Shown here: in pieces, positions 1-64,000 of the stretch
Position numbering within the stretch: the first letter of the stretch is position 1
How the letters are laid out: the number at the start of each line of letters is the position of its first letter
DNA from: Oceanobacillus timonensis
Lineage (GTDB): Bacteria > Bacillota > Bacilli > Bacillales > Amphibacillaceae
Direction of reading: 5' to 3'
Assembly: GCF_900166635.1 (NCBI RefSeq)
Contig: NZ_LT800497.1
Location: forward strand, 3,520,344 to 3,584,343
DNA length: 64,000 nucleotides
Made by a program: the position numbers and the translations under genes
The notes under the pieces: generated by a model
What the model was told of the DNA's origin: nothing
Databases searched by the model: none
What the model saw: the letters and a program-made list of their open reading frames with translations, nothing else

Positions 1-636
1 GAGCTATATTACGCAGGGATTTCACCTACTGGTTTAGATTTGGTAACCCTGCTTTCTTTTGAGGTTTTAGAAATGGATGTTAAAGCTGTATTAGGATATG
101 AAGGACGCGGGCCATCACGAGTTGCATTTGAACAAGGGGAAAGCAATATTGATTATCAAACCACTTCCGCCTACAAAAGCAATGTGGAAAATACAGTAGA
201 AGAAGGGAATGCGGTTCCTTTATATAGTTTAGGGCATGTCGATCAGGACGGTAATCTTATCCGTGATCCACAATTTCCGGAGCTTCCTACCATCGAAGAA
301 ATTTATATTGATATCTATGGAGAAGAACCAAGCGGGGAAGCATGGGAAGCTTATAAACAAACTGTGGCTGTCTCCTATAGTTTAAATAAAGTCATTTGGG
401 TGCACAAAGATGCCCCAGAAAGTTCCGTACAAACACTGCAGCAAGGGATGGAGAACCTCGTTGAGGATACTGGTTTTAAAGATGAATCGGAAGATATTCT
501 TGAAGGATATGATGCTTTTGTGGGAGAGGAATTAAATAACCAAATTGAACAATCTTTCTCCATCTCACCAGATACAAAAAAATGGATTATCGAATATCTG
601 CAAGTCCATTTTGATATTGACATTAACAAGCTATAG
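1..636 (+). CDS. TctC-family tripartite tricarboxylate transporter substrate-binding protein (5' end outside window)
   Basis: The reading frame is open from the first base, so only the C-terminal 211 residues are present; an internal TTG at 40 should not be taken as the start. The visible part, with a VLGYEGRGPSRVAFEQGE stretch, ends as TctC-type extracytoplasmic binding proteins do. These proteins deliver carboxylates to a TctA/TctB membrane pair. TctA follows after 14 bp, TctB after that, and a PrpF-like isomerase closes the run, which supports the family call. The lipoprotein signal expected at the N-terminus lies outside the window. The substrate is unknown. Confidence 0.8.
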   Translation, partial: ELYYAGISPTGLDLVTLLSFEVLEMDVKAVLGYEGRGPSRVAFEQGESNIDYQTTSAYKSNVENTVEEGNAVPLYSLGHVDQDGNLIRDPQFPELPTIEEIYIDIYGEEPSGEAWEAYKQTVAVSYSLNKVIWVHKDAPESSVQTLQQGMENLVEDTGFKDESEDILEGYDAFVGEELNNQIEQSFSISPDTKKWIIEYLQVHFDIDINKL

Positions 637-650
637 AGAGGAGAAATTTC

Positions 651-2135
651 ATGATTGAAAGTGCAATGGAAGCCTTATTAATTGTATTAGATCCTTCAAG
701 GCTAATCTATATGTTTTTAGGTATTGGCATTGGCGTTATTGTTGGATTATTACCAGGTCTAAGCGGGACAGTTGGCATGTCTTTACTGCTTCCTTTCGTT
801 TTCGGACTTGAACCATATGTTGGAATGGCTCTTCTCATTGGAATGATTGCTGTCATTCATACAGGAGATACCTTCCCTTCTATATTATTTGGAATACCAG
901 GAACTTCAGGTTCTCAAGCGACCATTATGGATGGATATCCGTTAACCAAAAAAGGAGAAGCCTCCCGGGCAATGGGTGCATCATTTTTCTCTTCCATGAT
1001 TGGCGGTGTTATTGGCGGCATTGCGCTTTATTTAACGATTCCCTTTGCCAGGCCATTAATTACCTCCTTCAGCTCACCAGAGTTATTCATGTTGACGATG
1101 TTAGGTCTCAGCATGGCGGGATTATTAGCGGGAAAATCACCGATAAAAGGAATTATCTCCGGGATTCTTGGTTTACTTATTGGTGCAGTAGGAAGCGCCC
1201 CGGCCGTTCCTGAATACAGATATACATTTGATACGCTTTATTTAACACAAGGGATATCTTTACCTATTGTAGCAATGGCTATTTTTGCATTCCCAATTCT
1301 TATTACAATGCTGACAGACAAAGGAAGTGTATCCAATCATGCGAAACTGCAAAGCGGTATTTTAAAAGGCGTTATAGACACATTGAGAAATAAATTTTTG
1401 GTATTTCGAAGTGCTGTGATTGGTGCTTTAATAGGTTTTATTCCTGGACTTGGCGGAAGTGTTGTTGATTGGATTGCATATGGCGCAGGACAAAAAACAG
1501 TTAAAGATAATCACTTTGGGAGTGGTGACATCCGTGGTGTGATTGCGCCGGAAAGTGCCAATAACGCAAAAGAAGGCGGTTCTTTAGTTCCAACATTGCT
1601 TTTTGGTATCCCGGGAAGCGGAACGACAGCTATTCTGCTCGGCGGACTGACTCTCATGGGGCTGGAAGCAGGGCCTAAGATGCTGTCGGATGATCTTCCA
1701 GTAACCTTATCTATTGTTTGGACGCTCGTATTTGCAAATATTTTTGGCGCATTATTATGTATGTTGTTAGTTCGCCCTATTTCCAAAATTAGTTTAGTTC
1801 CGGGTGAAAAAATTGTCCCCTTTCTTTTAGTTTTACTAGTCGTTGGCGCCTACCAAAGTACAATGTCATGGGGAGACCTGATTGTATTTGTTATTATCGG
1901 CTTGCTTGGATATGTTATGACTATCTTAGATTGGCCGCGTCCTCCGCTGCTTATTGGTTTTGTACTTGCTCTGCCTGCTGAAAGATACTATTGGATATCT
2001 ATTGAAAGATATGGATGGGAATGGCTTATGAATCCATTAGTCATCATCATTGCTGTTGTTATTATGATTCTTCTTGCAGGCGGGACAATCATGAAACGTG
2101 TAAGCAACAAATACGAAAGTAAGGGAGGAATGTAA
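651..2135 (+). CDS. TctA-family large permease of a tripartite tricarboxylate transporter
   Basis: A 494-residue, very hydrophobic protein of the TctA family (about 500 residues, around 12 membrane segments). It carries the two related glycine/proline-rich motifs typical of the family, GLLPGLSGTVG near residue 32 and GFIPGLGGSVVDW near 263, plus LLFGIPGSGTTAILLGG near 320. It forms the translocation channel driven by an ion gradient, with TctB and the TctC binding protein. The ATG at 651 has a GAGGAG site just upstream. It sits 14 bp after TctC and 1 bp before TctB, so it is surely cotranscribed with them. Confidence 0.93.
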   Translation: MIESAMEALLIVLDPSRLIYMFLGIGIGVIVGLLPGLSGTVGMSLLLPFVFGLEPYVGMALLIGMIAVIHTGDTFPSILFGIPGTSGSQATIMDGYPLTKKGEASRAMGASFFSSMIGGVIGGIALYLTIPFARPLITSFSSPELFMLTMLGLSMAGLLAGKSPIKGIISGILGLLIGAVGSAPAVPEYRYTFDTLYLTQGISLPIVAMAIFAFPILITMLTDKGSVSNHAKLQSGILKGVIDTLRNKFLVFRSAVIGALIGFIPGLGGSVVDWIAYGAGQKTVKDNHFGSGDIRGVIAPESANNAKEGGSLVPTLLFGIPGSGTTAILLGGLTLMGLEAGPKMLSDDLPVTLSIVWTLVFANIFGALLCMLLVRPISKISLVPGEKIVPFLLVLLVVGAYQSTMSWGDLIVFVIIGLLGYVMTILDWPRPPLLIGFVLALPAERYYWISIERYGWEWLMNPLVIIIAVVIMILLAGGTIMKRVSNKYESKGGM

Positions 2136-2136
2136 A

Positions 2137-2580
2137 ATGAACAGAGATTATCTCAATCTTATTTTCAGCGGATTTCTTTTTCTCTTATTTACACTTACTT
2201 TGATTGAAGCATTAACATTCAGTCAACTGGCACAGTTTTTTCCACTTTATATCTCTATTGCCGGAGCAATATTAACGTTTATTTACTTCATCACACAAGT
2301 GCTGACAATTTATAAGCAAAAGAAAGAAGAAGGAAATGTAACAATCATCCCTTTGTTGCAACCGCTTAAATATATTGGATGGATAGTTGGTTACTTACTA
2401 CTTGTTTTTCTAACAGGATTATTACTGGCAACTACTATATTCTTATTTATATTCTTGATTTTTGAATCAAAAATGAAACTGATTTCGGCAGGGATTTCTG
2501 TAGCTTGTGTACTTATCGGTATCTCCTTGCTGAGTTCAGCTCTTGATATCTATTGGCCGACAAATTTATTAGGATTTTAA
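2137..2580 (+). CDS. TctB-family small permease of a tripartite tricarboxylate transporter
   Basis: A 147-residue protein with four predicted membrane helices and a charged loop (KQKKEEGN) between helices 2 and 3, as expected for TctB (about 150 residues). Sequence conservation is low in this family, so the call rests mainly on size, topology and position directly after TctA. A strong AAGGAGGA site precedes the ATG. It is thought to be a membrane partner required by TctA for transport; the ligand of this particular system cannot be read from the sequence. Confidence 0.88.
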   Translation: MNRDYLNLIFSGFLFLLFTLTLIEALTFSQLAQFFPLYISIAGAILTFIYFITQVLTIYKQKKEEGNVTIIPLLQPLKYIGWIVGYLLLVFLTGLLLATTIFLFIFLIFESKMKLISAGISVACVLIGISLLSSALDIYWPTNLLGF

Positions 2581-2600
2581 TTATATAGGGAGGATTATTT

Positions 2601-3764
2601 GTGAGAGACTATGAAAAAATACGTTCAGCAATCATTCGCGGCGGAACAAGCAAAGGTGTTTTCATTTTAAAGAATGATTTGCCTGCCGATCCAGAATGGA
2701 GAGACAAAGTAATTCTTTCCATCTATGGCGGGTATGATGAAAGACAAATTGATGGGCTAGGAGGAGCTGATTCACTTACAAGCAAACTGGCAATTATAAG
2801 CGTTTCTCCTCGTCCAGATGCTGATATCGAATTCACATTCGGGCAGGTTGGTATTGGAACAGGAAAAATTGATTATAACTCCAATTGCGGTAATATTCTA
2901 AGTGGCGTAGGACCCTTTGCTGTCGATGAAGGTCTGGTTGCTGTACAAAAACCATATACAAAAGTACGTATTTTTAATACAAATACAAACACGATTATTG
3001 AGGCTAATGTACCCGTCGACTCTGGAAAATCTATATCTAAAGGAAATTATACTATCGACGGTGTACCTGGAAAAGGAGCGAAAATAGTTTTAAATTTCCT
3101 CCATGCCGATGGCTCGAAAACTGGGAAGCTCTTTCCTACAGGTAACCGAAAAGAGGTCCTCCATACGAAAGCTGGAAATTTTGATGTCAGTATCGTTGAT
3201 GTAGCTGCACCAGTAGTATTTGTTCAAGCGGAACAAATGGGACTTCGTGGAACTGAGCTGCATCCTGACTTAACAGCGGATCAGCTGCATACTTTGGAAA
3301 CAATCCGTTCATCTGCGGCTAGAGAAATTGGATTTGTTACAAGAGCGGAGGAAGCGACAAAAGTAACTCCTTCCAGCCCTAAAATTGTTATTGTTTCCCC
3401 GGCCCAGACATATACCACTATAGCTGGAGAGACCATAGAGCATCAAACAATTCATTTAACAGCTCGCGCGATGTCAATGCAGAAAATGCATAAAACATTC
3501 CCAGTTACTGGCGGGATTTGTACAGCAACAGCTGCAAAATTAAAAGGTACCATTGTTTATGAATGCTGCAACAATCCTCATCATGACGAGATTATGATCG
3601 GTCACCCATCTGGTTCGATGGAATTTTCGATTAGATGTAAGGATAAGGGGCAACAGGTGGAATTTGACAAAACAGCTGTGGCAAGGACTTCCCGCCGTCT
3701 AATGGAGGGATATGCTTATGTTCCAAAAGAATTATTCCGGAATGAAGCGGAATCCGTTTATTAA
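2601..3764 (+). CDS. PrpF/AcnD-accessory family isomerase (DUF453), 4-oxalomesaconate tautomerase / methylaconitate isomerase-like
   Basis: A 387-residue protein starting at GTG behind AGGGAGG. It shows PrpF-family features: RGGTSKGVF near the N-terminus, GGADSLTSKLAI near residue 55, the cysteine motif NCGNILSGVGPFA near 94, TGGICTATAAKLKG near 302 and HPSGSM near 334. Known members move a double bond or a proton in unsaturated tricarboxylates (2-methylaconitate, oxalomesaconate, aconitate). Being the last gene of the TctC-A-B run suggests it acts on the imported acid, for example an aconitate-like compound. That substrate is inference. A hairpin terminator follows. Confidence 0.88.
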   Translation: MRDYEKIRSAIIRGGTSKGVFILKNDLPADPEWRDKVILSIYGGYDERQIDGLGGADSLTSKLAIISVSPRPDADIEFTFGQVGIGTGKIDYNSNCGNILSGVGPFAVDEGLVAVQKPYTKVRIFNTNTNTIIEANVPVDSGKSISKGNYTIDGVPGKGAKIVLNFLHADGSKTGKLFPTGNRKEVLHTKAGNFDVSIVDVAAPVVFVQAEQMGLRGTELHPDLTADQLHTLETIRSSAAREIGFVTRAEEATKVTPSSPKIVIVSPAQTYTTIAGETIEHQTIHLTARAMSMQKMHKTFPVTGGICTATAAKLKGTIVYECCNNPHHDEIMIGHPSGSMEFSIRCKDKGQQVEFDKTAVARTSRRLMEGYAYVPKELFRNEAESVY

Positions 3765-3826
3765 TTATGACTGGAACTAAAATCATAAGAACAAAATTTT
3801 AAAACAGCTTATTAATGCTTCATCCA

Positions 3827-3887
3827 TAAAAAATCCAAACGTCGATTTATCACATCACATTCAGTGAAAATCCGTTTGGATTTTTTT
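3827..3887 (+). terminator. terminator after the TctCAB-prpF-like operon
   Basis: AAAAATCCAAACG and CGTTTGGATTTTTTT form a 13-bp stem closing a loop of about 32 nt, with a T-run on the plus strand. It lies between the convergent PrpF-like and PepSY genes and may also serve the minus strand. Confidence 0.75.
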
Positions 3888-3896
3888 ATGATATTT

Positions 3897-4526
3897 TTAA
3901 TCATCTATATCAATTTCCAACGAAATAATATTACCCGTATAGGCATTAATTTCAATCGTTGCTTCGTCTTCTCCATCAACCATTTCAATCTCATAAACTA
4001 AAATGTCGTCATCCGAATCCATTTCCAGATCAATGACTTCCCCGGAAAATTCTTTTTTGGCAATTTCCATTGCTTCTTCATGGGATATCACAGCATTATT
4101 TTCTGTCGATTGATTATTAGAAGAATCCGCTTGTTTTTCTTCATCTGTTTCCGAGTTATTCTTTGATTCCGGATTCTCCTTAACGTCTTCCTCTTGATGC
4201 TCCTTGTCTTTTCCAGTCGCTTCCTCTTCATTTTTCGCCGTTCTTTCCACGGTTGTCAGATCAATAATCTGCCCTGTATCTCCATTTAATTTTAAGGAAT
4301 AGACGCCTTGGTCTTGCGTAACTTCCATCTGATAAACCGGCTCACCGTTCTCAACATTCAACGCAGGTTCCGTATGTTGACCAGGATATTGAGCGCTGAC
4401 AAATTCACTGATTTCCTCCGAGCTAAGATCCGGATTAGAAGATGTCGCGTTTGTCTGATATACGGTTAAACCAACGATACCAAACACAACCAGGCCACTA
4501 ATTGCCCAGATTATTTTCTTCCGCAC
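3897..4526 (-). CDS. YkoI-like PepSY-domain membrane-anchored protein
   Basis: 209 residues: an N-terminal signal anchor (residues 5-24, after MRKK), then two PepSY-like domains (about 35-90 and 145-207) separated by a highly charged, Glu/Asn-rich linker (about 95-140). Each domain ends in the family's TGQIIDL / TGNIISLEID type strand. PepSY proteins act outside the membrane, often as inhibitors or sensors next to signalling genes. It is the third gene after a response regulator and histidine kinase, the same order as ykoG-ykoH-ykoI of Bacillus subtilis. A role in modulating that kinase is inference. Confidence 0.82.
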   Translation of the reverse strand: MRKKIIWAISGLVVFGIVGLTVYQTNATSSNPDLSSEEISEFVSAQYPGQHTEPALNVENGEPVYQMEVTQDQGVYSLKLNGDTGQIIDLTTVERTAKNEEEATGKDKEHQEEDVKENPESKNNSETDEEKQADSSNNQSTENNAVISHEEAMEIAKKEFSGEVIDLEMDSDDDILVYEIEMVDGEDEATIEINAYTGNIISLEIDIDD

Positions 4527-4613
4527 GTCTTATCCCTCCTTCCCCTATAGTATAAACGGTACTTTTTATGAATCCATGATAATTCAATTAGAAATTGATG
4601 AGAATGAAAAAGT

Positions 4614-6008
4614 TTATTTTACAAGTGTCCATATAAATGTAGAACCTTGCCCAACTTCACTTTCCACAGTGATTTCCCCGCCGTGTATCTCAATAATTTC
4701 TTTGGCAATCGCTAAACCTAGTCCGGTTCCTCCAGTTTCACGATTTCTCGCCCGGTCAACACGGTAGAAACGGTCAAATATCTTTTCCTGTTCTTCCGGA
4801 GCAATCCCTTCCCCATCATCTTTAAATTGAATTTGGATTTTCTCTGTATCTATACGCATCTTTATCAAAATAGCTTCTTCACTATATTTCAATGCATTTT
4901 CAATTAATATATAGGGAATTTGTTTGATTTGATCGATATTTCCAAAGGTTGTATAGTTGCCTGCTTCTGCATCAAAATGGATTTTCCGATCGGGATATGC
5001 TTTTTGGAATGTCTGGATAACCTGTTCTATGATCTCCCGTATATTTACTTCTTGTTGCTGGCTCTCATTTTTATGCTTTGCTAATAATAGCATCTGTCCT
5101 ACAAGCTTTTGCATACGATCAGCCTCTGAATCGATTGCGCTTACTGATTCATCTAATAATTCCGGACGCTTCTTCCCTTGACGCTCAATAAGCTGAGCGT
5201 AACTTTTTATAATTTGAATCGGCGTTTTTAGTTCATGGGATGCATTGGACACAAAGGCTTCCTGCTTCTCAAAGTTTTCTTTTAAGGAATCAATCATTTC
5301 ATTAAATGTGGTTTCCATTTCATAAATCTCGTCTTTGGAACGTTTTTTTACGTCACTTTTTTCCCAATTCTCATCTTTGAAACGACTTTCTATATCAATC
5401 TTCTGCCAATTTTTATTATGGATGTTCCGCCGCATCGTATCTTTTAACTTTTGAATGGGGGTTAACAGGAAACGACTCAGGACAATACTTGCTATAACCG
5501 TTGGAATCAATAGCACAGCACTGGAGAAGAGAAGAACGTATGTTAATGATCCTATTGTTTCATCAAAATAAACCAATTCATTCGCTATCTGAACAGTAAC
5601 AATATCGCCATTTTCCCAGATGATTGGCTTTTCAATCATAGCAAAATTATTCCCTGCTTTATCCTGAACAATATCGCTTGTCTCTGATGTTGTATAGTTT
5701 ACTCTTAAATCCGTATAACGTTGTGATTTTGTTTGTACAGGCATCACATCATTTTCTGATTCATTTATCATTCGTATGATTCCGTTCGCTGGTAGGTAAG
5801 CTTTTAATAAATCACCCATTTCCTCTTCCGATAAGGAGTTATTTTCAGCAACGGCTTCTACTAATGCGTCTGCCTGTACGTGGAGCTGGTCAATCTCCCC
5901 ATTGGAAGCAGCCCGGTAAAACAAAAAGTAAATCGCCGTATGTGAAATAGCAATCACTAAAAACATAAAGACAGATGAAAATAAAATAATTTTTTTACGT
6001 AATGTCAT
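4614..6008 (-). CDS. YkoH-like sensor histidine kinase with a duplicated HAMP segment
   Basis: 464 residues: membrane helix at about 7-30, extracytoplasmic sensor to about 152, second helix about 155-178, HAMP, dimerisation domain with phospho-acceptor histidine in NASHELKTPIQ (H258), and a C-terminal ATPase with N box ENALKYS, G1 DDGEGIAP, F box FDRFYR and G2 GGTGLGLAI. It phosphorylates the adjacent regulator. Its ATG overlaps the regulator's stop as ATGA, so the pair is translationally coupled. Residues 200-213 and 214-227 are a 14-residue tandem duplication in the HAMP region. The signal is unknown. Confidence 0.92.
   Translation of the reverse strand: MTLRKKIILFSSVFMFLVIAISHTAIYFLFYRAASNGEIDQLHVQADALVEAVAENNSLSEEEMGDLLKAYLPANGIIRMINESENDVMPVQTKSQRYTDLRVNYTTSETSDIVQDKAGNNFAMIEKPIIWENGDIVTVQIANELVYFDETIGSLTYVLLFSSAVLLIPTVIASIVLSRFLLTPIQKLKDTMRRNIHNKNWQKIDIESRFKDENWEKSDVKKRSKDEIYEMETTFNEMIDSLKENFEKQEAFVSNASHELKTPIQIIKSYAQLIERQGKKRPELLDESVSAIDSEADRMQKLVGQMLLLAKHKNESQQQEVNIREIIEQVIQTFQKAYPDRKIHFDAEAGNYTTFGNIDQIKQIPYILIENALKYSEEAILIKMRIDTEKIQIQFKDDGEGIAPEEQEKIFDRFYRVDRARNRETGGTGLGLAIAKEIIEIHGGEITVESEVGQGSTFIWTLVK
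5328..5411 (-). repeat. 42-bp tandem duplication inside the HAMP coding region
   Basis: On the minus strand 5411-5370 and 5369-5328 encode NWQKIDIESRFKDE and NWEKSDVKKRSKDE. The two 14-residue units share 9 positions and are in direct tandem. The insert length equals two heptads, so the coiled-coil phase through the linker would be preserved. Confidence 0.8.
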
Positions 6009-6694
6009 TGGCTTGCTTCCTTAATGGAGTAGCCTACTCCGCGTACCGTTTGAATATATGCTTTATCATATCCTTTATCTACCTTTTGGCGCAGGTAGCG
6101 GATATAGACATCCACTACATTTGTTTCCCCAATATAGTCAAAACCCCAGACTTTTTCAATTAACTGTTCGCGCGTGAGTACCCTATTTTTATTTTCTAAT
6201 AAACAAACTAATAAATCGTATTCCCGCGGGGTCAGTTCAATTGGTTCATCTGAACGAGTAACTTCATACGCCGCCGTATCTACTTGTAAATCCCCCACCT
6301 GCAATGTCTCCTTATTGGAGGTAACCTGCACGGTTTTACGTAAATTTGCACGAATCCGGGCCAGCAGTTCTTCAATTTGAAACGGTTTTGTAATATAATC
6401 ATTTGCCCCAAGATCAAGACCATTTACTTTATCATATACTTCATCACGCGCAGTCAACAAAATTACCGGAGTATTATTTTCCTGCCTGCGTATTCTTCTT
6501 AACACTTCTAAACCGCTTAATTCAGGTATCATAATATCTAATAAAATAAGTGCCCATGTTTCTGCTTCTATATATTCCAACGCTTGTTTGCCATCTGCTG
6601 CTACCGTTGTTTCATAGCCTTCATAATCTAATTCCAACTGCAAAACACGGCTGATTTTCTGTTCATCCTCTACAATTAATATCCGTTCTCCCAT
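6005..6694 (-). CDS. YkoG-like OmpR-family response regulator
   Basis: 229 residues. The receiver domain (1-118) shows the acidic pair ED near the N-terminus, the phospho-acceptor Asp in LILLDIMIPE, the Thr in LLTARDE and the Lys in ITKPF. The winged-helix DNA-binding domain (about 128-226) has the OmpR-type ELTPREYDLLVCLL and TVRGVGYSI stretches. It is first in the regulator-kinase-PepSY run and overlaps the kinase start by 4 bp. A GGAG site precedes the ATG. Targets are not visible, though autoregulation and control of the PepSY gene are usual in such loci. Confidence 0.92.
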   Translation of the reverse strand: MGERILIVEDEQKISRVLQLELDYEGYETTVAADGKQALEYIEAETWALILLDIMIPELSGLEVLRRIRRQENNTPVILLTARDEVYDKVNGLDLGANDYITKPFQIEELLARIRANLRKTVQVTSNKETLQVGDLQVDTAAYEVTRSDEPIELTPREYDLLVCLLENKNRVLTREQLIEKVWGFDYIGETNVVDVYIRYLRQKVDKGYDKAYIQTVRGVGYSIKEASQ

Positions 6695-6730
6695 TAGCCT
6701 ACTCCTTTCATTAAAAATGATGGTACAAAA

Positions 6731-6872
6731 AAACTGTCCCCAAATAGCTGCATGAACAATAACGTTCGTTAACCGTTCTACTTCATAAATTAAAACTACC
6801 TTTTCATAGGAGTTTTACGGATAACTTATCTAAAGAAAACGGATTTTCGTTCAATCGCTTTGGAGACAGTTT
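6731..6872 (-). terminator. long-range inverted repeat with T-run between the thioredoxin-like and regulator genes
   Basis: AAACTGTCCCCAAA (6731-6744) and TTTGGAGACAGTTT (6859-6872) pair at 13 of 14 positions across a 114-nt loop. Read on the minus strand, the stem ends in seven Ts, so it could terminate the upstream DUF368-thioredoxin transcript just before the response regulator. The loop is much longer than in an ordinary terminator, so it could equally be the ends of a small mobile repeat. Apart from this, 6695-6908 shows nothing recognisable. Confidence 0.45.
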
Positions 6873-6908
6873 ATCTCATGCATGGATAAAAATCACATGC
6901 ACAACTGC

Positions 6909-7229
6909 TTAGCCTAAATGCTGTTTTAAGAAATCTGTAACAGATTCCGGTGTTTTCGTATCGGCACTATGCTGATGTGCAATTTTTTCTCCATTTTGAA
7001 ATAGAAGAATGCTTGGTATACCCATCACTTCATATTTTTCAGCTAATCCGGATACTTCATCACTATTTACTTCATACCAGTCATAGCTTTCAAATTCTTC
7101 CATAACTTCACCAATAAACATATCCATCCGCTTACAATCCGGACACCAGTCCGCGAAGAATTTTATGATAACAGGTTTTTCACTTTGAATGATTTCTTGA
7201 AATGCTGCTTCTGTTTGAATTGCTTGCAT
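6909..7229 (-). CDS. thioredoxin-family protein (YdbP-like)
   Basis: 106 residues with a thioredoxin fold. The redox site is WCPDCKRM (Cys at about 29 and 32), a CPDC variant of the usual CGPC, and the cis-proline motif is MGIPSILLF. There is no signal peptide, so it is cytoplasmic. It probably reduces disulfides or acts in thiol homeostasis; the redox partner is unknown. It follows the DUF368 gene by 22 bp, with its own AGGATTGGAGAG ribosome site, so the two are likely cotranscribed. I see no functional link between them beyond position. Confidence 0.88.
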   Translation of the reverse strand: MQAIQTEAAFQEIIQSEKPVIIKFFADWCPDCKRMDMFIGEVMEEFESYDWYEVNSDEVSGLAEKYEVMGIPSILLFQNGEKIAHQHSADTKTPESVTDFLKQHLG

Positions 7230-7251
7230 GATTATCTCTCCAATCCTTATG

Positions 7252-8064
7252 TTATTTATATTCTAATCTCCCTAATGCCAATGCTGCAATTAATCCGCCT
7301 ATAAATAAAAGAACACATACAATGATACTGCCGATACCTGCAGGAATACCTGGAAATACGATGGTAACGGCACCGATAACAAGTCCGATAATAATGGCAT
7401 AGGTACTTGTGAAATAATTTCTTAAAAAGTAAGCAATTATCTTACTCATGGTAATAAATCCAAGTGCAATCCCAGCACCTGCCACAATGATAACAGAAAA
7501 CTGAAAATTACTGATTGCAGCCATTATTGTCGGGTATACACCGAGCAACATCATGATCATCGAGCCACTAATCCCCGGAACAATCATGACACCGCTGCCG
7601 ATAAATCCTGCTATAAACAATAAGATATAGGTATTTGTACTAATATCTTGTATAACCTGTCCTTCATTCGGATTTAAAATTCCTAATCCACCAACTATAA
7701 CGAACCCGATAATCAGCAGTATATACTGCTTTCCCTGAAATTTTGTTTTTCCTTCTGCTTTTTGGTATAAGTAAGGAATCACACCAATGACCAGTCCCAA
7801 AAAGAAAAATTGTGTCTGCATTGGAAAGTGCTTAAATAACCAATCAACCACTCTGGCAAATAAGAAAATGGCCGTGACCATTCCAATCCCTAAAGGTACC
7901 AGAAAGCTCAGATGCTTCTGCCAATCCTTACTGAAAAAACCGCTGATAGCTTCAATCAAACGTTCATAAATACCTAACAGGACAGCAATAGTCCCCCCGC
8001 TTATACCGGGGACAACTTCCACTGACCCCATTATTAAACCACGATATAAATTTCTCCACTCCAT
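7252..8064 (-). CDS. DUF368 membrane protein (PopT-type undecaprenyl phosphate translocase candidate)
   Basis: 270 residues, polytopic, with a repeated half-motif: VVPGISGGT near residue 17 and IVPGISGSM near 161. This pair of re-entrant-like motifs is the signature of DUF368. Members in Vibrio cholerae and Staphylococcus aureus (PopT) have been reported to recycle undecaprenyl phosphate across the membrane for cell-wall synthesis; assigning that role here is by family only. The ATG at 8064 follows GAAGGAG. It leads the two-gene unit with the thioredoxin-like gene. Confidence 0.85.
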   Translation of the reverse strand: MEWRNLYRGLIMGSVEVVPGISGGTIAVLLGIYERLIEAISGFFSKDWQKHLSFLVPLGIGMVTAIFLFARVVDWLFKHFPMQTQFFFLGLVIGVIPYLYQKAEGKTKFQGKQYILLIIGFVIVGGLGILNPNEGQVIQDISTNTYILLFIAGFIGSGVMIVPGISGSMIMMLLGVYPTIMAAISNFQFSVIIVAGAGIALGFITMSKIIAYFLRNYFTSTYAIIIGLVIGAVTIVFPGIPAGIGSIIVCVLLFIGGLIAALALGRLEYK

Positions 8065-8335
8065 GTATTCTTTTTCTCCTTCATATTCATCGCTACGGAA
8101 TCATTTTATCAAAAGTAATCCGAAAAAGACACTTTGTGAAAAAGATTTATTACTATTTAAAAGTTTCTTTTGAAAAAATGACGAAAACATGAATGGATAA
8201 GTACTTTTATCATGACGATATTACATAAATCCTTTATAATGACTGTATAAATTAAAATACACAGAGAAAAACTATAGAATAATCCTTGTTTATTTTCATA
8301 TGTATGATTGTGTCCATTTTTTAGGGGGAAGAAAG

Positions 8336-8527
8336 ATGAAACGGTATTTAACACTAATCCTGTTTGCTTTAAGCATTCTGATTATCTACATTGGCTCCAA
8401 ACTGCAACTTTATTGGAGCGGCGTTGCTGCATGGGGGCTTGCTCTAGTGTGTCTTATTTTTGCAGTATACTATTCGAAGTACATTCCAAACGAAAAAAAC
8501 TCCCGAAAGAAAAAGAAGGAAGTATAA
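8336..8527 (+). CDS. small two-helix membrane protein, unknown function
   Basis: 63 residues starting at an ATG 9 nt after AGGGGG; an upstream in-frame ATG at 8300 has no ribosome site. Two hydrophobic segments (about 4-20 and 26-45) are followed by a very basic tail (NSRKKKKEV), giving a likely tail facing the cytoplasm. A terminator overlaps its stop codon, which supports it as a real single-gene transcript. I do not recognise the family. Confidence 0.7.
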   Translation: MKRYLTLILFALSILIIYIGSKLQLYWSGVAAWGLALVCLIFAVYYSKYIPNEKNSRKKKKEV

Positions 8528-8566
8528 AATCTCCCGTTTTTCATTGCGCTGACGAGGAGATTTTTT
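8526..8566 (+). terminator. terminator of the 63-residue membrane protein gene
   Basis: AAAATCTCC and GGAGATTTTTT form the stem and T-run, overlapping the stop codon. The stretch 8567-8749 beyond it holds only a weak inverted repeat (TTTTCAGA/TCTGAAA, 8601-8631) and no gene that I can support. Confidence 0.75.
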
Positions 8567-8749
8567 ATATGATGCATTGCCCCGTTTTTCATATATGAAC
8601 GCTTTTCAGATGCAATGAAAATGCCTCTGAAAGCATCCGCCAGACTGATAACACGAAGTCCTGTCTCCAAAACTGCCATCCGCAGCACCTATACGTTACT
8701 GCAGGCTGGTTATCATTTGAAAAGCTAAATGAAGATCATGGCAGTTACC

Positions 8750-8820
8750 TGCCTGCAAAAATGATTGGTGCTACGCTTACTCGCCCCACCGAAAATATTG
8801 GCAACTTTTTGAACACACAT
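8750..8820. mobile_element. remnant of the MITE-like repeat seen at 26985-27324
   Basis: 8770-8797 matches the internal TACTCGCCCCACCG segment of the intact copy (27110-27123), and 8806-8818 (CTTTTTGAACACA) matches its terminal inverted repeat. The rest of the element is lost. The left limit is uncertain. Confidence 0.55.
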
Positions 8821-8826
8821 TATAAT
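8798..8826 (+). promoter_or_regulatory. sigma-A-type promoter for the YkgA-like gene
   Basis: TTGGCA (8798-8803), a 17-bp spacer and a perfect TATAAT (8821-8826), 48 bp before the ATG. The -35 and spacer lie within the MITE remnant's end. Confidence 0.7.
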
Positions 8827-8874
8827 GAACATTAGAAGCGTACTTCTGACAGTAGAATTGGGGGCTAAGTCAAC

Positions 8875-9735
8875 ATGGTAAAAAAGGAAAAAGAAATCAC
8901 TGCAATCCATTGTCAAAATGAGTATGACCCTTTACATCAAGTCATTGTTGTTCCGCCGGACTATATGAAAATTACAACCGTTATCAACGAAACCCAAGCT
9001 TATTATGCCAAAGATAATATCAATATAAACAAAGCGATGGAACAGCATGCTTTATTTATAAAAACATTAGAAGATCATGGATCAAAGGTAATTGTGCTCC
9101 CGCCGAAATCGGACTTAAATGAGCAAGTTTTCACACGGGACATCGGTTTCGTCCTCCACGATCATTTTTTTATTGCTACGATGAAACGGGATATTCGGAA
9201 AGCAGAAAGCAGTATTTTAAAGAACCGGCTGGATGCCGGCCAGTTAAATTATCATACTTTCCCCGGAACCACAATAGAGGGCGGAGATGTGATCATTGAT
9301 AACAATCATATCTGGATTGGACTAAGTCAACGTACAGAACAGGCAGCTGTTCACTATCTTCGCGAGCAATTTCCACATATGGAGGTAACAGCTATTCCAT
9401 TACAGGAGAACATTCTGCATTTGGATTGCACATTGAATATCCTGGAGGATAAACATGCGTTAATTTATCTGGATGGAATAAGCAAAGACGCCTATCACCT
9501 ATTGAAGAAACACTATACCTTCATCGAGGTAACCAGAGAAGAACAGTTTCATATGGCACCAAATGTCCTGTCTATTGGAAATAAAAAAATAATCAGCCTT
9601 CCTGAAAATAAACGGGTGAATGATATATTAACAAAACTTGGATACCATATTATAGAAGTTCCATTTTCTGAAATTATTAAATCCGGCGGCTCATTCAGAT
9701 GTTGTACACTTCCTCTTTTTCGAGACCACAGCTAA
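8875..9735 (+). CDS. YkgA-like guanidino-modifying hydrolase (dimethylarginine dimethylaminohydrolase family)
   Basis: 286 residues of the amidinotransferase/arginine-deiminase superfamily. Visible active-site elements are FTRD (near 86), EGGDV (near 139), the catalytic His in HLDCT (near 180) and the catalytic Cys near the C-terminus in SFRCCTLPL. Enzymes of this fold form a covalent thiouronium intermediate on the cysteine while hydrolysing or transferring a guanidino group. The closest familiar relative is B. subtilis YkgA, of uncertain substrate; dimethylarginine hydrolysis is a family-level guess. It has its own promoter and terminator, so it stands alone. Confidence 0.85.
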   Translation: MVKKEKEITAIHCQNEYDPLHQVIVVPPDYMKITTVINETQAYYAKDNININKAMEQHALFIKTLEDHGSKVIVLPPKSDLNEQVFTRDIGFVLHDHFFIATMKRDIRKAESSILKNRLDAGQLNYHTFPGTTIEGGDVIIDNNHIWIGLSQRTEQAAVHYLREQFPHMEVTAIPLQENILHLDCTLNILEDKHALIYLDGISKDAYHLLKKHYTFIEVTREEQFHMAPNVLSIGNKKIISLPENKRVNDILTKLGYHIIEVPFSEIIKSGGSFRCCTLPLFRDHS

Positions 9736-9746
9736 ACACGCACTTC

Positions 9747-9794
9747 AAACTGCCGAAATTGCCGCACTTTGCAGCTGTTTCGGCAGTTTCTTAT
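9747..9794 (+). terminator. terminator of the YkgA-like gene
   Basis: AAACTGCCGAAA (9747-9758) pairs perfectly with TTTCGGCAGTTT (9778-9789). The following T-rich stretch is short. Confidence 0.75.
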
Positions 9795-9932
9795 TTAGTG
9801 GAAATGCTGCTCCCTTTCTGTCTTCTTTCAAACTTTTAATTACTCTATTCCTTCAAACATCTTTTTTCTTTCATCAAAAAAGAGTATAATGAATAAGTAC
9901 GGGAACATTTTTTATAACTGAATTACTATTTT

Positions 9933-9961
9933 TTGAGAATTCTATTTTGTAAGAGTATACA
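9933..9961 (+). promoter_or_regulatory. promoter candidate for mqo
   Basis: TTGAGA (9933-9938), 17-bp spacer, TATACA (9956-9961). It leaves a leader of about 30 nt before the mqo ribosome site. Confidence 0.5.
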
Positions 9962-9997
9962 TGCAAGAATTTCAGATTAGGAAGGTTTGTGACAATA

Positions 9998-11503
9998 ATG
10001 AGGAAAGATACGAATCAGACAGATGTCATTTTAATCGGCGGTGGAATCATGAGTGCCACGATTGGTTCCTTATTAAAAACACTGCAGCCTGAATGGCAGA
10101 TTAATGTTTTTGAAAAGCTTGGCCAAACAGCACAGGAGAGTTCTGATGCATGGAATAATGCCGGGACAGGTCACTCTGCGCTTTGTGAAATGAATTATAC
10201 ACCGGAACAGCCGGATGGCTCCCTTGATACGACAAAAGCTGTAAAAATAAATGAACAATTCCAATTATCAAAACAATATTGGTCTTACCTTGTTGAACAA
10301 GGCGTGCTGGATAATCCAGATGAATTTATTCAAACGTTACCACATATCAGCTTTGTAGAAGGTGAAAAAAATGTGGAATTTCTAAAAAAACGGGTAGAAG
10401 CACTGCGAAACAATCCATTATTCGAAGGTATGGAAATCACAGATGACGAAGAAACATTGAAAGATTGGATTCCACTCATGATGGATGGCCGCGATAAGCG
10501 TGAACCTATTGCTGCCTCAAAAATCGATTCAGGAACAGATATTAACTTTGGCAGTTTAACGCGGAAGTTATTTAATCAACTGGAAGACCAGGGAACAAGA
10601 CTTTACTTTAAACATGAGGTAGAATCGATTGCCCGGACTAAGGATAACCTTTGGGAAGTGAAAGTGAAAAATTTATTCAATGGCAAAGTTTCTTACCACA
10701 AAGCGAAATTTGTGTTTATTGGAGCTGGCGGCGGAAGTCTTCCGCTACTACAGAAAACGAATATTCCGGAATCAAAACATATCGGCGGCTTCCCGGTAAG
10801 CGGATTATTTATGGTTTGTAATAACCCGGAAGTTGCGGAAAAACACCATGCAAAAGTGTATGGAAAAGCAAAAGTTGGAGCTCCGCCAATGTCTGTACCA
10901 CATTTGGATACCCGATTCATCAATGGAGAACGTTCCTTATTATTCGGCCCTTTTGCAGGGTTTTCACCGAAGTTTTTAAAAACTGGTTCCAACTTGGATT
11001 TGTTTGGATCCATCAAGCCAAATAATTTAACAACGATGCTTGCAGCCGGTGCGAAAGAAATGGGACTGACGAAATACCTTATTCAGCAAGTTCTTCTCTC
11101 AGATGAAAAAAGAATGGAAGAGTTACGTGAATTCATCCCTGATGCCAAGGCCGGAGAATGGGATATTGTTGTCGCCGGACAACGCGTACAGGTAATTAAA
11201 GACACGGATGCAGGCGGAAAAGGCACCCTTCAATTCGGTACCGAAGTCATTACTGCAGAAGATGGTTCGATCGCTGCTTTACTTGGCGCTTCACCAGGTG
11301 CTTCCGTTTCGGTTGATGTGATGCTTGATGTTCTGCAACGCTGCTTCCCGCATCATTTTAAAAAATGGGAACCTAAAATCAAAGAAATGATTCCGTCGTA
11401 CGGTATTTCTTTGTCAGATAACCCTGACGTTTTTGCAGATTTAAATGCAAAAATAAATAAAAAGCTGCAACTGGAAGGAAGAAAAGAAGTATTATTAAGT
11501 TAA
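9998..11503 (+). CDS. mqo: malate:quinone oxidoreductase
   Basis: 501 residues, the usual Mqo length. It oxidises malate to oxaloacetate with FAD and passes electrons to the menaquinone pool, a peripheral membrane step of the citric acid cycle. The N-terminal FAD motif is [15 protein letters not shown]; the family stretches [31 protein letters not shown] and [16 protein letters not shown] are plain. The ATG at 9998 is chosen because the GTG at 9989 is only 3 nt from AGGAAGG. It is monocistronic, between its own promoter and a bidirectional terminator. Confidence 0.97.
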
Positions 11504-11513
11504 ATATTTCAAT

Positions 11514-11552
11514 TAAAAACGCCGATTCTATATTTGGAATCGACGTTTTTTC
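11514..11552. terminator. bidirectional terminator between mqo and the tetR-type gene
   Basis: AAAAACGCCGATTC and GAATCGACGTTTTTT form the stem with Ts on both strands; it lies between two convergent stop codons. Confidence 0.8.
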
Positions 11553-11558
11553 TTTATT

Positions 11559-12155
11559 TCACAATACTTTTACCGGGTCCCAAGATACGGCGTTCAATAT
11601 AAAGGATGCCAGTTCTTCTTTATATTTCTTAATCTCTTCCGGAGTATGTTGAAACAGTATCATGCCTCGTGCTGTAGATTCAATTAATGAGATAATAAAC
11701 TCGCTATAGTAATCGGCATCGATACCTGTACCAATGTCTCCCCTCTTTTTAGCTGCCACCAGGTAGTTTGCCACAAGGTCATATAGAGGACGATAAATCA
11801 CCTTCCATTTATCGATATCTCCACTTCTGGTAATACCTGCATACACAATCGAAGGAATTGTCTGATCCTCTTGATTTGTTTTAAAAATACGGTTGATTGC
11901 CAATCGTAAGTTATAATCCAGTCCAGCGTCTAAATCTCCATATTCAGTGAGGTATTTTGTATAATTCGAAATAATTTGCTGCGCCAGATCCGGCAAGACA
12001 TCCAATTTACTCTGATAATACAGATAAAAAGTACCTTGAGCAATCCCAGCTTCCTTTACAATTTGGGAAACGCGTGTATCCTCCAAGCCATTCTCCTTAA
12101 AAATCCGATAAGCACTCTCCAAGATACGTTCTTTTTTATTTGACGTTTTCGCCAT
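11559..12155 (-). CDS. TetR/AcrR-family transcriptional regulator (YhgD-like)
   Basis: 198 residues. The N-terminal helix-turn-helix (about 8-55) reads ILESAYRIFKENGLEDTRVSQIVKEAG with the typical GTFYLYYQSK end. The ligand-binding domain is all-helical. The ATG at 12155 is preceded by AAGGAGGTG; the longer frame starting with TTG at 12191 lacks a site. It is divergent from the giant YhgE-like gene, as yhgD is in B. subtilis, so it probably represses that gene and itself. A 17-bp inverted repeat lies in its own leader. The inducer is unknown. Confidence 0.9.
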   Translation of the reverse strand: MAKTSNKKERILESAYRIFKENGLEDTRVSQIVKEAGIAQGTFYLYYQSKLDVLPDLAQQIISNYTKYLTEYGDLDAGLDYNLRLAINRIFKTNQEDQTIPSIVYAGITRSGDIDKWKVIYRPLYDLVANYLVAAKKRGDIGTGIDADYYSEFIISLIESTARGMILFQHTPEEIKKYKEELASFILNAVSWDPVKVL

Positions 12156-12177
12156 CTCTACACCTCCTTTTTTAAAC

Positions 12178-12194
12178 TGACTGATTGTCATTCA
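12178..12194. promoter_or_regulatory. candidate operator of the TetR-family regulator
   Basis: TGACTGA-TTG-TCATTCA is an inverted repeat (6 of 7 pairs, 3-bp centre) 23 bp before the regulator's start codon, resembling TetR/FadR-type operators. A single half-site TCATTCA recurs at 12311 before the YhgE-like gene. Confidence 0.45.
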
Positions 12195-12343
12195 TTTATA
12201 TTTATGATACCATACTTCTAGGAAAAGTTGAATACTAAGAATAAAAGTATTGGTTAAAATACGGTGTACCTGTTATTCAAAATGTACGATATTATTTTTA
12301 ACATATTCTATCATTCATTATTCAGGAAAAGAGGAGAATTTTT

Positions 12344-15300
12344 GTGAAAAAGGCTTTTAAAATTACAAAACAAGACATGAAAAACATTATTCGTGTTCCT
12401 TCTGTTCTTATTTTGATTATTGGATTAGCAATCCTTCCTTCTTTTTATGCTTGGTTTAATATAAAAGCATCCTGGGATCCTTATTCAAACACAGAAGGAA
12501 TCCAGATTGGCGTCGTCAGTGATGATACCGGCACAGAAGTGGAAGGCGAATCCATTAACATGGGGGACGAACTGATAGACAATTTAAAGGAGAACGATTC
12601 ATTAGGATGGCAATTCGATGATTCGATTGAAGAAGCAGATGAGAAGGTTTATAAGGGAGAATACTTTGCAACCATCCACATCCCAGAGACTTTTTCGGAA
12701 GATGTAACCAGTATCCTTGATGATGAGCCTAAAAGTGCAAATGTACAATATAAAGTAAATGAAAAAACCAATGCTATTGCTCCTAAAATGACGGATACCG
12801 GAGCTACGCAAATCACAGAAACGATTAATGATACATTTGTACAGACAACAGCTCAAACATTACTGGAAGAATTTAATAATGCCGGGATTGAACTCGAACA
12901 AAATCTTCCTATCCTGGAGAAAATTAAAAGTGCTGTTTATAATCTTCATGACCATATAGATGATATCGACGAAGCCGGAGATATGATTGTTCAATTAGAC
13001 GAAGATCAGGATAATATCCAAAACTATGCAGATACATTGGACAGCTTACAGGATTATGAGTCAAATATCAGAGAAGGCGGAGATCAGATTCTGACAGTTC
13101 AATCTCACTTGGATGATATTAACCGGCTTGGAGATGCCGTCGTTGAATTAAATGGGTCGATGCCCGATATTGAAAATGCGCTCACCCGAATCAGTTCGAT
13201 TCAGCAATATTTCCCTGCTATTAATGAGGGGCTGGAAGATGCTTATAATGCAAGCATTACGGCCGGCGATACGTTAGCGGATGTGCAAGAACGGATTCCA
13301 GAGATTAATCAGCAAATTCGTGATTATCAGGATCAAGTTGATCGCGCGCAAGATACTGTAGATAAGGCCGAACAGACAACAGATGAAGTTGCAGAATTGA
13401 TTCATAACCGGGTCAACGAGGCGGAGGAAATAATCAATGGGCTTCCTTCTTTTGACTTAGAATCAGAAGAATCGACGACTCCTGATTTTGTAAATAACAT
13501 AAAAGACTCCGTGGATGAATCTAAACAGCCGTTGGGAGATATCTTAGAAGAACTTGGTGATTCTGGTAACCTGGAAACAAATGAGTCTGTAGAAAAATTA
13601 AGCAATACTGCTGACGAAACAAAAGAACAGGGAAATGAGCTTTCTTCTGAACTAGAAGATATGCTTACCAAAATAGAAGAAGATAATTATACAGAAGAAG
13701 ATATGAATGCTTTAAATGAAGCAATAGACAATTATCAGTCCTCTTTCGATGGCGTCAAAGAAGATTTAGCAAATGCAGAGTTTGTTCCAGACACGACCCA
13801 AGACGACGAGAACGAGGAAAATCCAGAGAATAAGGAAGATGATGCTGAAGAAGATACAGAACAGAACAATGAAGAAACCGAGCAATCTGATGAGGATGCA
13901 GAACAGGACAGTGAAGAAGCCGAGCAATCTGATGAAGATGCTGAACAGGATAGTGAAGAAGCCGAGCAATCTGATGAAGATGCTGGGCAGGACAGTGAAG
14001 AAGCCGAACAATCTGATGACGATGCTGAGCAGGACAGTGAAGAAGCCGAGCAATCTGATGAAGATGCTGAACAGGATAGTGAAGAAGCCGAGCAATCTGA
14101 TGATAGTGCAGATACACAGCAACGGGATGAGGAAATTGATCAGGTAATTGGCGACCTTCATGAAGATACGATGAACGCATTTGATGAAATTTCTACTGTG
14201 TTAGATCAAAATATAGATCTTGCAACTAGAAATATCCAGCAACTGCCGGAATTAATTGCCATGAAGGAAAATCCGGACAGAGCAGAATATGCAGAAGAGC
14301 AAATTCAAGCAGTCCAGGAGAGTATTGAAGGTCTGCAGTCTTCTATTACAAGTACGCAGAACTCGCTTGATTTATTAGAAGCTCCAGAGAATAAAGAGGA
14401 ATTGGATTCTATTCGAGACACACTTGAAGGCGACAGTTCTCAATTAAATAACGTGATCGACTATCTGGAAAATGGCGATTTTGACCTTGATCAATTAGAA
14501 GATGTGAAAGATGATGCAGTAAATAATCTGGAATCATTACAATCCTTTAACGAAGACACATTGGATCCGTTTGTGAATGATGCTTTCACTACTTTAGAAA
14601 ACAGGTTAAATGATGCAGATTCCAAATTAAATGCTGCATTGGATTATACCGATTTAGCATCTGATTATTTATCGGAAGCAGCAACTGTAGTTAATGATTC
14701 ACAGTATTATTTAAACCTTTTAAATGAGAATTTACCGTACTATGAAGAAGAGTTCAGCGATATCTCTGATACCGTCAATCAACACTTCCCTGAATTTAAA
14801 AATGGTGTAGATGCAGCAAGCTCTTTCTTCCAGAATGATATGCCGCATTTAGAAGATGAAGTAAATAATTTAGCTGGTTTTGTGAATAATGATATGGATG
14901 ACTTAATTGAACAATATAAACAATTAAATTCCCTTGTACAGGATAATTTACCCGAAGCTCAAGAGTCCATTGGTGAAATGGCAGACTTTATCCGTGATGA
15001 TTGGCCCGGATATAAAGAAGATATTCAAAATGCCTATGATCGGATAAAACAGATGGAAGACGATCAGATTATCGAAGAATTGATTGGCGCATTGCAAAAT
15101 GACCTGAGTGATGAGACAGAATATTTCTCTCGTCCAGTGCAGCTGGATGAAGAAAAACTCTTTGCAATTCCAAACTATGGTTCAGCCAATACACCATTTT
15201 ATACTGTGCTTGCACTTTGGGTTGGTGCATTATTGCTTTGTAACTTAATTACCACAGAACTAAAAGATAAAAATAGAGAGGAATTCAGCTTACGGGATAT

Positions 15301-15790
15301 TTATCTCGGCCGGATGACGTTATTCTTAATCGTCGCCATAGTTCAAGCAATCATTGCCTCCCTTGGTAATATCTTTATATTACATGCTTATATGGCACAT
15401 CCTTTTTACTTTACACTCTTTAGTGTGTTGATTGCGTTAGCGTTTATGATTATTGTATACACGCTGGTTTCCCTATTTGGAAACGTCGGAAAAGCCATCG
15501 CAATTATCTTTATGATCTTGCAATTATCGGGCGGCGGCGGAATGTTCCCGATTCAAGTAGCACCGGAGTTCTTCCAGGCTATTCATCCATTCTTGCCGTT
15601 TACGTATGCCATCGATATTCTGAGAGAAGCAACCGGCGGAATTGTATGGTCTGTCGTATTTAACCGATTTGCAATGCTGGCCATTTTCCCAGTTATATTC
15701 ATTCTGTTAGGATACACCTTCCGGCCATGGATTGCACCAAAGGTTCATAAAGCTTATTTAAAAACAAAGAAAAGTAATATGGTTGATTAA
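12344..15790 (+). CDS. YhgE/Pip-family membrane protein with an acidic repeat insert
   Basis: 1148 residues starting at GTG behind GAGGAG. One N-terminal helix (about 18-38), a huge extracytoplasmic region of about 850 residues rich in coiled-coil heptads, and a C-terminal block of about five helices (from about residue 955) form the YhgE/phage infection protein (Pip) architecture, related to ABC-2 permeases. B. subtilis YhgE is about 775 residues, so this one is enlarged, partly by a Glu/Asp/Gln/Ser tandem repeat at about 510-589. Homologues serve as phage receptors in lactococci; the native role is unclear. The divergent TetR gene is its likely regulator. Confidence 0.88.
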   Translation: MKKAFKITKQDMKNIIRVPSVLILIIGLAILPSFYAWFNIKASWDPYSNTEGIQIGVVSDDTGTEVEGESINMGDELIDNLKENDSLGWQFDDSIEEADEKVYKGEYFATIHIPETFSEDVTSILDDEPKSANVQYKVNEKTNAIAPKMTDTGATQITETINDTFVQTTAQTLLEEFNNAGIELEQNLPILEKIKSAVYNLHDHIDDIDEAGDMIVQLDEDQDNIQNYADTLDSLQDYESNIREGGDQILTVQSHLDDINRLGDAVVELNGSMPDIENALTRISSIQQYFPAINEGLEDAYNASITAGDTLADVQERIPEINQQIRDYQDQVDRAQDTVDKAEQTTDEVAELIHNRVNEAEEIINGLPSFDLESEESTTPDFVNNIKDSVDESKQPLGDILEELGDSGNLETNESVEKLSNTADETKEQGNELSSELEDMLTKIEEDNYTEEDMNALNEAIDNYQSSFDGVKEDLANAEFVPDTTQDDENEENPENKEDDAEEDTEQNNEETEQSDEDAEQDSEEAEQSDEDAEQDSEEAEQSDEDAGQDSEEAEQSDDDAEQDSEEAEQSDEDAEQDSEEAEQSDDSADTQQRDEEIDQVIGDLHEDTMNAFDEISTVLDQNIDLATRNIQQLPELIAMKENPDRAEYAEEQIQAVQESIEGLQSSITSTQNSLDLLEAPENKEELDSIRDTLEGDSSQLNNVIDYLENGDFDLDQLEDVKDDAVNNLESLQSFNEDTLDPFVNDAFTTLENRLNDADSKLNAALDYTDLASDYLSEAATVVNDSQYYLNLLNENLPYYEEEFSDISDTVNQHFPEFKNGVDAASSFFQNDMPHLEDEVNNLAGFVNNDMDDLIEQYKQLNSLVQDNLPEAQESIGEMADFIRDDWPGYKEDIQNAYDRIKQMEDDQIIEELIGALQNDLSDETEYFSRPVQLDEEKLFAIPNYGSANTPFYTVLALWVGALLLCNLITTELKDKNREEFSLRDIYLGRMTLFLIVAIVQAIIASLGNIFILHAYMAHPFYFTLFSVLIALAFMIIVYTLVSLFGNVGKAIAIIFMILQLSGGGGMFPIQVAPEFFQAIHPFLPFTYAIDILREATGGIVWSVVFNRFAMLAIFPVIFILLGYTFRPWIAPKVHKAYLKTKKSNMVD
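13871..14110 (+). repeat. 42-bp in-frame tandem repeat encoding an acidic 14-residue unit
   Basis: Five full copies (starts 13871, 13913, 13955, 13997, 14039) and a partial sixth (14081-14110) encode EEAEQSDEDAEQDS-like units. Copies 2 and 5 are identical at the DNA level and the others differ at a few positions, pointing to recent expansion by slippage or recombination. Confidence 0.92.
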
Positions 15791-15805
15791 TACGAATGGA
15801 TTCAC

Positions 15806-15850
15806 AACCAGCTCTGGCGCTCGATTTTAGAAGCGCCCGAGCTGGTTTTT
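15806..15850 (+). terminator. terminator of the YhgE-like gene
   Basis: AACCAGCTCTGGCGCT pairs with AGCGCCCGAGCTGGTT and is followed by a T-run. Confidence 0.8.
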
Positions 15851-15908
15851 CATGCGTTAAAGTGGAAGAGACAACACAGATTATCTTAAAGAAACCTTGG
15901 CGAATGCC

Positions 15909-15927
15909 CCATTTTCGAATAAAATGG
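15909..15927. promoter_or_regulatory. inverted repeat upstream of cidAB, possible operator
   Basis: CCATTTT-CGAAT-AAAATGG is a perfect 7-bp inverted repeat 70 bp before the cidA start. It could bind a regulator; no lytSR or cidR gene lies next to the pair. Confidence 0.35.
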
Positions 15928-15997
15928 ATAGTATCCTGTTTTTTAAAGATAATGTCTAATGGGGTCTGAAAATGTAAATTGACAATGGGGGTTTATT

Positions 15998-16366
15998 GTG
16001 AAGTATTTCATTATGATTTTGCAAATTGGTATTTTATTTCTTTTTAATTATATAGGAGAGTTTATCCAAAACTTTTTTTCACTCCGTATACCTGGCAGTC
16101 TTATTGGTATGTTGCTCCTTTTCATCCTGCTTATTTTAAAAATTGTTCCATTAGCATGGATTCAATCCGGCGTTGATTTCTTGTTAAAAGATATTCCCTT
16201 TTTCTTTATCCCGGTTACTGTAGGTGTTATTGAGTACTTAAGCTTTTTTTATGGTAAGGGCAGTCTCACCATTTTATTAGTTATGATAAGTACCTTCATG
16301 GTTATCGGTATTAGCGGAATTGTAACGAATTTCTTTCTTAAAAAAGAGGTGACGTCCCATGAGTAG
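15998..16366 (+). CDS. cidA: CidA/LrgA-family holin-like membrane protein
   Basis: 122 residues with four hydrophobic segments; the motif FSLRIPGSLIGMLLLF (about 28-43) and FFFIPVTVGVIEY (about 68-80) place it nearer to CidA/YwbH than to LrgA/YsbA. Family members form small membrane oligomers with CidB/LrgB and are tied to pyruvate or overflow metabolism and to murein hydrolase control. It starts at GTG after GGGGG. Its end overlaps the cidB start by 8 bp, so the two are coupled. Confidence 0.85.
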   Translation: MKYFIMILQIGILFLFNYIGEFIQNFFSLRIPGSLIGMLLLFILLILKIVPLAWIQSGVDFLLKDIPFFFIPVTVGVIEYLSFFYGKGSLTILLVMISTFMVIGISGIVTNFFLKKEVTSHE

Positions 16367-17045
16367 TTTTTTTATCGGGATTACGATGATTGCAGGAACA
16401 TTATTCCTTTACCACTTTTCTAAGAAATTACACAGCAGGAAACCAAATCCGTTCACCATGCCTATATTTCTGTGTACGGCAAGTATTGTCCTGTTTTTAT
16501 TTTTAACAGGTATACCTTATGAAACATATATGATTGGCGGACAGTGGATTGATTTGCTTCTTGGTCCTATTGTTGTTTCGCTCGCAGTTCCTTTATATAG
16601 GGAAATTCATTTAATTAAAAAATATGCCGGCGCAATCAGTATCGGCATATTTGCCGGTTCTCTAACTGGTGTGATTACTGGAACATTGGGGGCGAAGCTG
16701 TTTGGGTTTGAACATTGGCTGATACAGTCGGTGGCTGCCAAATCCGTCACCACACCCATCGCTATCAGTATTACAGATACAGTTGGCGGAAATGTTTCAC
16801 TGGCTGCTGTATTCGTTATGATAGCTGGTGTCAGCGGAGGCATGTTTGGTCCTGTTATTTTGAAAGTGTGCCGAATTCATCATCCAATTGCCAAAGGACT
16901 TAGTATCGGAACAGCTTCCCACGCGATTGGCACAGCAAAAGCATTAGAAAACGGAAGAATCGAAGGAGCGATCAGTGTTTTATCGATGACCATCAGTGCT
17001 GTGGTGGTTTCTTTTCTTGTTCCTTTCCTTTTAACCTTCATGTGA
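16359..17045 (+). CDS. cidB: CidB/LrgB-family membrane protein
   Basis: 228 residues, polytopic, with the LrgB-family stretches PIVVSLAVPLYRE (near 68), KSVTTPIAI (near 128) and GTASHAIGTAKA (near 187). It partners CidA; in B. subtilis the related YsbAB pair moves pyruvate. The start lies inside the end of cidA. A degenerate micro-ORF begins 10 bp after its stop. Confidence 0.88.
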   Translation: MSSFFIGITMIAGTLFLYHFSKKLHSRKPNPFTMPIFLCTASIVLFLFLTGIPYETYMIGGQWIDLLLGPIVVSLAVPLYREIHLIKKYAGAISIGIFAGSLTGVITGTLGAKLFGFEHWLIQSVAAKSVTTPIAISITDTVGGNVSLAAVFVMIAGVSGGMFGPVILKVCRIHHPIAKGLSIGTASHAIGTAKALENGRIEGAISVLSMTISAVVVSFLVPFLLTFM

Positions 17046-17054
17046 CCAAGTATC

Positions 17055-17108
17055 ATGATGTATTTGGTTGCATCGATAATCGATTTATTACGTTATGTGA
17101 AATCTTGA
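17055..17108 (+). pseudogene. truncated copy of the 31-residue membrane peptide gene at 17637
   Basis: The frame ATG..TGA encodes 17 residues ending DLLRYVKS, against ALLRYFKS at the end of the peptide at 17637-17732. DNA similarity runs from about 17068 through the stop codon and on into the 3' flank (AAAGAAAAATGCAGGCAGATTTC, here 17110-17132 in part), so it is a duplicated block whose 5' half is lost. No ribosome site is seen. Confidence 0.5.
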
Positions 17109-17170
17109 AAAAGAAAAATGCAGGCAGATTTCACGATAAAAAAGTATTCCTTTTCTAAATTTCAATTATA

Positions 17171-17209
17171 AAAACGCGGAGGAAATCAATTGTGCTCCTC
17201 CGCATTTTT
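17171..17209. terminator. bidirectional terminator between cidB and the 63-residue gene
   Basis: AAAACGCGGAGGA and TCCTCCGCATTTTT form the stem, with T-runs on both strands. Confidence 0.8.
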
Positions 17210-17224
17210 ATTACTAAAAAATGA

Positions 17225-17416
17225 TTATTTGTCATTAGCTTTAGGTTTTGTCCCTTGAAATATTATATAATAGGAAATCCCAACCAAAACACCCATTGTG
17301 ATTGCCTCGTAAAGCCACCCATATTGGAAGCCATTAAAGGGTTCGAAATTTATTATGATAACCGAAAATAGACAAGTGATAATAAATAATAGCAGGTATC
17401 TAACAAACGTATTCAC
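17225..17416 (-). CDS. small two-helix membrane protein, unknown function
   Basis: 63 residues beginning at GTG behind AAGGGGAG. Two hydrophobic segments (about 5-24 and 33-53) with a basic, hydrophilic end (KPKANDK). A strong terminator follows it, supporting expression. No family recognised; the two-helix layout alone says little about its job. Confidence 0.65.
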   Translation of the reverse strand: MNTFVRYLLLFIITCLFSVIIINFEPFNGFQYGWLYEAITMGVLVGISYYIIFQGTKPKANDK

Positions 17417-17636
17417 ACAATACTCCCCTTACGATTTCTCATATTGTATTGCTTCTTCAGTAAAGATACTTTTTAACCAAAACTCACACCAAAATACTGA
17501 CATAATTGTTATCCTTTCCCATTAAATCATATGAAATTTTACTTTTCAATCATTCAAATACTTCCTGTTACTGAAGAATTCTGATTATTATGTTAAAATA
17601 AAATAAATGGCATATATGCAGAAAGAGGCTTGAGAT

Positions 17637-17732
17637 ATGCACTTCTTAATGTTTTTTATTTTAGGCGGGATAGGTGTTGTTTTGATAGTCGTTTTATCGA
17701 TATCCGCTTTACTGCGCTATTTTAAATCTTAA
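17637..17732 (+). CDS. 31-residue single-helix membrane peptide
   Basis: A short frame, ATG to TAA, preceded by AAAGAGG at 7 nt, encoding a hydrophobic helix (about residues 3-26) that ends in the basic tail LLRYFKS. It is directly followed by a perfect terminator. A degenerate relative lies at 17055-17108. The size and single helix recall regulatory membrane peptides or type I toxins, but I see no antisense RNA and do not assign a function. Confidence 0.55.
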   Translation: MHFLMFFILGGIGVVLIVVLSISALLRYFKS

Positions 17733-17736
17733 AAAA

Positions 17737-17782
17737 GAAAATGCAGGCAAATTTCTTAATGAAATCTGCCTGCATTTTGTTT
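17737..17782. terminator. bidirectional terminator between the 31-residue gene and typA
   Basis: AAAATGCAGGCAAATTTC pairs with GAAATCTGCCTGCATTTT (one mismatch), followed by T-runs; it ends just before the typA stop on the other strand. Confidence 0.85.
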
Positions 17783-17783
17783 T

Positions 17784-19604
17784 TTATTTTCTTTTTGCTG
17801 CTTTTTCACGTTCGTTCTTATTAAGGATTTTCTTACGGAGACGAATCGTTTCCGGTGTCACTTCACAATACTCGTCATCACTTAAATACTGTAATGCTTC
17901 CTCCAGCGACATTTCTTTAGTTTTACGAATCGTTGCTGTCTGGTCTTTGGTTGCAGAACGCACGTTCGTCAGGTGTTTTTCTCTCGTGATATTAACTGTT
18001 AAGTCATTTTCACGGTTGTGCTCCCCAACAATCATGCCCTCATACACTTCCGTACCAGGCGTAATAAAGATAACACCGCGGTCTTCCAAGTTCATAATAC
18101 CGTAAGTGGAAGCTTTTCCTTTTTCAAGTGCAACAAGCACACCTTCACGGCGTCCGCCTACTTGTCCTTTAATAACAGGTTCAAATGCATCAAATGTATG
18201 GTTAATAATTCCGTAACCACGTGTTTGCGACATAAATTCGGTTGTATATCCCAAAAGTCCTCGAGACGGCACTTTGAACTCAATACGAACTTGCCCATTT
18301 CCCTGGTTAGCCATATCGAGCATTTCGCCTTTACGTTCTCCTAGGGATTCCATGATAGAACCGGTATGCTCTTCCGGAACATCTACTTGCACACGTTCCA
18401 TCGGTTCACATTGGACGCCATCGATTTCCTTGATGATTACTTCCGGTTTTGATAATTGCAGTTCATAACCTTCACGACGCATGTTCTCAATAAGAATAGA
18501 CAGATGTAGTTCCCCGCGTCCAGAAACCGTCCAGGCATCCGGTGAGCTGGTTGGTTCTACACGTAAACTTACATCGGTTTCTAATTCTTTTAATAAACGT
18601 TCCTCGATACGACGGGAAGTAATATATTTTCCTTCTTTCCCTGCGAATGGACTGTTATTGACAACAAACGTCATCTGCAAGGTTGGTTCGTCAATACGTA
18701 ACCAAGGAAGCGGATCCGGATGCTCAGCCGGACATACGGTTTCACCGACGTTCAGATCTTCCATTCCAGCCAGTGCTACAATATCTCCAGAAACAGCTTC
18801 CTGAATTTCAACCCGTTTTAACCCGATAAAACCAAATAGTTTGGAGACACGGAAGGATTTTTGTGATCCATCTTCTTTTAATACTACAACCTGCTGCCCT
18901 ACTTTGATAGATCCACGAACAACTCGTCCAACACCAATTCGTCCGACATAATCATTATAATCTAATAACGTTACTTGGAATTGCAGCGGTTCTTCTCTTG
19001 TATCAGCCGGTGCAGGAATATGCTCCATAATGGTGTTAAAGACTGGGTCCATTGTTTCCTGCTGATCATCTGGTTCTAAACCGGATGTTCCGTTTAATGC
19101 AGAAGCATAAACAACCGGGAATTCCAATTGGTTATCGTCTGCGCCAAGTTCAATAAATAAATCTAATACTTCATCAACGACCTCTCCCGGACGAGCATTG
19201 GGACGGTCCACTTTATTTAATACCACAATTGGTGTCAATTTTTGTTCCAAAGCTTTTTTCAATACGAAACGTGTTTGCGGCATCGTTCCTTCATAAGCGT
19301 CAACGACTAAGGCAACACCATCAACCATTTTCATAATACGCTCAACCTCACCGCCAAAGTCGGCGTGACCCGGTGTATCAAGGATATTAATCATCGAATC
19401 TTCGTATTTTACAGCTGTATTTTTAGCTAAGATCGTAATCCCGCGTTCACGTTCTATATCTCCAGAGTCCATCGCACGCTCATCGACGTGTTCATTTTCC
19501 CGAAAAGTTCCAGAATATCTTAATAGTTGATCCACTAATGTTGTTTTTCCGTGGTCAACGTGTGCAATAATCGCGATATTACGAATATCATTTCTTAATT
19601 GCAT
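17784..19604 (-). CDS. typA: ribosome-associated GTPase TypA/BipA
   Basis: 606 residues, the full family length. The G domain (about 1-200) has P-loop AHVDHGKTT, switch RERGITI, DTPGHADFGGE and NKVDRP. Beta-barrel, EF-G-like III and V domains and the BipA-specific C-terminus follow (KVPSRGLLGYTTEF, TPETIRLRKKIL). This translational GTPase binds the ribosome and supports 50S assembly and growth at low temperature or under stress. It is monocistronic with a strong 3' terminator. Confidence 0.97.
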   Translation of the reverse strand: MQLRNDIRNIAIIAHVDHGKTTLVDQLLRYSGTFRENEHVDERAMDSGDIERERGITILAKNTAVKYEDSMINILDTPGHADFGGEVERIMKMVDGVALVVDAYEGTMPQTRFVLKKALEQKLTPIVVLNKVDRPNARPGEVVDEVLDLFIELGADDNQLEFPVVYASALNGTSGLEPDDQQETMDPVFNTIMEHIPAPADTREEPLQFQVTLLDYNDYVGRIGVGRVVRGSIKVGQQVVVLKEDGSQKSFRVSKLFGFIGLKRVEIQEAVSGDIVALAGMEDLNVGETVCPAEHPDPLPWLRIDEPTLQMTFVVNNSPFAGKEGKYITSRRIEERLLKELETDVSLRVEPTSSPDAWTVSGRGELHLSILIENMRREGYELQLSKPEVIIKEIDGVQCEPMERVQVDVPEEHTGSIMESLGERKGEMLDMANQGNGQVRIEFKVPSRGLLGYTTEFMSQTRGYGIINHTFDAFEPVIKGQVGGRREGVLVALEKGKASTYGIMNLEDRGVIFITPGTEVYEGMIVGEHNRENDLTVNITREKHLTNVRSATKDQTATIRKTKEMSLEEALQYLSDDEYCEVTPETIRLRKKILNKNEREKAAKRK

Positions 19605-19778
19605 AAATAGTACGCTCCTCTAACATATCGAATGTAAAACCAATTTATTATATCATATAATGTAGAACATTGTAAAATTGTTTTTCTTTATTAGCATGTG
19701 TCTATTTCACATGAATTATTATAACAGGATATTCTGTGTTAAAATGCACAAAAGATTTTCAAAAAGGATGTTTTTTAC

Positions 19779-20108
19779 ATGTGGACACAGATACTCATCT
19801 CCTGTACACCTGTAGTTATCGTTATTCTCATCATGTTTTTTGCTAGTAGAAACCTGGAGAAAAAAGACGATGGAACAGTATTCAACTTCTTCCGTTTAAC
19901 TTACCGGCGCAGATTCAAAAGAAACCTATGGGCTATCCCATTTGTGGTTGCCGCTTTGCTCGTCATCTTTTTCCTATCAGAATTTGCAACAATGTATAAT
20001 ATAATGTTGATTATTTTTTTCACTATATTGTTTCTTATTGAAATCTTCTACAATTACCACAAATGGAAAAAAGAAGAACGCAACGCTGCTACATCACAAG
20101 GAAACTGA
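19779..20108 (+). CDS. membrane protein of unknown function
   Basis: 109 residues: a helix at about 5-22, a basic loop (LTYRRRFKRN, about 41-51), and two more helices (about 53-70 and 74-92), then a charged tail. AAAAGGATG precedes the ATG. It is divergent from typA and convergent with the CssS-like kinase. The family is not recognised; three helices and positive-inside charge are all that can be said. Confidence 0.7.
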   Translation: MWTQILISCTPVVIVILIMFFASRNLEKKDDGTVFNFFRLTYRRRFKRNLWAIPFVVAALLVIFFLSEFATMYNIMLIIFFTILFLIEIFYNYHKWKKEERNAATSQGN

Positions 20109-20199
20109 TTTATAAGATACCCTTTCTAAGCATAAAAGAAACTCAAAAATGACGTCGCATACGGTCAAATGGACAGTAAATATCCACTTTATCCTATAG

Positions 20200-20254
20200 A
20201 AAGACTTCTTTCGCACCTGTTCTGTTATCAGGCATAGAAAGAAGTCTTTTCTTC
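20200..20254. terminator. terminator between the 109-residue gene and the kinase gene
   Basis: AAAGACTTCTTTC (20200-20212) pairs with GAAAGAAGTCTTT (20237-20249), with T-rich flanks in both directions. Confidence 0.75.
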
Positions 20255-20259
20255 ACTCT

Positions 20260-21630
20260 CTACGATTTAACTTTTTTATTCCCTTTCGGCTTATTGGAAA
20301 CCGGAAGGCACATGGTAAATTTCGCTCCGCCTAATTTTTTCGATTGTCCAGCGTAGATTTTACCATTTGACTGTTCAATAATCGCACGGGCGATAGCCAG
20401 TCCCAAACCAGTTTCTCCCCCTTTTCCTTTGATAAACCGGTGGAATATCTTGTCCATATCTTCTTCAGAAATTCCTTTTCCATCATCCTCAATATCAAAA
20501 TAGATATCATTCTTTTTCTTATACACATGAATGGATACCTCTTCTGAAGCATACCTGATGGCGTTAAATACAACATTGGAAACAGCCCGCAACAGTTTTT
20601 CTTCATCTGCATGCAACGTGATCGAACCATCCACCTTCTGATGAAGATCCAAGTTATTTTCATTAACGATCGGCAATGCTTTGCTCACAATTCCATCAAC
20701 AAACGCCTGTACATCAATTTCTGTTTCTTCATACACATCCGGCTGGGAGTCTAATTTGGCAAGTAAAATCATTTCATTAATGATTTTCTTCAGCCTGTTC
20801 ACCTCTGTAACCATGACATCTAATCCTTTTTCCGTATCTTTTTCATCAAAGATACCGTCACGGATTCCTTCTGCATAACCTTGAATCGTCATCAATGGCG
20901 TTTTCAGCTCATGGCTTGCATTTTGGAAGAAGGTTTGCTGCGAGTTCATATATTGCTCCAGTGTCTGTGACATCTCATAGACACTTTGTTCCACTTCTTT
21001 TATCTCTCCGGTAGCCCGAATTCGCTTCATTTGATCAAACTGGCGATTTTCTACCTTTTTTAATTCTTTCTTCAACAAGGATAACGGGGTAACCAGCTTA
21101 TTCGTCATATAATAACTTAAAATTACCGCCGCTAAAGCACCAATTAAAAATACCCAAGCTAAGCGGAAGAAAAAGTTCTGCTGTACTGCTCTTAAATCAT
21201 TGATGGGAGTTAATAAAATCAATTCCATCCCTGACTGTTCTGGAGAGAAAATGATTCGTTGCGTTACAAAACGATCATTCCCGTGCTGCCAAAGTGTTTC
21301 ATCACTATTCTCAAAATCATTTTCCTCGAAAAACTCATTCACGACAGAAATAGACATGGTCGAAAATAAAACCGTATCTAAATTCCTGTCATATAAAAAC
21401 AACTGCAAATCCTGATCTTGTAAAAAGGCATCAATATTTCGATATTCACTTGCGTCCTCATACTGTTCCGAAAGAAAACTGATCAGTAATTCACCCGTTT
21501 CTTCAAGCTGGCGCTGTTCATCCTGTATGAGCACATCTAAAACAAGGGAGTAAATAACCAGCCCGGCTGTTGTCATGATAACAAGCAGCAACGCTGTGAA
21601 CGCAGCATTTAATTGCGATTGTAATTTCAT
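20260..21630 (-). CDS. cssS: CssS-like sensor histidine kinase
   Basis: 456 residues: helix about 9-30, extracytoplasmic domain to about 155, helix about 158-178, HAMP, H box QNASHELKTPLMTIQGYAEG, N box NVVFNAIRYA, G1 DDGKGIS and G2 GGETGLGLAIA. CssS senses misfolded exported protein and activates CssR, which induces HtrA-type quality-control proteases. The call rests on resemblance to CssS around GYAEGIRDGIFDE and on the htrA gene divergent from its regulator. It starts 2 nt after the regulator stop. Confidence 0.8.
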   Translation of the reverse strand: MKLQSQLNAAFTALLLVIMTTAGLVIYSLVLDVLIQDEQRQLEETGELLISFLSEQYEDASEYRNIDAFLQDQDLQLFLYDRNLDTVLFSTMSISVVNEFFEENDFENSDETLWQHGNDRFVTQRIIFSPEQSGMELILLTPINDLRAVQQNFFFRLAWVFLIGALAAVILSYYMTNKLVTPLSLLKKELKKVENRQFDQMKRIRATGEIKEVEQSVYEMSQTLEQYMNSQQTFFQNASHELKTPLMTIQGYAEGIRDGIFDEKDTEKGLDVMVTEVNRLKKIINEMILLAKLDSQPDVYEETEIDVQAFVDGIVSKALPIVNENNLDLHQKVDGSITLHADEEKLLRAVSNVVFNAIRYASEEVSIHVYKKKNDIYFDIEDDGKGISEEDMDKIFHRFIKGKGGETGLGLAIARAIIEQSNGKIYAGQSKKLGGAKFTMCLPVSNKPKGNKKVKS

Positions 21631-21632
21631 TA

Positions 21633-22319
21633 TTATGCTTCCTCATCTTTTCTTAAGCGATAACCGAATCCCCATACGGTCTCCAGAGGAATATCTTCCA
21701 TCTTTTTACGGATTCGTTTCATTAAATCATCTACGGCACGGTCACTGCCAAAATAATCATCGCCCCATACTTTTACCAGCAGTTCTTCCCGGGAAAAAGC
21801 ACGGTTGGGATTCTCCGCCAACAACAGCAGCATGTCGTATTCTTTTGCTGTTGTTTCATATTCTATCCCTTCAAAAAATACTCTGCGTTCATTTTTATAA
21901 ACAAGAAGTTGATCTACCTTTACCCGGTCATCCGCTTCCTTATCAACAGAATTCGGCTGTACCCGTTTAAACAATCTTTTGATACGAGCGATAAGTTCCC
22001 TTGGGCTGAATGGTTTTGTTAAATAATCATCACTACCTAGCTCCAGACCTAGAATTTTGTCAATTTCCTCATCTTTAGCAGAAATAATAATGATGGGAAC
22101 ATCACTTTCATTACGGATCTTCTTACAAAATTCATAACCGTCCATTCCCGGAAGCATGATATCTAACACCCACATATCCGGCGGGTTATTTTCCCATAAT
22201 GCCCAGCCATCTTCCGCATTATCCAGGACCGTTATCTGGTACCCTTCTTTTTTCAAATAAGCATCCACAATATCTTGTATATTTTTATCATCTTCTACCA
22301 ACCCAATGTGATAAGACAT
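21633..22319 (-). CDS. cssR: CssR-like OmpR-family response regulator
   Basis: 228 residues from the ATG at 22319 (GAGGTGG upstream); a longer frame to 22364 lacks a site. Receiver: EDD near the N-terminus, phospho-acceptor in WVLDIMLPGMDGYEF, Lys in LTKPFSPREL. The winged helix (about 130-225) ends VWGDDYFGSDRAVDDLMKRI..VWGFGYRLR, close to CssR of B. subtilis. It is encoded head to head with htrA, its expected target, sharing a 350-bp intergenic region with octamers like those described upstream of htrA in B. subtilis. Confidence 0.82.
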   Translation of the reverse strand: MSYHIGLVEDDKNIQDIVDAYLKKEGYQITVLDNAEDGWALWENNPPDMWVLDIMLPGMDGYEFCKKIRNESDVPIIIISAKDEEIDKILGLELGSDDYLTKPFSPRELIARIKRLFKRVQPNSVDKEADDRVKVDQLLVYKNERRVFFEGIEYETTAKEYDMLLLLAENPNRAFSREELLVKVWGDDYFGSDRAVDDLMKRIRKKMEDIPLETVWGFGYRLRKDEEA

Positions 22320-22537
22320 GTATTTTCCACCTCTTTCGCCCTGTACTACATTGTAGTTTACCATCTACAGATTTGAAAAGACACTGCTCCAACAAATTCC
22401 CATAATACCGGCAACTGCGGCATTATGACATATCGTATTATTCTTATTTTTATGTTTATTATAAAAAGCAGAATGGGTAATTCTAATAAAAAGGGGATTA
22501 ACCCCTTTATTTACAATTTTTTATTTTATACTATTTA

Positions 22538-22634
22538 TTTTCACATGAATACCCCATATCTGACAAACCGGGGATAAGATTACACAGTTTTTACACAATT
22601 ATACCAAAGGATTACCCTTGCTCCATACTATAAT
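22538..22634 (+). promoter_or_regulatory. htrA control region: CssR-type octamers and -10 box
   Basis: TTTTCACA at 22538-22545, ATTACACA at 22579-22586 and TTTTACAC at 22589-22596 resemble the TTTTCACA octamers reported in B. subtilis htrA/htrB promoters. A perfect TATAAT lies at 22629-22634 without a good -35 at 16-18 bp, as expected for an activator-dependent promoter. The octamer link is from memory of that literature and is inference here. Confidence 0.5.
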
Positions 22635-22668
22635 GAAATTAAATCAAATAACTTGGAGGTGCTTTACA

Positions 22669-24039
22669 ATGAGTAATAATGATTTTGAAAATGAAAGAAA
22701 TAATGATGTATCGAATGATTTCGAAAATAAAAATGACCCTTCAACGGATGAAGCATCGACAGTGCATACAAATAAATCGGAGCAAAATAGAACAATAGAC
22801 GAACAACAGACAACATATGCTGCTTCACCGGAACAGAAGCCGCAAAGAGCCAAAAAATCAAGACGTTGGTTCAGCGGTTTTTTAGGTGGAGCAGTTGGCG
22901 GTATTGTTTCTTCCATACTCGTTATTTTGCTCTTAGGGAATCAATTATTGCCGGCTTCTGAAGGCGTTTCGGACTCATCAGGAGGAGAAAGTGCATCATC
23001 TGATACTTCCGAATCCATTGTTCCTACAATTGCTTCTGACGACGCAGATGTCTCTACGGATATTTCAGAAGTATCGCAAGCTGTTGTAGGAATCATTAAT
23101 ATGCAACAGCAAAGCTTATGGGACGATAGTGAGGAAGCAGGAACTGGTTCTGGCATCGTCTATAAAAAAGAAAATGGAAAAGCATATGTTATCACGAATA
23201 ACCATGTGGTAGAAGGCGCTGAGCAGCTGCAAGTAGCTCTGGATGATGAACATCAAGTAGATGCGACCGTGCTTGGAACAGATGCTTTAACCGATTTGGC
23301 TGTGCTTGAAATCGATGGAGAATATGTCGATACAGTAGCTAATATGGGTTCTGATGAAGATGCGGAAGTCGGAGAAACGGTTATGGCTATTGGTAACCCG
23401 CTTGGAATGGAATTTAATAATAGTGTCACAAGAGGGATTATCAGCGGATTAAATCGTAATGTAGAAGTGGATACAAACGGAGATGGCGCTCCGGATTGGG
23501 TCACAGAGGTTCTGCAAACAGATGCAGCTATCAATCCTGGTAACAGCGGCGGCGCATTAGTGAATGAGAACGGGGATGTCATCGGAATTAACTCCATGAA
23601 AATCTCTCAAAGCCAGGTAGAAGGTATCGGCTTTGCTATTCCAATTGATGAGGCATTGCCAATCATTGACAAACTGGAAACAGACGGCGAGGTATCCCGC
23701 CCATTAATCGGCATTTCCACCGCCCCATTAAGCCAGGTACCACCGGAATATCAACAAGAAATTTCGTTGCCTGAAGATATAGAAGGCGGTATGGTTGTTG
23801 CTAATGTCCAATCTGGTTCACCAGCAGATAATGCAGACTTGCAGCAATTTGATGTCATTACAAAAATAAATGGCAATCCTGTCACATCCATTATTGATTT
23901 GCGGAAAGAATTGTTTGATCAAGGTCAAGCCGGAGAACATGTAGAAATCGAGTTTGCTCGGGATGGAGAATTGCATTCCATTACCTTGAAAATGGATGAA
24001 TTGAAAGAAAACCAACCGCAGGAAAACCAACAAGGATAA
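22669..24039 (+). CDS. htrA: HtrA-family membrane-anchored serine protease/chaperone
   Basis: 456 residues from the ATG at 22669, 8 nt after TTGGAGGT. An acidic, Asn-rich cytoplasmic tail (1-64), one membrane helix (about 68-92), a Ser-rich linker, then a trypsin-like domain with triad His179 (ITNNHVVEG), Asp209 (TDLAVLE) and Ser293 (NPGNSGGAL), and one PDZ domain (about 350-445). It degrades or refolds misfolded proteins on the outer face of the membrane. The divergent CssRS-like genes are its probable regulators. Confidence 0.95.
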   Translation: MSNNDFENERNNDVSNDFENKNDPSTDEASTVHTNKSEQNRTIDEQQTTYAASPEQKPQRAKKSRRWFSGFLGGAVGGIVSSILVILLLGNQLLPASEGVSDSSGGESASSDTSESIVPTIASDDADVSTDISEVSQAVVGIINMQQQSLWDDSEEAGTGSGIVYKKENGKAYVITNNHVVEGAEQLQVALDDEHQVDATVLGTDALTDLAVLEIDGEYVDTVANMGSDEDAEVGETVMAIGNPLGMEFNNSVTRGIISGLNRNVEVDTNGDGAPDWVTEVLQTDAAINPGNSGGALVNENGDVIGINSMKISQSQVEGIGFAIPIDEALPIIDKLETDGEVSRPLIGISTAPLSQVPPEYQQEISLPEDIEGGMVVANVQSGSPADNADLQQFDVITKINGNPVTSIIDLRKELFDQGQAGEHVEIEFARDGELHSITLKMDELKENQPQENQQG

Positions 24040-24050
24040 AGAACATCATG

Positions 24051-24094
24051 AAGAGCAGTTTACCGGCATTTTGCTGGCAAACTGCTCTTTTTTT
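24051..24094 (+). terminator. htrA terminator
   Basis: AAGAGCAGTTTACCGGCA and TGCTGGCAAACTGCTCTT form a long stem followed by a T-run. Confidence 0.88.
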
Positions 24095-24244
24095 ATGTTA
24101 AATGAATAAAGCGTTAAAATCGTTCATGAAAATGAGGATAATCAACTTAATCCTCTACCTATTCCTTTAAAAATCATATATAATGAACTATTAAAGCAAG
24201 ATTTTTCCTTATCTTGCAGAATTATTGAGAGAGGAAGTGATTTT

Positions 24245-25147
24245 TTGATTTGCCCATCGTGTAATCAAGAAACGGAGGAAGGAAAGTTTTGTACGAATTG
24301 CGGCTCCCCATTGCACCAACAGGGTGAACCGGAAAGTACATCAACAGAAAGGAATGCAGAGGTACATACGGAAACACCTCAACAAGAAAGTGCTACAACA
24401 TCCGAAGCGAGTTCCGAAGCATCTCAGTTCAATGCAACGTTCGAGAAAGTAAAAACAGGGTCCAATAACTACTGGAATTATTTTATTACTCGAATTAAAA
24501 ACCCAAACGTTGCTTTTAAAGATAATGAGTCGCATGTGACAAATTCTATTATTACGGCAATTATATTGTCACTTGCTACTGTATTATTTTTTTACGGAAT
24601 TCTTAATACATTATTTAACGATACTCGTTCCTTTGGAAGTAATGAATCATTAAGCAATTATGTACCTTTTTTCTCCACTATCCTGAAGGGAATACTTATT
24701 TTTATCATTCTTTTCTTTGCCGGACTCATTGCGAACTTTACTACATTTAAACTTGTAAAGCACCCTATTTCTTTTATACATCAATTTACTCGTTATACAG
24801 GGACTCTTGTACCATTTACTGGTTTATTTGTTGCTTTAGCTATATTATCTCTGTTAGGAATTGTTAAGATTGATTTATGGGATATACTTTCCAGAGGAAT
24901 ACAAATTATAGAAACAGGATCGTACGGAACTTTTCCATGGGGCATAGCCTTTATCACTTTTTTGTTTATCATTATAATGTATGTTAACCCTTTAATTCAT
25001 ATGATGTATGCACTTATCCAAGAAAAAACAAAGCTGAGTTTTTATTTTACGATTGTGTCATTTATAATAACCTTAGTTATCGTTGGAGTTTTGAATAACT
25101 TTTTTATTACGGATACAATTACAAACATAATTGAACCCATAGATTGA
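24245..25147 (+). CDS. zinc-ribbon polytopic membrane protein
   Basis: 300 residues from a TTG behind GAGAGGAAG. A zinc ribbon (CPSC and CTNC, residues 3-20) opens the protein, followed by a Ser/Thr/Glu-rich linker (about 24-68) and five or so membrane helices (about 100-295). The layout matches zinc-ribbon plus Yip1/DUF-type membrane proteins found across Firmicutes, whose role is unknown. A promoter-distal terminator shared with the convergent gene follows. It is a monocistronic unit as far as can be seen. Confidence 0.78.
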   Translation: MICPSCNQETEEGKFCTNCGSPLHQQGEPESTSTERNAEVHTETPQQESATTSEASSEASQFNATFEKVKTGSNNYWNYFITRIKNPNVAFKDNESHVTNSIITAIILSLATVLFFYGILNTLFNDTRSFGSNESLSNYVPFFSTILKGILIFIILFFAGLIANFTTFKLVKHPISFIHQFTRYTGTLVPFTGLFVALAILSLLGIVKIDLWDILSRGIQIIETGSYGTFPWGIAFITFLFIIIMYVNPLIHMMYALIQEKTKLSFYFTIVSFIITLVIVGVLNNFFITDTITNIIEPID

Positions 25148-25165
25148 TATCTAAATTTTCTTTAG

Positions 25166-25219
25166 AACCCCCGGACAAATGAGCTTCCTGATTAGGAAAC
25201 AGTGTCCGGGGGTTATTTT
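25166..25219. terminator. bidirectional terminator
   Basis: AACCCCCGGACA and TGTCCGGGGGTT form a GC-rich 12-bp stem between the two convergent genes, with T-rich flanks. Confidence 0.8.
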
Positions 25220-25225
25220 ATTCCA

Positions 25226-25846
25226 TCACTCTTCTTCTTTATCCAGTGCATCTTCATACGCTTCATGATTGGGCATAACTCCTGTATACTTCCCTTCTAT
25301 ATCTGCGCCTAGAAAGTCTTCCACTTCTATATTATCGGAACTTTCTTGCCCATCTTCTGGAATTCCGGTACCGTCGTGATAATCCGGGGTATAACTGGAA
25401 GTTCCATATTGCTGTACATCTTCCCAGCTGTTCTCACCGCCATCTTCCCTTACTTTAAACGTTTCTTTGGGGGTTGTTTCCCCATGGAATGCCCACTGCT
25501 CGGCATGCTGCTTGCAACAATCTGCAGTTGGTAAAGCTTCCAGCCGTTCCGGTTCAATATTTCCTCCACATACCTTGCAAATTCCATAAGTTCCTTCTTC
25601 CATCGCATGAATTGCCTTATTGATGTCCTCTAGTTCCGATTCAGCATGCCGCTCCAGAGCACTATCCTTTTCCCGTTCAAAAAGCTCCGTTCCTGTATCA
25701 GCAGGATGATTATCATAATTGGATAATTCACCTATTACCTCCTGACTGAACTCATATTTCATTTCTGTCTTTTCATTTACCCGTTCAATTAACTCCTCTT
25801 GTCTTGCAAGCAGACGCTGCTTCAGCTGTTCCATATTTACTTTCAT
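25226..25846 (-). CDS. YteA-like DksA/TraR-type zinc-finger protein
   Basis: 206 residues from the ATG after AAGGGGGAG at 25846. A helical N-terminal part (about 1-75, LKQRLLARQEELIERV) is followed by a C4-type finger, CKVC near 88 and CCKQH near 110, and an acidic Gly-rich tail. YteA-family members occur in spore formers and are described as sporulation-linked; DksA/TraR relatives touch RNA polymerase, but this family's target is unproven. It is a single gene with a terminator shared with its neighbour. Confidence 0.8.
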   Translation of the reverse strand: MKVNMEQLKQRLLARQEELIERVNEKTEMKYEFSQEVIGELSNYDNHPADTGTELFEREKDSALERHAESELEDINKAIHAMEEGTYGICKVCGGNIEPERLEALPTADCCKQHAEQWAFHGETTPKETFKVREDGGENSWEDVQQYGTSSYTPDYHDGTGIPEDGQESSDNIEVEDFLGADIEGKYTGVMPNHEAYEDALDKEEE

Positions 25847-26083
25847 TATTTTCTCCCCCTTCTGTCCATCCTTGAGCAAACTGCTGTTTTTATATCATGA
25901 AATCATTTTATACTATATGTAACCAGCATAATTCGATTCACGGCAATCGTTACCAAGTTTCGTTTGATCATTAAAATATATTTTATGCTATTATTAGATA
26001 AGTTGTTCCTTTAAAAATGGTTGCGTTTTGCCAATTTTCGTGACAAGCTTAAGATAAATATTTTTACAAAGGAGACGGATAAA

Positions 26084-26980
26084 ATGGTAACTGCATCAAC
26101 AGCATCAATCGGTTTTATTGGTTTAGGCGTTATGGGGAAAAGCATGGTTAAAAATTTGATGAATGCCGGCTATAGCCTGCATGTTTACACCAGAACAAAA
26201 TCAAAAGCAGAAGAACTATTGGAACTTGGCGCAGATTGGCATGAGAACCCGGCCAGTGTAGCTCAGGCAAGTGATGTGATTATTACAATGGTTGGTTATC
26301 CGGTGGATGTACAAAATGTTTATTTTGGAGATCAAGGTATTTTAAATCATGCCAAAAAAGGGGCTTATGTCGTTGATATGACTACGTCCAAGCCCAGTTT
26401 GGCAATTGAAATTTACGAAGAGGCAAAAAACAAAGGTTTCACCGCTTTAGATGCACCAGTTTCCGGGGGAGATATCGGTGCAAAAAATGGAACGATGGCA
26501 ATTATGGTTGGCGGAGACAAGGAAGCCTACCATGAAGTCGCTCCGATTTTCCGTGTTCTCGGAGAAAGAATTACGTTACTTGGACCGGCAGGAGCAGGAC
26601 AGCATACAAAAATGGCCAACCAAATTGCGATTGCAACAAATATGATTGGCGTTTGTGAATCCATTCTTTATGCAAGAAAAGCCGGATTAGATGCAGAAGA
26701 AGTACTCGCCACGATTTCTACCGGAGCTGCTGCAAGCTTTTCCTTATCCAATTTAGGTAAAAGAATGATTGAAAAAGATTATGAGCCCGGATTTTATGTA
26801 AAACATTTTATTAAAGATATGGAGATCGCCTTAGAATCAGCTCACAATATGGGAATGCCGGCACCTGGGCTGGAGTTGGCACTAAATCTTTATAAAGATT
26901 TAGCTGATATGGGCGAGGCAGACAGCGGAACGCAAGCGTTAATTAAATTACTCGCACATGAAGCAGAAATGACACTATAA
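26084..26980 (+). CDS. beta-hydroxyacid dehydrogenase, YkwC-like (3-hydroxyisobutyrate dehydrogenase family)
   Basis: 298 residues from the ATG behind AAAGGAGAC at 26084. NAD(P)-binding Rossmann motif GFIGLGVMGKSM, substrate loop DAPVSGGDIGAKNG (near 123) and the catalytic Lys in GQHTKMANQ (near 172) are all intact. Such enzymes oxidise or reduce beta-hydroxyacids such as 3-hydroxyisobutyrate, tartronate semialdehyde or gluconate derivatives. No pathway genes adjoin it, so the substrate is open. The MITE-like element begins 4 bp after its stop codon. Confidence 0.88.
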   Translation: MVTASTASIGFIGLGVMGKSMVKNLMNAGYSLHVYTRTKSKAEELLELGADWHENPASVAQASDVIITMVGYPVDVQNVYFGDQGILNHAKKGAYVVDMTTSKPSLAIEIYEEAKNKGFTALDAPVSGGDIGAKNGTMAIMVGGDKEAYHEVAPIFRVLGERITLLGPAGAGQHTKMANQIAIATNMIGVCESILYARKAGLDAEEVLATISTGAAASFSLSNLGKRMIEKDYEPGFYVKHFIKDMEIALESAHNMGMPAPGLELALNLYKDLADMGEADSGTQALIKLLAHEAEMTL

Positions 26981-26984
26981 GTGC

Positions 26985-27324
26985 GTGTTCAAAAAGTCTG
27001 ATAAATAGGACCAAGTCGGTTAAGAACGCGACGTCCTGGGGTTGCGATTACTCACCCCATCGAAAAGCGTTGTCGCAACACCGACACTAGCACGTCCTGG
27101 GACTGCGATTACTCGCCCCACCGGAAACATTTGTGCGTCGGAAGTTCAAGGCGACGAGCTTTTTCCAAACGGACTTCTCGCGTGTTGTGGTGACTTCTAC
27201 GTTGCCCACACGACGTGGGCGTTCTTAGTAGAAGTTCCTCTATGCCCTATATACGTGAGTATTGGAATTTGCTAGTCAACGCAGAAATTCGCCGCGTCAT
27301 TTTTATTGGATTTTTTGAACATCC
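26985..27324. mobile_element. MITE-like repeat element with terminal inverted repeats
   Basis: The ends GTGTTCAAAAAGTC (26985) and GATTTTTTGAACATCC (27309-27324) are inverted repeats. The interior is clearly richer in G+C than its flanks and holds two 36-bp direct repeats (27031-27066 and 27092-27127, about 80% identical) and a long hairpin around 27188-27237 (ACTTCTAC..GTAGAAGT). No transposase is encoded. Partial relatives occur at 8750-8820, 33555-33569 and 42800-42840. A frame of 77 codons inside it is not considered a gene. Confidence 0.7.
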
Positions 27325-27353
27325 TCTATAACAAAATACTTTTCAGCCATTTT

Positions 27354-27393
27354 AAAAACCTCGAATGTCTCTAGAAAACATTCGAGGTTTTTT
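27354..27393. terminator. terminator of the cold-shock gene
   Basis: AAAAACCTCGAATGT pairs with ACATTCGAGGTTTTT; T-runs are present on both strands. Confidence 0.85.
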
Positions 27394-27420
27394 CATTCGT
27401 TTATATCATTCGTATTCGAA

Positions 27421-27618
27421 TTAAAGACGAACAACGTTTGCAGCTTGTGGGCCACGGTTGCCTTCTACAATTTCGAATTCAACATCTTGACCTTCTTCAA
27501 GTGTTTTGAATCCTTCAGCTTGAATTGCAGAGAAGTGTACGAATACGTCGTCTCCGTCTTCACGCTCGATGAAACCAAAACCTTTTTCTGCATTAAACCA
27601 TTTTACTTTACCAGTCAT
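27421..27618 (-). CDS. cspD: CspA/CspB-family cold-shock protein
   Basis: 65 residues, a single cold-shock domain with both nucleic-acid-binding motifs, KGFGFIE (RNP1) and DVFVHF (RNP2). It binds single-stranded RNA/DNA and melts structure at low temperature. The ATG at 27618 lies 8 nt after AGGAGG; another ATG at 27624 is too close to the site. The leader from the promoter is about 110 nt, as is common for cold-inducible csp genes. The cspD symbol is chosen for likeness to B. subtilis CspD; cspB or cspC cannot be excluded. Confidence 0.93.
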
Positions 27619-27734
27619 TAACATGACCTCCTTATACAAGATATGCAAAGTCATTGAAACTAAATACTTTTACACCGTCTTGAAAAAGAGATCGTAAAGT
27701 ATTCTTGTAACTCCAATTACCTTTTGCAATTATT

Positions 27735-27763
27735 ATTTTAACCCCTTTCATAAAAAATTGCAA
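27735..27763 (-). promoter_or_regulatory. promoter of the cold-shock gene
   Basis: On the minus strand TTGCAA (27763-27758), a 17-bp spacer and TAAAAT (27740-27735). Transcription from about 27728 gives a leader of about 110 nt, which may carry cold-responsive structure. The stretch 27764-27949 upstream shows nothing else I can identify. Confidence 0.65.
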
Positions 27764-27949
27764 GTAAATATCAACGTATACTATCAAACAAAATTCGACG
27801 TTTTTCAACGGAAGAAGCGTTTTCATATAGAGACAGCATCTTCGTTCATAAAAACCATTTATTTTTATAAATGCTAAAAATAGGAATTCGAAAATCGTTC
27901 CCTTTCAAAAAAGATAAGATGCTACCATGGTATACACTTCTTCATGAAT

Positions 27950-27984
27950 GAAACTCCCTTTATAAGTTCTATAAAGAGAGTTTC
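27950..27984 (-). terminator. stem-loop after the coat protein genes
   Basis: GAAACTCCCTTTATA pairs with TATAAAGAGAGTTTC (one mismatch). It lacks a clean T-run on the minus strand, so it may stabilise or weakly terminate the coat-gene transcript. Confidence 0.5.
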
Positions 27985-28024
27985 ATATCAAAAGATTATC
28001 CCTGTTTTTTCCCGCACAAAAAGC

Positions 28025-28456
28025 TTATAAAATATCCAGACTGACTACGATTGCCACCAGCAATTGAATTAACAGTTGAACATTGATTGCAACATCAATA
28101 TCTGTGGTTGTTATATTGACGTCTTTTGATTTTTCAACAATGGTTTTTTGACGGTTGCTTTGTTTCGTTTTCATCACTTGGTCTAAATCCTGGAAAACAG
28201 CCTTTGCCTTATCCGAATCAGCTAATGTTATACTGAGCACAACGGCAATAGCTACTTCAATCCCTACTTGTAAGTTGATTGCTGCTTGCGTATCTGTGGT
28301 TGTTACCGTTACTCCTTCAGAGTCCTTGATAATAATCCATTCCTCGGAAGACTGCTTTGTTAAGCTTTGTTGTTTGGCTGCTTCGTCTACATCTGCTTGA
28401 TTATTTTGATTGTCATCACAGTAATCTAAGGCTCTCCACTCTTTTTTTTGCATCAT
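28025..28456 (-). CDS. CotX/CotV-family spore coat protein
   Basis: 143 residues from an ATG 11 nt after AAAGGAG; the GTG at 28468 touches the site and is unlikely. Two Coat_X-type repeats are visible, about residues 40-80 (DSEGVTVTTTDTQAAINLQ) and 105-143 (KDVNITTTDIDVAINVQ), each followed by a hydrophobic stretch. CotX/CotV proteins form the insoluble crust of the spore. It lies 34 bp after a second CotX-type gene and is probably cotranscribed from the sigma-K-like promoter upstream of that gene. Confidence 0.85.
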   Translation of the reverse strand: MMQKKEWRALDYCDDNQNNQADVDEAAKQQSLTKQSSEEWIIIKDSEGVTVTTTDTQAAINLQVGIEVAIAVVLSITLADSDKAKAVFQDLDQVMKTKQSNRQKTIVEKSKDVNITTTDIDVAINVQLLIQLLVAIVVSLDIL

Positions 28457-28490
28457 TTTTTTCAACACTCCTTTCTACACCATATTTGGA

Positions 28491-29030
28491 TTACAGAATA
28501 TCAATCATGATTACCAAAGCAATGAGTATTTGTAAAAGCAACTGAATATTTACTGAAATATCCGTATCCGCAGTTGTCACGGTTGCATCTTTTGTATTAT
28601 AAATAAATATTTTTTGTTTATTTACCTGACTGGCGCTGATTGTTTGCATTAATTCTTGTTCTATTTCATCTTCATCGGAAGAATCGGCAATAGATAAACG
28701 AATAACAATGGAAATGGCTAATTGCAGCGCGGCTTGCAAAGATGCACCAATCTGCGTATCGGTTGAACTTACTGTGATATTGCATGATTCTTTGACCCAG
28801 ATAACTTCTGCAGATTCCTGCTCCATATACGAATATTCATCTCCAGTTTGAACAACATTGGTCTCCCCAAAATTCGGGCTAAAGGAATTGTCATGATAAG
28901 CTGGTGCTGATTGATAATTATTTGTGTCACAGTCATAATCATTTTCTTTCGGAGGACACACATAGTCGTCTCTATATAAGTCCTCATGGAAACGATTGGT
29001 ATTTTCTGTTTTACTTCTGTAGACAGACAT
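28491..29030 (-). CDS. CotX-family spore coat protein
   Basis: 179 residues: a hydrophilic, Asp/Asn/Tyr-rich N-terminus (1-75), then two Coat_X repeats (SCNITVSSTDTQIGASLQ near 83 and DATVTTADTDISVNIQ near 147), each ending in a hydrophobic run; the C-terminus IDIL matches that of the next gene's LDIL. It is a crust component of the mother-cell-made spore coat. GAAAGGAG precedes the ATG by 10 nt, and a CATANNNTA -10 element of sigma-K type lies 32 bp upstream. Confidence 0.87.
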   Translation of the reverse strand: MSVYRSKTENTNRFHEDLYRDDYVCPPKENDYDCDTNNYQSAPAYHDNSFSPNFGETNVVQTGDEYSYMEQESAEVIWVKESCNITVSSTDTQIGASLQAALQLAISIVIRLSIADSSDEDEIEQELMQTISASQVNKQKIFIYNTKDATVTTADTDISVNIQLLLQILIALVIMIDIL

Positions 29031-29061
29031 CGACTAACACTCCTTTCTTCAAGTTCTAAAT

Positions 29062-29070
29062 TAATTTATG
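29062..29070 (-). promoter_or_regulatory. sigma-K-like -10 element of the coat operon
   Basis: Minus-strand CATAAATTA fits CATANNNTA. The -35 (AC at the right distance) is weak, so the call rests on the -10 match and the coat gene downstream. Confidence 0.45.
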
Positions 29071-29182
29071 GTATTGATAACTATACTTCCTGTACACCCG
29101 CACAAAGAACACGGAAAATAACAAAATCACCTAGTCCAAATTTCAGGACAATATGCAGCATAAAAATATAATATGCTCCTAT

Positions 29183-29222
29183 AAAAAATGTGAAGAAATA
29201 ATGGATTTTCTTCACATTTTTA
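29183..29222 (-). terminator. terminator of the CotW-like gene
   Basis: AAAAATGTGAAGAA and TTCTTCACATTTTT form the stem; U-run on the minus strand. Confidence 0.75.
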
Positions 29223-29228
29223 TAGAAA

Positions 29229-29438
29229 TTATTCTGATTTGGATTCATTTCTTTTTTCCTGAAATTCCTCTACCTGTGCTTTTAAATCGGTCACCATTTC
29301 TTTTAACATTTCACGCTGCTTCTCAGATAGGTTATTTTTCACCTCTTCCGGTTTGATCCCATTCTTCCGGAAGACACTATCCACCATCACTTCAACTAAT
29401 TTATCAGACATCACTGGTTTATCGGATGATCCGCTCAT
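29229..29438 (-). CDS. CotW-like small spore coat protein candidate
   Basis: 69 residues, helical and highly charged. VDSVFRKNGIKPEEVKNNLSE and KEMVTDLKAQVEEF resemble, from memory, the N-terminal part of CotW of B. subtilis, which works with CotX and CotV; the match could not be checked. The tail is shorter than in CotW. It lies next to two CotX-type genes and also has a CATANNNTA element upstream, which supports mother-cell expression. GGAGG precedes the ATG. Confidence 0.6.
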   Translation of the reverse strand: MSGSSDKPVMSDKLVEVMVDSVFRKNGIKPEEVKNNLSEKQREMLKEMVTDLKAQVEEFQEKRNESKSE

Positions 29439-29468
29439 TTGTTCAGCCTCCTTCCTTCATAGATACTT

Positions 29469-29477
29469 TATCTTATG
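29469..29477 (-). promoter_or_regulatory. sigma-K-like -10 element of the CotW-like gene
   Basis: Minus-strand CATAAGATA fits CATANNNTA, 31 bp upstream of the start codon. The -35 is not clear. Confidence 0.4.
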
Positions 29478-29684
29478 GAAGAAAAGTTCATATTGACTAT
29501 GCTTCCGACTAAGTCCATTTTACAAAGTTGGACACTATACGGACACAAACCTTTAATGATACTATTCAGGGGCTGGAATCAAGTTAAAAAAAGTGGTAGA
29601 ATAATGAGTTGCAAGACGAAAAATGAATAAACGAAACCAGACTCATTTGTATCTTGCAAATATAAATGAACAGGTGGTAAACAA

Positions 29685-30662
29685 ATGGAAACAAATCAGG
29701 AATATCAAGTTTTACTTTATTACAACTATGTGCATATTGAAGATCCAGAAACTTTTGCGGCTGAGCATCTTCAATATTGTAAAGAACTTGGATTAAAAGG
29801 ACGTATTTTAGTAGCTGAAGAAGGCATTAATGGAACTGTTTCAGGTACGATAGAACAGACAAATGCATATATGGAGCATATGCATGCTGATTCCCGCTTT
29901 GAAGATATGACATTCAAAGTAGATGCGCATGATCAACATGCTTTCAAAAAAATGCATGTACGTCCAAGAAATGAATTAGTTACGCTGCGTTTAGAAGAAG
30001 ATATTAACCCATTAGAAACAACCGGCAACTATTTGGAGCCGAAAGAATTCTATGAAGCATTACAGGACGAAGATACCGTTGTATTGGATGCCCGCAACGA
30101 TTATGAATATGATCTGGGACATTTCCGCGGCGCAATCCGTCCAGATATTAAGACCTTCCGTGAATTACCGGATTGGGTCCAAGAAAACAAAGAAATGCTT
30201 GAAGATAAAAAAATTGTTACGTATTGTACAGGCGGTATCCGCTGCGAGAAATTCAGCGGCTGGCTGAAAGATGAAGGATTTGAGGATGTCAGTCAGTTAC
30301 ATGGCGGGATCGTGTCGTATGGAAAAGATCCTGAAGTGCAAGGTGAATTATGGGATGGACAGCTTTACGTATTTGATGAGCGTATCAGCGTTCCGGTTAA
30401 CCAAAAAGAACATATCATTATCGGAAAAGATTACTTTGACGGAGAACCTTGTGAACGCTACGTAAACTGCGCCAATCCGGAATGCAATCGACAAATGCTT
30501 GCTTCTGAGGAAAATGAACATAAATATTTACGCGGATGTACACACGAATGCCGTGTAACATCACGTAACCTTTATGTGAAAGAACATGATTTATCCACCG
30601 AAGAAATTCAAGAACGCTTAGCAGCTATTGGCGAAACACTTCCGGAGCAAACAACCGTTTAA
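29685..30662 (+). CDS. trhO: tRNA uridine(34) hydroxylase TrhO (rhodanese-like, YbfQ)
   Basis: 325 residues, full length for UPF0176/TrhO. An N-terminal acylphosphatase-like domain (about 1-95, [16 protein letters not shown]) precedes the rhodanese domain (about 115-220) with the catalytic cysteine in [10 protein letters not shown], and a Cys-rich C-terminal part (CANPECNRQ and CTHECR) follows. TrhO carries out oxygen-dependent hydroxylation of U34 in tRNA, the first step to methoxyuridine. AGGTGG precedes the ATG. It is a single gene with a bidirectional terminator. Confidence 0.95.
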
Positions 30663-30672
30663 CCATATAGGA

Positions 30673-30714
30673 TACAAAACAGGCTGGAGAGTCTATTCTC
30701 CAGCCTGTTTTGTA
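30673..30714. terminator. bidirectional terminator between trhO and the GNAT gene
   Basis: ATACAAAACAGGCTGGAGA pairs perfectly with TCTCCAGCCTGTTTTGTAT; it abuts the GNAT stop codon. Confidence 0.88.
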
Positions 30715-31404
30715 TTATTTCTGATAAACGATTATCCAGTCAGTGTCTGATTTTTTCATCTCTACCCCCATGTAACCTTCTTCTATCAGCTTTATTTGGC
30801 CACCAATATCCTTTATATCTATTTCCCTTTGTTCTTTCGACCCGGTATCTTTTAATGCTAAATCATTGCAATAAATATAACGCAGCTTTCCGCCATACTT
30901 TGCCTTTACTTGATAAATACGCATTCCTAATGCAAATTTATCCTTCATACTCGGAATATTCCCGGGCGCAACGGTCGCTAAAATATAGCGAAACTTGGTT
31001 GTATCTAATTGCTCCATCATAAATTCGCCCATTTTAGTTTGTAAATGATTGCCACGGTAATCTGGATGTACATTGGAAATCTCCGAATAGATGATTTCTG
31101 CAGCATGTTCTTTTGTCAAACCAATATCCTTTCCTAACCCTTCTTCATCTGCAACTGGATTCAGAAACGCGCGGAAAGCAATCAGCTTTTCCTGATGAAA
31201 AATACCAACCATCAGCGGCTCTCCTTCTAAAATAGAACGGAACTCGGCTTCATCTAAGGTTGCTAATCTTGCTTTATCTTCCAATGCTTCATAAACTACC
31301 GTTTGCAATTCTAAAATATCGGGTAAATCAGTAGTAGTGAGGTAACGTAAAAAAGCATCTTGTTCTGCATTTTTTAGCGGCATCTTTTTTATCATTTCAG
31401 TCAC
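30715..31404 (-). CDS. GNAT-family N-acetyltransferase
   Basis: 229 residues from a GTG 9 nt after AAAGGA; the ATG at 31434 lies before that site. The fold is visible through [17 protein letters not shown] (about 133-149, acetyl-CoA-binding motif A) and the preceding strand [15 protein letters not shown]. An unusual length and a [20 protein letters not shown] segment mark it as one of the large GNAT relatives in Bacillaceae of unknown substrate. It is divergent from the glutathione peroxidase gene. Confidence 0.8.
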
Positions 31405-31490
31405 AAATAAACGTCCTTTCTTGTTATAATACAAATGGCATTATTTTGATGCATCTACATCTTATCATTTTTCGAGGTGGGGTATACAAT

Positions 31491-31970
31491 ATGACAACAA
31501 TCTATGATTTTTCAGCAAAAACAATTGACGGGGAAGAAAAACAGCTGTCCGATTATGAGGGGAAAGTGTTGCTCATCGTAAACACAGCTAGCAAATGCGG
31601 CTTCACCCCTCAGTTCGAAGGTTTACAAAAGCTGCATGACCAGTATAAAGAACAGAACTTTGAAGTACTTGGCTTTCCATGCAATCAGTTTGGTCATCAA
31701 GACCCGGGAGCAGACGAAGAGATTAATCAATTTTGTCAAAAAAACTATGGGGTCACTTTTCCAATGTTTTCCAAAGTTGATGTTAAAGGAAAAAATGCAC
31801 ACCCGCTTTTTGACTTCTTAACAAGTGAACAAAAAGGCATCTTAGGGGAACAAATTAAGTGGAATTTTACGAAGTTCCTGATTGATACAGATGGAAAAGT
31901 GGCAAAACGATTTGGTCCGCAAAAAAATCCGGATACAATAGAAACAGATATTGAAGCGCTTCTAAACTAG
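31491..31970 (+). CDS. glutathione peroxidase family thiol peroxidase (BsaA-like)
   Basis: 159 residues from the ATG at 31491 (GAGGTGGGG upstream). Peroxidatic cysteine in [11 protein letters not shown], second cysteine in GFPCNQFG, and the Trp/Asn pair in WNFTKFLID complete the family site. The active residue is Cys, not Sec. In Firmicutes these enzymes reduce hydroperoxides using thioredoxin rather than glutathione. It is a single-gene unit flanked by a strong 3' terminator. Confidence 0.94.
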
Positions 31971-32011
31971 AAAACAGCTGGGGAAGGATTATTTCCCCAG
32001 CTGTTTTCTAG
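31967..32011. terminator. bidirectional terminator after the peroxidase gene
   Basis: CTAGAAAACAGCTGGGGAA pairs with TTCCCCAGCTGTTTTCTAG, overlapping the peroxidase stop codon and ending before the amidohydrolase stop. Confidence 0.88.
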
Positions 32012-32014
32012 TTA

Positions 32015-33190
32015 CTAAACGGACGCCTCTTCTTCATTTTTATGGAATTCTTCTTTCATTGCTTGGACCGTATCTTCACTTGCCAATAAATCATAGCCTG
32101 TTTTTGCCAGAGATAATGCACCTTCATACAAAGCTGCATGGCCATCTTCTGTAATGGTTTGATCCGCAAACTCTTTCGTATGCGCAATAATTCCAGCTTT
32201 GTTTAAGCCGATATAAGGGTGAATTGCCGGTACCACTTGGCTGACATTCCCCATATCAATTGAGCCGTAGCTTTCTTTTGAACTGTAAACAGGAAGCCTG
32301 CTTGTCTCTTTTAAATTGGCTGTAAATAAATCGGATAATACTTTATTTGTCGTCATATCATCATAGCTTAATTCGTAATTGGATATATTCAATGTTGCTC
32401 CTGTCATTGAAGCAGCACCTTCTGCAATATTTTTTACCTTCTCTACTACTTCATTAAGGTAAGAACGATCTGCCGCCCGAACATAAAATTGGGCAACTGC
32501 TTTATCAGGCACGACATTGGCAGCCTCTCCCCCTTCCGCAATCACACCATGAATGCGGACATCTGATTTGACATGCTGTCTTAATGCATTAATACCGTTA
32601 AATAATTGCAACACACTGTCTAGTGCATTGATTCCTTCTTCCGGAGCAGCTGCAGCATGTGCTGTTTTTCCATGATATTCGAATTGAATCGCATCCATGG
32701 CCAAGGAGTCGCCGCTTTCCTGCGACACATCATTCGGATGTAAAATCATCGCTGCGTCGATACCATCAAATACACCCTGCTCACTCATTGGGACTTTCGC
32801 TCCGTTTGTCTCTTCTGCCGGTGTACCAAAGACATGAACCGTTCCGCCAATGTCATCAATAATTTTACTTAAAATGACGCCAGCGCCGACACTCATTGTT
32901 CCAATCAGGTTATGTCCGCAGCCGTGCCCAACTCCCGGGAGTGCATCATATTCAGCCAAGTAGGCAATCGCCGGACCTGGCTTACCACTTGCATAGGTTG
33001 CTTTAAATGCAGTATCACGGCCAACAATTCCTTTTTCGACGTCAAATTGATGTGCTGTTAAATAATCTGTCAGCAACTTCATCGATTCATATTCTTGATC
33101 TCCCAGTTCCGGATTATTAAAAATCGTATCGCTTAGGCTCGTTAAATCTTTGATTACTGTATCTAATTCTTTTTTTAAACTTGCTTTCAT
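32015..33190 (-). CDS. M20-family amidohydrolase (AbgB/YxeP-type)
   Basis: 391 residues from the ATG at 33190 behind GAGGGA. M20D features: YDALPGVGHGCGHNLIG (metal-binding Cys/His, near 88), PAEETNGAKV (near 130), ILHPNDVS and HAAAAPEEGINALD (near 184), with a lid domain in the middle. Relatives remove acyl or aminobenzoyl groups from amino acids. It is divergent from the TRAP transporter, so it could process an imported amide, but that is guesswork. No regulatory gene is present. Confidence 0.88.
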   Translation of the reverse strand: MKASLKKELDTVIKDLTSLSDTIFNNPELGDQEYESMKLLTDYLTAHQFDVEKGIVGRDTAFKATYASGKPGPAIAYLAEYDALPGVGHGCGHNLIGTMSVGAGVILSKIIDDIGGTVHVFGTPAEETNGAKVPMSEQGVFDGIDAAMILHPNDVSQESGDSLAMDAIQFEYHGKTAHAAAAPEEGINALDSVLQLFNGINALRQHVKSDVRIHGVIAEGGEAANVVPDKAVAQFYVRAADRSYLNEVVEKVKNIAEGAASMTGATLNISNYELSYDDMTTNKVLSDLFTANLKETSRLPVYSSKESYGSIDMGNVSQVVPAIHPYIGLNKAGIIAHTKEFADQTITEDGHAALYEGALSLAKTGYDLLASEDTVQAMKEEFHKNEEEASV

Positions 33191-33648
33191 ATTTATTCCC
33201 TCACTCAATGTATATATATTAGTTATTATGTATATTTATAACACACCAAAACAAGCTTATGCAATAGATGGTATAGAAAAGTATCTATTCGGATAATTAA
33301 GACAAGATATGTTTTTTTACATTGTTTTGATTTAAGAATGTAAATGAACAGCCATTTTAAAATGGTTTATAAGTATTTCAGACCTTAGAGGCGTATTCAG
33401 GATGATATAGCAGTTTATTTAAGCTATTTTAAATATTTGCAGAATTTTATCACTTTTAGAGGTTTTATTCCATTATAGCCCGTTTGAATAGATTGAAACA
33501 TTTCTGTAACATGAAGTAAATAATTGACTTATCGATTGGATGAGTCTTATGGAAGATGTTCAAAAAGACTAGGAAAAACGTTCTTCTGCCATTTCAGACC
33601 GTTTCCACAGTTTTTTGGGCGTATATTTAATAGAGGAGGAACAACGTA
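33191..33648. other. 458-bp intergenic region before the TRAP operon
   Basis: AT-rich with no supported gene. It holds a copy of the MITE terminal sequence, GATGTTCAAAAAGAC (33555-33569), without the rest of the element, and a possible -35 TTGACT (33521-33526) with only a weak -10. A ribosome site GAGGAGG lies at its end. It is the only room for control of both flanking genes. Confidence 0.5.
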
Positions 33649-34218
33649 TTGAAAATTCTGCAATGGATTGATAAAGCTTTTATGAAGCTGGAAGAGTTTA
33701 TTCTGAGCTTCTCTATCATCCTGATTTCCTTCATGATTATCGGTAATGTGATTGCAAGAGAAGTTTTTAATTCCGGCGCTTTTTACTTTGCTTATGAAGT
33801 TAGCCAATTTGCAATTGTGATTGCAACGTTTATGGGAATTGCTTATGCAGCAAGAAAAGGGAGACATATCAGTATGTCCGCATTTTATGATTTTGCCCCA
33901 TTTAAAGTGCGTAAAGTAATGATGATTATCATTAACCTCGTTGCAGGTATTTTTATGTTTATACTTGCATACTTCTCCTACAGCTTTGTGATATTCGAAT
34001 ATAATACAGGAGCTGTTACAACGTCCCTGGAGCTTCCAAGATATCTTATGGGTATATTTATCCCAATTGGTTTCTTATCAGCAGGTATCCAATATTTACG
34101 GAATACTTATATTAACTTCACTCAAAAAGCAAAAAGTACTGTATATATAGGAATCGACGCTCCAGATTATAATGATCAGAAGAAACGAGATGTCACATTA
34201 GAGGATATCAATTTGTAA
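33649..34218 (+). CDS. TRAP transporter small permease (DctQ family)
   Basis: 189 residues from a TTG behind GAGGAGG. Four membrane helices (about 15-35, 48-68, 89-110, 130-150) and the family stretch ARKGRHISMSAFYDF after helix 2 identify DctQ. It joins the DctM channel and the DctP binding protein in sodium-driven uptake of organic acids or related compounds. It opens the Q-M-P operon. Confidence 0.9.
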   Translation: MKILQWIDKAFMKLEEFILSFSIILISFMIIGNVIAREVFNSGAFYFAYEVSQFAIVIATFMGIAYAARKGRHISMSAFYDFAPFKVRKVMMIIINLVAGIFMFILAYFSYSFVIFEYNTGAVTTSLELPRYLMGIFIPIGFLSAGIQYLRNTYINFTQKAKSTVYIGIDAPDYNDQKKRDVTLEDINL

Positions 34219-34246
34219 ATGAAAAACGAATAGAAAGGATAAATCT

Positions 34247-35521
34247 ATGTTAGCGACATTATTATCGATAATGGTTATATTACTATTTTTGAATTTTCCG
34301 ATGATGATTCCTTTAATTTTAGCTCCTGTTGTCGTCATGCTTCTATTTAATCCAAATTTAAGTATGGATTTATTGATGGGACAATTATTAACAGGAATTT
34401 CATCCTCTGTCTTATTATGTGTGCCTCTATTTATTTTTGCGGCAGATATTATGACTTCAGGGAAAACATCTAATAGATTGTTAGATTTCATCGGTTCCTT
34501 TATTGGTCACATCCGTGGTGGATATGCTGTAACAACAGCCGCTGCTTGTTCCATATTTGGCGCTATATCCGGATCTACCCAAGCAGCAGTGGTGGCAATC
34601 GGACGACCAATGCGGGAAAGAATGCTGAAGGCAGGATATAAAGATTCCAGTGCCATTGCTTTAATCATTAATTCAAGTGATGTTGCCTTACTTATTCCGC
34701 CAAGTATCGGTATGATTATTTATGCTTTAGCAGCAGGATCGGGTGTATCTGTCGGTGATCTATTTATTGCCGGGATTATTCCAGGTATCATGGTGTTTTT
34801 AGCTTTTGCAATCTATAGTGTGATTTATGCAAAAGTAAAAGATATCCCGCTGGCTAAACGCCAGGGCTGGAGAGAGCGGTGGAAATCTTTTCGTAAAGCA
34901 TTACTCCCATTAGCTTTTCCCGTTATTATTGTCGGCGGGATTTATACAGGCATATTCAGCCCCGTGGAAGCATCGGGGATTGCTGTCCTGTATGCATTTA
35001 TTCTGGAAGTTTTCATTTTCCGGACGATTTCATTTAAAAAGATTCCAAGTATCGCGCTGTCAACCGGATTGGTTACATCAGCCGTATTTATACTGGTAGC
35101 AGGCGGACAATTATTCTCATGGGTGCTCGGTTACGCAAGAATCCCGCAGCAAGTATCCGAAGCAGTATTAGGAACAGATCCAAGCGCTATTTATGTACTT
35201 ATCATTGTCAGTATCTTTTTCTTTGTAGGCTGTATGTTTGTTGACCCGATTGTAGTTATTCTTGTACTAACACCAATATTTGTACCTGCAGCAGAAACAG
35301 CAGGAGTGGATTTAATCCATTTAGGTATTATTATTACCTTCCAGGCAGCTCTAGGATCTGCCACACCGCCATTTGGTGTTGACATTTTCACAGCCAGTGC
35401 GGTATTCAATAAACCATATCTGGAAGTAATCAAAAGTACACCACCTTATATATTGATCCTTTTACTGATCGGTGTACTGTTAATTTTCTTCCCGCAATTA
35501 TCATTAATACTCATTCATTAA
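34247..35521 (+). CDS. TRAP transporter large permease (DctM family)
   Basis: 424 residues with about 12 membrane helices, normal for DctM. Family motifs include SCSIFGAISGSTQAAVVAIG-type residues near 92-112 and the C-terminal PPFGVDIFTASAV region near 375. It is the ion-coupled translocation subunit. The ATG at 34247 follows GAAAGGAT and lies 28 bp after DctQ; DctP follows. Substrate is not readable from the sequence. Confidence 0.94.
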   Translation: MLATLLSIMVILLFLNFPMMIPLILAPVVVMLLFNPNLSMDLLMGQLLTGISSSVLLCVPLFIFAADIMTSGKTSNRLLDFIGSFIGHIRGGYAVTTAAACSIFGAISGSTQAAVVAIGRPMRERMLKAGYKDSSAIALIINSSDVALLIPPSIGMIIYALAAGSGVSVGDLFIAGIIPGIMVFLAFAIYSVIYAKVKDIPLAKRQGWRERWKSFRKALLPLAFPVIIVGGIYTGIFSPVEASGIAVLYAFILEVFIFRTISFKKIPSIALSTGLVTSAVFILVAGGQLFSWVLGYARIPQQVSEAVLGTDPSAIYVLIIVSIFFFVGCMFVDPIVVILVLTPIFVPAAETAGVDLIHLGIIITFQAALGSATPPFGVDIFTASAVFNKPYLEVIKSTPPYILILLLIGVLLIFFPQLSLILIH

Positions 35522-35572
35522 TGAAACAGGTATATTCCTGTTTTATATAAAAACTTTTAGGGGGTATTTATT

Positions 35573-36646
35573 ATTTGGAATAAAAAAAACGTATGGATGC
35601 TTTCCGCTATCTTGACACTCAGCTTATTATTAGCAGCATGTGGCGGAGGCGATGGTGAAAGTGACGGAGCATCAGGTGATGGCGAATTTGAAGAGCAGTC
35701 CTGGCAGTTTGTAACAGAAGAGCTGCAAGGCGAAGTACAGTATGAATATGCGGCAGAATTTGGAGACCGAATCAATGAAAAAACAGATGGGGCAATTACT
35801 GTTGAACCATTGGAATTCGGCGCTTTGGGAAGTGAAGTAGACCAGGCCCAATTACTTCAGCAAGGCGGCGTGGAACTGGCGGTAATGTCTCCAGGCTTTA
35901 CAGGGAACCAAGTGCAAGATGGACAAATTTTCTCTTTGCATTATTTTTTCCCATCTGATCAGGAACAGGTACAAGAAGTATTAACCAACAGTGAAGCATT
36001 GAATCAAGATTTACGTGCAAAATATGAAGAACATGGTATTTCACCGCTGTCTTACTGGACAGAAGGAGCAACGGCCTGGTCCAGTAATGTTGGGATTGAA
36101 TCTCCGGATGATTGGAGCGGTTTAAATATTCGGGTCCAGGAATCACCACTTATGCGTGAAAGTTATGCTGCATATGGGGCAACAGTTCAATCACTAAGCT
36201 GGGATGAATTATATACTGCATTAGATCGTGGTACAGTGGATGCACAAGAAAACCCGATTTTCTTTATCCAATCTGCAAGTTTTCATGAAGTACAAGATAC
36301 CGTTACTATATCAAATCATAATAACTATGTTGCGATGACAACAGTTAATACGGATTGGTATAATAGCCTGGATGATAATGTAAAAGAAGTGGTCGACGAG
36401 ACTGTAACAGAAATGCAGGATTGGGTCTTCGAGGAACAAACCACCCAAAATCAAGAAGGCATTGATATGATTAATGAGGATACCGACAATCCGACCGAAG
36501 TTATCGAATTAACAGATGAACAAATTGAAGAATTTAGAGAAGTTGCAGAACCTGTGCATCAATACTATCGTGATGAAGTTTCCGATATTGACCCGGAAAT
36601 ATTTGATAAACTGCAGGAAGAAATCGCAGATGTCATGGATGAATAA
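35573..36646 (+). CDS. TRAP transporter solute-binding lipoprotein (DctP family), probable ATT start
   Basis: 357 residues if started at ATT 35573. The only ATG (35597) has no ribosome site and would give a signal peptide without its basic region, whereas AGGGGG (35559-35564) stands 8 nt from ATT, which adds IWNKKNVW before the hydrophobic core and the lipobox LLAAC. The mature part has the DctP fold (LSWDELYTALDRGTVDAQENP near 200) and binds the ligand for DctQM. It ends with a terminator. ATT at 35570 is an alternative. Confidence 0.85.
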   Translation: MWNKKNVWMLSAILTLSLLLAACGGGDGESDGASGDGEFEEQSWQFVTEELQGEVQYEYAAEFGDRINEKTDGAITVEPLEFGALGSEVDQAQLLQQGGVELAVMSPGFTGNQVQDGQIFSLHYFFPSDQEQVQEVLTNSEALNQDLRAKYEEHGISPLSYWTEGATAWSSNVGIESPDDWSGLNIRVQESPLMRESYAAYGATVQSLSWDELYTALDRGTVDAQENPIFFIQSASFHEVQDTVTISNHNNYVAMTTVNTDWYNSLDDNVKEVVDETVTEMQDWVFEEQTTQNQEGIDMINEDTDNPTEVIELTDEQIEEFREVAEPVHQYYRDEVSDIDPEIFDKLQEEIADVMDE

Positions 36647-36653
36647 TGTATAG

Positions 36654-36685
36654 AAAAGGCTGAGATCTGCTCTCAGCCTTTTCTA
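36654..36685. terminator. terminator between the TRAP operon and proS
   Basis: GAAAAGGCTGAGA and TCTCAGCCTTTTC form the stem, usable from both sides. Confidence 0.8.
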
Positions 36686-36692
36686 TGTTAGA

Positions 36693-38129
36693 TTAATATG
36701 CTCTTGCCCAATAAACTAATTCTTTCGCTTCTTTGCCACAGCATACACACTTATCAGATACACTTTCCGGCTCAAATGGAATACAGCGGGAAGTAGCTGA
36801 TGTTTCTTCTTTAATCTGTTCTTCACAAGCAACATCTCCACACCACATTGCTTTGACGAATCCGCCTTTTTCGATTTCCGTTTTGAATTCATCCATATCC
36901 TTCGCTGTATGTGTCATTTCTACACGATGCTCCAAAGCACGACTATAAAGGGATGTTTGTACTTCATCCAATAAGGCAGTAAGACGCTCTTCTACATCGG
37001 TTAATGCAACAAATTCTTTTTCGCCTGTATCGCGGCGGACAAGAACAACCTGTTCTTTCTCAATATCCTTTGGTCCCATTTCGATGCGAACTGGAATACC
37101 TTTCATTTCATATTCATTAAACTTCCAGCCTGGCATTTTGTCACTGCCGTCAATGTCTACACGGGCAATACCAGCTAACTTATCACGTAAGTCATACGCT
37201 TTATCCAATACCCCTTCTTTATGCTGAGCAATTGGAACAATCATTGCCTGTGTCGGTGCAATTTTTGGAGGAACGACCAATCCGCGGTTATCTCCGTGTA
37301 CCATAATCAATGCTCCCATAATACGGGTCGATAATCCCCAGGAAGTTTGATGAACAAATTGGCTTTCTCCATTTTCATCCAGATACGTAATATCGAATGC
37401 TTCAGCAAATCCCGAACCAAAATGATGGGATGTGCCGGATTGCAATGCTTTCCCGTCATGCATCAATGCTTCAATCGTTAAAGTAAATTCGGCCCCTGCA
37501 AATTTTTCTTTATCTGTTTTCGTTCCTTTCAGAACAGGGATTGCTAAATATTCTTCTACCAGTTTGGCATAAATTTCAAGCATTTGATTGGTTTCTTTAG
37601 TTGCATCTTCATCTGTTGCATGTGCTGTATGCCCTTCCTGCCAATGAAATTCAGAAGAACGCAGAAATGGCCGTGTTGTTTTTTCCCAGCGGACAACGTT
37701 GGACCATTGATTATACAATTTCGGTAAATCACGGTAGGAGTGGATATTCCTTGAATAATAATCACAGAAAAGTACTTCGGAAGTCGGACGCACCGCAATA
37801 CGCTCAGTTAATTCCTCATCTCCTCCATGTGTTACCCAAGCAACCTCAGGAGCAAATCCTTCAACGTGATCTTTCTCTTTTTGCAATAAACTTTCAGGAA
37901 TAAAAAGCGGAAAAGCCACATTGGTGTGTCCAGTTGCTTTAAACATCTGGTCCAACTCATCTTTGATATTTTCCCAGATGGCATAGCCATAAGGCTTAAT
38001 AATCATGGTTCCGCGTACTTGGCCATAGTCTACAAGCTCAGCTTGTTTCACAACGTCTGTATACCACTGTGCGAAATCATCTTCCATCGCTGTAATTTTC
38101 TCTACAAATTGTTTATTTTTCTTACCCAA
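36693..38129 (-). CDS. proS: prolyl-tRNA synthetase, archaeal/eukaryotic-type (short form)
   Basis: 478 residues, the short form without the bacterial editing insertion (bacterial-type ProS is about 565). Class II motifs are clear: [17 protein letters not shown], motif 2 [27 protein letters not shown] region, and motif 3 [21 protein letters not shown]. The C-terminal zinc-binding domain has [25 protein letters not shown] and [18 protein letters not shown] ends. It charges tRNA-Pro. A T-box leader precedes it, so expression should answer to uncharged tRNA-Pro. Whether a bacterial-type ProS exists elsewhere is unknown. Confidence 0.95.
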
Positions 38130-38185
38130 AATGAAGCACCTCTTTCTTATTTTGCTTTTCTATTATTTGAAAATTCCATGTGAAC

Positions 38186-38425
38186 GCAAAAAATCCTCCA
38201 TCCAAAAAAGGGACCGAGGCTTCGTGGTGGTACCACCCTTGTTTATATATACGCTGTGGCCACTTCTTTTTCAGACACATCCAGCACATATATACACTTC
38301 ATTGGATAACGGTCCAAAAACCGCGCCAATTTCAGAGCTGTATCTCCTTATATGGCGAATTCAGGAGGCAGGTTCCCTTGTCTGTCTATGAAAAAGTCTC
38401 AGCTTTCTTTTTCTCTCTGTGTTAG
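38186..38425 (-). promoter_or_regulatory. T-box riboswitch leader of proS
   Basis: Minus-strand AAGGGTGGTACCACCACG (38240-38223) is the conserved T-box antiterminator sequence, followed by GCCTCGGTCCCTTTTTT as the terminator's 3' part. Upstream, AGCTG near 38402 can pair with CAGCT near 38341 as the base of Stem I. I could not assign the specifier codon; CCN is expected for proline. A weak TTGACG (38452-38447) lies further upstream. Confidence 0.85.
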
Positions 38426-38534
38426 ACATTTACAATGTACTATTCTCCGTCAACATTTCAGCTATGTTTTTAATATATATTTCTCATGGGTGAAAGTCAA
38501 GAAGCGTATAACTTTTTCCTGCTTTCTTACCTGA

Positions 38535-39017
38535 TTAAAACCAAACGGCGATAAAGAACCAGACAATCATAATCAACTGCAGAACAACTTTTGCAACCGA
38601 TCCGCCTAAAAAACCCAAAAAAGAACCAATGGACGCACGGATAGCTTCTCTTGCTGTTCTCCGCTGTATCATTTCAATCACGAGAACCGTTAAAAATGGG
38701 ATATAGATAATGCCAAATGGCGGCGTAATAAATGAACCGACGATGACCGCTACAGCAGCTCCTCTTTCACCGGCTTTACTGCCACCAAATTTTTTCACAA
38801 AATAACTGTTAGCAATAATATCCGCTACCAACAAAATGACTGTAATAACAATCATCCCTGTCCAGAACCACCAGGTCAGAGAATCATTATTGATAAGGAA
38901 ATGATAAATGAAAAAGCCGACCCAAATAACGATAACAGATGGAATCACCGGAAAAACAATCCCCACAAAACTTACGATAAATAATATAATGATAAGACTC
39001 CATAATAAAATGTCCAA
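38535..39017 (-). CDS. DUF456 membrane protein (YqgC-like)
   Basis: 160 residues from TTG 39017; the GTG at 39026 is only 1 nt from AGAGGAG, while the TTG has a 10-nt spacing. Several hydrophobic helices and the Gly-rich segments FGGSKAGERGAAVAVIVGS and ITPPFGIIYIPF match DUF456. Function is unknown. It lies close downstream of the PlsY-like gene (about 50 bp) and is likely cotranscribed, hinting at a membrane lipid or envelope context. Confidence 0.8.
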   Translation of the reverse strand: MDILLWSLIIILFIVSFVGIVFPVIPSVIVIWVGFFIYHFLINNDSLTWWFWTGMIVITVILLVADIIANSYFVKKFGGSKAGERGAAVAVIVGSFITPPFGIIYIPFLTVLVIEMIQRRTAREAIRASIGSFLGFLGGSVAKVVLQLIMIVWFFIAVWF

Positions 39018-39066
39018 TGCCTGCACGCTCCTCTATCAAAAAACTGTACCTTTTCCAGCATTCTCT

Positions 39067-39687
39067 TTAAGCACTCTTTTTAAACATACTGGATAGCCGC
39101 GTCTCTTCTTTCGATAGAATTCTGCGATAGTTTTCCAGATGTTTGTATATGCACAGTAATGTCAAACCAATTACCACCAGCGCCGGTTCGAATCCGAAAT
39201 AATAATATGTTGTAATCAAAAACGATAGATACATACACAGAACACCGACAACAAGGTAGTCTGTTGCAAAAGTAAAGAATACTAAGATAGCAATCCCGAT
39301 AACAGCAACCCGCCAATCAATTGCAATCAGTGCACCGACTAAGGATGCTGTCCCCTTCCCGCCGCTGAATTTCATGGTAATTGGATAATTATGGCCGATA
39401 ATAACAAATAAAGCAGTTAAATAGATAGATAAAGATACTTCTTCAGCAGGAATCCCTTCCTCTCCTACAATAAATAAAACCAGCAAGATAGCAAGCGTGG
39501 CTTTAAAAATATCAATCAAAGCAACAATCACCCCATATTTCCATCCTAGCAAAATGGTGGTGTTCGATGCCCCGGCATTCTTGACGCCTTCTCCCTTAAT
39601 ATCACATTTTTTAAGTTTCCCAATAATTTGTGAACCATGAATACAACCAAAAACATAGCCTATCAGACAGCTAATAAGGTAATACAT
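39067..39687 (-). CDS. PlsY-like glycerol-3-phosphate acyltransferase paralogue
   Basis: 206 residues from the ATG after TTGGAGGTAA. It shows PlsY motif 2 intact (GHNYPITMKFSGGKGTASL, near 105) and motif 3-like KHLENYRRIL near 185, but motif 1 is altered: GVKNAGASNTTILLG stands for GSGNIGATN, and GSQ for the usual SIP. PlsY uses acyl-phosphate to acylate glycerol-3-phosphate at the membrane. The changed first motif suggests a paralogue with different or reduced activity, while the housekeeping plsY would be elsewhere. Confidence 0.8.
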   Translation of the reverse strand: MYYLISCLIGYVFGCIHGSQIIGKLKKCDIKGEGVKNAGASNTTILLGWKYGVIVALIDIFKATLAILLVLFIVGEEGIPAEEVSLSIYLTALFVIIGHNYPITMKFSGGKGTASLVGALIAIDWRVAVIGIAILVFFTFATDYLVVGVLCMYLSFLITTYYYFGFEPALVVIGLTLLCIYKHLENYRRILSKEETRLSSMFKKSA

Positions 39688-39949
39688 GTTTATTACCTCC
39701 AAATTTCAGTACTATTTTCTTTATTATATGTCCTATTCCTGTAAGAAATCAATTCGCTAATGATATCCTGCAGATAAAATGGAATGATATGCAGTGTGGG
39801 AGCTTTGCCTCCCCTGTTCAAACGGGGCACAACAGATGGTTCATACTGCAATAATCATGGTTCTTAAGTTGTTCAACTCTTCTTTCAAAGAGGCTTCGTG
39901 TTATCCTAAATAGGAAAGAATATTTCACTAAAGGAGTTCGACATAACGA

Positions 39950-40507
39950 ATGAAAGCTTTCAAGCATTTTACGCTTTCCTGGGTTGCCATTATTCTTTTT
40001 ATAGGCTTCCTTTTCTGGCTGTATCAGCTGACAGACCCTGCTTATGACCGGGCAGAAGAAGGGGAAACAATAACAGATCTCCATCCCGAAGTCCAGGAAG
40101 CGGTAGAAACATTAATGGAACGTGCTGATGATATAGATATAGAGGTCGTTATAACAGATGGTTTACGTACAGATGAAGAACAAGAGGCAATGTATGCAAG
40201 AGGCAGGGAAGATGAAAGAGACATTATAACGCATGCCAGAGCTGGGGAGAGCTACCATAATTATGGGCTGGCTGTGGACTATGCCATTCGAGACAATGAC
40301 GGAGAAATTATTTGGGATATCGATTATGACGGAAATGACAATGGCGAATCAGACTGGTTTGAAGTTGCCGAAATTGCAAAGGATTTAGGGTTTGAATGGG
40401 GCGGGGATTTCAACCGTTTTCCAGACTATCCTCATCTGCAAATGACATTCGGTTTGAGCATTTCTGAACTGCAACGAGGATACCGCCCTCCTGTTGAAGA
40501 TGAATAA
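39950..40507 (+). CDS. CwlK-like M15 peptidoglycan L,D-endopeptidase / D,D-carboxypeptidase
   Basis: 185 residues: an N-terminal signal anchor (about 10-28) and an M15C/VanY-type domain. Zinc-site residues are in SYHNYGLAVD (His and Asp, near 101) and PHLQM (near 164), with TDGLRTDEEQEAMYARGR ahead of them. B. subtilis CwlK, of similar size, cuts the L-Ala-D-Glu bond of wall peptides; VanY relatives trim D-Ala. AAAGGAG precedes the ATG. Monocistronic, with a terminator shared with the convergent gene. Confidence 0.88.
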   Translation: MKAFKHFTLSWVAIILFIGFLFWLYQLTDPAYDRAEEGETITDLHPEVQEAVETLMERADDIDIEVVITDGLRTDEEQEAMYARGREDERDIITHARAGESYHNYGLAVDYAIRDNDGEIIWDIDYDGNDNGESDWFEVAEIAKDLGFEWGGDFNRFPDYPHLQMTFGLSISELQRGYRPPVEDE

Positions 40508-40542
40508 GATAGCAGCTGTCATATATATTCTGCAAAATTATT

Positions 40543-40588
40543 AAAAAAAGAAATTCAAGCGCCATACCATCTGCCTGAATTTCTTTTT
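40543..40588. terminator. bidirectional terminator
   Basis: AAAAAGAAATTCA and TGAATTTCTTTTT form an A/T-rich stem between the convergent genes. Confidence 0.7.
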
Positions 40589-40601
40589 GAAACATCTACT
40601 T

Positions 40602-40910
40602 TTAAAAGAGATGAAGTTCTTTTATTTCGTTCTTTGTTTCATCGGTTCCCAAATCATACAATTTGCGATAAATGGCAATCAGATATGCCTCATAGTTATC
40701 CCGTTTTCTATCTACAGGCCGCTCATCAAACGGTTTCCCCACAAATTTAACTGCATCTTTGGCATTTTTATCTTTTCTCGCAAACAGTACTTCTATTTCT
40801 TTTACCTCTTCCTGTGTCGCATATATTTCATACTCAATCCCGTTTTCAGGCAGCGAAACCTCACTAACTTCTTCTGTATCAACAGTGACATAGTATTTCT
40901 TTCGTGCCAT
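40602..40910 (-). CDS. conserved-looking hypothetical protein
   Basis: 102 residues, soluble, rich in Lys and Glu, beginning MARKKYYVTVDTEEVSEV. GGGAGG stands 8 nt before the ATG, and the reading frame has regular Bacillus codon use, so it is a real gene. Beta-rich start and helical end (AYLIAIYRKLYDLG). I do not recognise the family. It lies downstream of the parallel beta-helix protein with about 105 bp between, so it may be transcribed separately. Confidence 0.7.
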   Translation of the reverse strand: MARKKYYVTVDTEEVSEVSLPENGIEYEIYATQEEVKEIEVLFARKDKNAKDAVKFVGKPFDERPVDRKRDNYEAYLIAIYRKLYDLGTDETKNEIKELHLF

Positions 40911-41014
40911 TTTGGAAAACCTCCCTTATAGAAATATTACCTATTTTGGAAGGTCTAAAACTTCTCATTTGAATGAATAAAAAACATCCTCTAACAAAGA
41001 CAGCGAAACCCACT

Positions 41015-42349
41015 TCATTTCTCTGCATCCACATATTGTGAAGTCTCATCACTTCCGGAAGCTTTTTTAAATGCAGAAAAAGAGTTATATTCCTCGTCCT
41101 TCCAAATCCAGATGCCTTTTTTGTCCTGTTCCCGATAATACATATTCTCCCCCAGATAATTATCTCTGTTTTCTCGAAAGAAATTCGCAATGAAAATACG
41201 TGATGGACCAGCCGTAAATTTATTTTCCTTTATTTCATTATCATGTACATTATACTGTAGCAAAAGCTGTCCGCCGTCTAAGTCTTTCATGTCATTGTGA
41301 TACAGGGTATTATTCATCATCAGCGTATTGCGAGTGCCGCCTCTCTCTTCATCATAGCCGCCTATAGCTATTCCAGTATAAAAGTTATTCGAAATCAGAT
41401 TATCTGTCATTTGAATATTCTCAGCATATTTCCCGGCGTGTTCTGAAGTAGCTTCAATCCCTATATCATTCTCATATAATTCATTTTTCTTAATCAGGAT
41501 ATCTTTTCCGCCATCTACATAAATAGCCGCCGCACTATACTCGCCGTCGTACGCCGGATTTGTAAACGAGGAGACATGGTGGACCGTATTATTCTGTACC
41601 GTCCCATTACGGACATAATCCGCAGCAGGATTATTGGCAACCCCTTCATATCCTATCAAATCAATTCCGATATTATCACTGTACTGAATCGTATTTCCAT
41701 CTACCGCAAACCCATCAATATCTCCATTTAATACAATGGATTCACTGGTGCCCAGCTTTAGATCCTCCACGATATTATCTATGATATTTATATCCTTCAT
41801 CGAGTCAGTACCATATACCGCAATTCCATGTCCATTTCCTTCTTTATGCCATGTTTTTATTCCTTGGACAGTATTATTCTTCACGGTAATATGACTGCTG
41901 GAACCAGTGATAAAAATCCCCATTACTGTTTCATCCATTATACCTGTTGTTACATTTTTGAAAGTTAATCCTTCTATGTTTATGTCATTTTTTCCTTCCA
42001 GAACAACAAGCGCAAGATTACCATCTGCAGCATTCAGATTCTCACCATCCAAAATAACTTCTTCCTCTTCATACGCTTGAAAGGTGATCGGCTTGTGCTC
42101 CGTGCCGCTGTGCTGGACAACTAACGGCTCTTTATACGTCCCTTCCCGGATATACACCGTCGTGCCTGCCTCCGCTTCCGCACTGGCTTTAGCAATTGTT
42201 TGAAAGGGACGCTCCAATGTACCTTCATTTCGATCGCTTCCATCCACCGCTACGTAAATTGCCTGATCTGTAGAATAAAACGAATAAACAGCAAATAAAA
42301 CACCAGCAGCGGCACACACTGCAATCATAAATAAACCCATTCTCTTCAT
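41015..42349 (-). CDS. secreted right-handed parallel beta-helix protein, PL9-type polysaccharide lyase-like
   Basis: 444 residues with a signal peptide or anchor (about 4-24). The start YVAVDGSDRNEGTLERPFQT followed by YIREGTYKEP is the DUF1565/PL9 entry, and many rungs of the NNTV../DNIV.. type with Asn ladders follow (about 120-400). Pectate lyases of family 9 and alginate-type lyases share this fold; a catalytic Lys cannot be placed with confidence, so the polymer is unknown. GGAGAAGG precedes the ATG. The next upstream gene is a small membrane protein 18 bp away. Confidence 0.82.
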   Translation of the reverse strand: MKRMGLFMIAVCAAAGVLFAVYSFYSTDQAIYVAVDGSDRNEGTLERPFQTIAKASAEAEAGTTVYIREGTYKEPLVVQHSGTEHKPITFQAYEEEEVILDGENLNAADGNLALVVLEGKNDINIEGLTFKNVTTGIMDETVMGIFITGSSSHITVKNNTVQGIKTWHKEGNGHGIAVYGTDSMKDINIIDNIVEDLKLGTSESIVLNGDIDGFAVDGNTIQYSDNIGIDLIGYEGVANNPAADYVRNGTVQNNTVHHVSSFTNPAYDGEYSAAAIYVDGGKDILIKKNELYENDIGIEATSEHAGKYAENIQMTDNLISNNFYTGIAIGGYDEERGGTRNTLMMNNTLYHNDMKDLDGGQLLLQYNVHDNEIKENKFTAGPSRIFIANFFRENRDNYLGENMYYREQDKKGIWIWKDEEYNSFSAFKKASGSDETSQYVDAEK

Positions 42350-42367
42350 GACCTTCTCCTAAAAAAC

Positions 42368-42550
42368 TTATTTCTTTTCTTCGTTCTGATTCTCCTCAGC
42401 ACTGTCCTTATCCTTCTTCTCTTCTTCACCAGGAAGCGGATCAATTGTATGCTTATATCCATATCCTTTGGACAAAGTAACTAAAGATAAAATAACAACC
42501 ATTGCAACTACAATGACAGAAACAGCAATTACTGCTATATAAGACCCCAT
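42368..42550 (-). CDS. small single-helix membrane protein (YtzI-like)
   Basis: 60 residues from the ATG behind GGAGGTAT; the longer frame to 42610 has no site. One long helix (about 5-28), then GYGYKHTIDPLPGEE and a Lys/Glu-rich tail. The YKHTIDPLP segment recalls YtzI of Bacillus, but this could not be checked. It is 18 bp upstream of the beta-helix gene and cotranscribed. Function unknown. Confidence 0.65.
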   Translation of the reverse strand: MGSYIAVIAVSVIVVAMVVILSLVTLSKGYGYKHTIDPLPGEEEKKDKDSAEENQNEEKK

Positions 42551-42795
42551 GATATACCTCCATTGTTTCTTCTTATCTTCTATCCTAGTGAACTCTGTAT
42601 CCCTTTTCAATCTATTTCTATCATATTAACTGCAAAATCATTTATCCACCTTTATTTATCGCAGTTTGACTGGCTATAAGATTCCTACTTCAAGAAATGA
42701 AGGAAAATTATGATTTCTAAGTGAGAGATAGATCAGCCAGTAACTGTCGATTCATTCCGGCTTACAGGATGCAGGCCATCAAGGCGCCTGGGACA

Positions 42796-42840
42796 GGACG
42801 TCGCAATGTTTGCACTAGCACACCTTGTGCGTCGAAAACC
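42796..42840. mobile_element. short remnant of the MITE-like repeat
   Basis: GTCGCAATGTTTGCACTAGC (42800-42819) and TTGTGCGTCG match internal parts of the element at 26985-27324 (27072-27093 and 27130-27139) but with the segment between lost. The rest of the 42551-42970 gap holds a small hairpin (AAGTTTCCCT..AGGGACTTT, 42851-42880) and a terminator, and no gene. Confidence 0.45.
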
Positions 42841-42900
42841 CCACTGATTGAAGTTTCCCTTTATATCACAGAGGGACTTTGATATGTATTACAAAAGAAG

Positions 42901-42932
42901 AACCAGCCAGATATCGTACCTGACTGGTTTTC
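42901..42932 (-). terminator. terminator of the queF operon
   Basis: AACCAGCCAG and CTGACTGGTT form the stem downstream of the transporter gene. Confidence 0.65.
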
Positions 42933-42970
42933 CTCCTTATTAATTAATGTTAACTTTTAGCTTTTCCTGT

Positions 42971-43606
42971 TTAAGAAGCCTCTGCTAACTCTGTTTGATG
43001 TTTTGTTTCATATTTACGCGCCCAGCGGACAAGCAGATACGCAAATGGTGTATCCACCGCTGCCACCGTAAACTTCCATATATATTGCGATACAATCATT
43101 CCCAATAACACGGAGGTCGGGACAACTCCCCAAAAAGCGATAATGATAAACAAAATGGTATCAAAGAGCTGACTGGTCATCGTTGATAAATTATTACGCA
43201 ACCATAACTTTTTTCTTCCATGACGTTGTTTTAAAGTATGAAAAATCGAGACATCCAGATGCTGGCTCACAAAATAGGAAACCAAGCTTGCCAGAATAAT
43301 CCGGAAGCTCCCGTTGAAAATTTCTTCAAAAGCAGCCTGTGACTGAAAATCCGCAGCTGGTGGAAGCTGAATGGAAATATAGATAAATATCATCGCAAGC
43401 ACCTGTGTGAGAAATCCGGCCTGAACCGTTCTTCTGGCCGCTTTCTTTCCATAAACCTCCCCAATCACATCCGTCATCAGATAAGTAATCACATAAACAA
43501 TCGCTGCTGCCGGCAATACAATACTTCCCATTTGAAATAGTTTGACCGACAAAATATTCGACAATAATAACAAGCCGACAAAAATAGCATTAAAATAAAT
43601 ATACAT
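42971..43606 (-). CDS. queuosine precursor transporter (DUF165/YhhQ-VUT family)
   Basis: 211 residues from the ATG at 43606, after GAAGGGAACAGGG. Six or so helices; family stretches YLMTDVIGEVYGKKAARR (near 48) and VSYFVSQHLDVSIFHTLK (near 115) are clear. YhhQ-type proteins import preQ0/preQ1. It follows queF by 47 bp in one operon under a preQ1 riboswitch, which independently supports the substrate. Together the pair lets the cell scavenge preQ0 and reduce it. Confidence 0.93.
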   Translation of the reverse strand: MYIYFNAIFVGLLLLSNILSVKLFQMGSIVLPAAAIVYVITYLMTDVIGEVYGKKAARRTVQAGFLTQVLAMIFIYISIQLPPAADFQSQAAFEEIFNGSFRIILASLVSYFVSQHLDVSIFHTLKQRHGRKKLWLRNNLSTMTSQLFDTILFIIIAFWGVVPTSVLLGMIVSQYIWKFTVAAVDTPFAYLLVRWARKYETKHQTELAEAS

Positions 43607-43653
43607 TACCCTGTTCCCTTCTCTCCAAAGGTTCAAGGATCTAACGTTTCCCT

Positions 43654-44151
43654 CTATCGATTATCTACCTTCTCCGGATACATATCGTGTTGCATCAACC
43701 GGTTTTCCGCCATTGTTTCAAATTTCGTACCCGATTTTCCATAGTTACAATATGGGTCAATGGAAATGCCCCCGCGCGGTGTAAACTTTCCTCTTACTTC
43801 AATATAACGCGGATCCATCAAATCGATTAAATCATTCATAATAATATTGACACAATCCTCATGGAAATCACCATGGTTTCGGAAACTGAATAAATATAAT
43901 TTTAACGATTTACTTTCTACCATTTTGATATTCGGAATATAGCTGATATAAATGGTTCCAAAATCAGGCTGATTGGTTTTGGGACAAAGTGTTGTAAATT
44001 CCGGACAATTTAATTTAACAAAATAATCCCGGCCAGGATGCTGATTATCAAATGTCTCTAACACTTCCGGGGTGTAATTAAATGCATAGGAAGTCTCCTG
44101 ATTTCCCAATAATTCCATTTCCTGCAGTTCTTTCTCACTTCTTCCTGCCAT
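43654..44151 (-). CDS. queF: preQ0 reductase QueF (NADPH-dependent 7-cyano-7-deazaguanine reductase)
   Basis: 165 residues, the short unimodular form. The catalytic cysteine and Asp lie in [18 protein letters not shown] (Cys near 56, Asp near 63), and the QueF-specific [20 protein letters not shown] follows. It reduces the nitrile of preQ0 to the amine preQ1 with NADPH on the way to queuosine in tRNA. It is first in the operon, behind AGGAGGTGG. The upstream preQ1-I riboswitch gives feedback control by its product. Confidence 0.97.
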
Positions 44152-44210
44152 GTTGCTCCACCTCCTTTGATGTACATCTGTATTTTTCTTTTCATGCTTT
44201 TAAACACAAA

Positions 44211-44292
44211 AAAGCCATGCCCCTAAGGAACATGACTGGATAATCACAAATTGTCCTTAGTTTTTTAGAGAGGGTTTACGCTAAGAACCTCT
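44211..44292 (-). promoter_or_regulatory. preQ1-I riboswitch with terminator
   Basis: On the minus strand AGAGGTTCTTAGC (44293-44281), ACCCTCT and CTAAAAAACTAAGGA (44268-44254) give the preQ1-I aptamer: hairpin, A-rich tail and pairing CTAAGGA. Downstream, AGTCATGTTCC..GGGGCATGGCT plus six Ts (44240-44211) is a terminator. So preQ1 binding should stop transcription of queF and the transporter. Confidence 0.92.
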
Positions 44293-44445
44293 ACCTGTTA
44301 ATTGAAACTAACATTACCAATTATAAGAAGGAACCTTTGGGATGTCAATCTTACTTTATATGACAACTGCCCGTGAAACCTCCCTAATCATTGCATAGTA
44401 TAAGACATATTCCAGGTATCAGCTTCGAAACCCGGAATATATCTA

Positions 44446-45375
44446 TTACCTGTTTTCTTCCCCGTCTTCACCAATAATCCGCACTTCACGCTCTAACTGC
44501 ACAGCAAACTTTTCTTTGACCGCTGCCTGGACAAATTCAATTAATGAAATATATTCCGATGCTGTTGCATTATTTTTATTAACAATAAAACCGGCATGTT
44601 TCGTGGAAACTTCTGCTCCTCCAATTTGCTTCCCTTGAAGATCACTGTCTTGAATCAGTTTTCCGGCAAAAAAACCAGGAGGACGTTTGAACACGCTGCC
44701 GCAAGACGGGTATTCAAGCGGTTGTTTGGATTCTCTTTTGTATGTAAGATCATCCATCGCTTCTTTAATTTCTTCCTTGTTACCGGGTTTGAGAGCGAAT
44801 GTTGCTTCCAGGACAATATATCCATTGTCCGGAATATTACTTGTGCGGTAGCTCAAGCCTAATTGGCCAGCAGGTAATGTAAGCAGGTCACCATCTTTTG
44901 TTGCAACCACGGCACTTTCCAAAGCATCTTTAATTTCTCCGCCATACGCCCCTGCGTTCATATACAATGCTCCGCCAACTGAACCTGGAATTCCACAAGC
45001 AAATTCCAGTCCGGCAAGTTCTTCTTTTAAAGCGTAACGAGAGGCATCAATAATTCTTGCCCCACTCTGGGAGATGACGTTCTCTCCTTCTCTCCAAATC
45101 GACGACAATTGCTGCAAGTTCATCACAATCCCGCGGATGCCTCCATCTTTCACAATCAAATTAGAACCATTTCCCAGCATTGTAAATGGTACATTTTCCT
45201 GGTTGGCAAAACGGATAATCGCCTGTACCTCTTCATACGTTGATGGAGTAATATAAAAATCCGCCGTCCCGCCTAATCTGGTATACGTATGTTTCCTAAT
45301 CGGCTCATTCATCAGGACATTATTTTTATCTGTATGTTGACTTAATTGTTCATAGAGATGATGGTATTTATTCAT
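44446..45375 (-). CDS. murB: UDP-N-acetylenolpyruvoylglucosamine reductase
   Basis: 309 residues from the ATG 9 nt after AAAGGA; an in-frame extension to 45483 is not needed. FAD-domain motifs are YTRLGGTADFY and GNGSNLIVKDGGIRG; GSVGGALYMNAGAYG, the YRTS tetrad, the proton-donor Ser in CGSVFKRP and the Glu near the C-terminus complete MurB. It makes UDP-MurNAc for peptidoglycan. It stands alone here rather than in a division cluster, between an intergenic riboswitch region and the DUF915 hydrolase. Confidence 0.96.
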   Translation of the reverse strand: MNKYHHLYEQLSQHTDKNNVLMNEPIRKHTYTRLGGTADFYITPSTYEEVQAIIRFANQENVPFTMLGNGSNLIVKDGGIRGIVMNLQQLSSIWREGENVISQSGARIIDASRYALKEELAGLEFACGIPGSVGGALYMNAGAYGGEIKDALESAVVATKDGDLLTLPAGQLGLSYRTSNIPDNGYIVLEATFALKPGNKEEIKEAMDDLTYKRESKQPLEYPSCGSVFKRPPGFFAGKLIQDSDLQGKQIGGAEVSTKHAGFIVNKNNATASEYISLIEFVQAAVKEKFAVQLEREVRIIGEDGEENR

Positions 45376-45556
45376 GCTATCAATCCTTTTATCTGTCAAA
45401 AACGATGTAGCTATTTTGACTTTGTTATTCTTACTTGTTCTTTCGACTGTATGAAAACAGCCGCTGCGGCCGTCCATTTTCATATAACGGAAGTCCTTTT
45501 AATAAAGTGAAACTTATATTGATAAAACAATCCTATACTATTGTAGTTGAATCTGA

Positions 45557-46363
45557 TTAATCTTGCCACAAAAAGCTATGAATCAATTTATCAATTTGCA
45601 AACTTTCATGTAACGCACTGTGTGTGAGATGCGGATCATCAATAATGGTCTCTTTAAAATTTTTCTCGGGTATCATATACCTCAATGTTTTCACACTTTC
45701 CGGCACAGCAACAGAATCTCCGGTACTAGCTATACTGTACACATTTACATCTGCCGGAAACATATTTTCCCGCAACATATTTAATGCATGCGAATCCGGC
45801 TTCAAGTCCTCCGCCGCCGCATCTTGATGAATTTCAAAATATCCTTGGTTATAAATACCATCAAACGGACTGCCGATTGCAACCAGTTTATTGACTGTCG
45901 GATATTCATTTCGTGTATATTCCATTGTATATTTCACTGCTAAGATACCGCCCATTGAATGTCCGATTAAGTTCACTTCTTCCACTCGATAATTATTCTT
46001 TAGATGAAGCAGCACTTTGGCGACCCATTCCGTACTATCTTCAAAGCTGGCACGATTATCTTCTAAAACAATCTGCACAAATGTCGGCGCATATCTTCCA
46101 TTATTTAAGTTATAATCGACGATATCTCCATTTTCTTTCACATAATAGATAAAACCTTTATTTCCCCATTGGTACATATTTTCAAAACGGTCAAGCATAT
46201 GGGAAAACGATCTTTCCGTCCCTTTATAACCATGTATAAAAACAGTCGGTGCTCCTGTATATTCTCCAGCTTGCGTCTTATCCTTTTGATAAAAGTAAAC
46301 ACTCAAAGCAGCACCGCTGACAACGAGTACACTTAAAATAATAATAACAATCTGCTTTTTCAT
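45557..46363 (-). CDS. DUF915-type alpha/beta hydrolase, membrane-anchored
   Basis: 268 residues with an N-terminal signal anchor (about 5-25). The triad is readable: nucleophile Ser in GHSMGG (near 136), Asp in GDSVAV (near 217) and His in LTHSALH (near 250); the oxyanion start is VFIHGYKGTERSF. Members of this family are extracytoplasmic esterases or lipases of unknown substrate, common in Firmicutes. AGAGGGAAA precedes the ATG. It appears monocistronic. Confidence 0.88.
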   Translation of the reverse strand: MKKQIVIIILSVLVVSGAALSVYFYQKDKTQAGEYTGAPTVFIHGYKGTERSFSHMLDRFENMYQWGNKGFIYYVKENGDIVDYNLNNGRYAPTFVQIVLEDNRASFEDSTEWVAKVLLHLKNNYRVEEVNLIGHSMGGILAVKYTMEYTRNEYPTVNKLVAIGSPFDGIYNQGYFEIHQDAAAEDLKPDSHALNMLRENMFPADVNVYSIASTGDSVAVPESVKTLRYMIPEKNFKETIIDDPHLTHSALHESLQIDKLIHSFLWQD

Positions 46364-46643
46364 CTATTTATTTCCCTCTATTTCTTTTGTAAATCTGTGT
46401 TTGTATCATAACCAAAAGCACGTAGCTATTATAACATCGTTCCTTTTTCGGAACACCATTTCTTAACCTTTATATATATTTTTTTTTACGATATAGGTAT
46501 GTTATTTACTCAGAAACAATAAATAAAGGAATATAACAAATACAAAAGAGTTTGAGAATCATGTGTATTTTGTAAAACGAAAAGTGCCAATACAGATTTC
46601 TTCATATTATATGTCTTGTTTTATAAACCCTCATCTAATGAAA

Positions 46644-46689
46644 AAAAGCAAATAGAAACTGCATGTTAAAACAGCTTCCATTTGCTTTA
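46644..46689 (-). terminator. terminator of the zinT-like gene
   Basis: AAAGCAAAT and ATTTGCTTT flank a partly paired CTG..CAG loop. The rest of the gap 46364-46643 is AT-rich with nothing I can identify. Confidence 0.65.
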
Positions 46690-46693
46690 AATC

Positions 46694-47741
46694 TTAGTGT
46701 GCAATTAATTCATGTACAATCTCATCTTCACCTAAATCAGATGGATAGTAAGTCGGCCAATTGTCCATTTCTTCTAATACCTCTTCATTGTCATCACCCA
46801 TGAACAAGTGGAAATGCCATGATTCACCAGGAGCAATTCCATGGTCACTAAATTGAATATATGCCGGCAGGTTTTCGTCATCTTCTCCCTCTAGTTCGAA
46901 AATATAACGAACGCCGCGGTTTCCAGCTTCATATTCAAGAATTTCATAGCTGTCATAAGCATACGTTCCTGTGTGCTCTTCGCCATTTTCGTAAAAAGTG
47001 ATTTCATCTCCATCAATAACGATACGCTCTACATCTGTTTCGTAGCCAGTAGTATAATAATCTTTATATTCATCCGCTGTCATATCGTCACTTTCTTCTG
47101 CTTTATGCTCAAATACTTCATCTAAAGCACCATCTTCTAAATATGGATAGACGGATTGCCAGTCTCCTTCCCAATCACTGAGCGAGCGGGCGGTCTTCTA
47201 CTTGCTCGTCCTCAAAATACCCTTCAGCGATCTGCTGGCTTTCCTCATCATCTCCATGATGATGGTGATGTCCATGCTCATGGTCATCAATCGTAATTTC
47301 AGTAACAGGAGATTTAGCAACCGGCTCGTGCTCATCATCATAAAGAACAGCAAGGACTTCCTGTCCATCTACTTCCGCGTCTCCCATATAAGAGTCTTCA
47401 TATTGATCTTCTGCTACTGTCCATTCCTCGTCAGAAGAATCACGTATGTACCAATGCCAATGATCCAACCCTTCTTCTTCCGTTACTGCTTCTAATTTAA
47501 AAACATCGCCTGTATGGTAATGGTCGGATAACCCTTCGATTTCTATATTTTCTGGTACATCATCAAAAGAAACTTCTTCATCGCCATGATCATGATGATG
47601 CTCCTCTTCTTCACTCACTTCTTCTTGATTATCTGTTCCTTCCTCCTGACTGTCTGCTTCTCCATCCCCGGATTGACAGCCGGCTATAAATAGAAAACTG
47701 ATAAAGCCTAAAATTATTCCTAATTGCCAAAATTTCTTCAT
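46694..47741 (-). pseudogene. zinc-binding lipoprotein with ZinT domain, broken by a 4-bp duplication
   Basis: Frame 1 (47741-47175) gives a lipoprotein signal (lipobox FIAGC), acidic and His-rich segments (HHHDHGD near 47, HEHGHHHHHGDDE near 155), an HWHWYIRD-type domain and the first ZinT residues GYFEDEQVEDRPL, then stops. Frame 2 continues directly as RSLSDWEGDWQSVYP and ends with the ZinT core and WHFHLF. The break is a tandem GCGG duplication (47186-47193); removing 4 bp restores one frame of 347 residues. ZinT proteins bind periplasmic or surface zinc for ABC import. Upstream are Zur-like sites. Sequencing error is possible. Confidence 0.88.
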
Positions 47742-47760
47742 ATAGATGCTCCCTTCTTAA

Positions 47761-47792
47761 TACGTAATGATTACTTTTCGTAACGATTACGA
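47761..47792 (-). promoter_or_regulatory. tandem Zur-box-like operators
   Basis: TCGTAACGATTACGA (47778-47792) matches the Bacillus Zur consensus TCGTAATNATTACGA at all but one base. A second, ACGTAATGATTACT (47762-47775), matches its core. They stand 16 bp apart, directly downstream of the -10, where bound repressor would block initiation. Confidence 0.82.
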
Positions 47793-47797
47793 TTTAA

Positions 47798-47826
47798 ATT
47801 ATACATAGGAGCCCATTATTGGTCAA
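47798..47826 (-). promoter_or_regulatory. sigma-A promoter of the zinT-like gene
   Basis: Minus-strand TTGACC (47826-47821), 17-bp spacer, perfect TATAAT (47803-47798), with the Zur-like boxes starting 6 bp beyond the -10. Confidence 0.82.
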
Positions 47827-48023
47827 GAGGTTTTTTCGCTTTTTAAACATTTATACTCCACTTTCGCACCTAAGAAGAAGCATATACCCCTTGCTGTTCA
47901 GGATGAATATAATCTCTATTATCATGCTTGCTTTTCGTTCAATCATCTTTCTATTTGTTGAACAGGAAAGGCTGTATAGACTGCGCTCCAGCCAACCACT
48001 CCGCTTTCCGACGTAGCGATTGC

Positions 48024-48052
48024 CTTATACCTTACCTTCTGGTCTTTGTCAA
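48024..48052 (-). promoter_or_regulatory. second sigma-A-like promoter in the usp-zinT gap
   Basis: Minus-strand TTGACA (48052-48047), 17-bp spacer, TATAAG (48029-48024). It would start a transcript near 48017 heading toward the zinT-like gene, but I see no gene with a good ribosome site before 47741; a short ORF of about 31 codons (from about 47944) is unsupported. Confidence 0.5.
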
Positions 48053-48116
48053 TAGCTGTATGGAAGTAGTAATGATCAACAATTACAAAATAACAGACTA
48101 CCTGTCACTTTTAGAC

Positions 48117-48172
48117 AAAAAAGAAATCTAAAGCCAAGGATTGCCTATCCCAAAGCTTTAGATTTCTTTTTT
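48117..48172. terminator. terminator of the universal stress protein gene
   Basis: AAAAAGAAATCTAAAGC and GCTTTAGATTTCTTTTTT form a long stem with T-runs on both strands. Confidence 0.8.
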
Positions 48173-48178
48173 GCTCCC

Positions 48179-48613
48179 TTATTTGACAATCAGTACTTTA
48201 CATGGTGCCTGATGAACAACTTGACTGCTGACACTTCCCAGAATAAATCTGCCTACGCCTCCAAGACCTCTGCTTCCCAAAACAATCAAATCGATATCCT
48301 TTTCTTTGGCATAATCAATTAATTGTGCGCCTGGGTTACGGAAGGTATAATCCATCAGAATCTCTGCCTTACTGTCAATTCCTTCTTGTTTCATTTCTTC
48401 GCGAACTTTTTCAATAGGCGGACGCGCCTCATCCGCTAAATCATTCATAAAACTTCGAGCCAAAGCAGCATTCATCGTTGGACCGCCATTGGAAATAACA
48501 GTTGCCACATGTATGACTGCATCCTCCGCTAATTTTGTCTGATTTTTTGCTTCTTCTACTGCTTTTTTACTAAGGTCGGATCCGTCATAAGCTACTAAAA
48601 TATTAAAACTCAT
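48179..48613 (-). CDS. universal stress protein UspA family, ATP-binding type
   Basis: 144 residues, one Usp domain. The N-terminal AYDGSDLSKKAVEEA and the glycine-rich LGSRGLGGVGRFILGSVS, which fits the G-X2-G-X9-G-S nucleotide motif, place it in the ATP-binding class. It is cytoplasmic and usually induced by stress or growth arrest; partners are unknown. GGGAGGA precedes the ATG. Single gene with its own terminator. Confidence 0.93.
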   Translation of the reverse strand: MSFNILVAYDGSDLSKKAVEEAKNQTKLAEDAVIHVATVISNGGPTMNAALARSFMNDLADEARPPIEKVREEMKQEGIDSKAEILMDYTFRNPGAQLIDYAKEKDIDLIVLGSRGLGGVGRFILGSVSSQVVHQAPCKVLIVK

Positions 48614-48723
48614 TCCTATTCCTCCCGATTTTGTATTGTATTCCTACTTTTATCGTAACACATTTATCTTAAAACGTTTACATATTCACAAATATGTTAG
48701 AAAAACGTCAATTTATGTATGCC

Positions 48724-48767
48724 AGGCTTTCCAATTTTCCCATCCTGTGCGTGAAATTGGAAAGCCT
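48724..48767 (-). terminator. stem-loop after hisJ
   Basis: AGGCTTTCCAATTT and AAATTGGAAAGCCT pair perfectly; no T-run, so termination is uncertain. Confidence 0.5.
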
Positions 48768-48783
48768 TCGACAAAATAAGCCT

Positions 48784-49572
48784 TTACTTTAACGGGTAAT
48801 AATGCACTTCTTCTCCGTGCATACTGCATATATAAGAAAATCCGCAATCTGTTAATATCTCTTTAGCGTCCTTAAAGTAAGCAGCAATTTCTTCCGGACG
48901 ATGTGCATCAGAACCCAGCGTGATGATTTCGCCACCAAGATTACGATATAAACGTAATATATTTTTACTTGGCAACGGTGCTTCCATTCCATATTTATAG
49001 CCTGAGGTATTTAATTCTATCCCTTTTCCTTCTGAAATAACCAGCTTTAAAATGTCTTCCAGAATATCCACCGGCACATGCTCCCACCCGCCAGATACAT
49101 ATCTGCTGACTAAATCAAGATGGCCTAAAATATGATAATCTTTAAATTTCTTTATACACTCATAATACTCTTCAAAATAAATACGATACGCTTCATCCAC
49201 AGTTCTGTCCTCAAAAAATTCGCCGGAGTGCAAATCATTTCTATCTGTCGAATGCATCGAACAAATGACAAATTCCGGATTTAATTGTTTGATAAAATCA
49301 GAGGTTTGTCCAAGAACATGCGGCTGCACGCCTACTTCAATCCCTTTTCGTATTTGAATGTCATTTTGATATTTCTCACGTAATCCTTCTAATTTTTTTT
49401 GGTAAGCTTTCGGATCAAAGCTGAAATCCCATTCCTCATCCGGGTAGTCCACATCTAAGTGCTCTGTAAATGCAATCTCTTTGAGTCCTTTTCTAATCGC
49501 TTCCCGAATCATGTCCTCCATCTCTGCATCACAATCTGCCGAGAAGTTCGAGTGCATATGGAAATCGTACAT
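48784..49572 (-). CDS. hisJ: histidinol-phosphatase (PHP family)
   Basis: 262 residues from the ATG at 49572; the frame to 49611 has no better site. PHP metal-site motifs: DFHMHSNFSADC, EIAFTEHLD, HSTDRNDLH, GHLDLVSRY and GSDAHRPEEI. It removes phosphate from histidinol phosphate. It is divergent from the hisZ-C operon, completing the pathway at one locus. The sigma-A promoter of the his operon lies just 20 bp upstream of its start codon. Confidence 0.95.
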   Translation of the reverse strand: MYDFHMHSNFSADCDAEMEDMIREAIRKGLKEIAFTEHLDVDYPDEEWDFSFDPKAYQKKLEGLREKYQNDIQIRKGIEVGVQPHVLGQTSDFIKQLNPEFVICSMHSTDRNDLHSGEFFEDRTVDEAYRIYFEEYYECIKKFKDYHILGHLDLVSRYVSGGWEHVPVDILEDILKLVISEGKGIELNTSGYKYGMEAPLPSKNILRLYRNLGGEIITLGSDAHRPEEIAAYFKDAKEILTDCGFSYICSMHGEEVHYYPLK

Positions 49573-49591
49573 AAAAGTTATGCCCCTTTCA

Positions 49592-49620
49592 TTGACTTTT
49601 TTTCTGAACATTACTATAAT
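49592..49620 (+). promoter_or_regulatory. sigma-A promoter of the his operon
   Basis: TTGACT (49592-49597), 17-bp spacer, perfect TATAAT (49615-49620), giving a leader of about 58 nt before hisZ. No T-box or attenuator is visible in this short leader. Confidence 0.88.
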
Positions 49621-49684
49621 ACTAAATAACTTTAATTAGATAAAGCATTAAATTAGTAAAGTGATTCATTAGAAGGAGAATTCT

Positions 49685-50896
49685 ATGAGAAATAAACAAA
49701 TACTTCATGATATGTTTTACCCGAAACAATTTGCTAAAAAACGTCATGTCATCCATAAATTAACCAATCGATTCACGACATTCGGCTATCAACAGGTAGA
49801 GACACCTGTTTTTGAAGACTATGATTTATATAATGATGTGCAAGGAACCGTCGATACAGATGATATGTTAAAGCTGATTGATTCATCTGGCAAAGTACTT
49901 GTTCTGCGACCTGATGCAACGATTCCGATTTCCCGGTACTATACAAACTTGGAGAAGGAGAGCCTATCCGGCAGACTCTCTTATGTATTGGATATTTTCC
50001 GTTCCACAACAGAGGAACGTTCCCGCACACAGGCTGGTGTCGAATTATTTGGAGAACGTACCCCGGAAGCAGATGCGGAGTTGATTGCTCTGGCAGTTAC
50101 CAGTTTAAAAGAATTAAAGATTCCTTCTTTCAAATTGGAGATCGGCCATGCAACGTTTTATAAAGAACTGCTGCGTGAAGCGAACCTCACCGCAATGCAG
50201 CAAAAACAACTGGATCAATATATCCAATCCAAAAACATCTCAGAAATTGTTCCTTTTTTAAAAGACCTGGGGCTGGAAACTGCGTTAATTGAGAAACTCC
50301 GTAAAATTCCGATGTTATATGGAGACGCCAGCTTTGTTATTGATGAAGCAGAAAATATCATTTCTACAGATCGCATGCGAGAAGAACTGAACTATTTATC
50401 TAAAGTGTATCAGCTTCTCCAAGACTATCAGGTTGATTCCTACATTTCGATCAACCTCGGGCTGATTAACCATATGAATTATTATTCCGGCATTATATTT
50501 CAAGGCTTTGCAGAAGGACTCGGTCAACCTATCATGATGGGAGGACGCTATGATTATTTAAGCCGTTCTTTTCACCGGGAAACACCTGCAATCGGATTTG
50601 CTTTTGAAGTCGATTTACTTGTTCATCTGCTGCCTTACACTTTTACAGAACAAGAAATTATCCGGATAAATGATGAAGGAACGGAACGCAAGCGCGCCAT
50701 TCAGCTTGCTGCATCGTTAAGAGCAGCAAATCATGCTGTTATTATCAATACGTCAGAAAAATCCAAGGCAAACACTGCATCGCCGGAGATACTCGTAAAC
50801 TCTGACAAATTGGTATATAGTAAAGAGCAAGAATCCAAGGAATTTCAAACGGATCAGGAATTTCTGGATTGGTTTGTAAGAAAGGATGTTGAATAA
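49685..50896 (+). CDS. hisZ: ATP phosphoribosyltransferase regulatory subunit HisZ
   Basis: 403 residues with a class II synthetase-like core (VLRPDATIPISRYY near 78, GGRYDYLSR near 285) but without the catalytic features of HisRS. It pairs with the short HisG to form the active, histidine-inhibited enzyme. AGAAGGAG precedes the ATG. It leads the nine-gene operon and overlaps hisG by one base. Confidence 0.95.
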   Translation: MRNKQILHDMFYPKQFAKKRHVIHKLTNRFTTFGYQQVETPVFEDYDLYNDVQGTVDTDDMLKLIDSSGKVLVLRPDATIPISRYYTNLEKESLSGRLSYVLDIFRSTTEERSRTQAGVELFGERTPEADAELIALAVTSLKELKIPSFKLEIGHATFYKELLREANLTAMQQKQLDQYIQSKNISEIVPFLKDLGLETALIEKLRKIPMLYGDASFVIDEAENIISTDRMREELNYLSKVYQLLQDYQVDSYISINLGLINHMNYYSGIIFQGFAEGLGQPIMMGGRYDYLSRSFHRETPAIGFAFEVDLLVHLLPYTFTEQEIIRINDEGTERKRAIQLAASLRAANHAVIINTSEKSKANTASPEILVNSDKLVYSKEQESKEFQTDQEFLDWFVRKDVE

Positions 50897-51546
50897 TGCA
50901 GCCAGTCACTATCGCTTTAGCAAAAGGACGTCCTGCGAAGCAATCGATTGATTTATTAGAAGCAGCAGGCATTCATTTTGAAGGGTTCCATGAAAAGACC
51001 CGTAAACTTGTTTTTTTCAATAAAGATAAAACCTTACGATTAATCTTTTTAAAAGGGATGGACGTCCCAATCTATGTAGAAAAAGGCGCTGCCGATATCG
51101 GGATTGTCGGCAGAGATAATATTATCGAAACAGAGGCAGATATTTATGAAATCCTCGATTTAGGGATTGGAAAGTGTAAATTTTCTGTTGCCGGAAAAAA
51201 AGGCGTATCGCTTCCAGATAATCAGTCGTTAACGATTGGAACCAAATATCCCAATATCGCTAAAAATTTCTTTGAAAAGCGCAATCAGTCCATTGAAACA
51301 GTTCATCTCAACGGCTCTGTTGAGTTGGCACCGTTGATTGGGCTTGCCGATTACATCGTTGATATTGTCGAGACAGGAAATACCTTGCGTGAAAATGGAC
51401 TGGAAGTATTAGCAGACATTGAAACCATCAGTACAAAATTTATTGTTAATAAAGCAAGCTTTGTAACACGTTCTAAAGAAATTCAGGACGTACTTAAAAA
51501 ATTGGAAGAGGTTGTGGGTGAAGAAAATGCAAATTCTCCGTTATGA
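50896..51546 (+). CDS. hisG: ATP phosphoribosyltransferase, short form
   Basis: 216 residues, the short form lacking the C-terminal regulatory domain, which fits the presence of hisZ. It joins ATP and PRPP in the first committed step. ALAKGRP near the N-terminus, EKGAADIGIVGRDNI and IVDIVETGNTLRENGL (PRPP loop) are typical. Its 3' end overlaps the hisD start by 20 bp. Confidence 0.97.
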   Translation: MQPVTIALAKGRPAKQSIDLLEAAGIHFEGFHEKTRKLVFFNKDKTLRLIFLKGMDVPIYVEKGAADIGIVGRDNIIETEADIYEILDLGIGKCKFSVAGKKGVSLPDNQSLTIGTKYPNIAKNFFEKRNQSIETVHLNGSVELAPLIGLADYIVDIVETGNTLRENGLEVLADIETISTKFIVNKASFVTRSKEIQDVLKKLEEVVGEENANSPL

Positions 51547-52831
51547 AACGTATAAACAAAATATAGCGAACACCGAAAAAGAAACACAGTTGATGCAGAA
51601 AAATTTAGATGAACAGGTTTTAGAAATTATCCGCGCCGTACAGAGTCGCGGAGATGAAGCAGCACTTGCATATACCCAAAAGTTTGATAAGGCTGATTTG
51701 TCCTTCTTATCTGTTTCGGAAGAAGAATGGCGTACAGCTGATGACAAAATAAAAACGGAACAGCCAGCGCTTTTCAAAGCATTAACAGAAGCTGCAGAAA
51801 ACATTCGTCAGTATCAACAAAGAACCAAAGAGGAAGGTTTTCAATTCAGTCCACAGCCTGGCATTCGCCTTGGTCAGAAAGTAACGCCGCTGGATCGTGT
51901 CGGTGTTTATGTTCCAGGAGGAAAAGCAAGTTATCCCTCTACCGTATTAATGGATGTTATTCCAGCTGTTGTTGCTGGTGTCGAGCAGGTTGTTATTACC
52001 ACCCCTCCCCGTCCTGACGGAAGCATTGATCCAGTTGTTCTGGCCGCGGCGAAAATTGCCGGCGCAAACGATGTTTACAAAATCGGCGGTGCACAAGCTG
52101 TTGCAGCATTAGCTTATGGTACGGAATCCATTCCTAAAGTAGATAAAATTGTCGGCCCTGGCAATGCCTTTGTTGCCCGTGCGAAAAAATGGGTATTTGG
52201 CGATGTTGCCATTGATATGATTGCAGGTCCGAGTGAAATCTGTGCTTTGGCTGATCACACTGTTCCTGCTTCTTATGTTGCTGCTGACTTATTATCGCAG
52301 GCAGAACATGCCGAAGATGCCACATCCATTTGCGTAACGACAGATAGGAAATATGCAGAAGCAGTTCAAAACGAAGTAGACCGGCAAACTTCTTTATTAG
52401 AACGAGCAGATATTATTCGAGAATCCATCCAGGCAAATGGAAAAATCATTATCTGTGATGATGAAGAACAAGCAATAGAACTGATTAATTCCATTGCTCC
52501 TGAGCATCTGCAATTAATGGGCGAGCGCGCGGAAGAACAAGTTGAAAAAATCAAGCATGCCGGAGCAATTTTTATTGGGGCCTATTCCAGTGAGCCATTA
52601 GGGGATTATTTTGCAGGTCCGAACCATACCCTGCCGACAAATGGAACAGCGCGTTTTTCTTCTCCGCTCGGTGTGTATGATTTCATGAAAAAATCAAGCA
52701 CGATTTATTATTCCAAAGAACGGCTGCTGGACCATGCAGATTCCATTATCACGATTGCAGAGGCAGAAGGCCTTACTGGTCATGCCAATGCCATTCGAAT
52801 TCGAAAGGAGAACGACAATGCGTCAAGCTGA
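51527..52831 (+). CDS. hisD: histidinol dehydrogenase
   Basis: 434 residues from ATG 51527; GTG 51518 is a close alternative. It oxidises histidinol to histidine in two NAD steps with zinc. [35 protein letters not shown] and [11 protein letters not shown], and the C-terminal [16 protein letters not shown], are the family signatures. The stop overlaps the hisB start. Confidence 0.97.
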
Positions 52832-53402
52832 AAAAGAACGGCAAACAAAAGAAACGAAGATATCCCTTGCACTTAACCTGGACGGAGAAGGGAAGTCCGA
52901 ACTAAACACAGGTGTCGGCTTTTTAGACCATATGCTGACGCTCTTCACAAAACATGGCGGACTGGATTTGCAAGTAGCCTGTGATGGAGATTTAGAAGTG
53001 GATCAGCATCATACAGTAGAAGATATCGGTATTGTTCTTGGCCAGGCATTTCAAGAAGCGCTAGGAACAAAGGAAGGCATTAAACGCTATGCCACAGCAA
53101 CAACGCCAATGGATGAATCACTCTCTACGACTTCCATCGATATTAGCGGCCGCTCCTTTTTAGTCTACCGGGTAGATGGATTAAAAGATAAAGTCGGCAA
53201 TTTTGATACAGAACTAGTGAAAGAATTTCTGATTGGTTTTACCAGCCATGCCAAAGTGACGCTGCATGTAGAAGTACGCTATGGAACGAATACACATCAT
53301 ATGATTGAATCGATTTTCAAAGGATTAGGCCGCACCATCCGCGAAGCTGTATCCATCGATCCAACCATAAAAGGTATCCCTTCTACCAAAGGAAGCCTAT
53401 AA
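52818..53402 (+). CDS. hisB: imidazoleglycerol-phosphate dehydratase
   Basis: 194 residues from the ATG at 52818 behind AAAGGAG, overlapping hisD. This is the monofunctional dehydratase, with no phosphatase fusion, which explains the separate hisJ. Manganese-binding motifs [11 protein letters not shown] and [14 protein letters not shown] are both present, along with GFLDHML. Confidence 0.97.
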
Positions 53403-53424
53403 AATCTTAAAAGGAGCCTGAGAT

Positions 53425-54030
53425 ATGATTGCCATCATTGATTACGGTGCAGGGAATATTAAAAGCCTGCAATTTGCATTAGATAAATTAGGGAAAACCT
53501 CTAAGCTGACCATGGACCCGGAAGAAATTCATCAGGCAGATTCTATTATCCTTCCCGGCGTTGGTGCCTTCAAGGATGCAATGGAAGCACTCGAACGTTA
53601 TCAGTTAGACACCTTATTGAAAGAAGAAGCAGCAAACGGCAAACCGATTTTAGGAATTTGTCTCGGGATGCAGCTTTTCTATGAATTTAGTGAAGAGAAC
53701 GACGGATGTACCGGTCTTGGCCTGCTATCCGGTTCCGTGAAACGTATTTCAGATAACGTGAAAGTTCCACATATGGGCTGGAATACCCTTCAACCTAATC
53801 AGTCTCAAAGCTTATTACATCAGCTTGGCGATAACCCGTATGTGTATTTTGTTCATTCGTATGCAATTGATGAACTGGAAGAACATACATTGGTTGCCAG
53901 CGCAGATTATGGTGGACGCGTACCAGCGATTGTACAGGATAAAAATATTACAGGTATGCAATTTCACCCGGAAAAGAGCGGGGATACCGGTGTTGCATTA
54001 TTGAAAAATTATGAGGAGATGATTTCATGA
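53425..54030 (+). CDS. hisH: imidazole glycerol phosphate synthase, glutaminase subunit
   Basis: 201 residues, class I glutaminase: nucleophile Cys in GICLGMQL (near 79), and His/Glu in MQFHPEKSG (near 182). It feeds ammonia to HisF. AAGGAG precedes the ATG; the end overlaps hisA by 4 bp. Confidence 0.97.
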   Translation: MIAIIDYGAGNIKSLQFALDKLGKTSKLTMDPEEIHQADSIILPGVGAFKDAMEALERYQLDTLLKEEAANGKPILGICLGMQLFYEFSEENDGCTGLGLLSGSVKRISDNVKVPHMGWNTLQPNQSQSLLHQLGDNPYVYFVHSYAIDELEEHTLVASADYGGRVPAIVQDKNITGMQFHPEKSGDTGVALLKNYEEMIS

Positions 54031-54749
54031 TCATTTTTCCAGCAATAGATGTGAAAGATGGCAACTGTGTTCGCCTGAAGCAGGGAGATTATAATCAGCA
54101 GACAACTTATAATGACTCCCCTGTAGAAACAGCAATAAAATGGCAGGAGGCTGGCGGAACCTTCCTCCATATGGTCGATTTAGACGGAGCCAAAACAGGA
54201 GAAGCCAAAAACCAAGAGGTTATCCTTCAAGCCATTCAGGCGTTATCCATCCCTGTCGAAGTCGGCGGCGGTATTCGCTCCTTAGACACGATAAAAGAGT
54301 ATGTGGACGGCGGTGCTGCTCGGGTTATTCTTGGAACTTCGGCTATTACCGATTGGGCTATGCTCTCAGAAGCGATTCGGTTATATGGGGATAAAATCGC
54401 TGTTTCGCTCGATGCACGAAACGGTTATATCGCAACAGATGGCTGGACAAAGAATAGCGATAAGAAAGCTGCTGACCTTGCGAAAGAATTAGAAGCAGCC
54501 GGCTTAACAACGATTGTATATACCGATATTTTAAAGGATGGCATGCTGCGCGGTCCGAATCTGGAGGAACTGCAAGCCATGCAGGAAGCAACCAATATGA
54601 ATATTATTGCTTCCGGCGGAGTTTCCCGGAAAGAAGATGTGACGAATCTGCAGGAACTGGACCTTTATGGTGCCATTATTGGAAAAGCGCTGTATGATGG
54701 AAGCCTCCAGCTGGAAGATGTCTTAAAGGAGGATAATCATGCTCGCTAA
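54027..54749 (+). CDS. hisA: phosphoribosylformimino-5-aminoimidazole carboxamide ribotide isomerase
   Basis: 240-residue TIM barrel with the catalytic Asps in FPAIDVKDG (near 8) and AVSLDARNG (near 130), and phosphate-binding GGGIRSL and IASGGVS loops. It carries out the Amadori rearrangement feeding HisF. It overlaps hisH and, by 11 bp, hisF. Confidence 0.97.
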
Positions 54750-55500
54750 ACGAATTATTCCTTGCCTTGATGTAGACAAAGGACGGGTTGTCAAAGGAAA
54801 GAAATTTCAAGATATTAAAGATGTCGCCAATCCGGTAGAATTAGCTGCCCGTTATAATAAGGAAGGAGCAGATGAGCTCGTTTTTTATGATATTACAGCT
54901 TCCAGTGAAGAGCGGAATATCTTCTTAGATGTGGTTGAAAACGTGGCACGCGAAATTGCTATCCCTTTTATGGTCGGCGGCGGTATTCGGACCATACAAG
55001 ATATTCACAGTGTGCTCCATGCTGGTGCGGATAAGGTCTCGATAAATAGTGCAGCTGTACAGCGTCCAGAGTTAATTACGGAGTCCTCTGATAAGTTTGG
55101 CAGCCAATGCACTGTGCTTTCGATTGATGCTAAAAAAACATCAGATGGTGCGTTTCACGTATTTATTAACGGGGGAAGAAAAGATACGGAAATGGACGCC
55201 GTGGAATGGGCAAAACAAGGAGAAGCGCTTGGCGCTGGTGAACTTGTTGTCAATGCAATGGACGCGGACGGTGAAAAAAACGGCTATCAAATCGAATTGA
55301 CCAAAAAAATTGCAGATGCCGTTAATATTCCTGTCATCGCCAGTGGCGGAGCAGGCAAACCGGAGCATTTTGCAAAAGCTTTTGCAGAAGGAGTGGATGC
55401 AGCGCTTGCCGCATCAGTCTTTCATTACGAGGAGATTCCTATTCAGGAATTAAAAAATTATTTATCCTCACAAGGAATACCAATGAGGAGGAGAGCATAA
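54739..55500 (+). CDS. hisF: imidazole glycerol phosphate synthase, cyclase subunit
   Basis: 253-residue TIM barrel, with [12 protein letters not shown] (catalytic Asp near 11), SIDAKKT (Asp near 130) and the GGGIRTI and ASGGAG phosphate loops. It closes the imidazole ring and releases AICAR. It overlaps hisA and touches hisI by one base. Confidence 0.97.
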
Positions 55501-56132
55501 TGGAGATTTCAATCAAATACGATGAAAATGGACTGGTTCCGGCCATCGTCCAAGATTACGCAACAGGAAAGGTGTTAACCTTAGCTTATATGAACGAGGT
55601 TGCTTTCGAAAAAACATTAGAAACCGGCGAAACATGGTTCTACTCCCGAAGCCGCAACGAGCTCTGGAATAAAGGAGAAACATCCGGAAATAAACAGCTG
55701 GTTAAAAAAATTTCGGTCGATTGTGATCAGGATGCTTTAGTTGTTCAAGTACAGCCGCTAGGACCTGCCTGTCATAAAGGAACGACGACTTGTTTTGAAA
55801 CAACCTTACTAGAAACGGAAAAGCCGTTATTCGCTATGGTCACTGAGCTGACGGACAAAATTAAAGACCGTAAAGAAAATCCGCAGGAAGGTGCTTATAC
55901 AACCTATCTGTTTCATAAAGGTCTCGATAAAATCCTTAAGAAAATCGGTGAAGAATCAACAGAGGTTGTCATCGGGGCAAAAAATAATGACAAAGAAGAG
56001 TTGACGAATGAATTAGCTGATTTATTATATCACTCGCTTGTATTGATGGAAGAGCAAGGTGTCCGTTCGAAAGATATCAAAAAAATATTAAACGAGCGTC
56101 ATATTGAAAAAGAGGGACAGCATCGTGAGTAA
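55500..56132 (+). CDS. hisI: bifunctional phosphoribosyl-AMP cyclohydrolase / phosphoribosyl-ATP pyrophosphatase
   Basis: 210 residues, a HisI-HisE fusion. HisI part (about 1-105): [23 protein letters not shown], zinc ligands DCDQDA and CHKGTTTCF. HisE part (about 112-208): helical pyrophosphatase with [16 protein letters not shown] and [13 protein letters not shown]. The fusion covers steps two and three of the pathway. It overlaps hisC by 8 bp. Confidence 0.97.
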
Positions 56133-57186
56133 CTTCTGGAATCCATTAATTAAACAGCTGGAACCTTATATTCCTGGAGAGCAATTAGATGACCCTGCAA
56201 TCATTAAATTAAATACAAATGAAAATCCCTTTCCTCCTTCTCCAAAAGTTCTGACTGCGATTGAAGAAGAGGCAAAAACAAAATTACAACTTTACCCTTC
56301 TCCAACGGTAGATGAGCTTAGGGAGGAAATAGGCAACTATTACGGTTTAAAAAAAGAACAAGTCTTTATCGGCAATGGATCAGATGAAGTACTTGCACTT
56401 GGATTTATGACATTTTTTGAACCTGGAAAAGCCATTAAATATCCAGATATCACCTACAGCTTCTATCCTGTGTATGCCAAGCTATATCAGCTGGATGTGG
56501 ATGAAATAGCTTTAGAGGAGGATTTTACTATCTCTCCCGAATCTTTTTTTCATTCTGAAGGCGGAGTGATTTTTCCAAATCCAAATGCGCCGACCAGCCT
56601 GTATCTGGAACTGGAAGCTATTGAAGCAATTTTAAAAAACAATTCGGACCAGGTTGTCATTATTGATGAAGCGTATGTTGACTTTGCTGAAAAATCAGCA
56701 GTTTCCTTAATAGACAGTTACCCGAATTTACTGGTTGTGCAGACGCTGTCTAAATCCCGGTCGCTTGCCGGTCTGCGTGTAGGCATGGCAATGGGGCATC
56801 CGGACTTGATTGAAGGATTAAACCGGGTAAAAGATTCGTTTAATTCCTATACCATTGACCGGTTAGCCATCGCCGGAGCCATAGAAGCATTTCGAGATAC
56901 GGCTTATTTTGAGAAAACACGGAAGGAAATTATAGCAACAAGAGAATATTTTCGGCGGGAATTAGAGAAAAGACGCTTTCACGTTCCTCCTTCTCAAGCG
57001 AATTTTGTGCTCGCTTCTCCAGCAGATATAGAAGCGGAGAAACTATTCACCGAGCTCAAACAAGCAGGCTTCTTAATCCGTTATTTCAATAAACCAAAAC
57101 TGGAAAACTATTTGCGCATCTCTATTGGAACAAAAGAACAGATGACGAAGCTGTTACATGCTATCGATAGCATCACAGAAAAATAA
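56125..57186 (+). CDS. hisC: histidinol-phosphate aminotransferase
   Basis: 353 residues from a GTG behind AGAGGGACAG inside the end of hisI. PLP enzyme of fold [22 protein letters not shown], and the Schiff-base lysine in [15 protein letters not shown] (near 218). It transaminates imidazole-acetol phosphate. In B. subtilis hisC sits in an aromatic operon instead; here it is the last gene of the his run, ahead of a terminator. Confidence 0.96.
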
Positions 57187-57237
57187 GGCATTCATTTTTG
57201 GTAAAATTCTTATTTAGCTAAATAAATGATATATATA

Positions 57238-57271
57238 GAAAGCCATTAGAGAATATTACCTAATGGCTTTC
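57238..57271 (+). terminator. his operon terminator
   Basis: GAAAGCCATTAG and CTAATGGCTTTC form a 12-bp stem around a 10-nt loop; the following T-run is weak. Confidence 0.75.
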
Positions 57272-57360
57272 TCTGTAACGAAATAAAAGGTTTTAATTTT
57301 TTCCAGAAGTGAATATATGAAATAAGAGATTATTTTAAATGGACTCGATGCGAATGCCGT

Positions 57361-57406
57361 ATTGTTTTTGAAACAATCTACCTTTCTATGATTGTTTAAA
57401 AACAAT
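57361..57406 (+). promoter_or_regulatory. two palindromic operators upstream of the ureohydrolase gene
   Basis: ATTGTTT-TTG-AAACAAT (57361-57377) and ATTGTTT-AA-AAACAAT (57391-57406) are each perfect 7-bp inverted repeats, 13 bp apart. They lie 38-83 bp before the start codon, so they should bind a dimeric repressor or activator. No regulator gene adjoins them. A clear -35/-10 pair is not visible. Confidence 0.65.
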
Positions 57407-57443
57407 AGACAAATCTACTTCTATTCAACAAAGGAGAATGGTA

Positions 57444-58388
57444 ATGAGTACAAATATTTATGGAAATACGCCTCCTTTATTAGGCGCTAAAAATCTGACA
57501 AGTACAAAGGAAAAGGATTATGATACCGATGTATTGATTTACGGAGTTCCTTGGGAAGGTGCCTGTACATGGGGAGATTATACCGGCTGCGAACTTGGTC
57601 CAAAGCAAATTCGCTTATCTTCCGCCAGATATAGCACATATCTTCCGGAACTCGACCATATTAATGTAGAAGATCATTTACGTTTAGGAGATGTCGGTGA
57701 TGTCGGCATTATCCCTCATAATGTCCCGGAAACCATGGACCGCATTGAAGCTTTTGCAGAGGATCTCTGGAAAACCGGTAAGTTCCTGGTCGGAATGGGC
57801 GGAGATCACGGTATAACGTATCCGGTTGTCAAAGGATTGACCAATACCGGGAAAAAAGTCGGCATTATCCATCTCGATTCCCATTATGATAATATGCCGC
57901 ACCATGAAGGCGATAAATTTGCAAGGAGCACCCCTTTTATGCGTTTATATGAAACAGAGGGTGTACGTAATGAAAGCTTAATTCATACAGGAATCAAAGG
58001 TCCCCGTAATAAGCCGGAAACGGGTAAATACGCAAAAGACGCCGGCGCTGTAACACTGACCATTAACGATATTCGTGAACAAAGCGATTTGAAGAAATAC
58101 GCGAATGAAATCTATGAAATGGCTTCTAAAGATGTCGATGTTGTCTATTTGACGATTTGCAGTGATGTACTTGATTTTGCTTTCAATCCGGGCGGACCAG
58201 TGGATGGAAATGGTTTGACTTCTTACGAGCTGCTTACAATGATTTATGAATTTGCTAAGCGTGGACTTTGCGGGATGGATTTTGTGGAAGTTTATCCGCA
58301 GCAAGATTTCAATCAGAATTCAGCACACTTTGTATCTACGGCCGTGTTGTATGTACTGGCAGGTCATATTCATGGAGGGCACGCTTAG
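57444..58388 (+). CDS. ureohydrolase-superfamily enzyme (agmatinase/formiminoglutamase/guanidine hydrolase type)
   Basis: 314 residues from ATG 57444, 7 nt after AAGGAG. Metal-site residues of the arginase fold are His122 (GMGGDHG), Asp145/His147/Asp149 (HLDSHYD) and Asp241; the preceding Asp expected in SxDxD is Cys239 (TICSDVLDFAFNPG). The helper Glu is in DFVEVYP. Such enzymes hydrolyse guanidino or formimino groups to urea, guanidine or formamide products. It is followed by an Nramp-like gene across a hairpin. I cannot choose the substrate; HutG is possible but no hut gene is present. Confidence 0.85.
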   Translation: MSTNIYGNTPPLLGAKNLTSTKEKDYDTDVLIYGVPWEGACTWGDYTGCELGPKQIRLSSARYSTYLPELDHINVEDHLRLGDVGDVGIIPHNVPETMDRIEAFAEDLWKTGKFLVGMGGDHGITYPVVKGLTNTGKKVGIIHLDSHYDNMPHHEGDKFARSTPFMRLYETEGVRNESLIHTGIKGPRNKPETGKYAKDAGAVTLTINDIREQSDLKKYANEIYEMASKDVDVVYLTICSDVLDFAFNPGGPVDGNGLTSYELLTMIYEFAKRGLCGMDFVEVYPQQDFNQNSAHFVSTAVLYVLAGHIHGGHA

Positions 58389-58394
58389 AAAAAT

Positions 58395-58468
58395 CAGTAC
58401 TTACGAAGCTTTTCGCTAAAACGCCTGGTAAGTAGTAAGGGGGGAGTTTTCCCCCTTTATGACTTACC
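58395..58468 (+). promoter_or_regulatory. intercistronic hairpins between the ureohydrolase and Nramp-like genes
   Basis: GGTAAGT..GACTTACC with an inner AAGGGGG..CCCCCTT makes a strong hairpin (58427-58469). Its 5' arm can also pair with AGTACTTAC at about 58395, giving a mutually exclusive fold. It may set relative expression or processing; it ends 7 nt before the AAGGAGG of the next gene. Confidence 0.5.
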
Positions 58469-58488
58469 AAACAAAGGAGGAGTTTTAC

Positions 58489-59709
58489 TTGGCGCAATCA
58501 AAAGTTGTGGAGAAGCTTAAAGTCATTGGCCCCGGCGCGATTATTACCGCTTCTTTTATCGGCCCGGGTACGGTAACTACTGCAACACGTGCAGGTGCAG
58601 GATTCGGTTTTGCATTATTATGGGCTGTTATCTTTTCTATCCTGGCCACGATTATCCTGCAGGAAATGGTAGCCAGAATTGGTATCGTAACAAAGCAAGG
58701 GCTGGGAGAAAATATCAGGGAATTATTCCAAAACCAAGTTCTGAAATTTGCATCTGTGTGGATTGTACTGATTGCCGTATGTGTAGGATGTGCCGCATAC
58801 ATAAGCGGGGATTTATTAGGAACCTCTCTGGGTGTTTCGTATTTAACCGGGGTGCCTGAAAATTATGTAGCGCCAATTATCGGAATTATCATTTTACTCT
58901 TGAACTTACTTGGCGGATATAAGTTTATCGAAAAAGTAATGATTGTTTTAATTATCATCATGAGTATTACATTCATCACAACCATGTTTGTCTCTGCTTC
59001 AGATGTTCTCCGTGTTCTTGAAGGGGCTTTCCTTCCCTCTATCCCAGAAGGATCAATTCTGATGATTATTGCTTTAATCGGTACCACCGTTGTTCCATAT
59101 AATTTCTTTATTCATGCATCCACCGTAAGCGAAAAATGGAGTCATGTGAATGATTTAAAAGCAGTAAGGACAGACACGATTCTTTCCATTACCGTAGGCG
59201 GGCTTATTACCGCCGCGATTTTAATTACAGCTGGTGCATTAATTCAAGGGACAGAAGTGACCAGTGTCGTTCAGCTTGCTTCTCCGCTGGAACCTTTAAT
59301 GGGAGACCTGGCTCCAATCTTTGTCAGTATCGGCCTGTTTGCTGCTGGTTTCTCATCTGCTATCGCTTCTCCAATGGGAGCTGCTGTAACCGTAAGCAGT
59401 TTTATGAGATGGGAAGGCGGATTCACTAATAAAAAATATAAAGCCGTTTTCAGTGCTGTTATTATTTTAGGCATTATCACTTCGGCTATTGAGTTTGAAC
59501 CGTTAGAAGTGTTACTTGTCGCCCAGGCGTTAAATGGCATTATTTTACCTGTTATTGCGATCTTCATTATGGTTGTCGTGAATAAGAAAAACGCAATGGG
59601 GAAATACGTAAACCGGTTATGGTTAAATATTCTGGGCTGGCTCGTCACTGCCGTAGTTATCTTTCTTGGTACTTACAGTTTGGTAGATGCGATTAATACA
59701 TTTTTATAA
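58489..59709 (+). CDS. Nramp-family (YcsG-like) transporter lacking the metal-binding motifs
   Basis: 406 residues from a TTG 9 nt after AAGGAGG; the ATG at 58459 lies before this site. Eleven or so helices of the Nramp fold. The helix-1 motif is FIGPGT instead of DPGN (Gly25, Thr28) and the helix-6 motif is VVPYN instead of MPHN (Val202, Tyr204), so the residues that hold Mn/Fe are replaced. B. subtilis YcsG, an Nramp relative in the 5-oxoprolinase operon, may be a precedent for a non-metal substrate. Its partner gene suggests uptake of a guanidino or related compound; that is inference. Confidence 0.85.
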   Translation: MAQSKVVEKLKVIGPGAIITASFIGPGTVTTATRAGAGFGFALLWAVIFSILATIILQEMVARIGIVTKQGLGENIRELFQNQVLKFASVWIVLIAVCVGCAAYISGDLLGTSLGVSYLTGVPENYVAPIIGIIILLLNLLGGYKFIEKVMIVLIIIMSITFITTMFVSASDVLRVLEGAFLPSIPEGSILMIIALIGTTVVPYNFFIHASTVSEKWSHVNDLKAVRTDTILSITVGGLITAAILITAGALIQGTEVTSVVQLASPLEPLMGDLAPIFVSIGLFAAGFSSAIASPMGAAVTVSSFMRWEGGFTNKKYKAVFSAVIILGIITSAIEFEPLEVLLVAQALNGIILPVIAIFIMVVVNKKNAMGKYVNRLWLNILGWLVTAVVIFLGTYSLVDAINTFL

Positions 59710-59761
59710 GAACAAAAAAGGAAGTGCGTCCTGCTGGGAGGAGCACTTCCTTTTTGTTCTT
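59708..59761. terminator. bidirectional terminator after the Nramp-like gene
   Basis: AAGAACAAAAAAGGAAGTGC pairs with GCACTTCCTTTTTGTTCTT, overlapping the stop codon. Confidence 0.85.
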
Positions 59762-59778
59762 CAGATGTTCAAAAATAT

Positions 59779-60543
59779 TTACAGTTGTTCTTCTACATCT
59801 GCAGATTCAGTCAATTCATCTACTTTATCTGCATATGCTTCCTGTTGTTTATTCTGTGCTACCATTTCTTCAATCTGGCCTCTGATTTCATCCAGATCTT
59901 GCATGTCCTGGTCGCCCATCTGTGATTGTAATTGTTCGTACATTTCTTCTACTTCTTCGTCTGTTACATCTACATCAAATGCTTCGTCCATATATTTTGT
60001 AGTTGCTAAATTATATTTGAGTTGCTGTTCAAATTGATCTTCGCTTAAATTCAATTCATCAAGAGAAGCCTGAAATTGGTCTTCCCCATTCGCTTTCATT
60101 GTATCCATTTGTTCTTGTACTTCTTCATCCGTTACTTCGACACCTTCGTCATTTGCTTCCTGCATAATCAGTTCTTGTTCTACCAAGAAGTTAATGGTTT
60201 CATCTTGCAGTGCTTCTTGATCTGATACATCCTGACCAGATTGATTCATCATTGTTTTCACTAATGAATATGCGGTATTGTAGTCTGTCCCTTGCAATTC
60301 TTCTCCATTCACAACGACAACAGGCGTATCTTCTTCTACAAATTCGTCATCGGAAAATTCGACCGGCTCCGGTTGTTGCGGTTGCTGTTGGTCACCTTCT
60401 CCTTCGCCTTCACCTTCTTGCTGTTGTCCAGCTTCTTCTTGCCCTTGGTCACCTTCTCCTTGTTCGTTTTCGCTATCGTCACTTCCGCATGCTGCTAACA
60501 GCATGGTTATAATCATTAATATGCTCAATGACAGTTTCTTCAT
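59779..60543 (-). CDS. SurA N-terminal-domain lipoprotein (PrsA-like, no PPIase domain)
   Basis: 254 residues from ATG 60543 behind GAGGGATG. A lipoprotein signal with LLAAC (near 19) precedes a Gln/Glu/Gly-rich linker (about 22-65) and a SurA N-type chaperone domain (about 75-225): VVVNGEELQGTDYN, NFLVEQELIMQEAND and FEQQLKYNLATTKYMDE. A parvulin domain as in PrsA is absent. It is expected to bind unfolded exported proteins on the outer face of the membrane. The gap 60544-60772 shows nothing clear. Confidence 0.85.
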   Translation of the reverse strand: MKKLSLSILMIITMLLAACGSDDSENEQGEGDQGQEEAGQQQEGEGEGEGDQQQPQQPEPVEFSDDEFVEEDTPVVVVNGEELQGTDYNTAYSLVKTMMNQSGQDVSDQEALQDETINFLVEQELIMQEANDEGVEVTDEEVQEQMDTMKANGEDQFQASLDELNLSEDQFEQQLKYNLATTKYMDEAFDVDVTDEEVEEMYEQLQSQMGDQDMQDLDEIRGQIEEMVAQNKQQEAYADKVDELTESADVEEQL

Positions 60544-60772
60544 GAAAACATCCCTCACTTTAAAAGTTTGTCATGTTTCATTCAATCATACATGCTTCTA
60601 TGATTTCAAGTTTTCGAGTTATAAATTTTTCACGAGAAATTATCTATATGACTTCGGTTCCCGATTAAGCGCGGGAATACAATGATTTAGAAGCCTTTAT
60701 CTTTTTAATCATGATGAATAGGTTTCCACATGGAAGATATTTGAAAATCTCGTATAGAGGGGTTTTCATTTT

Positions 60773-62179
60773 TTACCAATAAAAAAGTGCAGCAAGAAAA
60801 CCAATCAGTATCGAAACGAGCGTATACACCGAACCAATAACGACTTGTTGCCCCTTTGTAATAATCCCCGTACTAAAAGCTAGGAAGGTAGTCGTTGAAT
60901 GTATTGGCAAGATAAGCATACTCCCTACGCTGAATATAACTAATAAAGATAATGCCCGGATATCCATGCCTGCAGATACAGCATAGGACATCACAATCGG
61001 GAAAATCACAATCAGGGCAGCGGAAGGAACAATAAAAAAGAAACGCATGATTGCTATTAATAAAATGATAAATACAGTTTCTAAGATAACCCCATCTGTT
61101 TCAGGCAGAAAACTGATTAGAAAGTCCGCGATAACATCTGCCGTATGATTTTCTGATAAAACCATACCTAACGAAAAAGACGTTCCAAGCATCAAAAAGT
61201 TTTCCCAATCAGCTTTACGCACAGATGCGTTTGATATCAGCCCAATCGAGGGGATCGAATAAAATGCAATTAAAATTAGCGGTGGTATCAATACAGGAAA
61301 TATTTCGCTATCCGTAAATATCCACAGACAAATCATTGCTAAAAAGCTACTGAATACTACCCAGAATTTCCAGGAGGTCTCCGTTTTTGAAGCAGTATTT
61401 ACAGAGGCCGTACCTTCCTCTGCAATAAACTGTTCCCCGGGAGAAGTATATGTTAAGTATTTCCACGTAAAGATGCTCATGATAATCATAATTGCCTCAA
61501 GCGGAACTGCCATCGCTAAAAACCATTCAGCCCATGATAAACTGCCAATTTCGTAATCATTCCACAGTTGATAGGCAAGTACCGGAAATCCTCCACCTGT
61601 AAATACAATCATGGTTGCATGTTGATTCATTATCCCAATCACAGCCATGGTGTATCGATGGAAGATGCTATGCTTCGAAAATCCAAATAGTCCGTTTAAA
61701 CTGCTTAAAATAGGAGAAAGCACTTTAAAACGGGCCACAGCAGACGGCAGTAATATGGGCAGAAGCAAAACAATCACCGGCAATATAACAATCATTCGAA
61801 ATACGCCGCCTTTACTTAATTTCATAAACAACTTTGCAATAAATTGATCGACTTTCACATCCACCAGCACTCCGCTGATAATCGTTAAAACGATGACAAA
61901 ATAGACAGCTGGCGTCATAAAACCTGCAAGAGCCTGCTCCATCGTACCGAGAATAGGCAATAAAACCATTAAAGCCAATATCAGCATGCTGCCTGCACCG
62001 ACCGGGATTGGCTGTAATACCCATAGATAGACCGAGAAGCCAAGCAAGAGCAACGTAAAACGCTGCTCTTCAGTGAGTTCTTCCGGAAAAATCCATGTAT
62101 TTGTTACCGCAAGCAAAATAAAACTTGCGCAAATCATACCATGCACAATCATGGATTTCTTAATTATTTTTCCCTGCAT
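60773..62179 (-). CDS. DASS/SLC13-family sodium:carboxylate or anion transporter
   Basis: 468 residues with about 11-12 helices. Motifs of the ArsB/SLC13 type include LQPIPVGAGSM (near 56), LPSAVARFKVLSPIL (near 143), the first substrate-loop region NQHATMIVFTGGG (near 184) and its second-half counterpart VGSMLILPIHSTTTFLAFS (near 422). It imports dicarboxylates, sulfate or similar anions with sodium. Its start overlaps the end of TctA by 20 bp, so it belongs to the TctB-TctA transcript. Coupled translation with a TTT permease is unusual. Confidence 0.82.
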   Translation of the reverse strand: MQGKIIKKSMIVHGMICASFILLAVTNTWIFPEELTEEQRFTLLLLGFSVYLWVLQPIPVGAGSMLILALMVLLPILGTMEQALAGFMTPAVYFVIVLTIISGVLVDVKVDQFIAKLFMKLSKGGVFRMIVILPVIVLLLPILLPSAVARFKVLSPILSSLNGLFGFSKHSIFHRYTMAVIGIMNQHATMIVFTGGGFPVLAYQLWNDYEIGSLSWAEWFLAMAVPLEAIMIIMSIFTWKYLTYTSPGEQFIAEEGTASVNTASKTETSWKFWVVFSSFLAMICLWIFTDSEIFPVLIPPLILIAFYSIPSIGLISNASVRKADWENFLMLGTSFSLGMVLSENHTADVIADFLISFLPETDGVILETVFIILLIAIMRFFFIVPSAALIVIFPIVMSYAVSAGMDIRALSLLVIFSVGSMLILPIHSTTTFLAFSTGIITKGQQVVIGSVYTLVSILIGFLAALFYW

Positions 62180-63665
62180 TTTTATTTCCTTTTCTTCGTT
62201 TGGAAATCAACGGGACGAACAAAGATAATGCAGCAAGTGCTAAAATACCGGCAGCAATTGGATCTTGCCAAAAAATAGCTAAACTCCCATTGGATATCGT
62301 CATGGATTGACGGAATGATTGCTCGAGCATTCCTCCAAGAATGAATGCCAATATAAAAGGCGGAGCAGGAAAAGAAAATAACCGCATGAGAAATCCGACA
62401 ACGCCGAACAATAATAACATGTATAAGTCAAATGTATTGAAACTGATAGCATAGACGCCAATCATACTAAACATAATAACCAGGGAAATTAACAGCGGTC
62501 TCGGAACCATTAATATCTTTGCTATGTAAGGGATTAATGGCAAATTCAAAATTAGCAAAAAGATATTCCCGATATACATGCTGACAATAACTCCCCAAAA
62601 AATATCCGGCTGGTCTGTCATTAATAATGGTCCGGGCTGTACCCCCAAGACTAAAAATGCGCCTAATAATACTGCAGTTGTCCCGGAACCGGGAATCCCT
62701 AAACTTAATAACGGTACAAATGCGCCGCTAGTTGCAGCGTTGTTCGATGTTTCGGGAGCAGCCAGTCCTTTGACAGCACCTTTCCCAAATTCTTCCGGAT
62801 GTTTTGATATTCTTTTTTCCGTAATATAGGAAATAAAAGATGCAATCGTTGCTCCAGCTCCAGGAAGAACCCCTAAGATAAATCCAATTAGGGAATGCCT
62901 GGACATAGGTCCACTCATATCCTTCCAATCTTGTTTTGTTAATTTTAAACTGCCAATTTTATGTGCATTTTGTGTTGATGTATCTTTTCTGTTTAATATC
63001 AACGTACAAACTTCAGCTAAGGCAAATAACCCAAGGGCAATAACTAAGAAATCAAGACCGTCCAGTAAGTTTGTGTTTCCAAATGTGAAACGCTGCATAC
63101 CTGATTGTGCATCAATTCCTACTGTAACAACCATAAAACCTGCCACGGCTGATATTAATGCTTTTACCGTGGAACCCTCTGACAAACTCGATATTGCAGT
63201 TAACCCAAGTAACATTAAGGCGAAATAAGCTGCCGGGGAAAATGAGATAGCAACACTTGCCAACATAGGCGCCAGAAGCATAAGCAACACTACACTAACT
63301 GTTCCGCCAACAAATGAGGAAATCGCCGCTATCGCCAAAGCTTTTCCAGCTTCTCCACGCTGCGCCATTGGATACCCATCAAAGGAAGTTGCCACCGTTC
63401 CGGAAATTCCTGGAGCGTTTAACAAAATAGAAGATGTAGATCCTCCGAAAATAGCACCATAATAAACGCCGGCCATCATAATTAATGCAACGGTAGGCTC
63501 CATTCCAAACGTAATAGGTATCATAACCGCTATTGCACTAATTGGACCTAATCCAGGCAGCATCCCGATAAATGTTCCTATAAATACACCAATCATCACA
63601 AAAAATATACTTTGCAGACTAAATGCCGTCTGTAATCCTGTTACGATTCCTTCCATAGCTCCCAT
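62160..63665 (-). CDS. TctA-family large permease (second TTT system)
   Basis: 501 residues, 12 or so helices, with GMLPGLGPISAIAVMIP (near 34), GVLPGAGATIASFISY (near 265) and the GIPGSGTTAVLLG segment (near 324). It is clearly diverged from the first TctA at 651, so it is a separate system rather than a recent copy. GGGGGAGG precedes the ATG. TctB lies 18 bp upstream and the DASS gene overlaps its end; any TctC gene lies outside the window. Confidence 0.93.
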   Translation of the reverse strand: MGAMEGIVTGLQTAFSLQSIFFVMIGVFIGTFIGMLPGLGPISAIAVMIPITFGMEPTVALIMMAGVYYGAIFGGSTSSILLNAPGISGTVATSFDGYPMAQRGEAGKALAIAAISSFVGGTVSVVLLMLLAPMLASVAISFSPAAYFALMLLGLTAISSLSEGSTVKALISAVAGFMVVTVGIDAQSGMQRFTFGNTNLLDGLDFLVIALGLFALAEVCTLILNRKDTSTQNAHKIGSLKLTKQDWKDMSGPMSRHSLIGFILGVLPGAGATIASFISYITEKRISKHPEEFGKGAVKGLAAPETSNNAATSGAFVPLLSLGIPGSGTTAVLLGAFLVLGVQPGPLLMTDQPDIFWGVIVSMYIGNIFLLILNLPLIPYIAKILMVPRPLLISLVIMFSMIGVYAISFNTFDLYMLLLFGVVGFLMRLFSFPAPPFILAFILGGMLEQSFRQSMTISNGSLAIFWQDPIAAGILALAALSLFVPLISKRRKGNKNAGKNN

Positions 63666-63682
63666 TTAAATTTCCTCCCCCT

Positions 63683-64000
63683 TTAAAAAGGTAATACGCC
63701 GGATGGTAAAGATATCTGCAATAATGACGTAAATACAAAATAAATAAAACTTGAAAAAGCAATCGATACAATGCCATTTACGATATGACTTCTGTATCCT
63801 AAAAATATAGAACAGCAGAAAATAAAAAGAGCAGACACAATGATAAATCCAAGTATTTCCAGTAAGAATATATATATAAATATAAGTACGCCTACCCCAA
63901 GAAGCATTCCCACCTCTTTTTTTGGAATGTTTCTTTTTTGACGCTGTTCTTCTGTCTCTTTATCTTTTGAAAAAAACAATAGAATGGATAAAATCACTAA
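63683..64000 (-). CDS. TctB-family small permease (5' end outside window)
   Basis: The frame runs to the last base, so the N-terminus is missing and the GTG at 63997 should not be taken as the start. The visible 105 residues have a basic/acidic loop (KDKETEEQRQKRNIPKK) followed by helices at about 28-60 and 78-98, matching the second half of TctB. It precedes TctA by 17 bp in the same operon. Confidence 0.78.
   Translation of the reverse strand, partial: LVILSILLFFSKDKETEEQRQKRNIPKKEVGMLLGVGVLIFIYIFLLEILGFIIVSALFIFCCSIFLGYRSHIVNGIVSIAFSSFIYFVFTSLLQISLPSGVLPF

Follow-up and report, generated by a model that had tools for sequence, protein, structure and literature searches.

An arginase-fold hydrolase gene and the Nramp-fold carrier gene behind it probably form a two-gene uptake-and-hydrolysis unit in Oceanobacillus timonensis, in which the carrier would import a small organic nitrogen compound and the enzyme would split that compound. 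Judged from the sequences, the carrier most likely imports the organic substrate of the enzyme, because the pairing is conserved, the carrier is swapped for PutP-like or ABC importers at other loci, and a GPGT/VPYN-bearing relative of the carrier heads a pxp gene cluster. The pair lies in a window of 64,000 nucleotides, the whole stretch of DNA that was analysed, and its features are summarized in Table 1.

Table 1. Features of the hydrolase-carrier pair, with positions in the window
Feature	Position	Strand	Basis or remark
Arginase-fold hydrolase gene ("Cys-ureohydrolase")	57444..58388	+	314 aa; ATG at 57444, 7 nt after Shine-Dalgarno-like AAAGGAG
Arg161 codon (guanidinase H222 position)	57924..57926	+	Alignments; invariant in 16 rows
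Cys239 codon (position of guanidinase metal-binding Asp D299)	58158..58160	+	Alignments and locus survey
Asp241 codon (retained Asp of the hydrolase)	58164..58166	+	Alignments
Shine-Dalgarno-like AAAGGAGGA upstream of the carrier's TTG start codon	58473..58481	+	Read directly from the letters
Nramp-fold carrier gene, product without canonical metal site	58489..59709	+	406 aa; TTG start; translation free of internal stops
GPGT helix-1 motif (G25-T28) at the DPGN position	58561..58572	+	Alignment to solved Nramps
VPY helix-6 motif (V202-Y204) at the MPH position	59092..59100	+	Alignment to solved Nramps
Terminator-like hairpin 3' of the carrier gene	59736..59751	+	Matched by consensus alone; the stretch has 4 sites of this kind against 2.4 expected

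The two genes and their altered motifs

The hydrolase gene is followed by the carrier gene on the same strand after a gap of 100 bp, and each gene is preceded by a Shine-Dalgarno-like sequence. An alternative in-frame ATG of the hydrolase gene at 57438 is less well placed relative to this sequence. Upstream of the pair lies a histidine operon (ORFs 51512-57186, gene names read from the translations), and the hydrolase is 92-94% identical to those of Oceanobacillus loci that share this histidine-gene neighbourhood. On the minus strand, the protein encoded at 59779-60558 carries a SurA_N domain; it begins like a lipoprotein (by eye), and a long Glu/Gln/Gly-rich stretch comes after. Also on the minus strand, at 60773-63997, the end of a TctA gene is overlapped by a gene of the sodium:sulfate-symporter family, and a small ORF for a membrane protein (TctB-like by eye) lies beyond, an arrangement that reads as tripartite tricarboxylate genes next to a different anion carrier. 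The sole Rfam match in the window stretch, Cis8_sRNA (E=0.022), was below the gathering score and was taken as chance.

The carrier was assigned to the Pfam family Nramp (PF01566) with E=2.4e-88 and 297 bits, the gathering score being 29.8. When it was aligned to solved Nramps, G25-P-G-T28 fell over DPGN and V202-P-Y204 over MPH, the third alignment having sayMDPGNf and igaTVMPHviy at these places. Hence all four metal-site positions (D, N, M, and H) are replaced in the two motifs, as the sequence-only reading had claimed. Among 62 distinct Nramp-family rows collected, GPGT was present in 55, and all 41 rows adjoining a hydrolase gene carried both GPGT and VPYN; in the 14 further rows with GPGT, VPYN occurred as well in seven. 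As the changes recur in this way, they are not a sequencing slip. The carrier scored above the cut-off of NCBIfam NF037982, "Nramp family divalent metal transporter" (96 vs 50), a name that its motifs contradict, and below the cut-offs of the MntH (188.7 vs 430) and nramp (101.6 vs 272.5) subfamilies. Neither DPGN in helix 1 nor MPH in helix 6, by which MntH-type proteins are recognised, was found in it.

The window genome holds three PF01566 matches, the carrier included, and DPGN occurs in none of them. The third Nramp (L003, C3 near 1046204) stands between a putative hydro-lyase gene and pxpA. The other one (L002, C3 near 4039850), together with L164 and L165, is a non-canonical Nramp with GPGA or GPGS in helix 1, beside or near dihydrodipicolinate-synthase-family genes, in three genomes altogether and possibly as another organic-substrate pairing. 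As for relatives bearing GPGT, L160 adjoins an ABC importer set and L157 a sugar-kinase-like gene (by eye).

The upstream partner belongs to Pfam Arginase (PF00491; E=6e-60, 203.5 bits against a cut-off of 22), and it is the only match to this family in the window genome at E<=0.001. A predicted model (pLDDT 86.8, pTM 0.90) had guanidinase 9fek as its nearest solved fold with a TM score of 0.90, and the guanidinases 9fek and 7esr were the nearest solved structures by sequence profile and fold together. The metal ligands of guanidinase are given as H182, D207, H209, D211, D299, and D301 (PMC11410670). In the 16 aligned rows of the hydrolase family, H122, D145, H147, D149, and D241 are retained without exception and Cys239 stands at the D299 position; thus, in the His/Asp ligand set (H, D.H.D, D.D), Cys replaces the first of the two Asp residues in the final motif. 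Moreover, the pocket His (guanidinase H222) aligns with Arg161. We take D299 to correspond to the bridging Asp of arginase and H222 to its proton-shuttle His141. At the positions T105 and W313, where Thr and Trp mark guanidinases (PMC11410670), the guanidinase-specific Trp aligns with Pro252 of the hydrolase.

The cysteine is a property of the whole family, as it was found in 109 of 110 loci examined, the remaining locus (L047) being frameshifted at this place. It was read in all 102 loci that could be read by pattern, and seven of the other eight have CSD. Sixteen of the 102 readable loci have GGEH instead of GGDH. A second, more distant arginase-fold match in genome G369 (L178, E=1e-51) carries FDID, as is usual, and was kept outside the family, and a plasmid search with the hydrolase returned 13 records, all with at most 33% identity, which were dropped by identity; the annotated ones were agmatinase or agmatinase-family proteins. 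The hydrolase scored below the NCBIfam cut-offs for agmatinase (TIGR01230, 139 vs 174.3), formimidoylglutamase HutG (TIGR01227, 122.6 vs 229.15), and arginase. Accordingly, the earlier view of the partner as a ureohydrolase stood as far as the arginase fold is concerned, but the protein is not an ordinary member, given its altered metal ligand, its altered pocket His, and its scores below these subfamily cut-offs. The residue pattern suggests a changed metal centre, and from the same pattern we infer a carboxylate-binding pocket.

Conservation of the pair and exchange of the carrier

The first 45 hydrolase loci, which belong to named species or isolates, were found by short patterns taken from the window's own enzyme, and this sampling was non-random. 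The hydrolase was found in 4 of 398 genomes of the phylum, 42 of 299 of the order, and 25 of 398 of the class (the sets overlap), and searches around three distant matches gave it in 1/1, 1/8, and 6/15 genomes. Removing 11 loci whose last 300 residues duplicated those of others from the 102 readable ones left 91 for the counts. The eight loci missed by the pattern were L047, L103, L112, L119, L216, L220, L221, and L222; L216 has an Nramp gene, L221 a Liv set, and L222 a divergent PutP-like gene, and no transporter was recognised in the five others.

An Nramp gene was located within 2 kb downstream of the hydrolase gene on the same strand in 36 of the 91 distinct loci, so the pairing extends beyond this genome; a pairing confined to it had been named as a finding that would refute the sequence-only reading. 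The species with an Nramp partner belong to Oceanobacillus, Salinicoccus, Lacicoccus, Jeotgalicoccus, and Aliicoccus and include Staphylococcus gallinarum, and genomes of other families have it as well. Order and strand are constant, and the two genes lie 46-177 bp apart unless a regulator, a glutaminase, or a second Nramp intervenes; the neighbourhoods around the pair otherwise differ between genomes. The Nramp gene is tandemly doubled in Salinicoccus kekensis and S. halitifaciens, and Aliicoccus persicus has a second hydrolase copy (L021) without Nramp. From this pattern, the pairing behaves as a conserved functional unit.

The pair also appears to have moved between genera. The window hydrolase is 83-90% and the window carrier 73-80% identical to the Salinicoccus counterparts, and the hydrolase is only 63-65% identical to the enzymes of O. 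rekensis, O. damuensis, and O. halotolerans, which have a PutP-like gene instead. In a maximum-likelihood tree of 34 rows, the window carrier was placed inside a Salinicoccus-Oceanobacillus group with a support of 100/98. Because the window hydrolase is closer to Salinicoccus than to these three Oceanobacillus species, and because of the carrier's position in the tree, joint transfer of hydrolase and carrier is the simplest reading.

At the other counted loci, the place of the carrier is taken by a PutP-like symporter (12 of 91), a Liv-type ABC system (8), or a family-3 binding-protein ABC system of the polar-amino-acid type (1), and no transporter was recognised beside the hydrolase in 34. 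No metal importer was recognised among these substitutes. The exchange can be followed in two loci from different families: L101 has the row hydrolase-glutaminase (PF04960)-YheO-PAS/HTH_22 regulator-Nramp, and L102 has the same three genes followed by a PutP-like sodium:solute symporter. The PutP-like protein of L038 passed the proline-symporter equivalog TIGR02121 (649.6 vs 515.5), and the other PutP-like genes were so called by similarity to it. In the case of L083, L085, L221, and the L084/L179-L183 group, the hydrolase gene is located inside or right behind Liv-type ABC genes; the row of L221 is LivK-LivH-LivM-LivG-hydrolase-LivF-ATC_hydrolase-glutaminase, the Liv names being given by similarity and by eye. 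As unrelated importers swap at one place, uptake of an organic compound is indicated.

Co-occurrence was determined among the 299 genomes of the order. The carrier was present at E<1e-150, a line drawn after the results had been seen, in nine genomes, and the hydrolase was present in all nine vs 42 of 299 overall; the two genes were adjacent or in one gene row in four and unlinked in five. With looser lines, the hydrolase was found in 9 of 14 genomes (E<=1e-100) and in 15 of 26 (1e-40). None of the five genomes added at 1e-100 has the hydrolase, and in two of them (L155 and L156) the Nramp gene directly precedes genes of the pxpB-pxpA-pxpC type. The L155 protein is 48.5% identical to the window carrier and has GPGT and VPYN. 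NCBIfam models, applied to L155 only, named pxpB and pxpA, and the third gene was below the PxpC equivalog cut-off and above that of a broader PxpC/urea-amidolyase-type model; for L156, the link is by position. The window carrier gene itself is not linked to pxpABC, and the pxpA-linked Nramp of the same genome, L003, is 22.5% identical to the window carrier. The tree sets the pxp-linked rows beside the window clade, but not securely (group support 85/78, with an open fork above).

Candidate substrate and competing explanations

Genes for nitrogen release were observed near the hydrolase in a part of the 110 loci. Glutaminase was found in four (L101, L102, L220, and L221). Six loci, one in S. 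gallinarum and the others in five genomes that share a genus, have glutamate dehydrogenase 231-356 bp upstream of the hydrolase gene, a count that leaves out a match in L096 (32%, 6 kb away). A YheO/HTH_22 regulator was present in seven loci, ATC_hydrolase (PF14196) in four (L083, L100, L101 on the opposite strand, and L221), allantoate/N-carbamoyl amidohydrolase in two (L083, and L101 on the opposite strand), and an ornithine-cyclodeaminase-family gene in six L084-type loci. Together, these genes suggest a set of steps in which amino-acid-like molecules give up the nitrogen of their amidine, amide, and carbamoyl groups.

Genomes with and without the hydrolase were compared, the 38 hydrolase-free genomes consisting of nine from the same genus or family plus 29 more taken in the order of their handles, a set not matched by phylogeny. 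ATC_hydrolase was found at E<=1e-15, a line drawn after the results had been seen, in 15 of 42 genomes with the hydrolase vs 0 of 38 without it (Fisher p=1.7e-5, relatedness ignored), and at E<=0.001 in 16 of 42 vs 2 of 38. Two ATC_hydrolase matches, one strong and one weak, lie in the window genome, both unlinked to the pair (L229). A carbamoylase-like gene stood beside ATC_hydrolase in 3 of 13 further genomes viewed (L230, L234, and L237; by eye). In two genomes, L232 (near 7492-8159) and L235 (near 8166-8824), a pair of small ORFs (101 and 118-121 aa) that look alike by eye recurs next to the ATC_hydrolase gene. Urease at E<1e-50 was present in 13 of 42 genomes with the hydrolase vs 6 of 38 without it (p=0.12), which is no clear enrichment, and it was not found in the window genome; a urea-yielding reaction therefore has no co-occurrence support.

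In the proposed unit, the Nramp-fold protein would act as a secondary importer, with an inward direction presumed, of a small zwitterionic or anionic amino-acid-like compound, and the cytoplasmic arginase-fold enzyme would split a C-N bond of it. In arginase-fold enzymes, a metal-activated water attacks an amidine-type carbon and an amine is released; the hydrolase may do the same, and the nitrogen would then enter the glutamine/glutamate pool. The best guess at the substrate is an amino acid shaped like proline or 5-oxoproline and carrying an amidine, isothiourea, or guanidine group, for example, by analogy, a cyclic amidine that might open to glutamine or a glutamine analogue. ADPC, the cyclic amidine of glutamine, may serve as an example; it is described as a synthetic solute, with the equilibrium on the glutamine side and hydrolysis favoured (PMC5924519). 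As a suggestion, a five-membered-ring amidine such as that in ADPC could yield glutamine, on which glutaminase and glutamate dehydrogenase would follow. In its fullest version, this proposal would make the hydrolase the founder of a new class of ureohydrolases, one whose metal centre contains a Cys and which turns a cyclic amidine amino acid, shaped like proline or 5-oxoproline, into glutamine or an analogue, with Nramp, PutP-like, and two kinds of ABC systems as interchangeable doors; we hold it tentatively, as a possibility with the balance against it.

Other substrates were considered, ectoine among them. In the case of 5-oxoproline itself, a role was judged unlikely, since its hydrolysis by PxpABC is reported to be ATP-dependent (PMC13274462) and another Nramp gene lies beside pxpA in the window genome. 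ATC (2-aminothiazoline-4-carboxylate) was prompted by the ATC_hydrolase and carbamoylase neighbours, but it would leave a second hydrolase without a clear role.

It is unlikely that the Nramp-fold protein instead feeds a metal (Mn, Ni, Fe, or Zn) to the arginase-fold enzyme. Such enzymes do bind two metals, reported as Ni and Mn for guanidinase (PMC11410670), and Mg-transporting NRMTs are described as likewise departing from the canonical site (PMC4072509, PMC8806188). Moreover, YcsG/MntG, an Nramp-family protein outside the canonical clades (grouping in PMC12873925) encoded in the pxp operon of B. subtilis, is reported to import Mn2+ and to raise cellular Mn, in conflict with a 5-oxoproline role (PMC10448178); thus, the pxp link alone does not exclude metal. 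However, none of the four metal-site positions of the window carrier is kept, its substitutes are PutP-like and ABC amino-acid-type importers among which no metal importer was recognised, and its 48%-identical relative sits with pxp genes.

There is a small chance that the carrier exports or exchanges the product of the enzyme rather than importing its substrate, given that the direction of transport is unreadable from sequence and that many LeuT-fold carriers are exchangers. Against this, the carriers that stand in its place are PutP-like symporters and binding-protein ABC systems, and both kinds are uptake systems. The claim of the sequence-only reading that the carrier moves the substrate or the product of the ureohydrolase gained ground to this extent: the conserved pair that moves together, the exchange with PutP-like or ABC systems, and the pxp-tied relative all fit a carrier for an organic substrate of the enzyme.

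A hydrolase that is catalytically dead or regulatory and merely binds the compound is improbable. Two catalytic-site replacements, of the metal ligand and the pocket His, would agree with it, but the 16 rows show no variation at the remaining five metal-ligand positions, and the invariant columns, 65 in total, hold down to 39% identity. The formimidoylglutamase of B. subtilis, an accepted enzyme, also departs from the usual ligands (GGDN in 3m1r).

Very unlikely is a guanidinase with a guanidinium importer, although guanidinases are the nearest solved structures and L100 has a guanidine-I riboswitch 4.9 kb downstream of its hydrolase gene. The main ground for rejection is that W313 and H222 align with Pro252 and Arg161. 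No guanidine riboswitch was found in the stretch 51000-64000 of the window or in 25 of 26 loci scanned, L100 being the exception. There, the riboswitch (13291-13394, plus strand) is followed by group II intron matches with reverse-transcriptase-like ORFs and then by an APC-type permease ORF (ORFs by eye), a layout as if an intron had split the riboswitch from its gene.

That the two genes are neighbours by chance or through shared transfer, with no joint function, is barely credible: they are unlinked in five of the nine order genomes with a close carrier, but both are kept in all nine, and across several families they share order, strand, and gaps of 46-177 bp where no gene intervenes.

Comparison with known systems

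A description of an Nramp-ureohydrolase pair was not found in the full-text literature searched (open papers). The two-gene unit, a kind that the sequence-only reading had not known, may be new as a pairing, but an Nramp-family carrier of an organic compound is already known: in Corynebacterium glutamicum, the NRAMP-family protein PxpT is reported to be required for growth on 5-oxoproline (PMC13274462). Import of an organic compound by an Nramp therefore has a precedent in PxpT/YcsG and is not new as such. In both cases, an Nramp-family protein is tied to genes hydrolysing a small organic nitrogen compound, and the relative L155 has GPGT/VPYN; the partner of PxpT/YcsG is PxpABC, whereas that of the window carrier is an arginase-fold hydrolase, and YcsG/PxpT are set beside the window carrier by description.

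With canonical Nramp/MntH proteins, the window carrier has the fold family (PF01566) in common; unlike them, it has neither DPGN nor MPH, and it falls below the MntH and nramp subfamily cut-offs. Nramp-fold proteins can receive the label of divalent metal transporter even when they lack the metal motifs, and NF037982 would assign it here. The Nramp-related "G-motif" groups of a January 2026 preprint (PMC12873925) are described as lacking the conserved metal-site motifs, as the window carrier does, and all Nramp-related groups except those of EleNRMT and MntG are called entirely uncharacterised there; its passages on the G-motif groups carry no mention of ureohydrolases, whereas the window carrier is paired with one. 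Shin et al. noted that the Nramp outgroup may link non-metal and metal carriers (PMC4072509). Through the present locus, one uncharacterised Nramp-related clade gains an enzyme partner that is conserved, transporters that take the carrier's place, and a few candidate substrates. If the cyclic-amidine reading of the Cys class were true, a new nitrogen-scavenging route would be added, together with an organic substrate for an uncharacterised Nramp-related group.

With the hydrolase, a well-studied enzyme superfamily gains a case in which a metal-site Asp is replaced by a conserved Cys. Guanidinase of the GdmH type (9fek, 7esr) is nearest to it by fold and profile and differs by Asp299 to Cys, His222 to Arg, and Trp313 to Pro in the window protein. 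HutG (3m1r), an amidine hydrolase, resembles it in the arginase fold and in having an unusual ligand set, but the residues changed in the two proteins differ.
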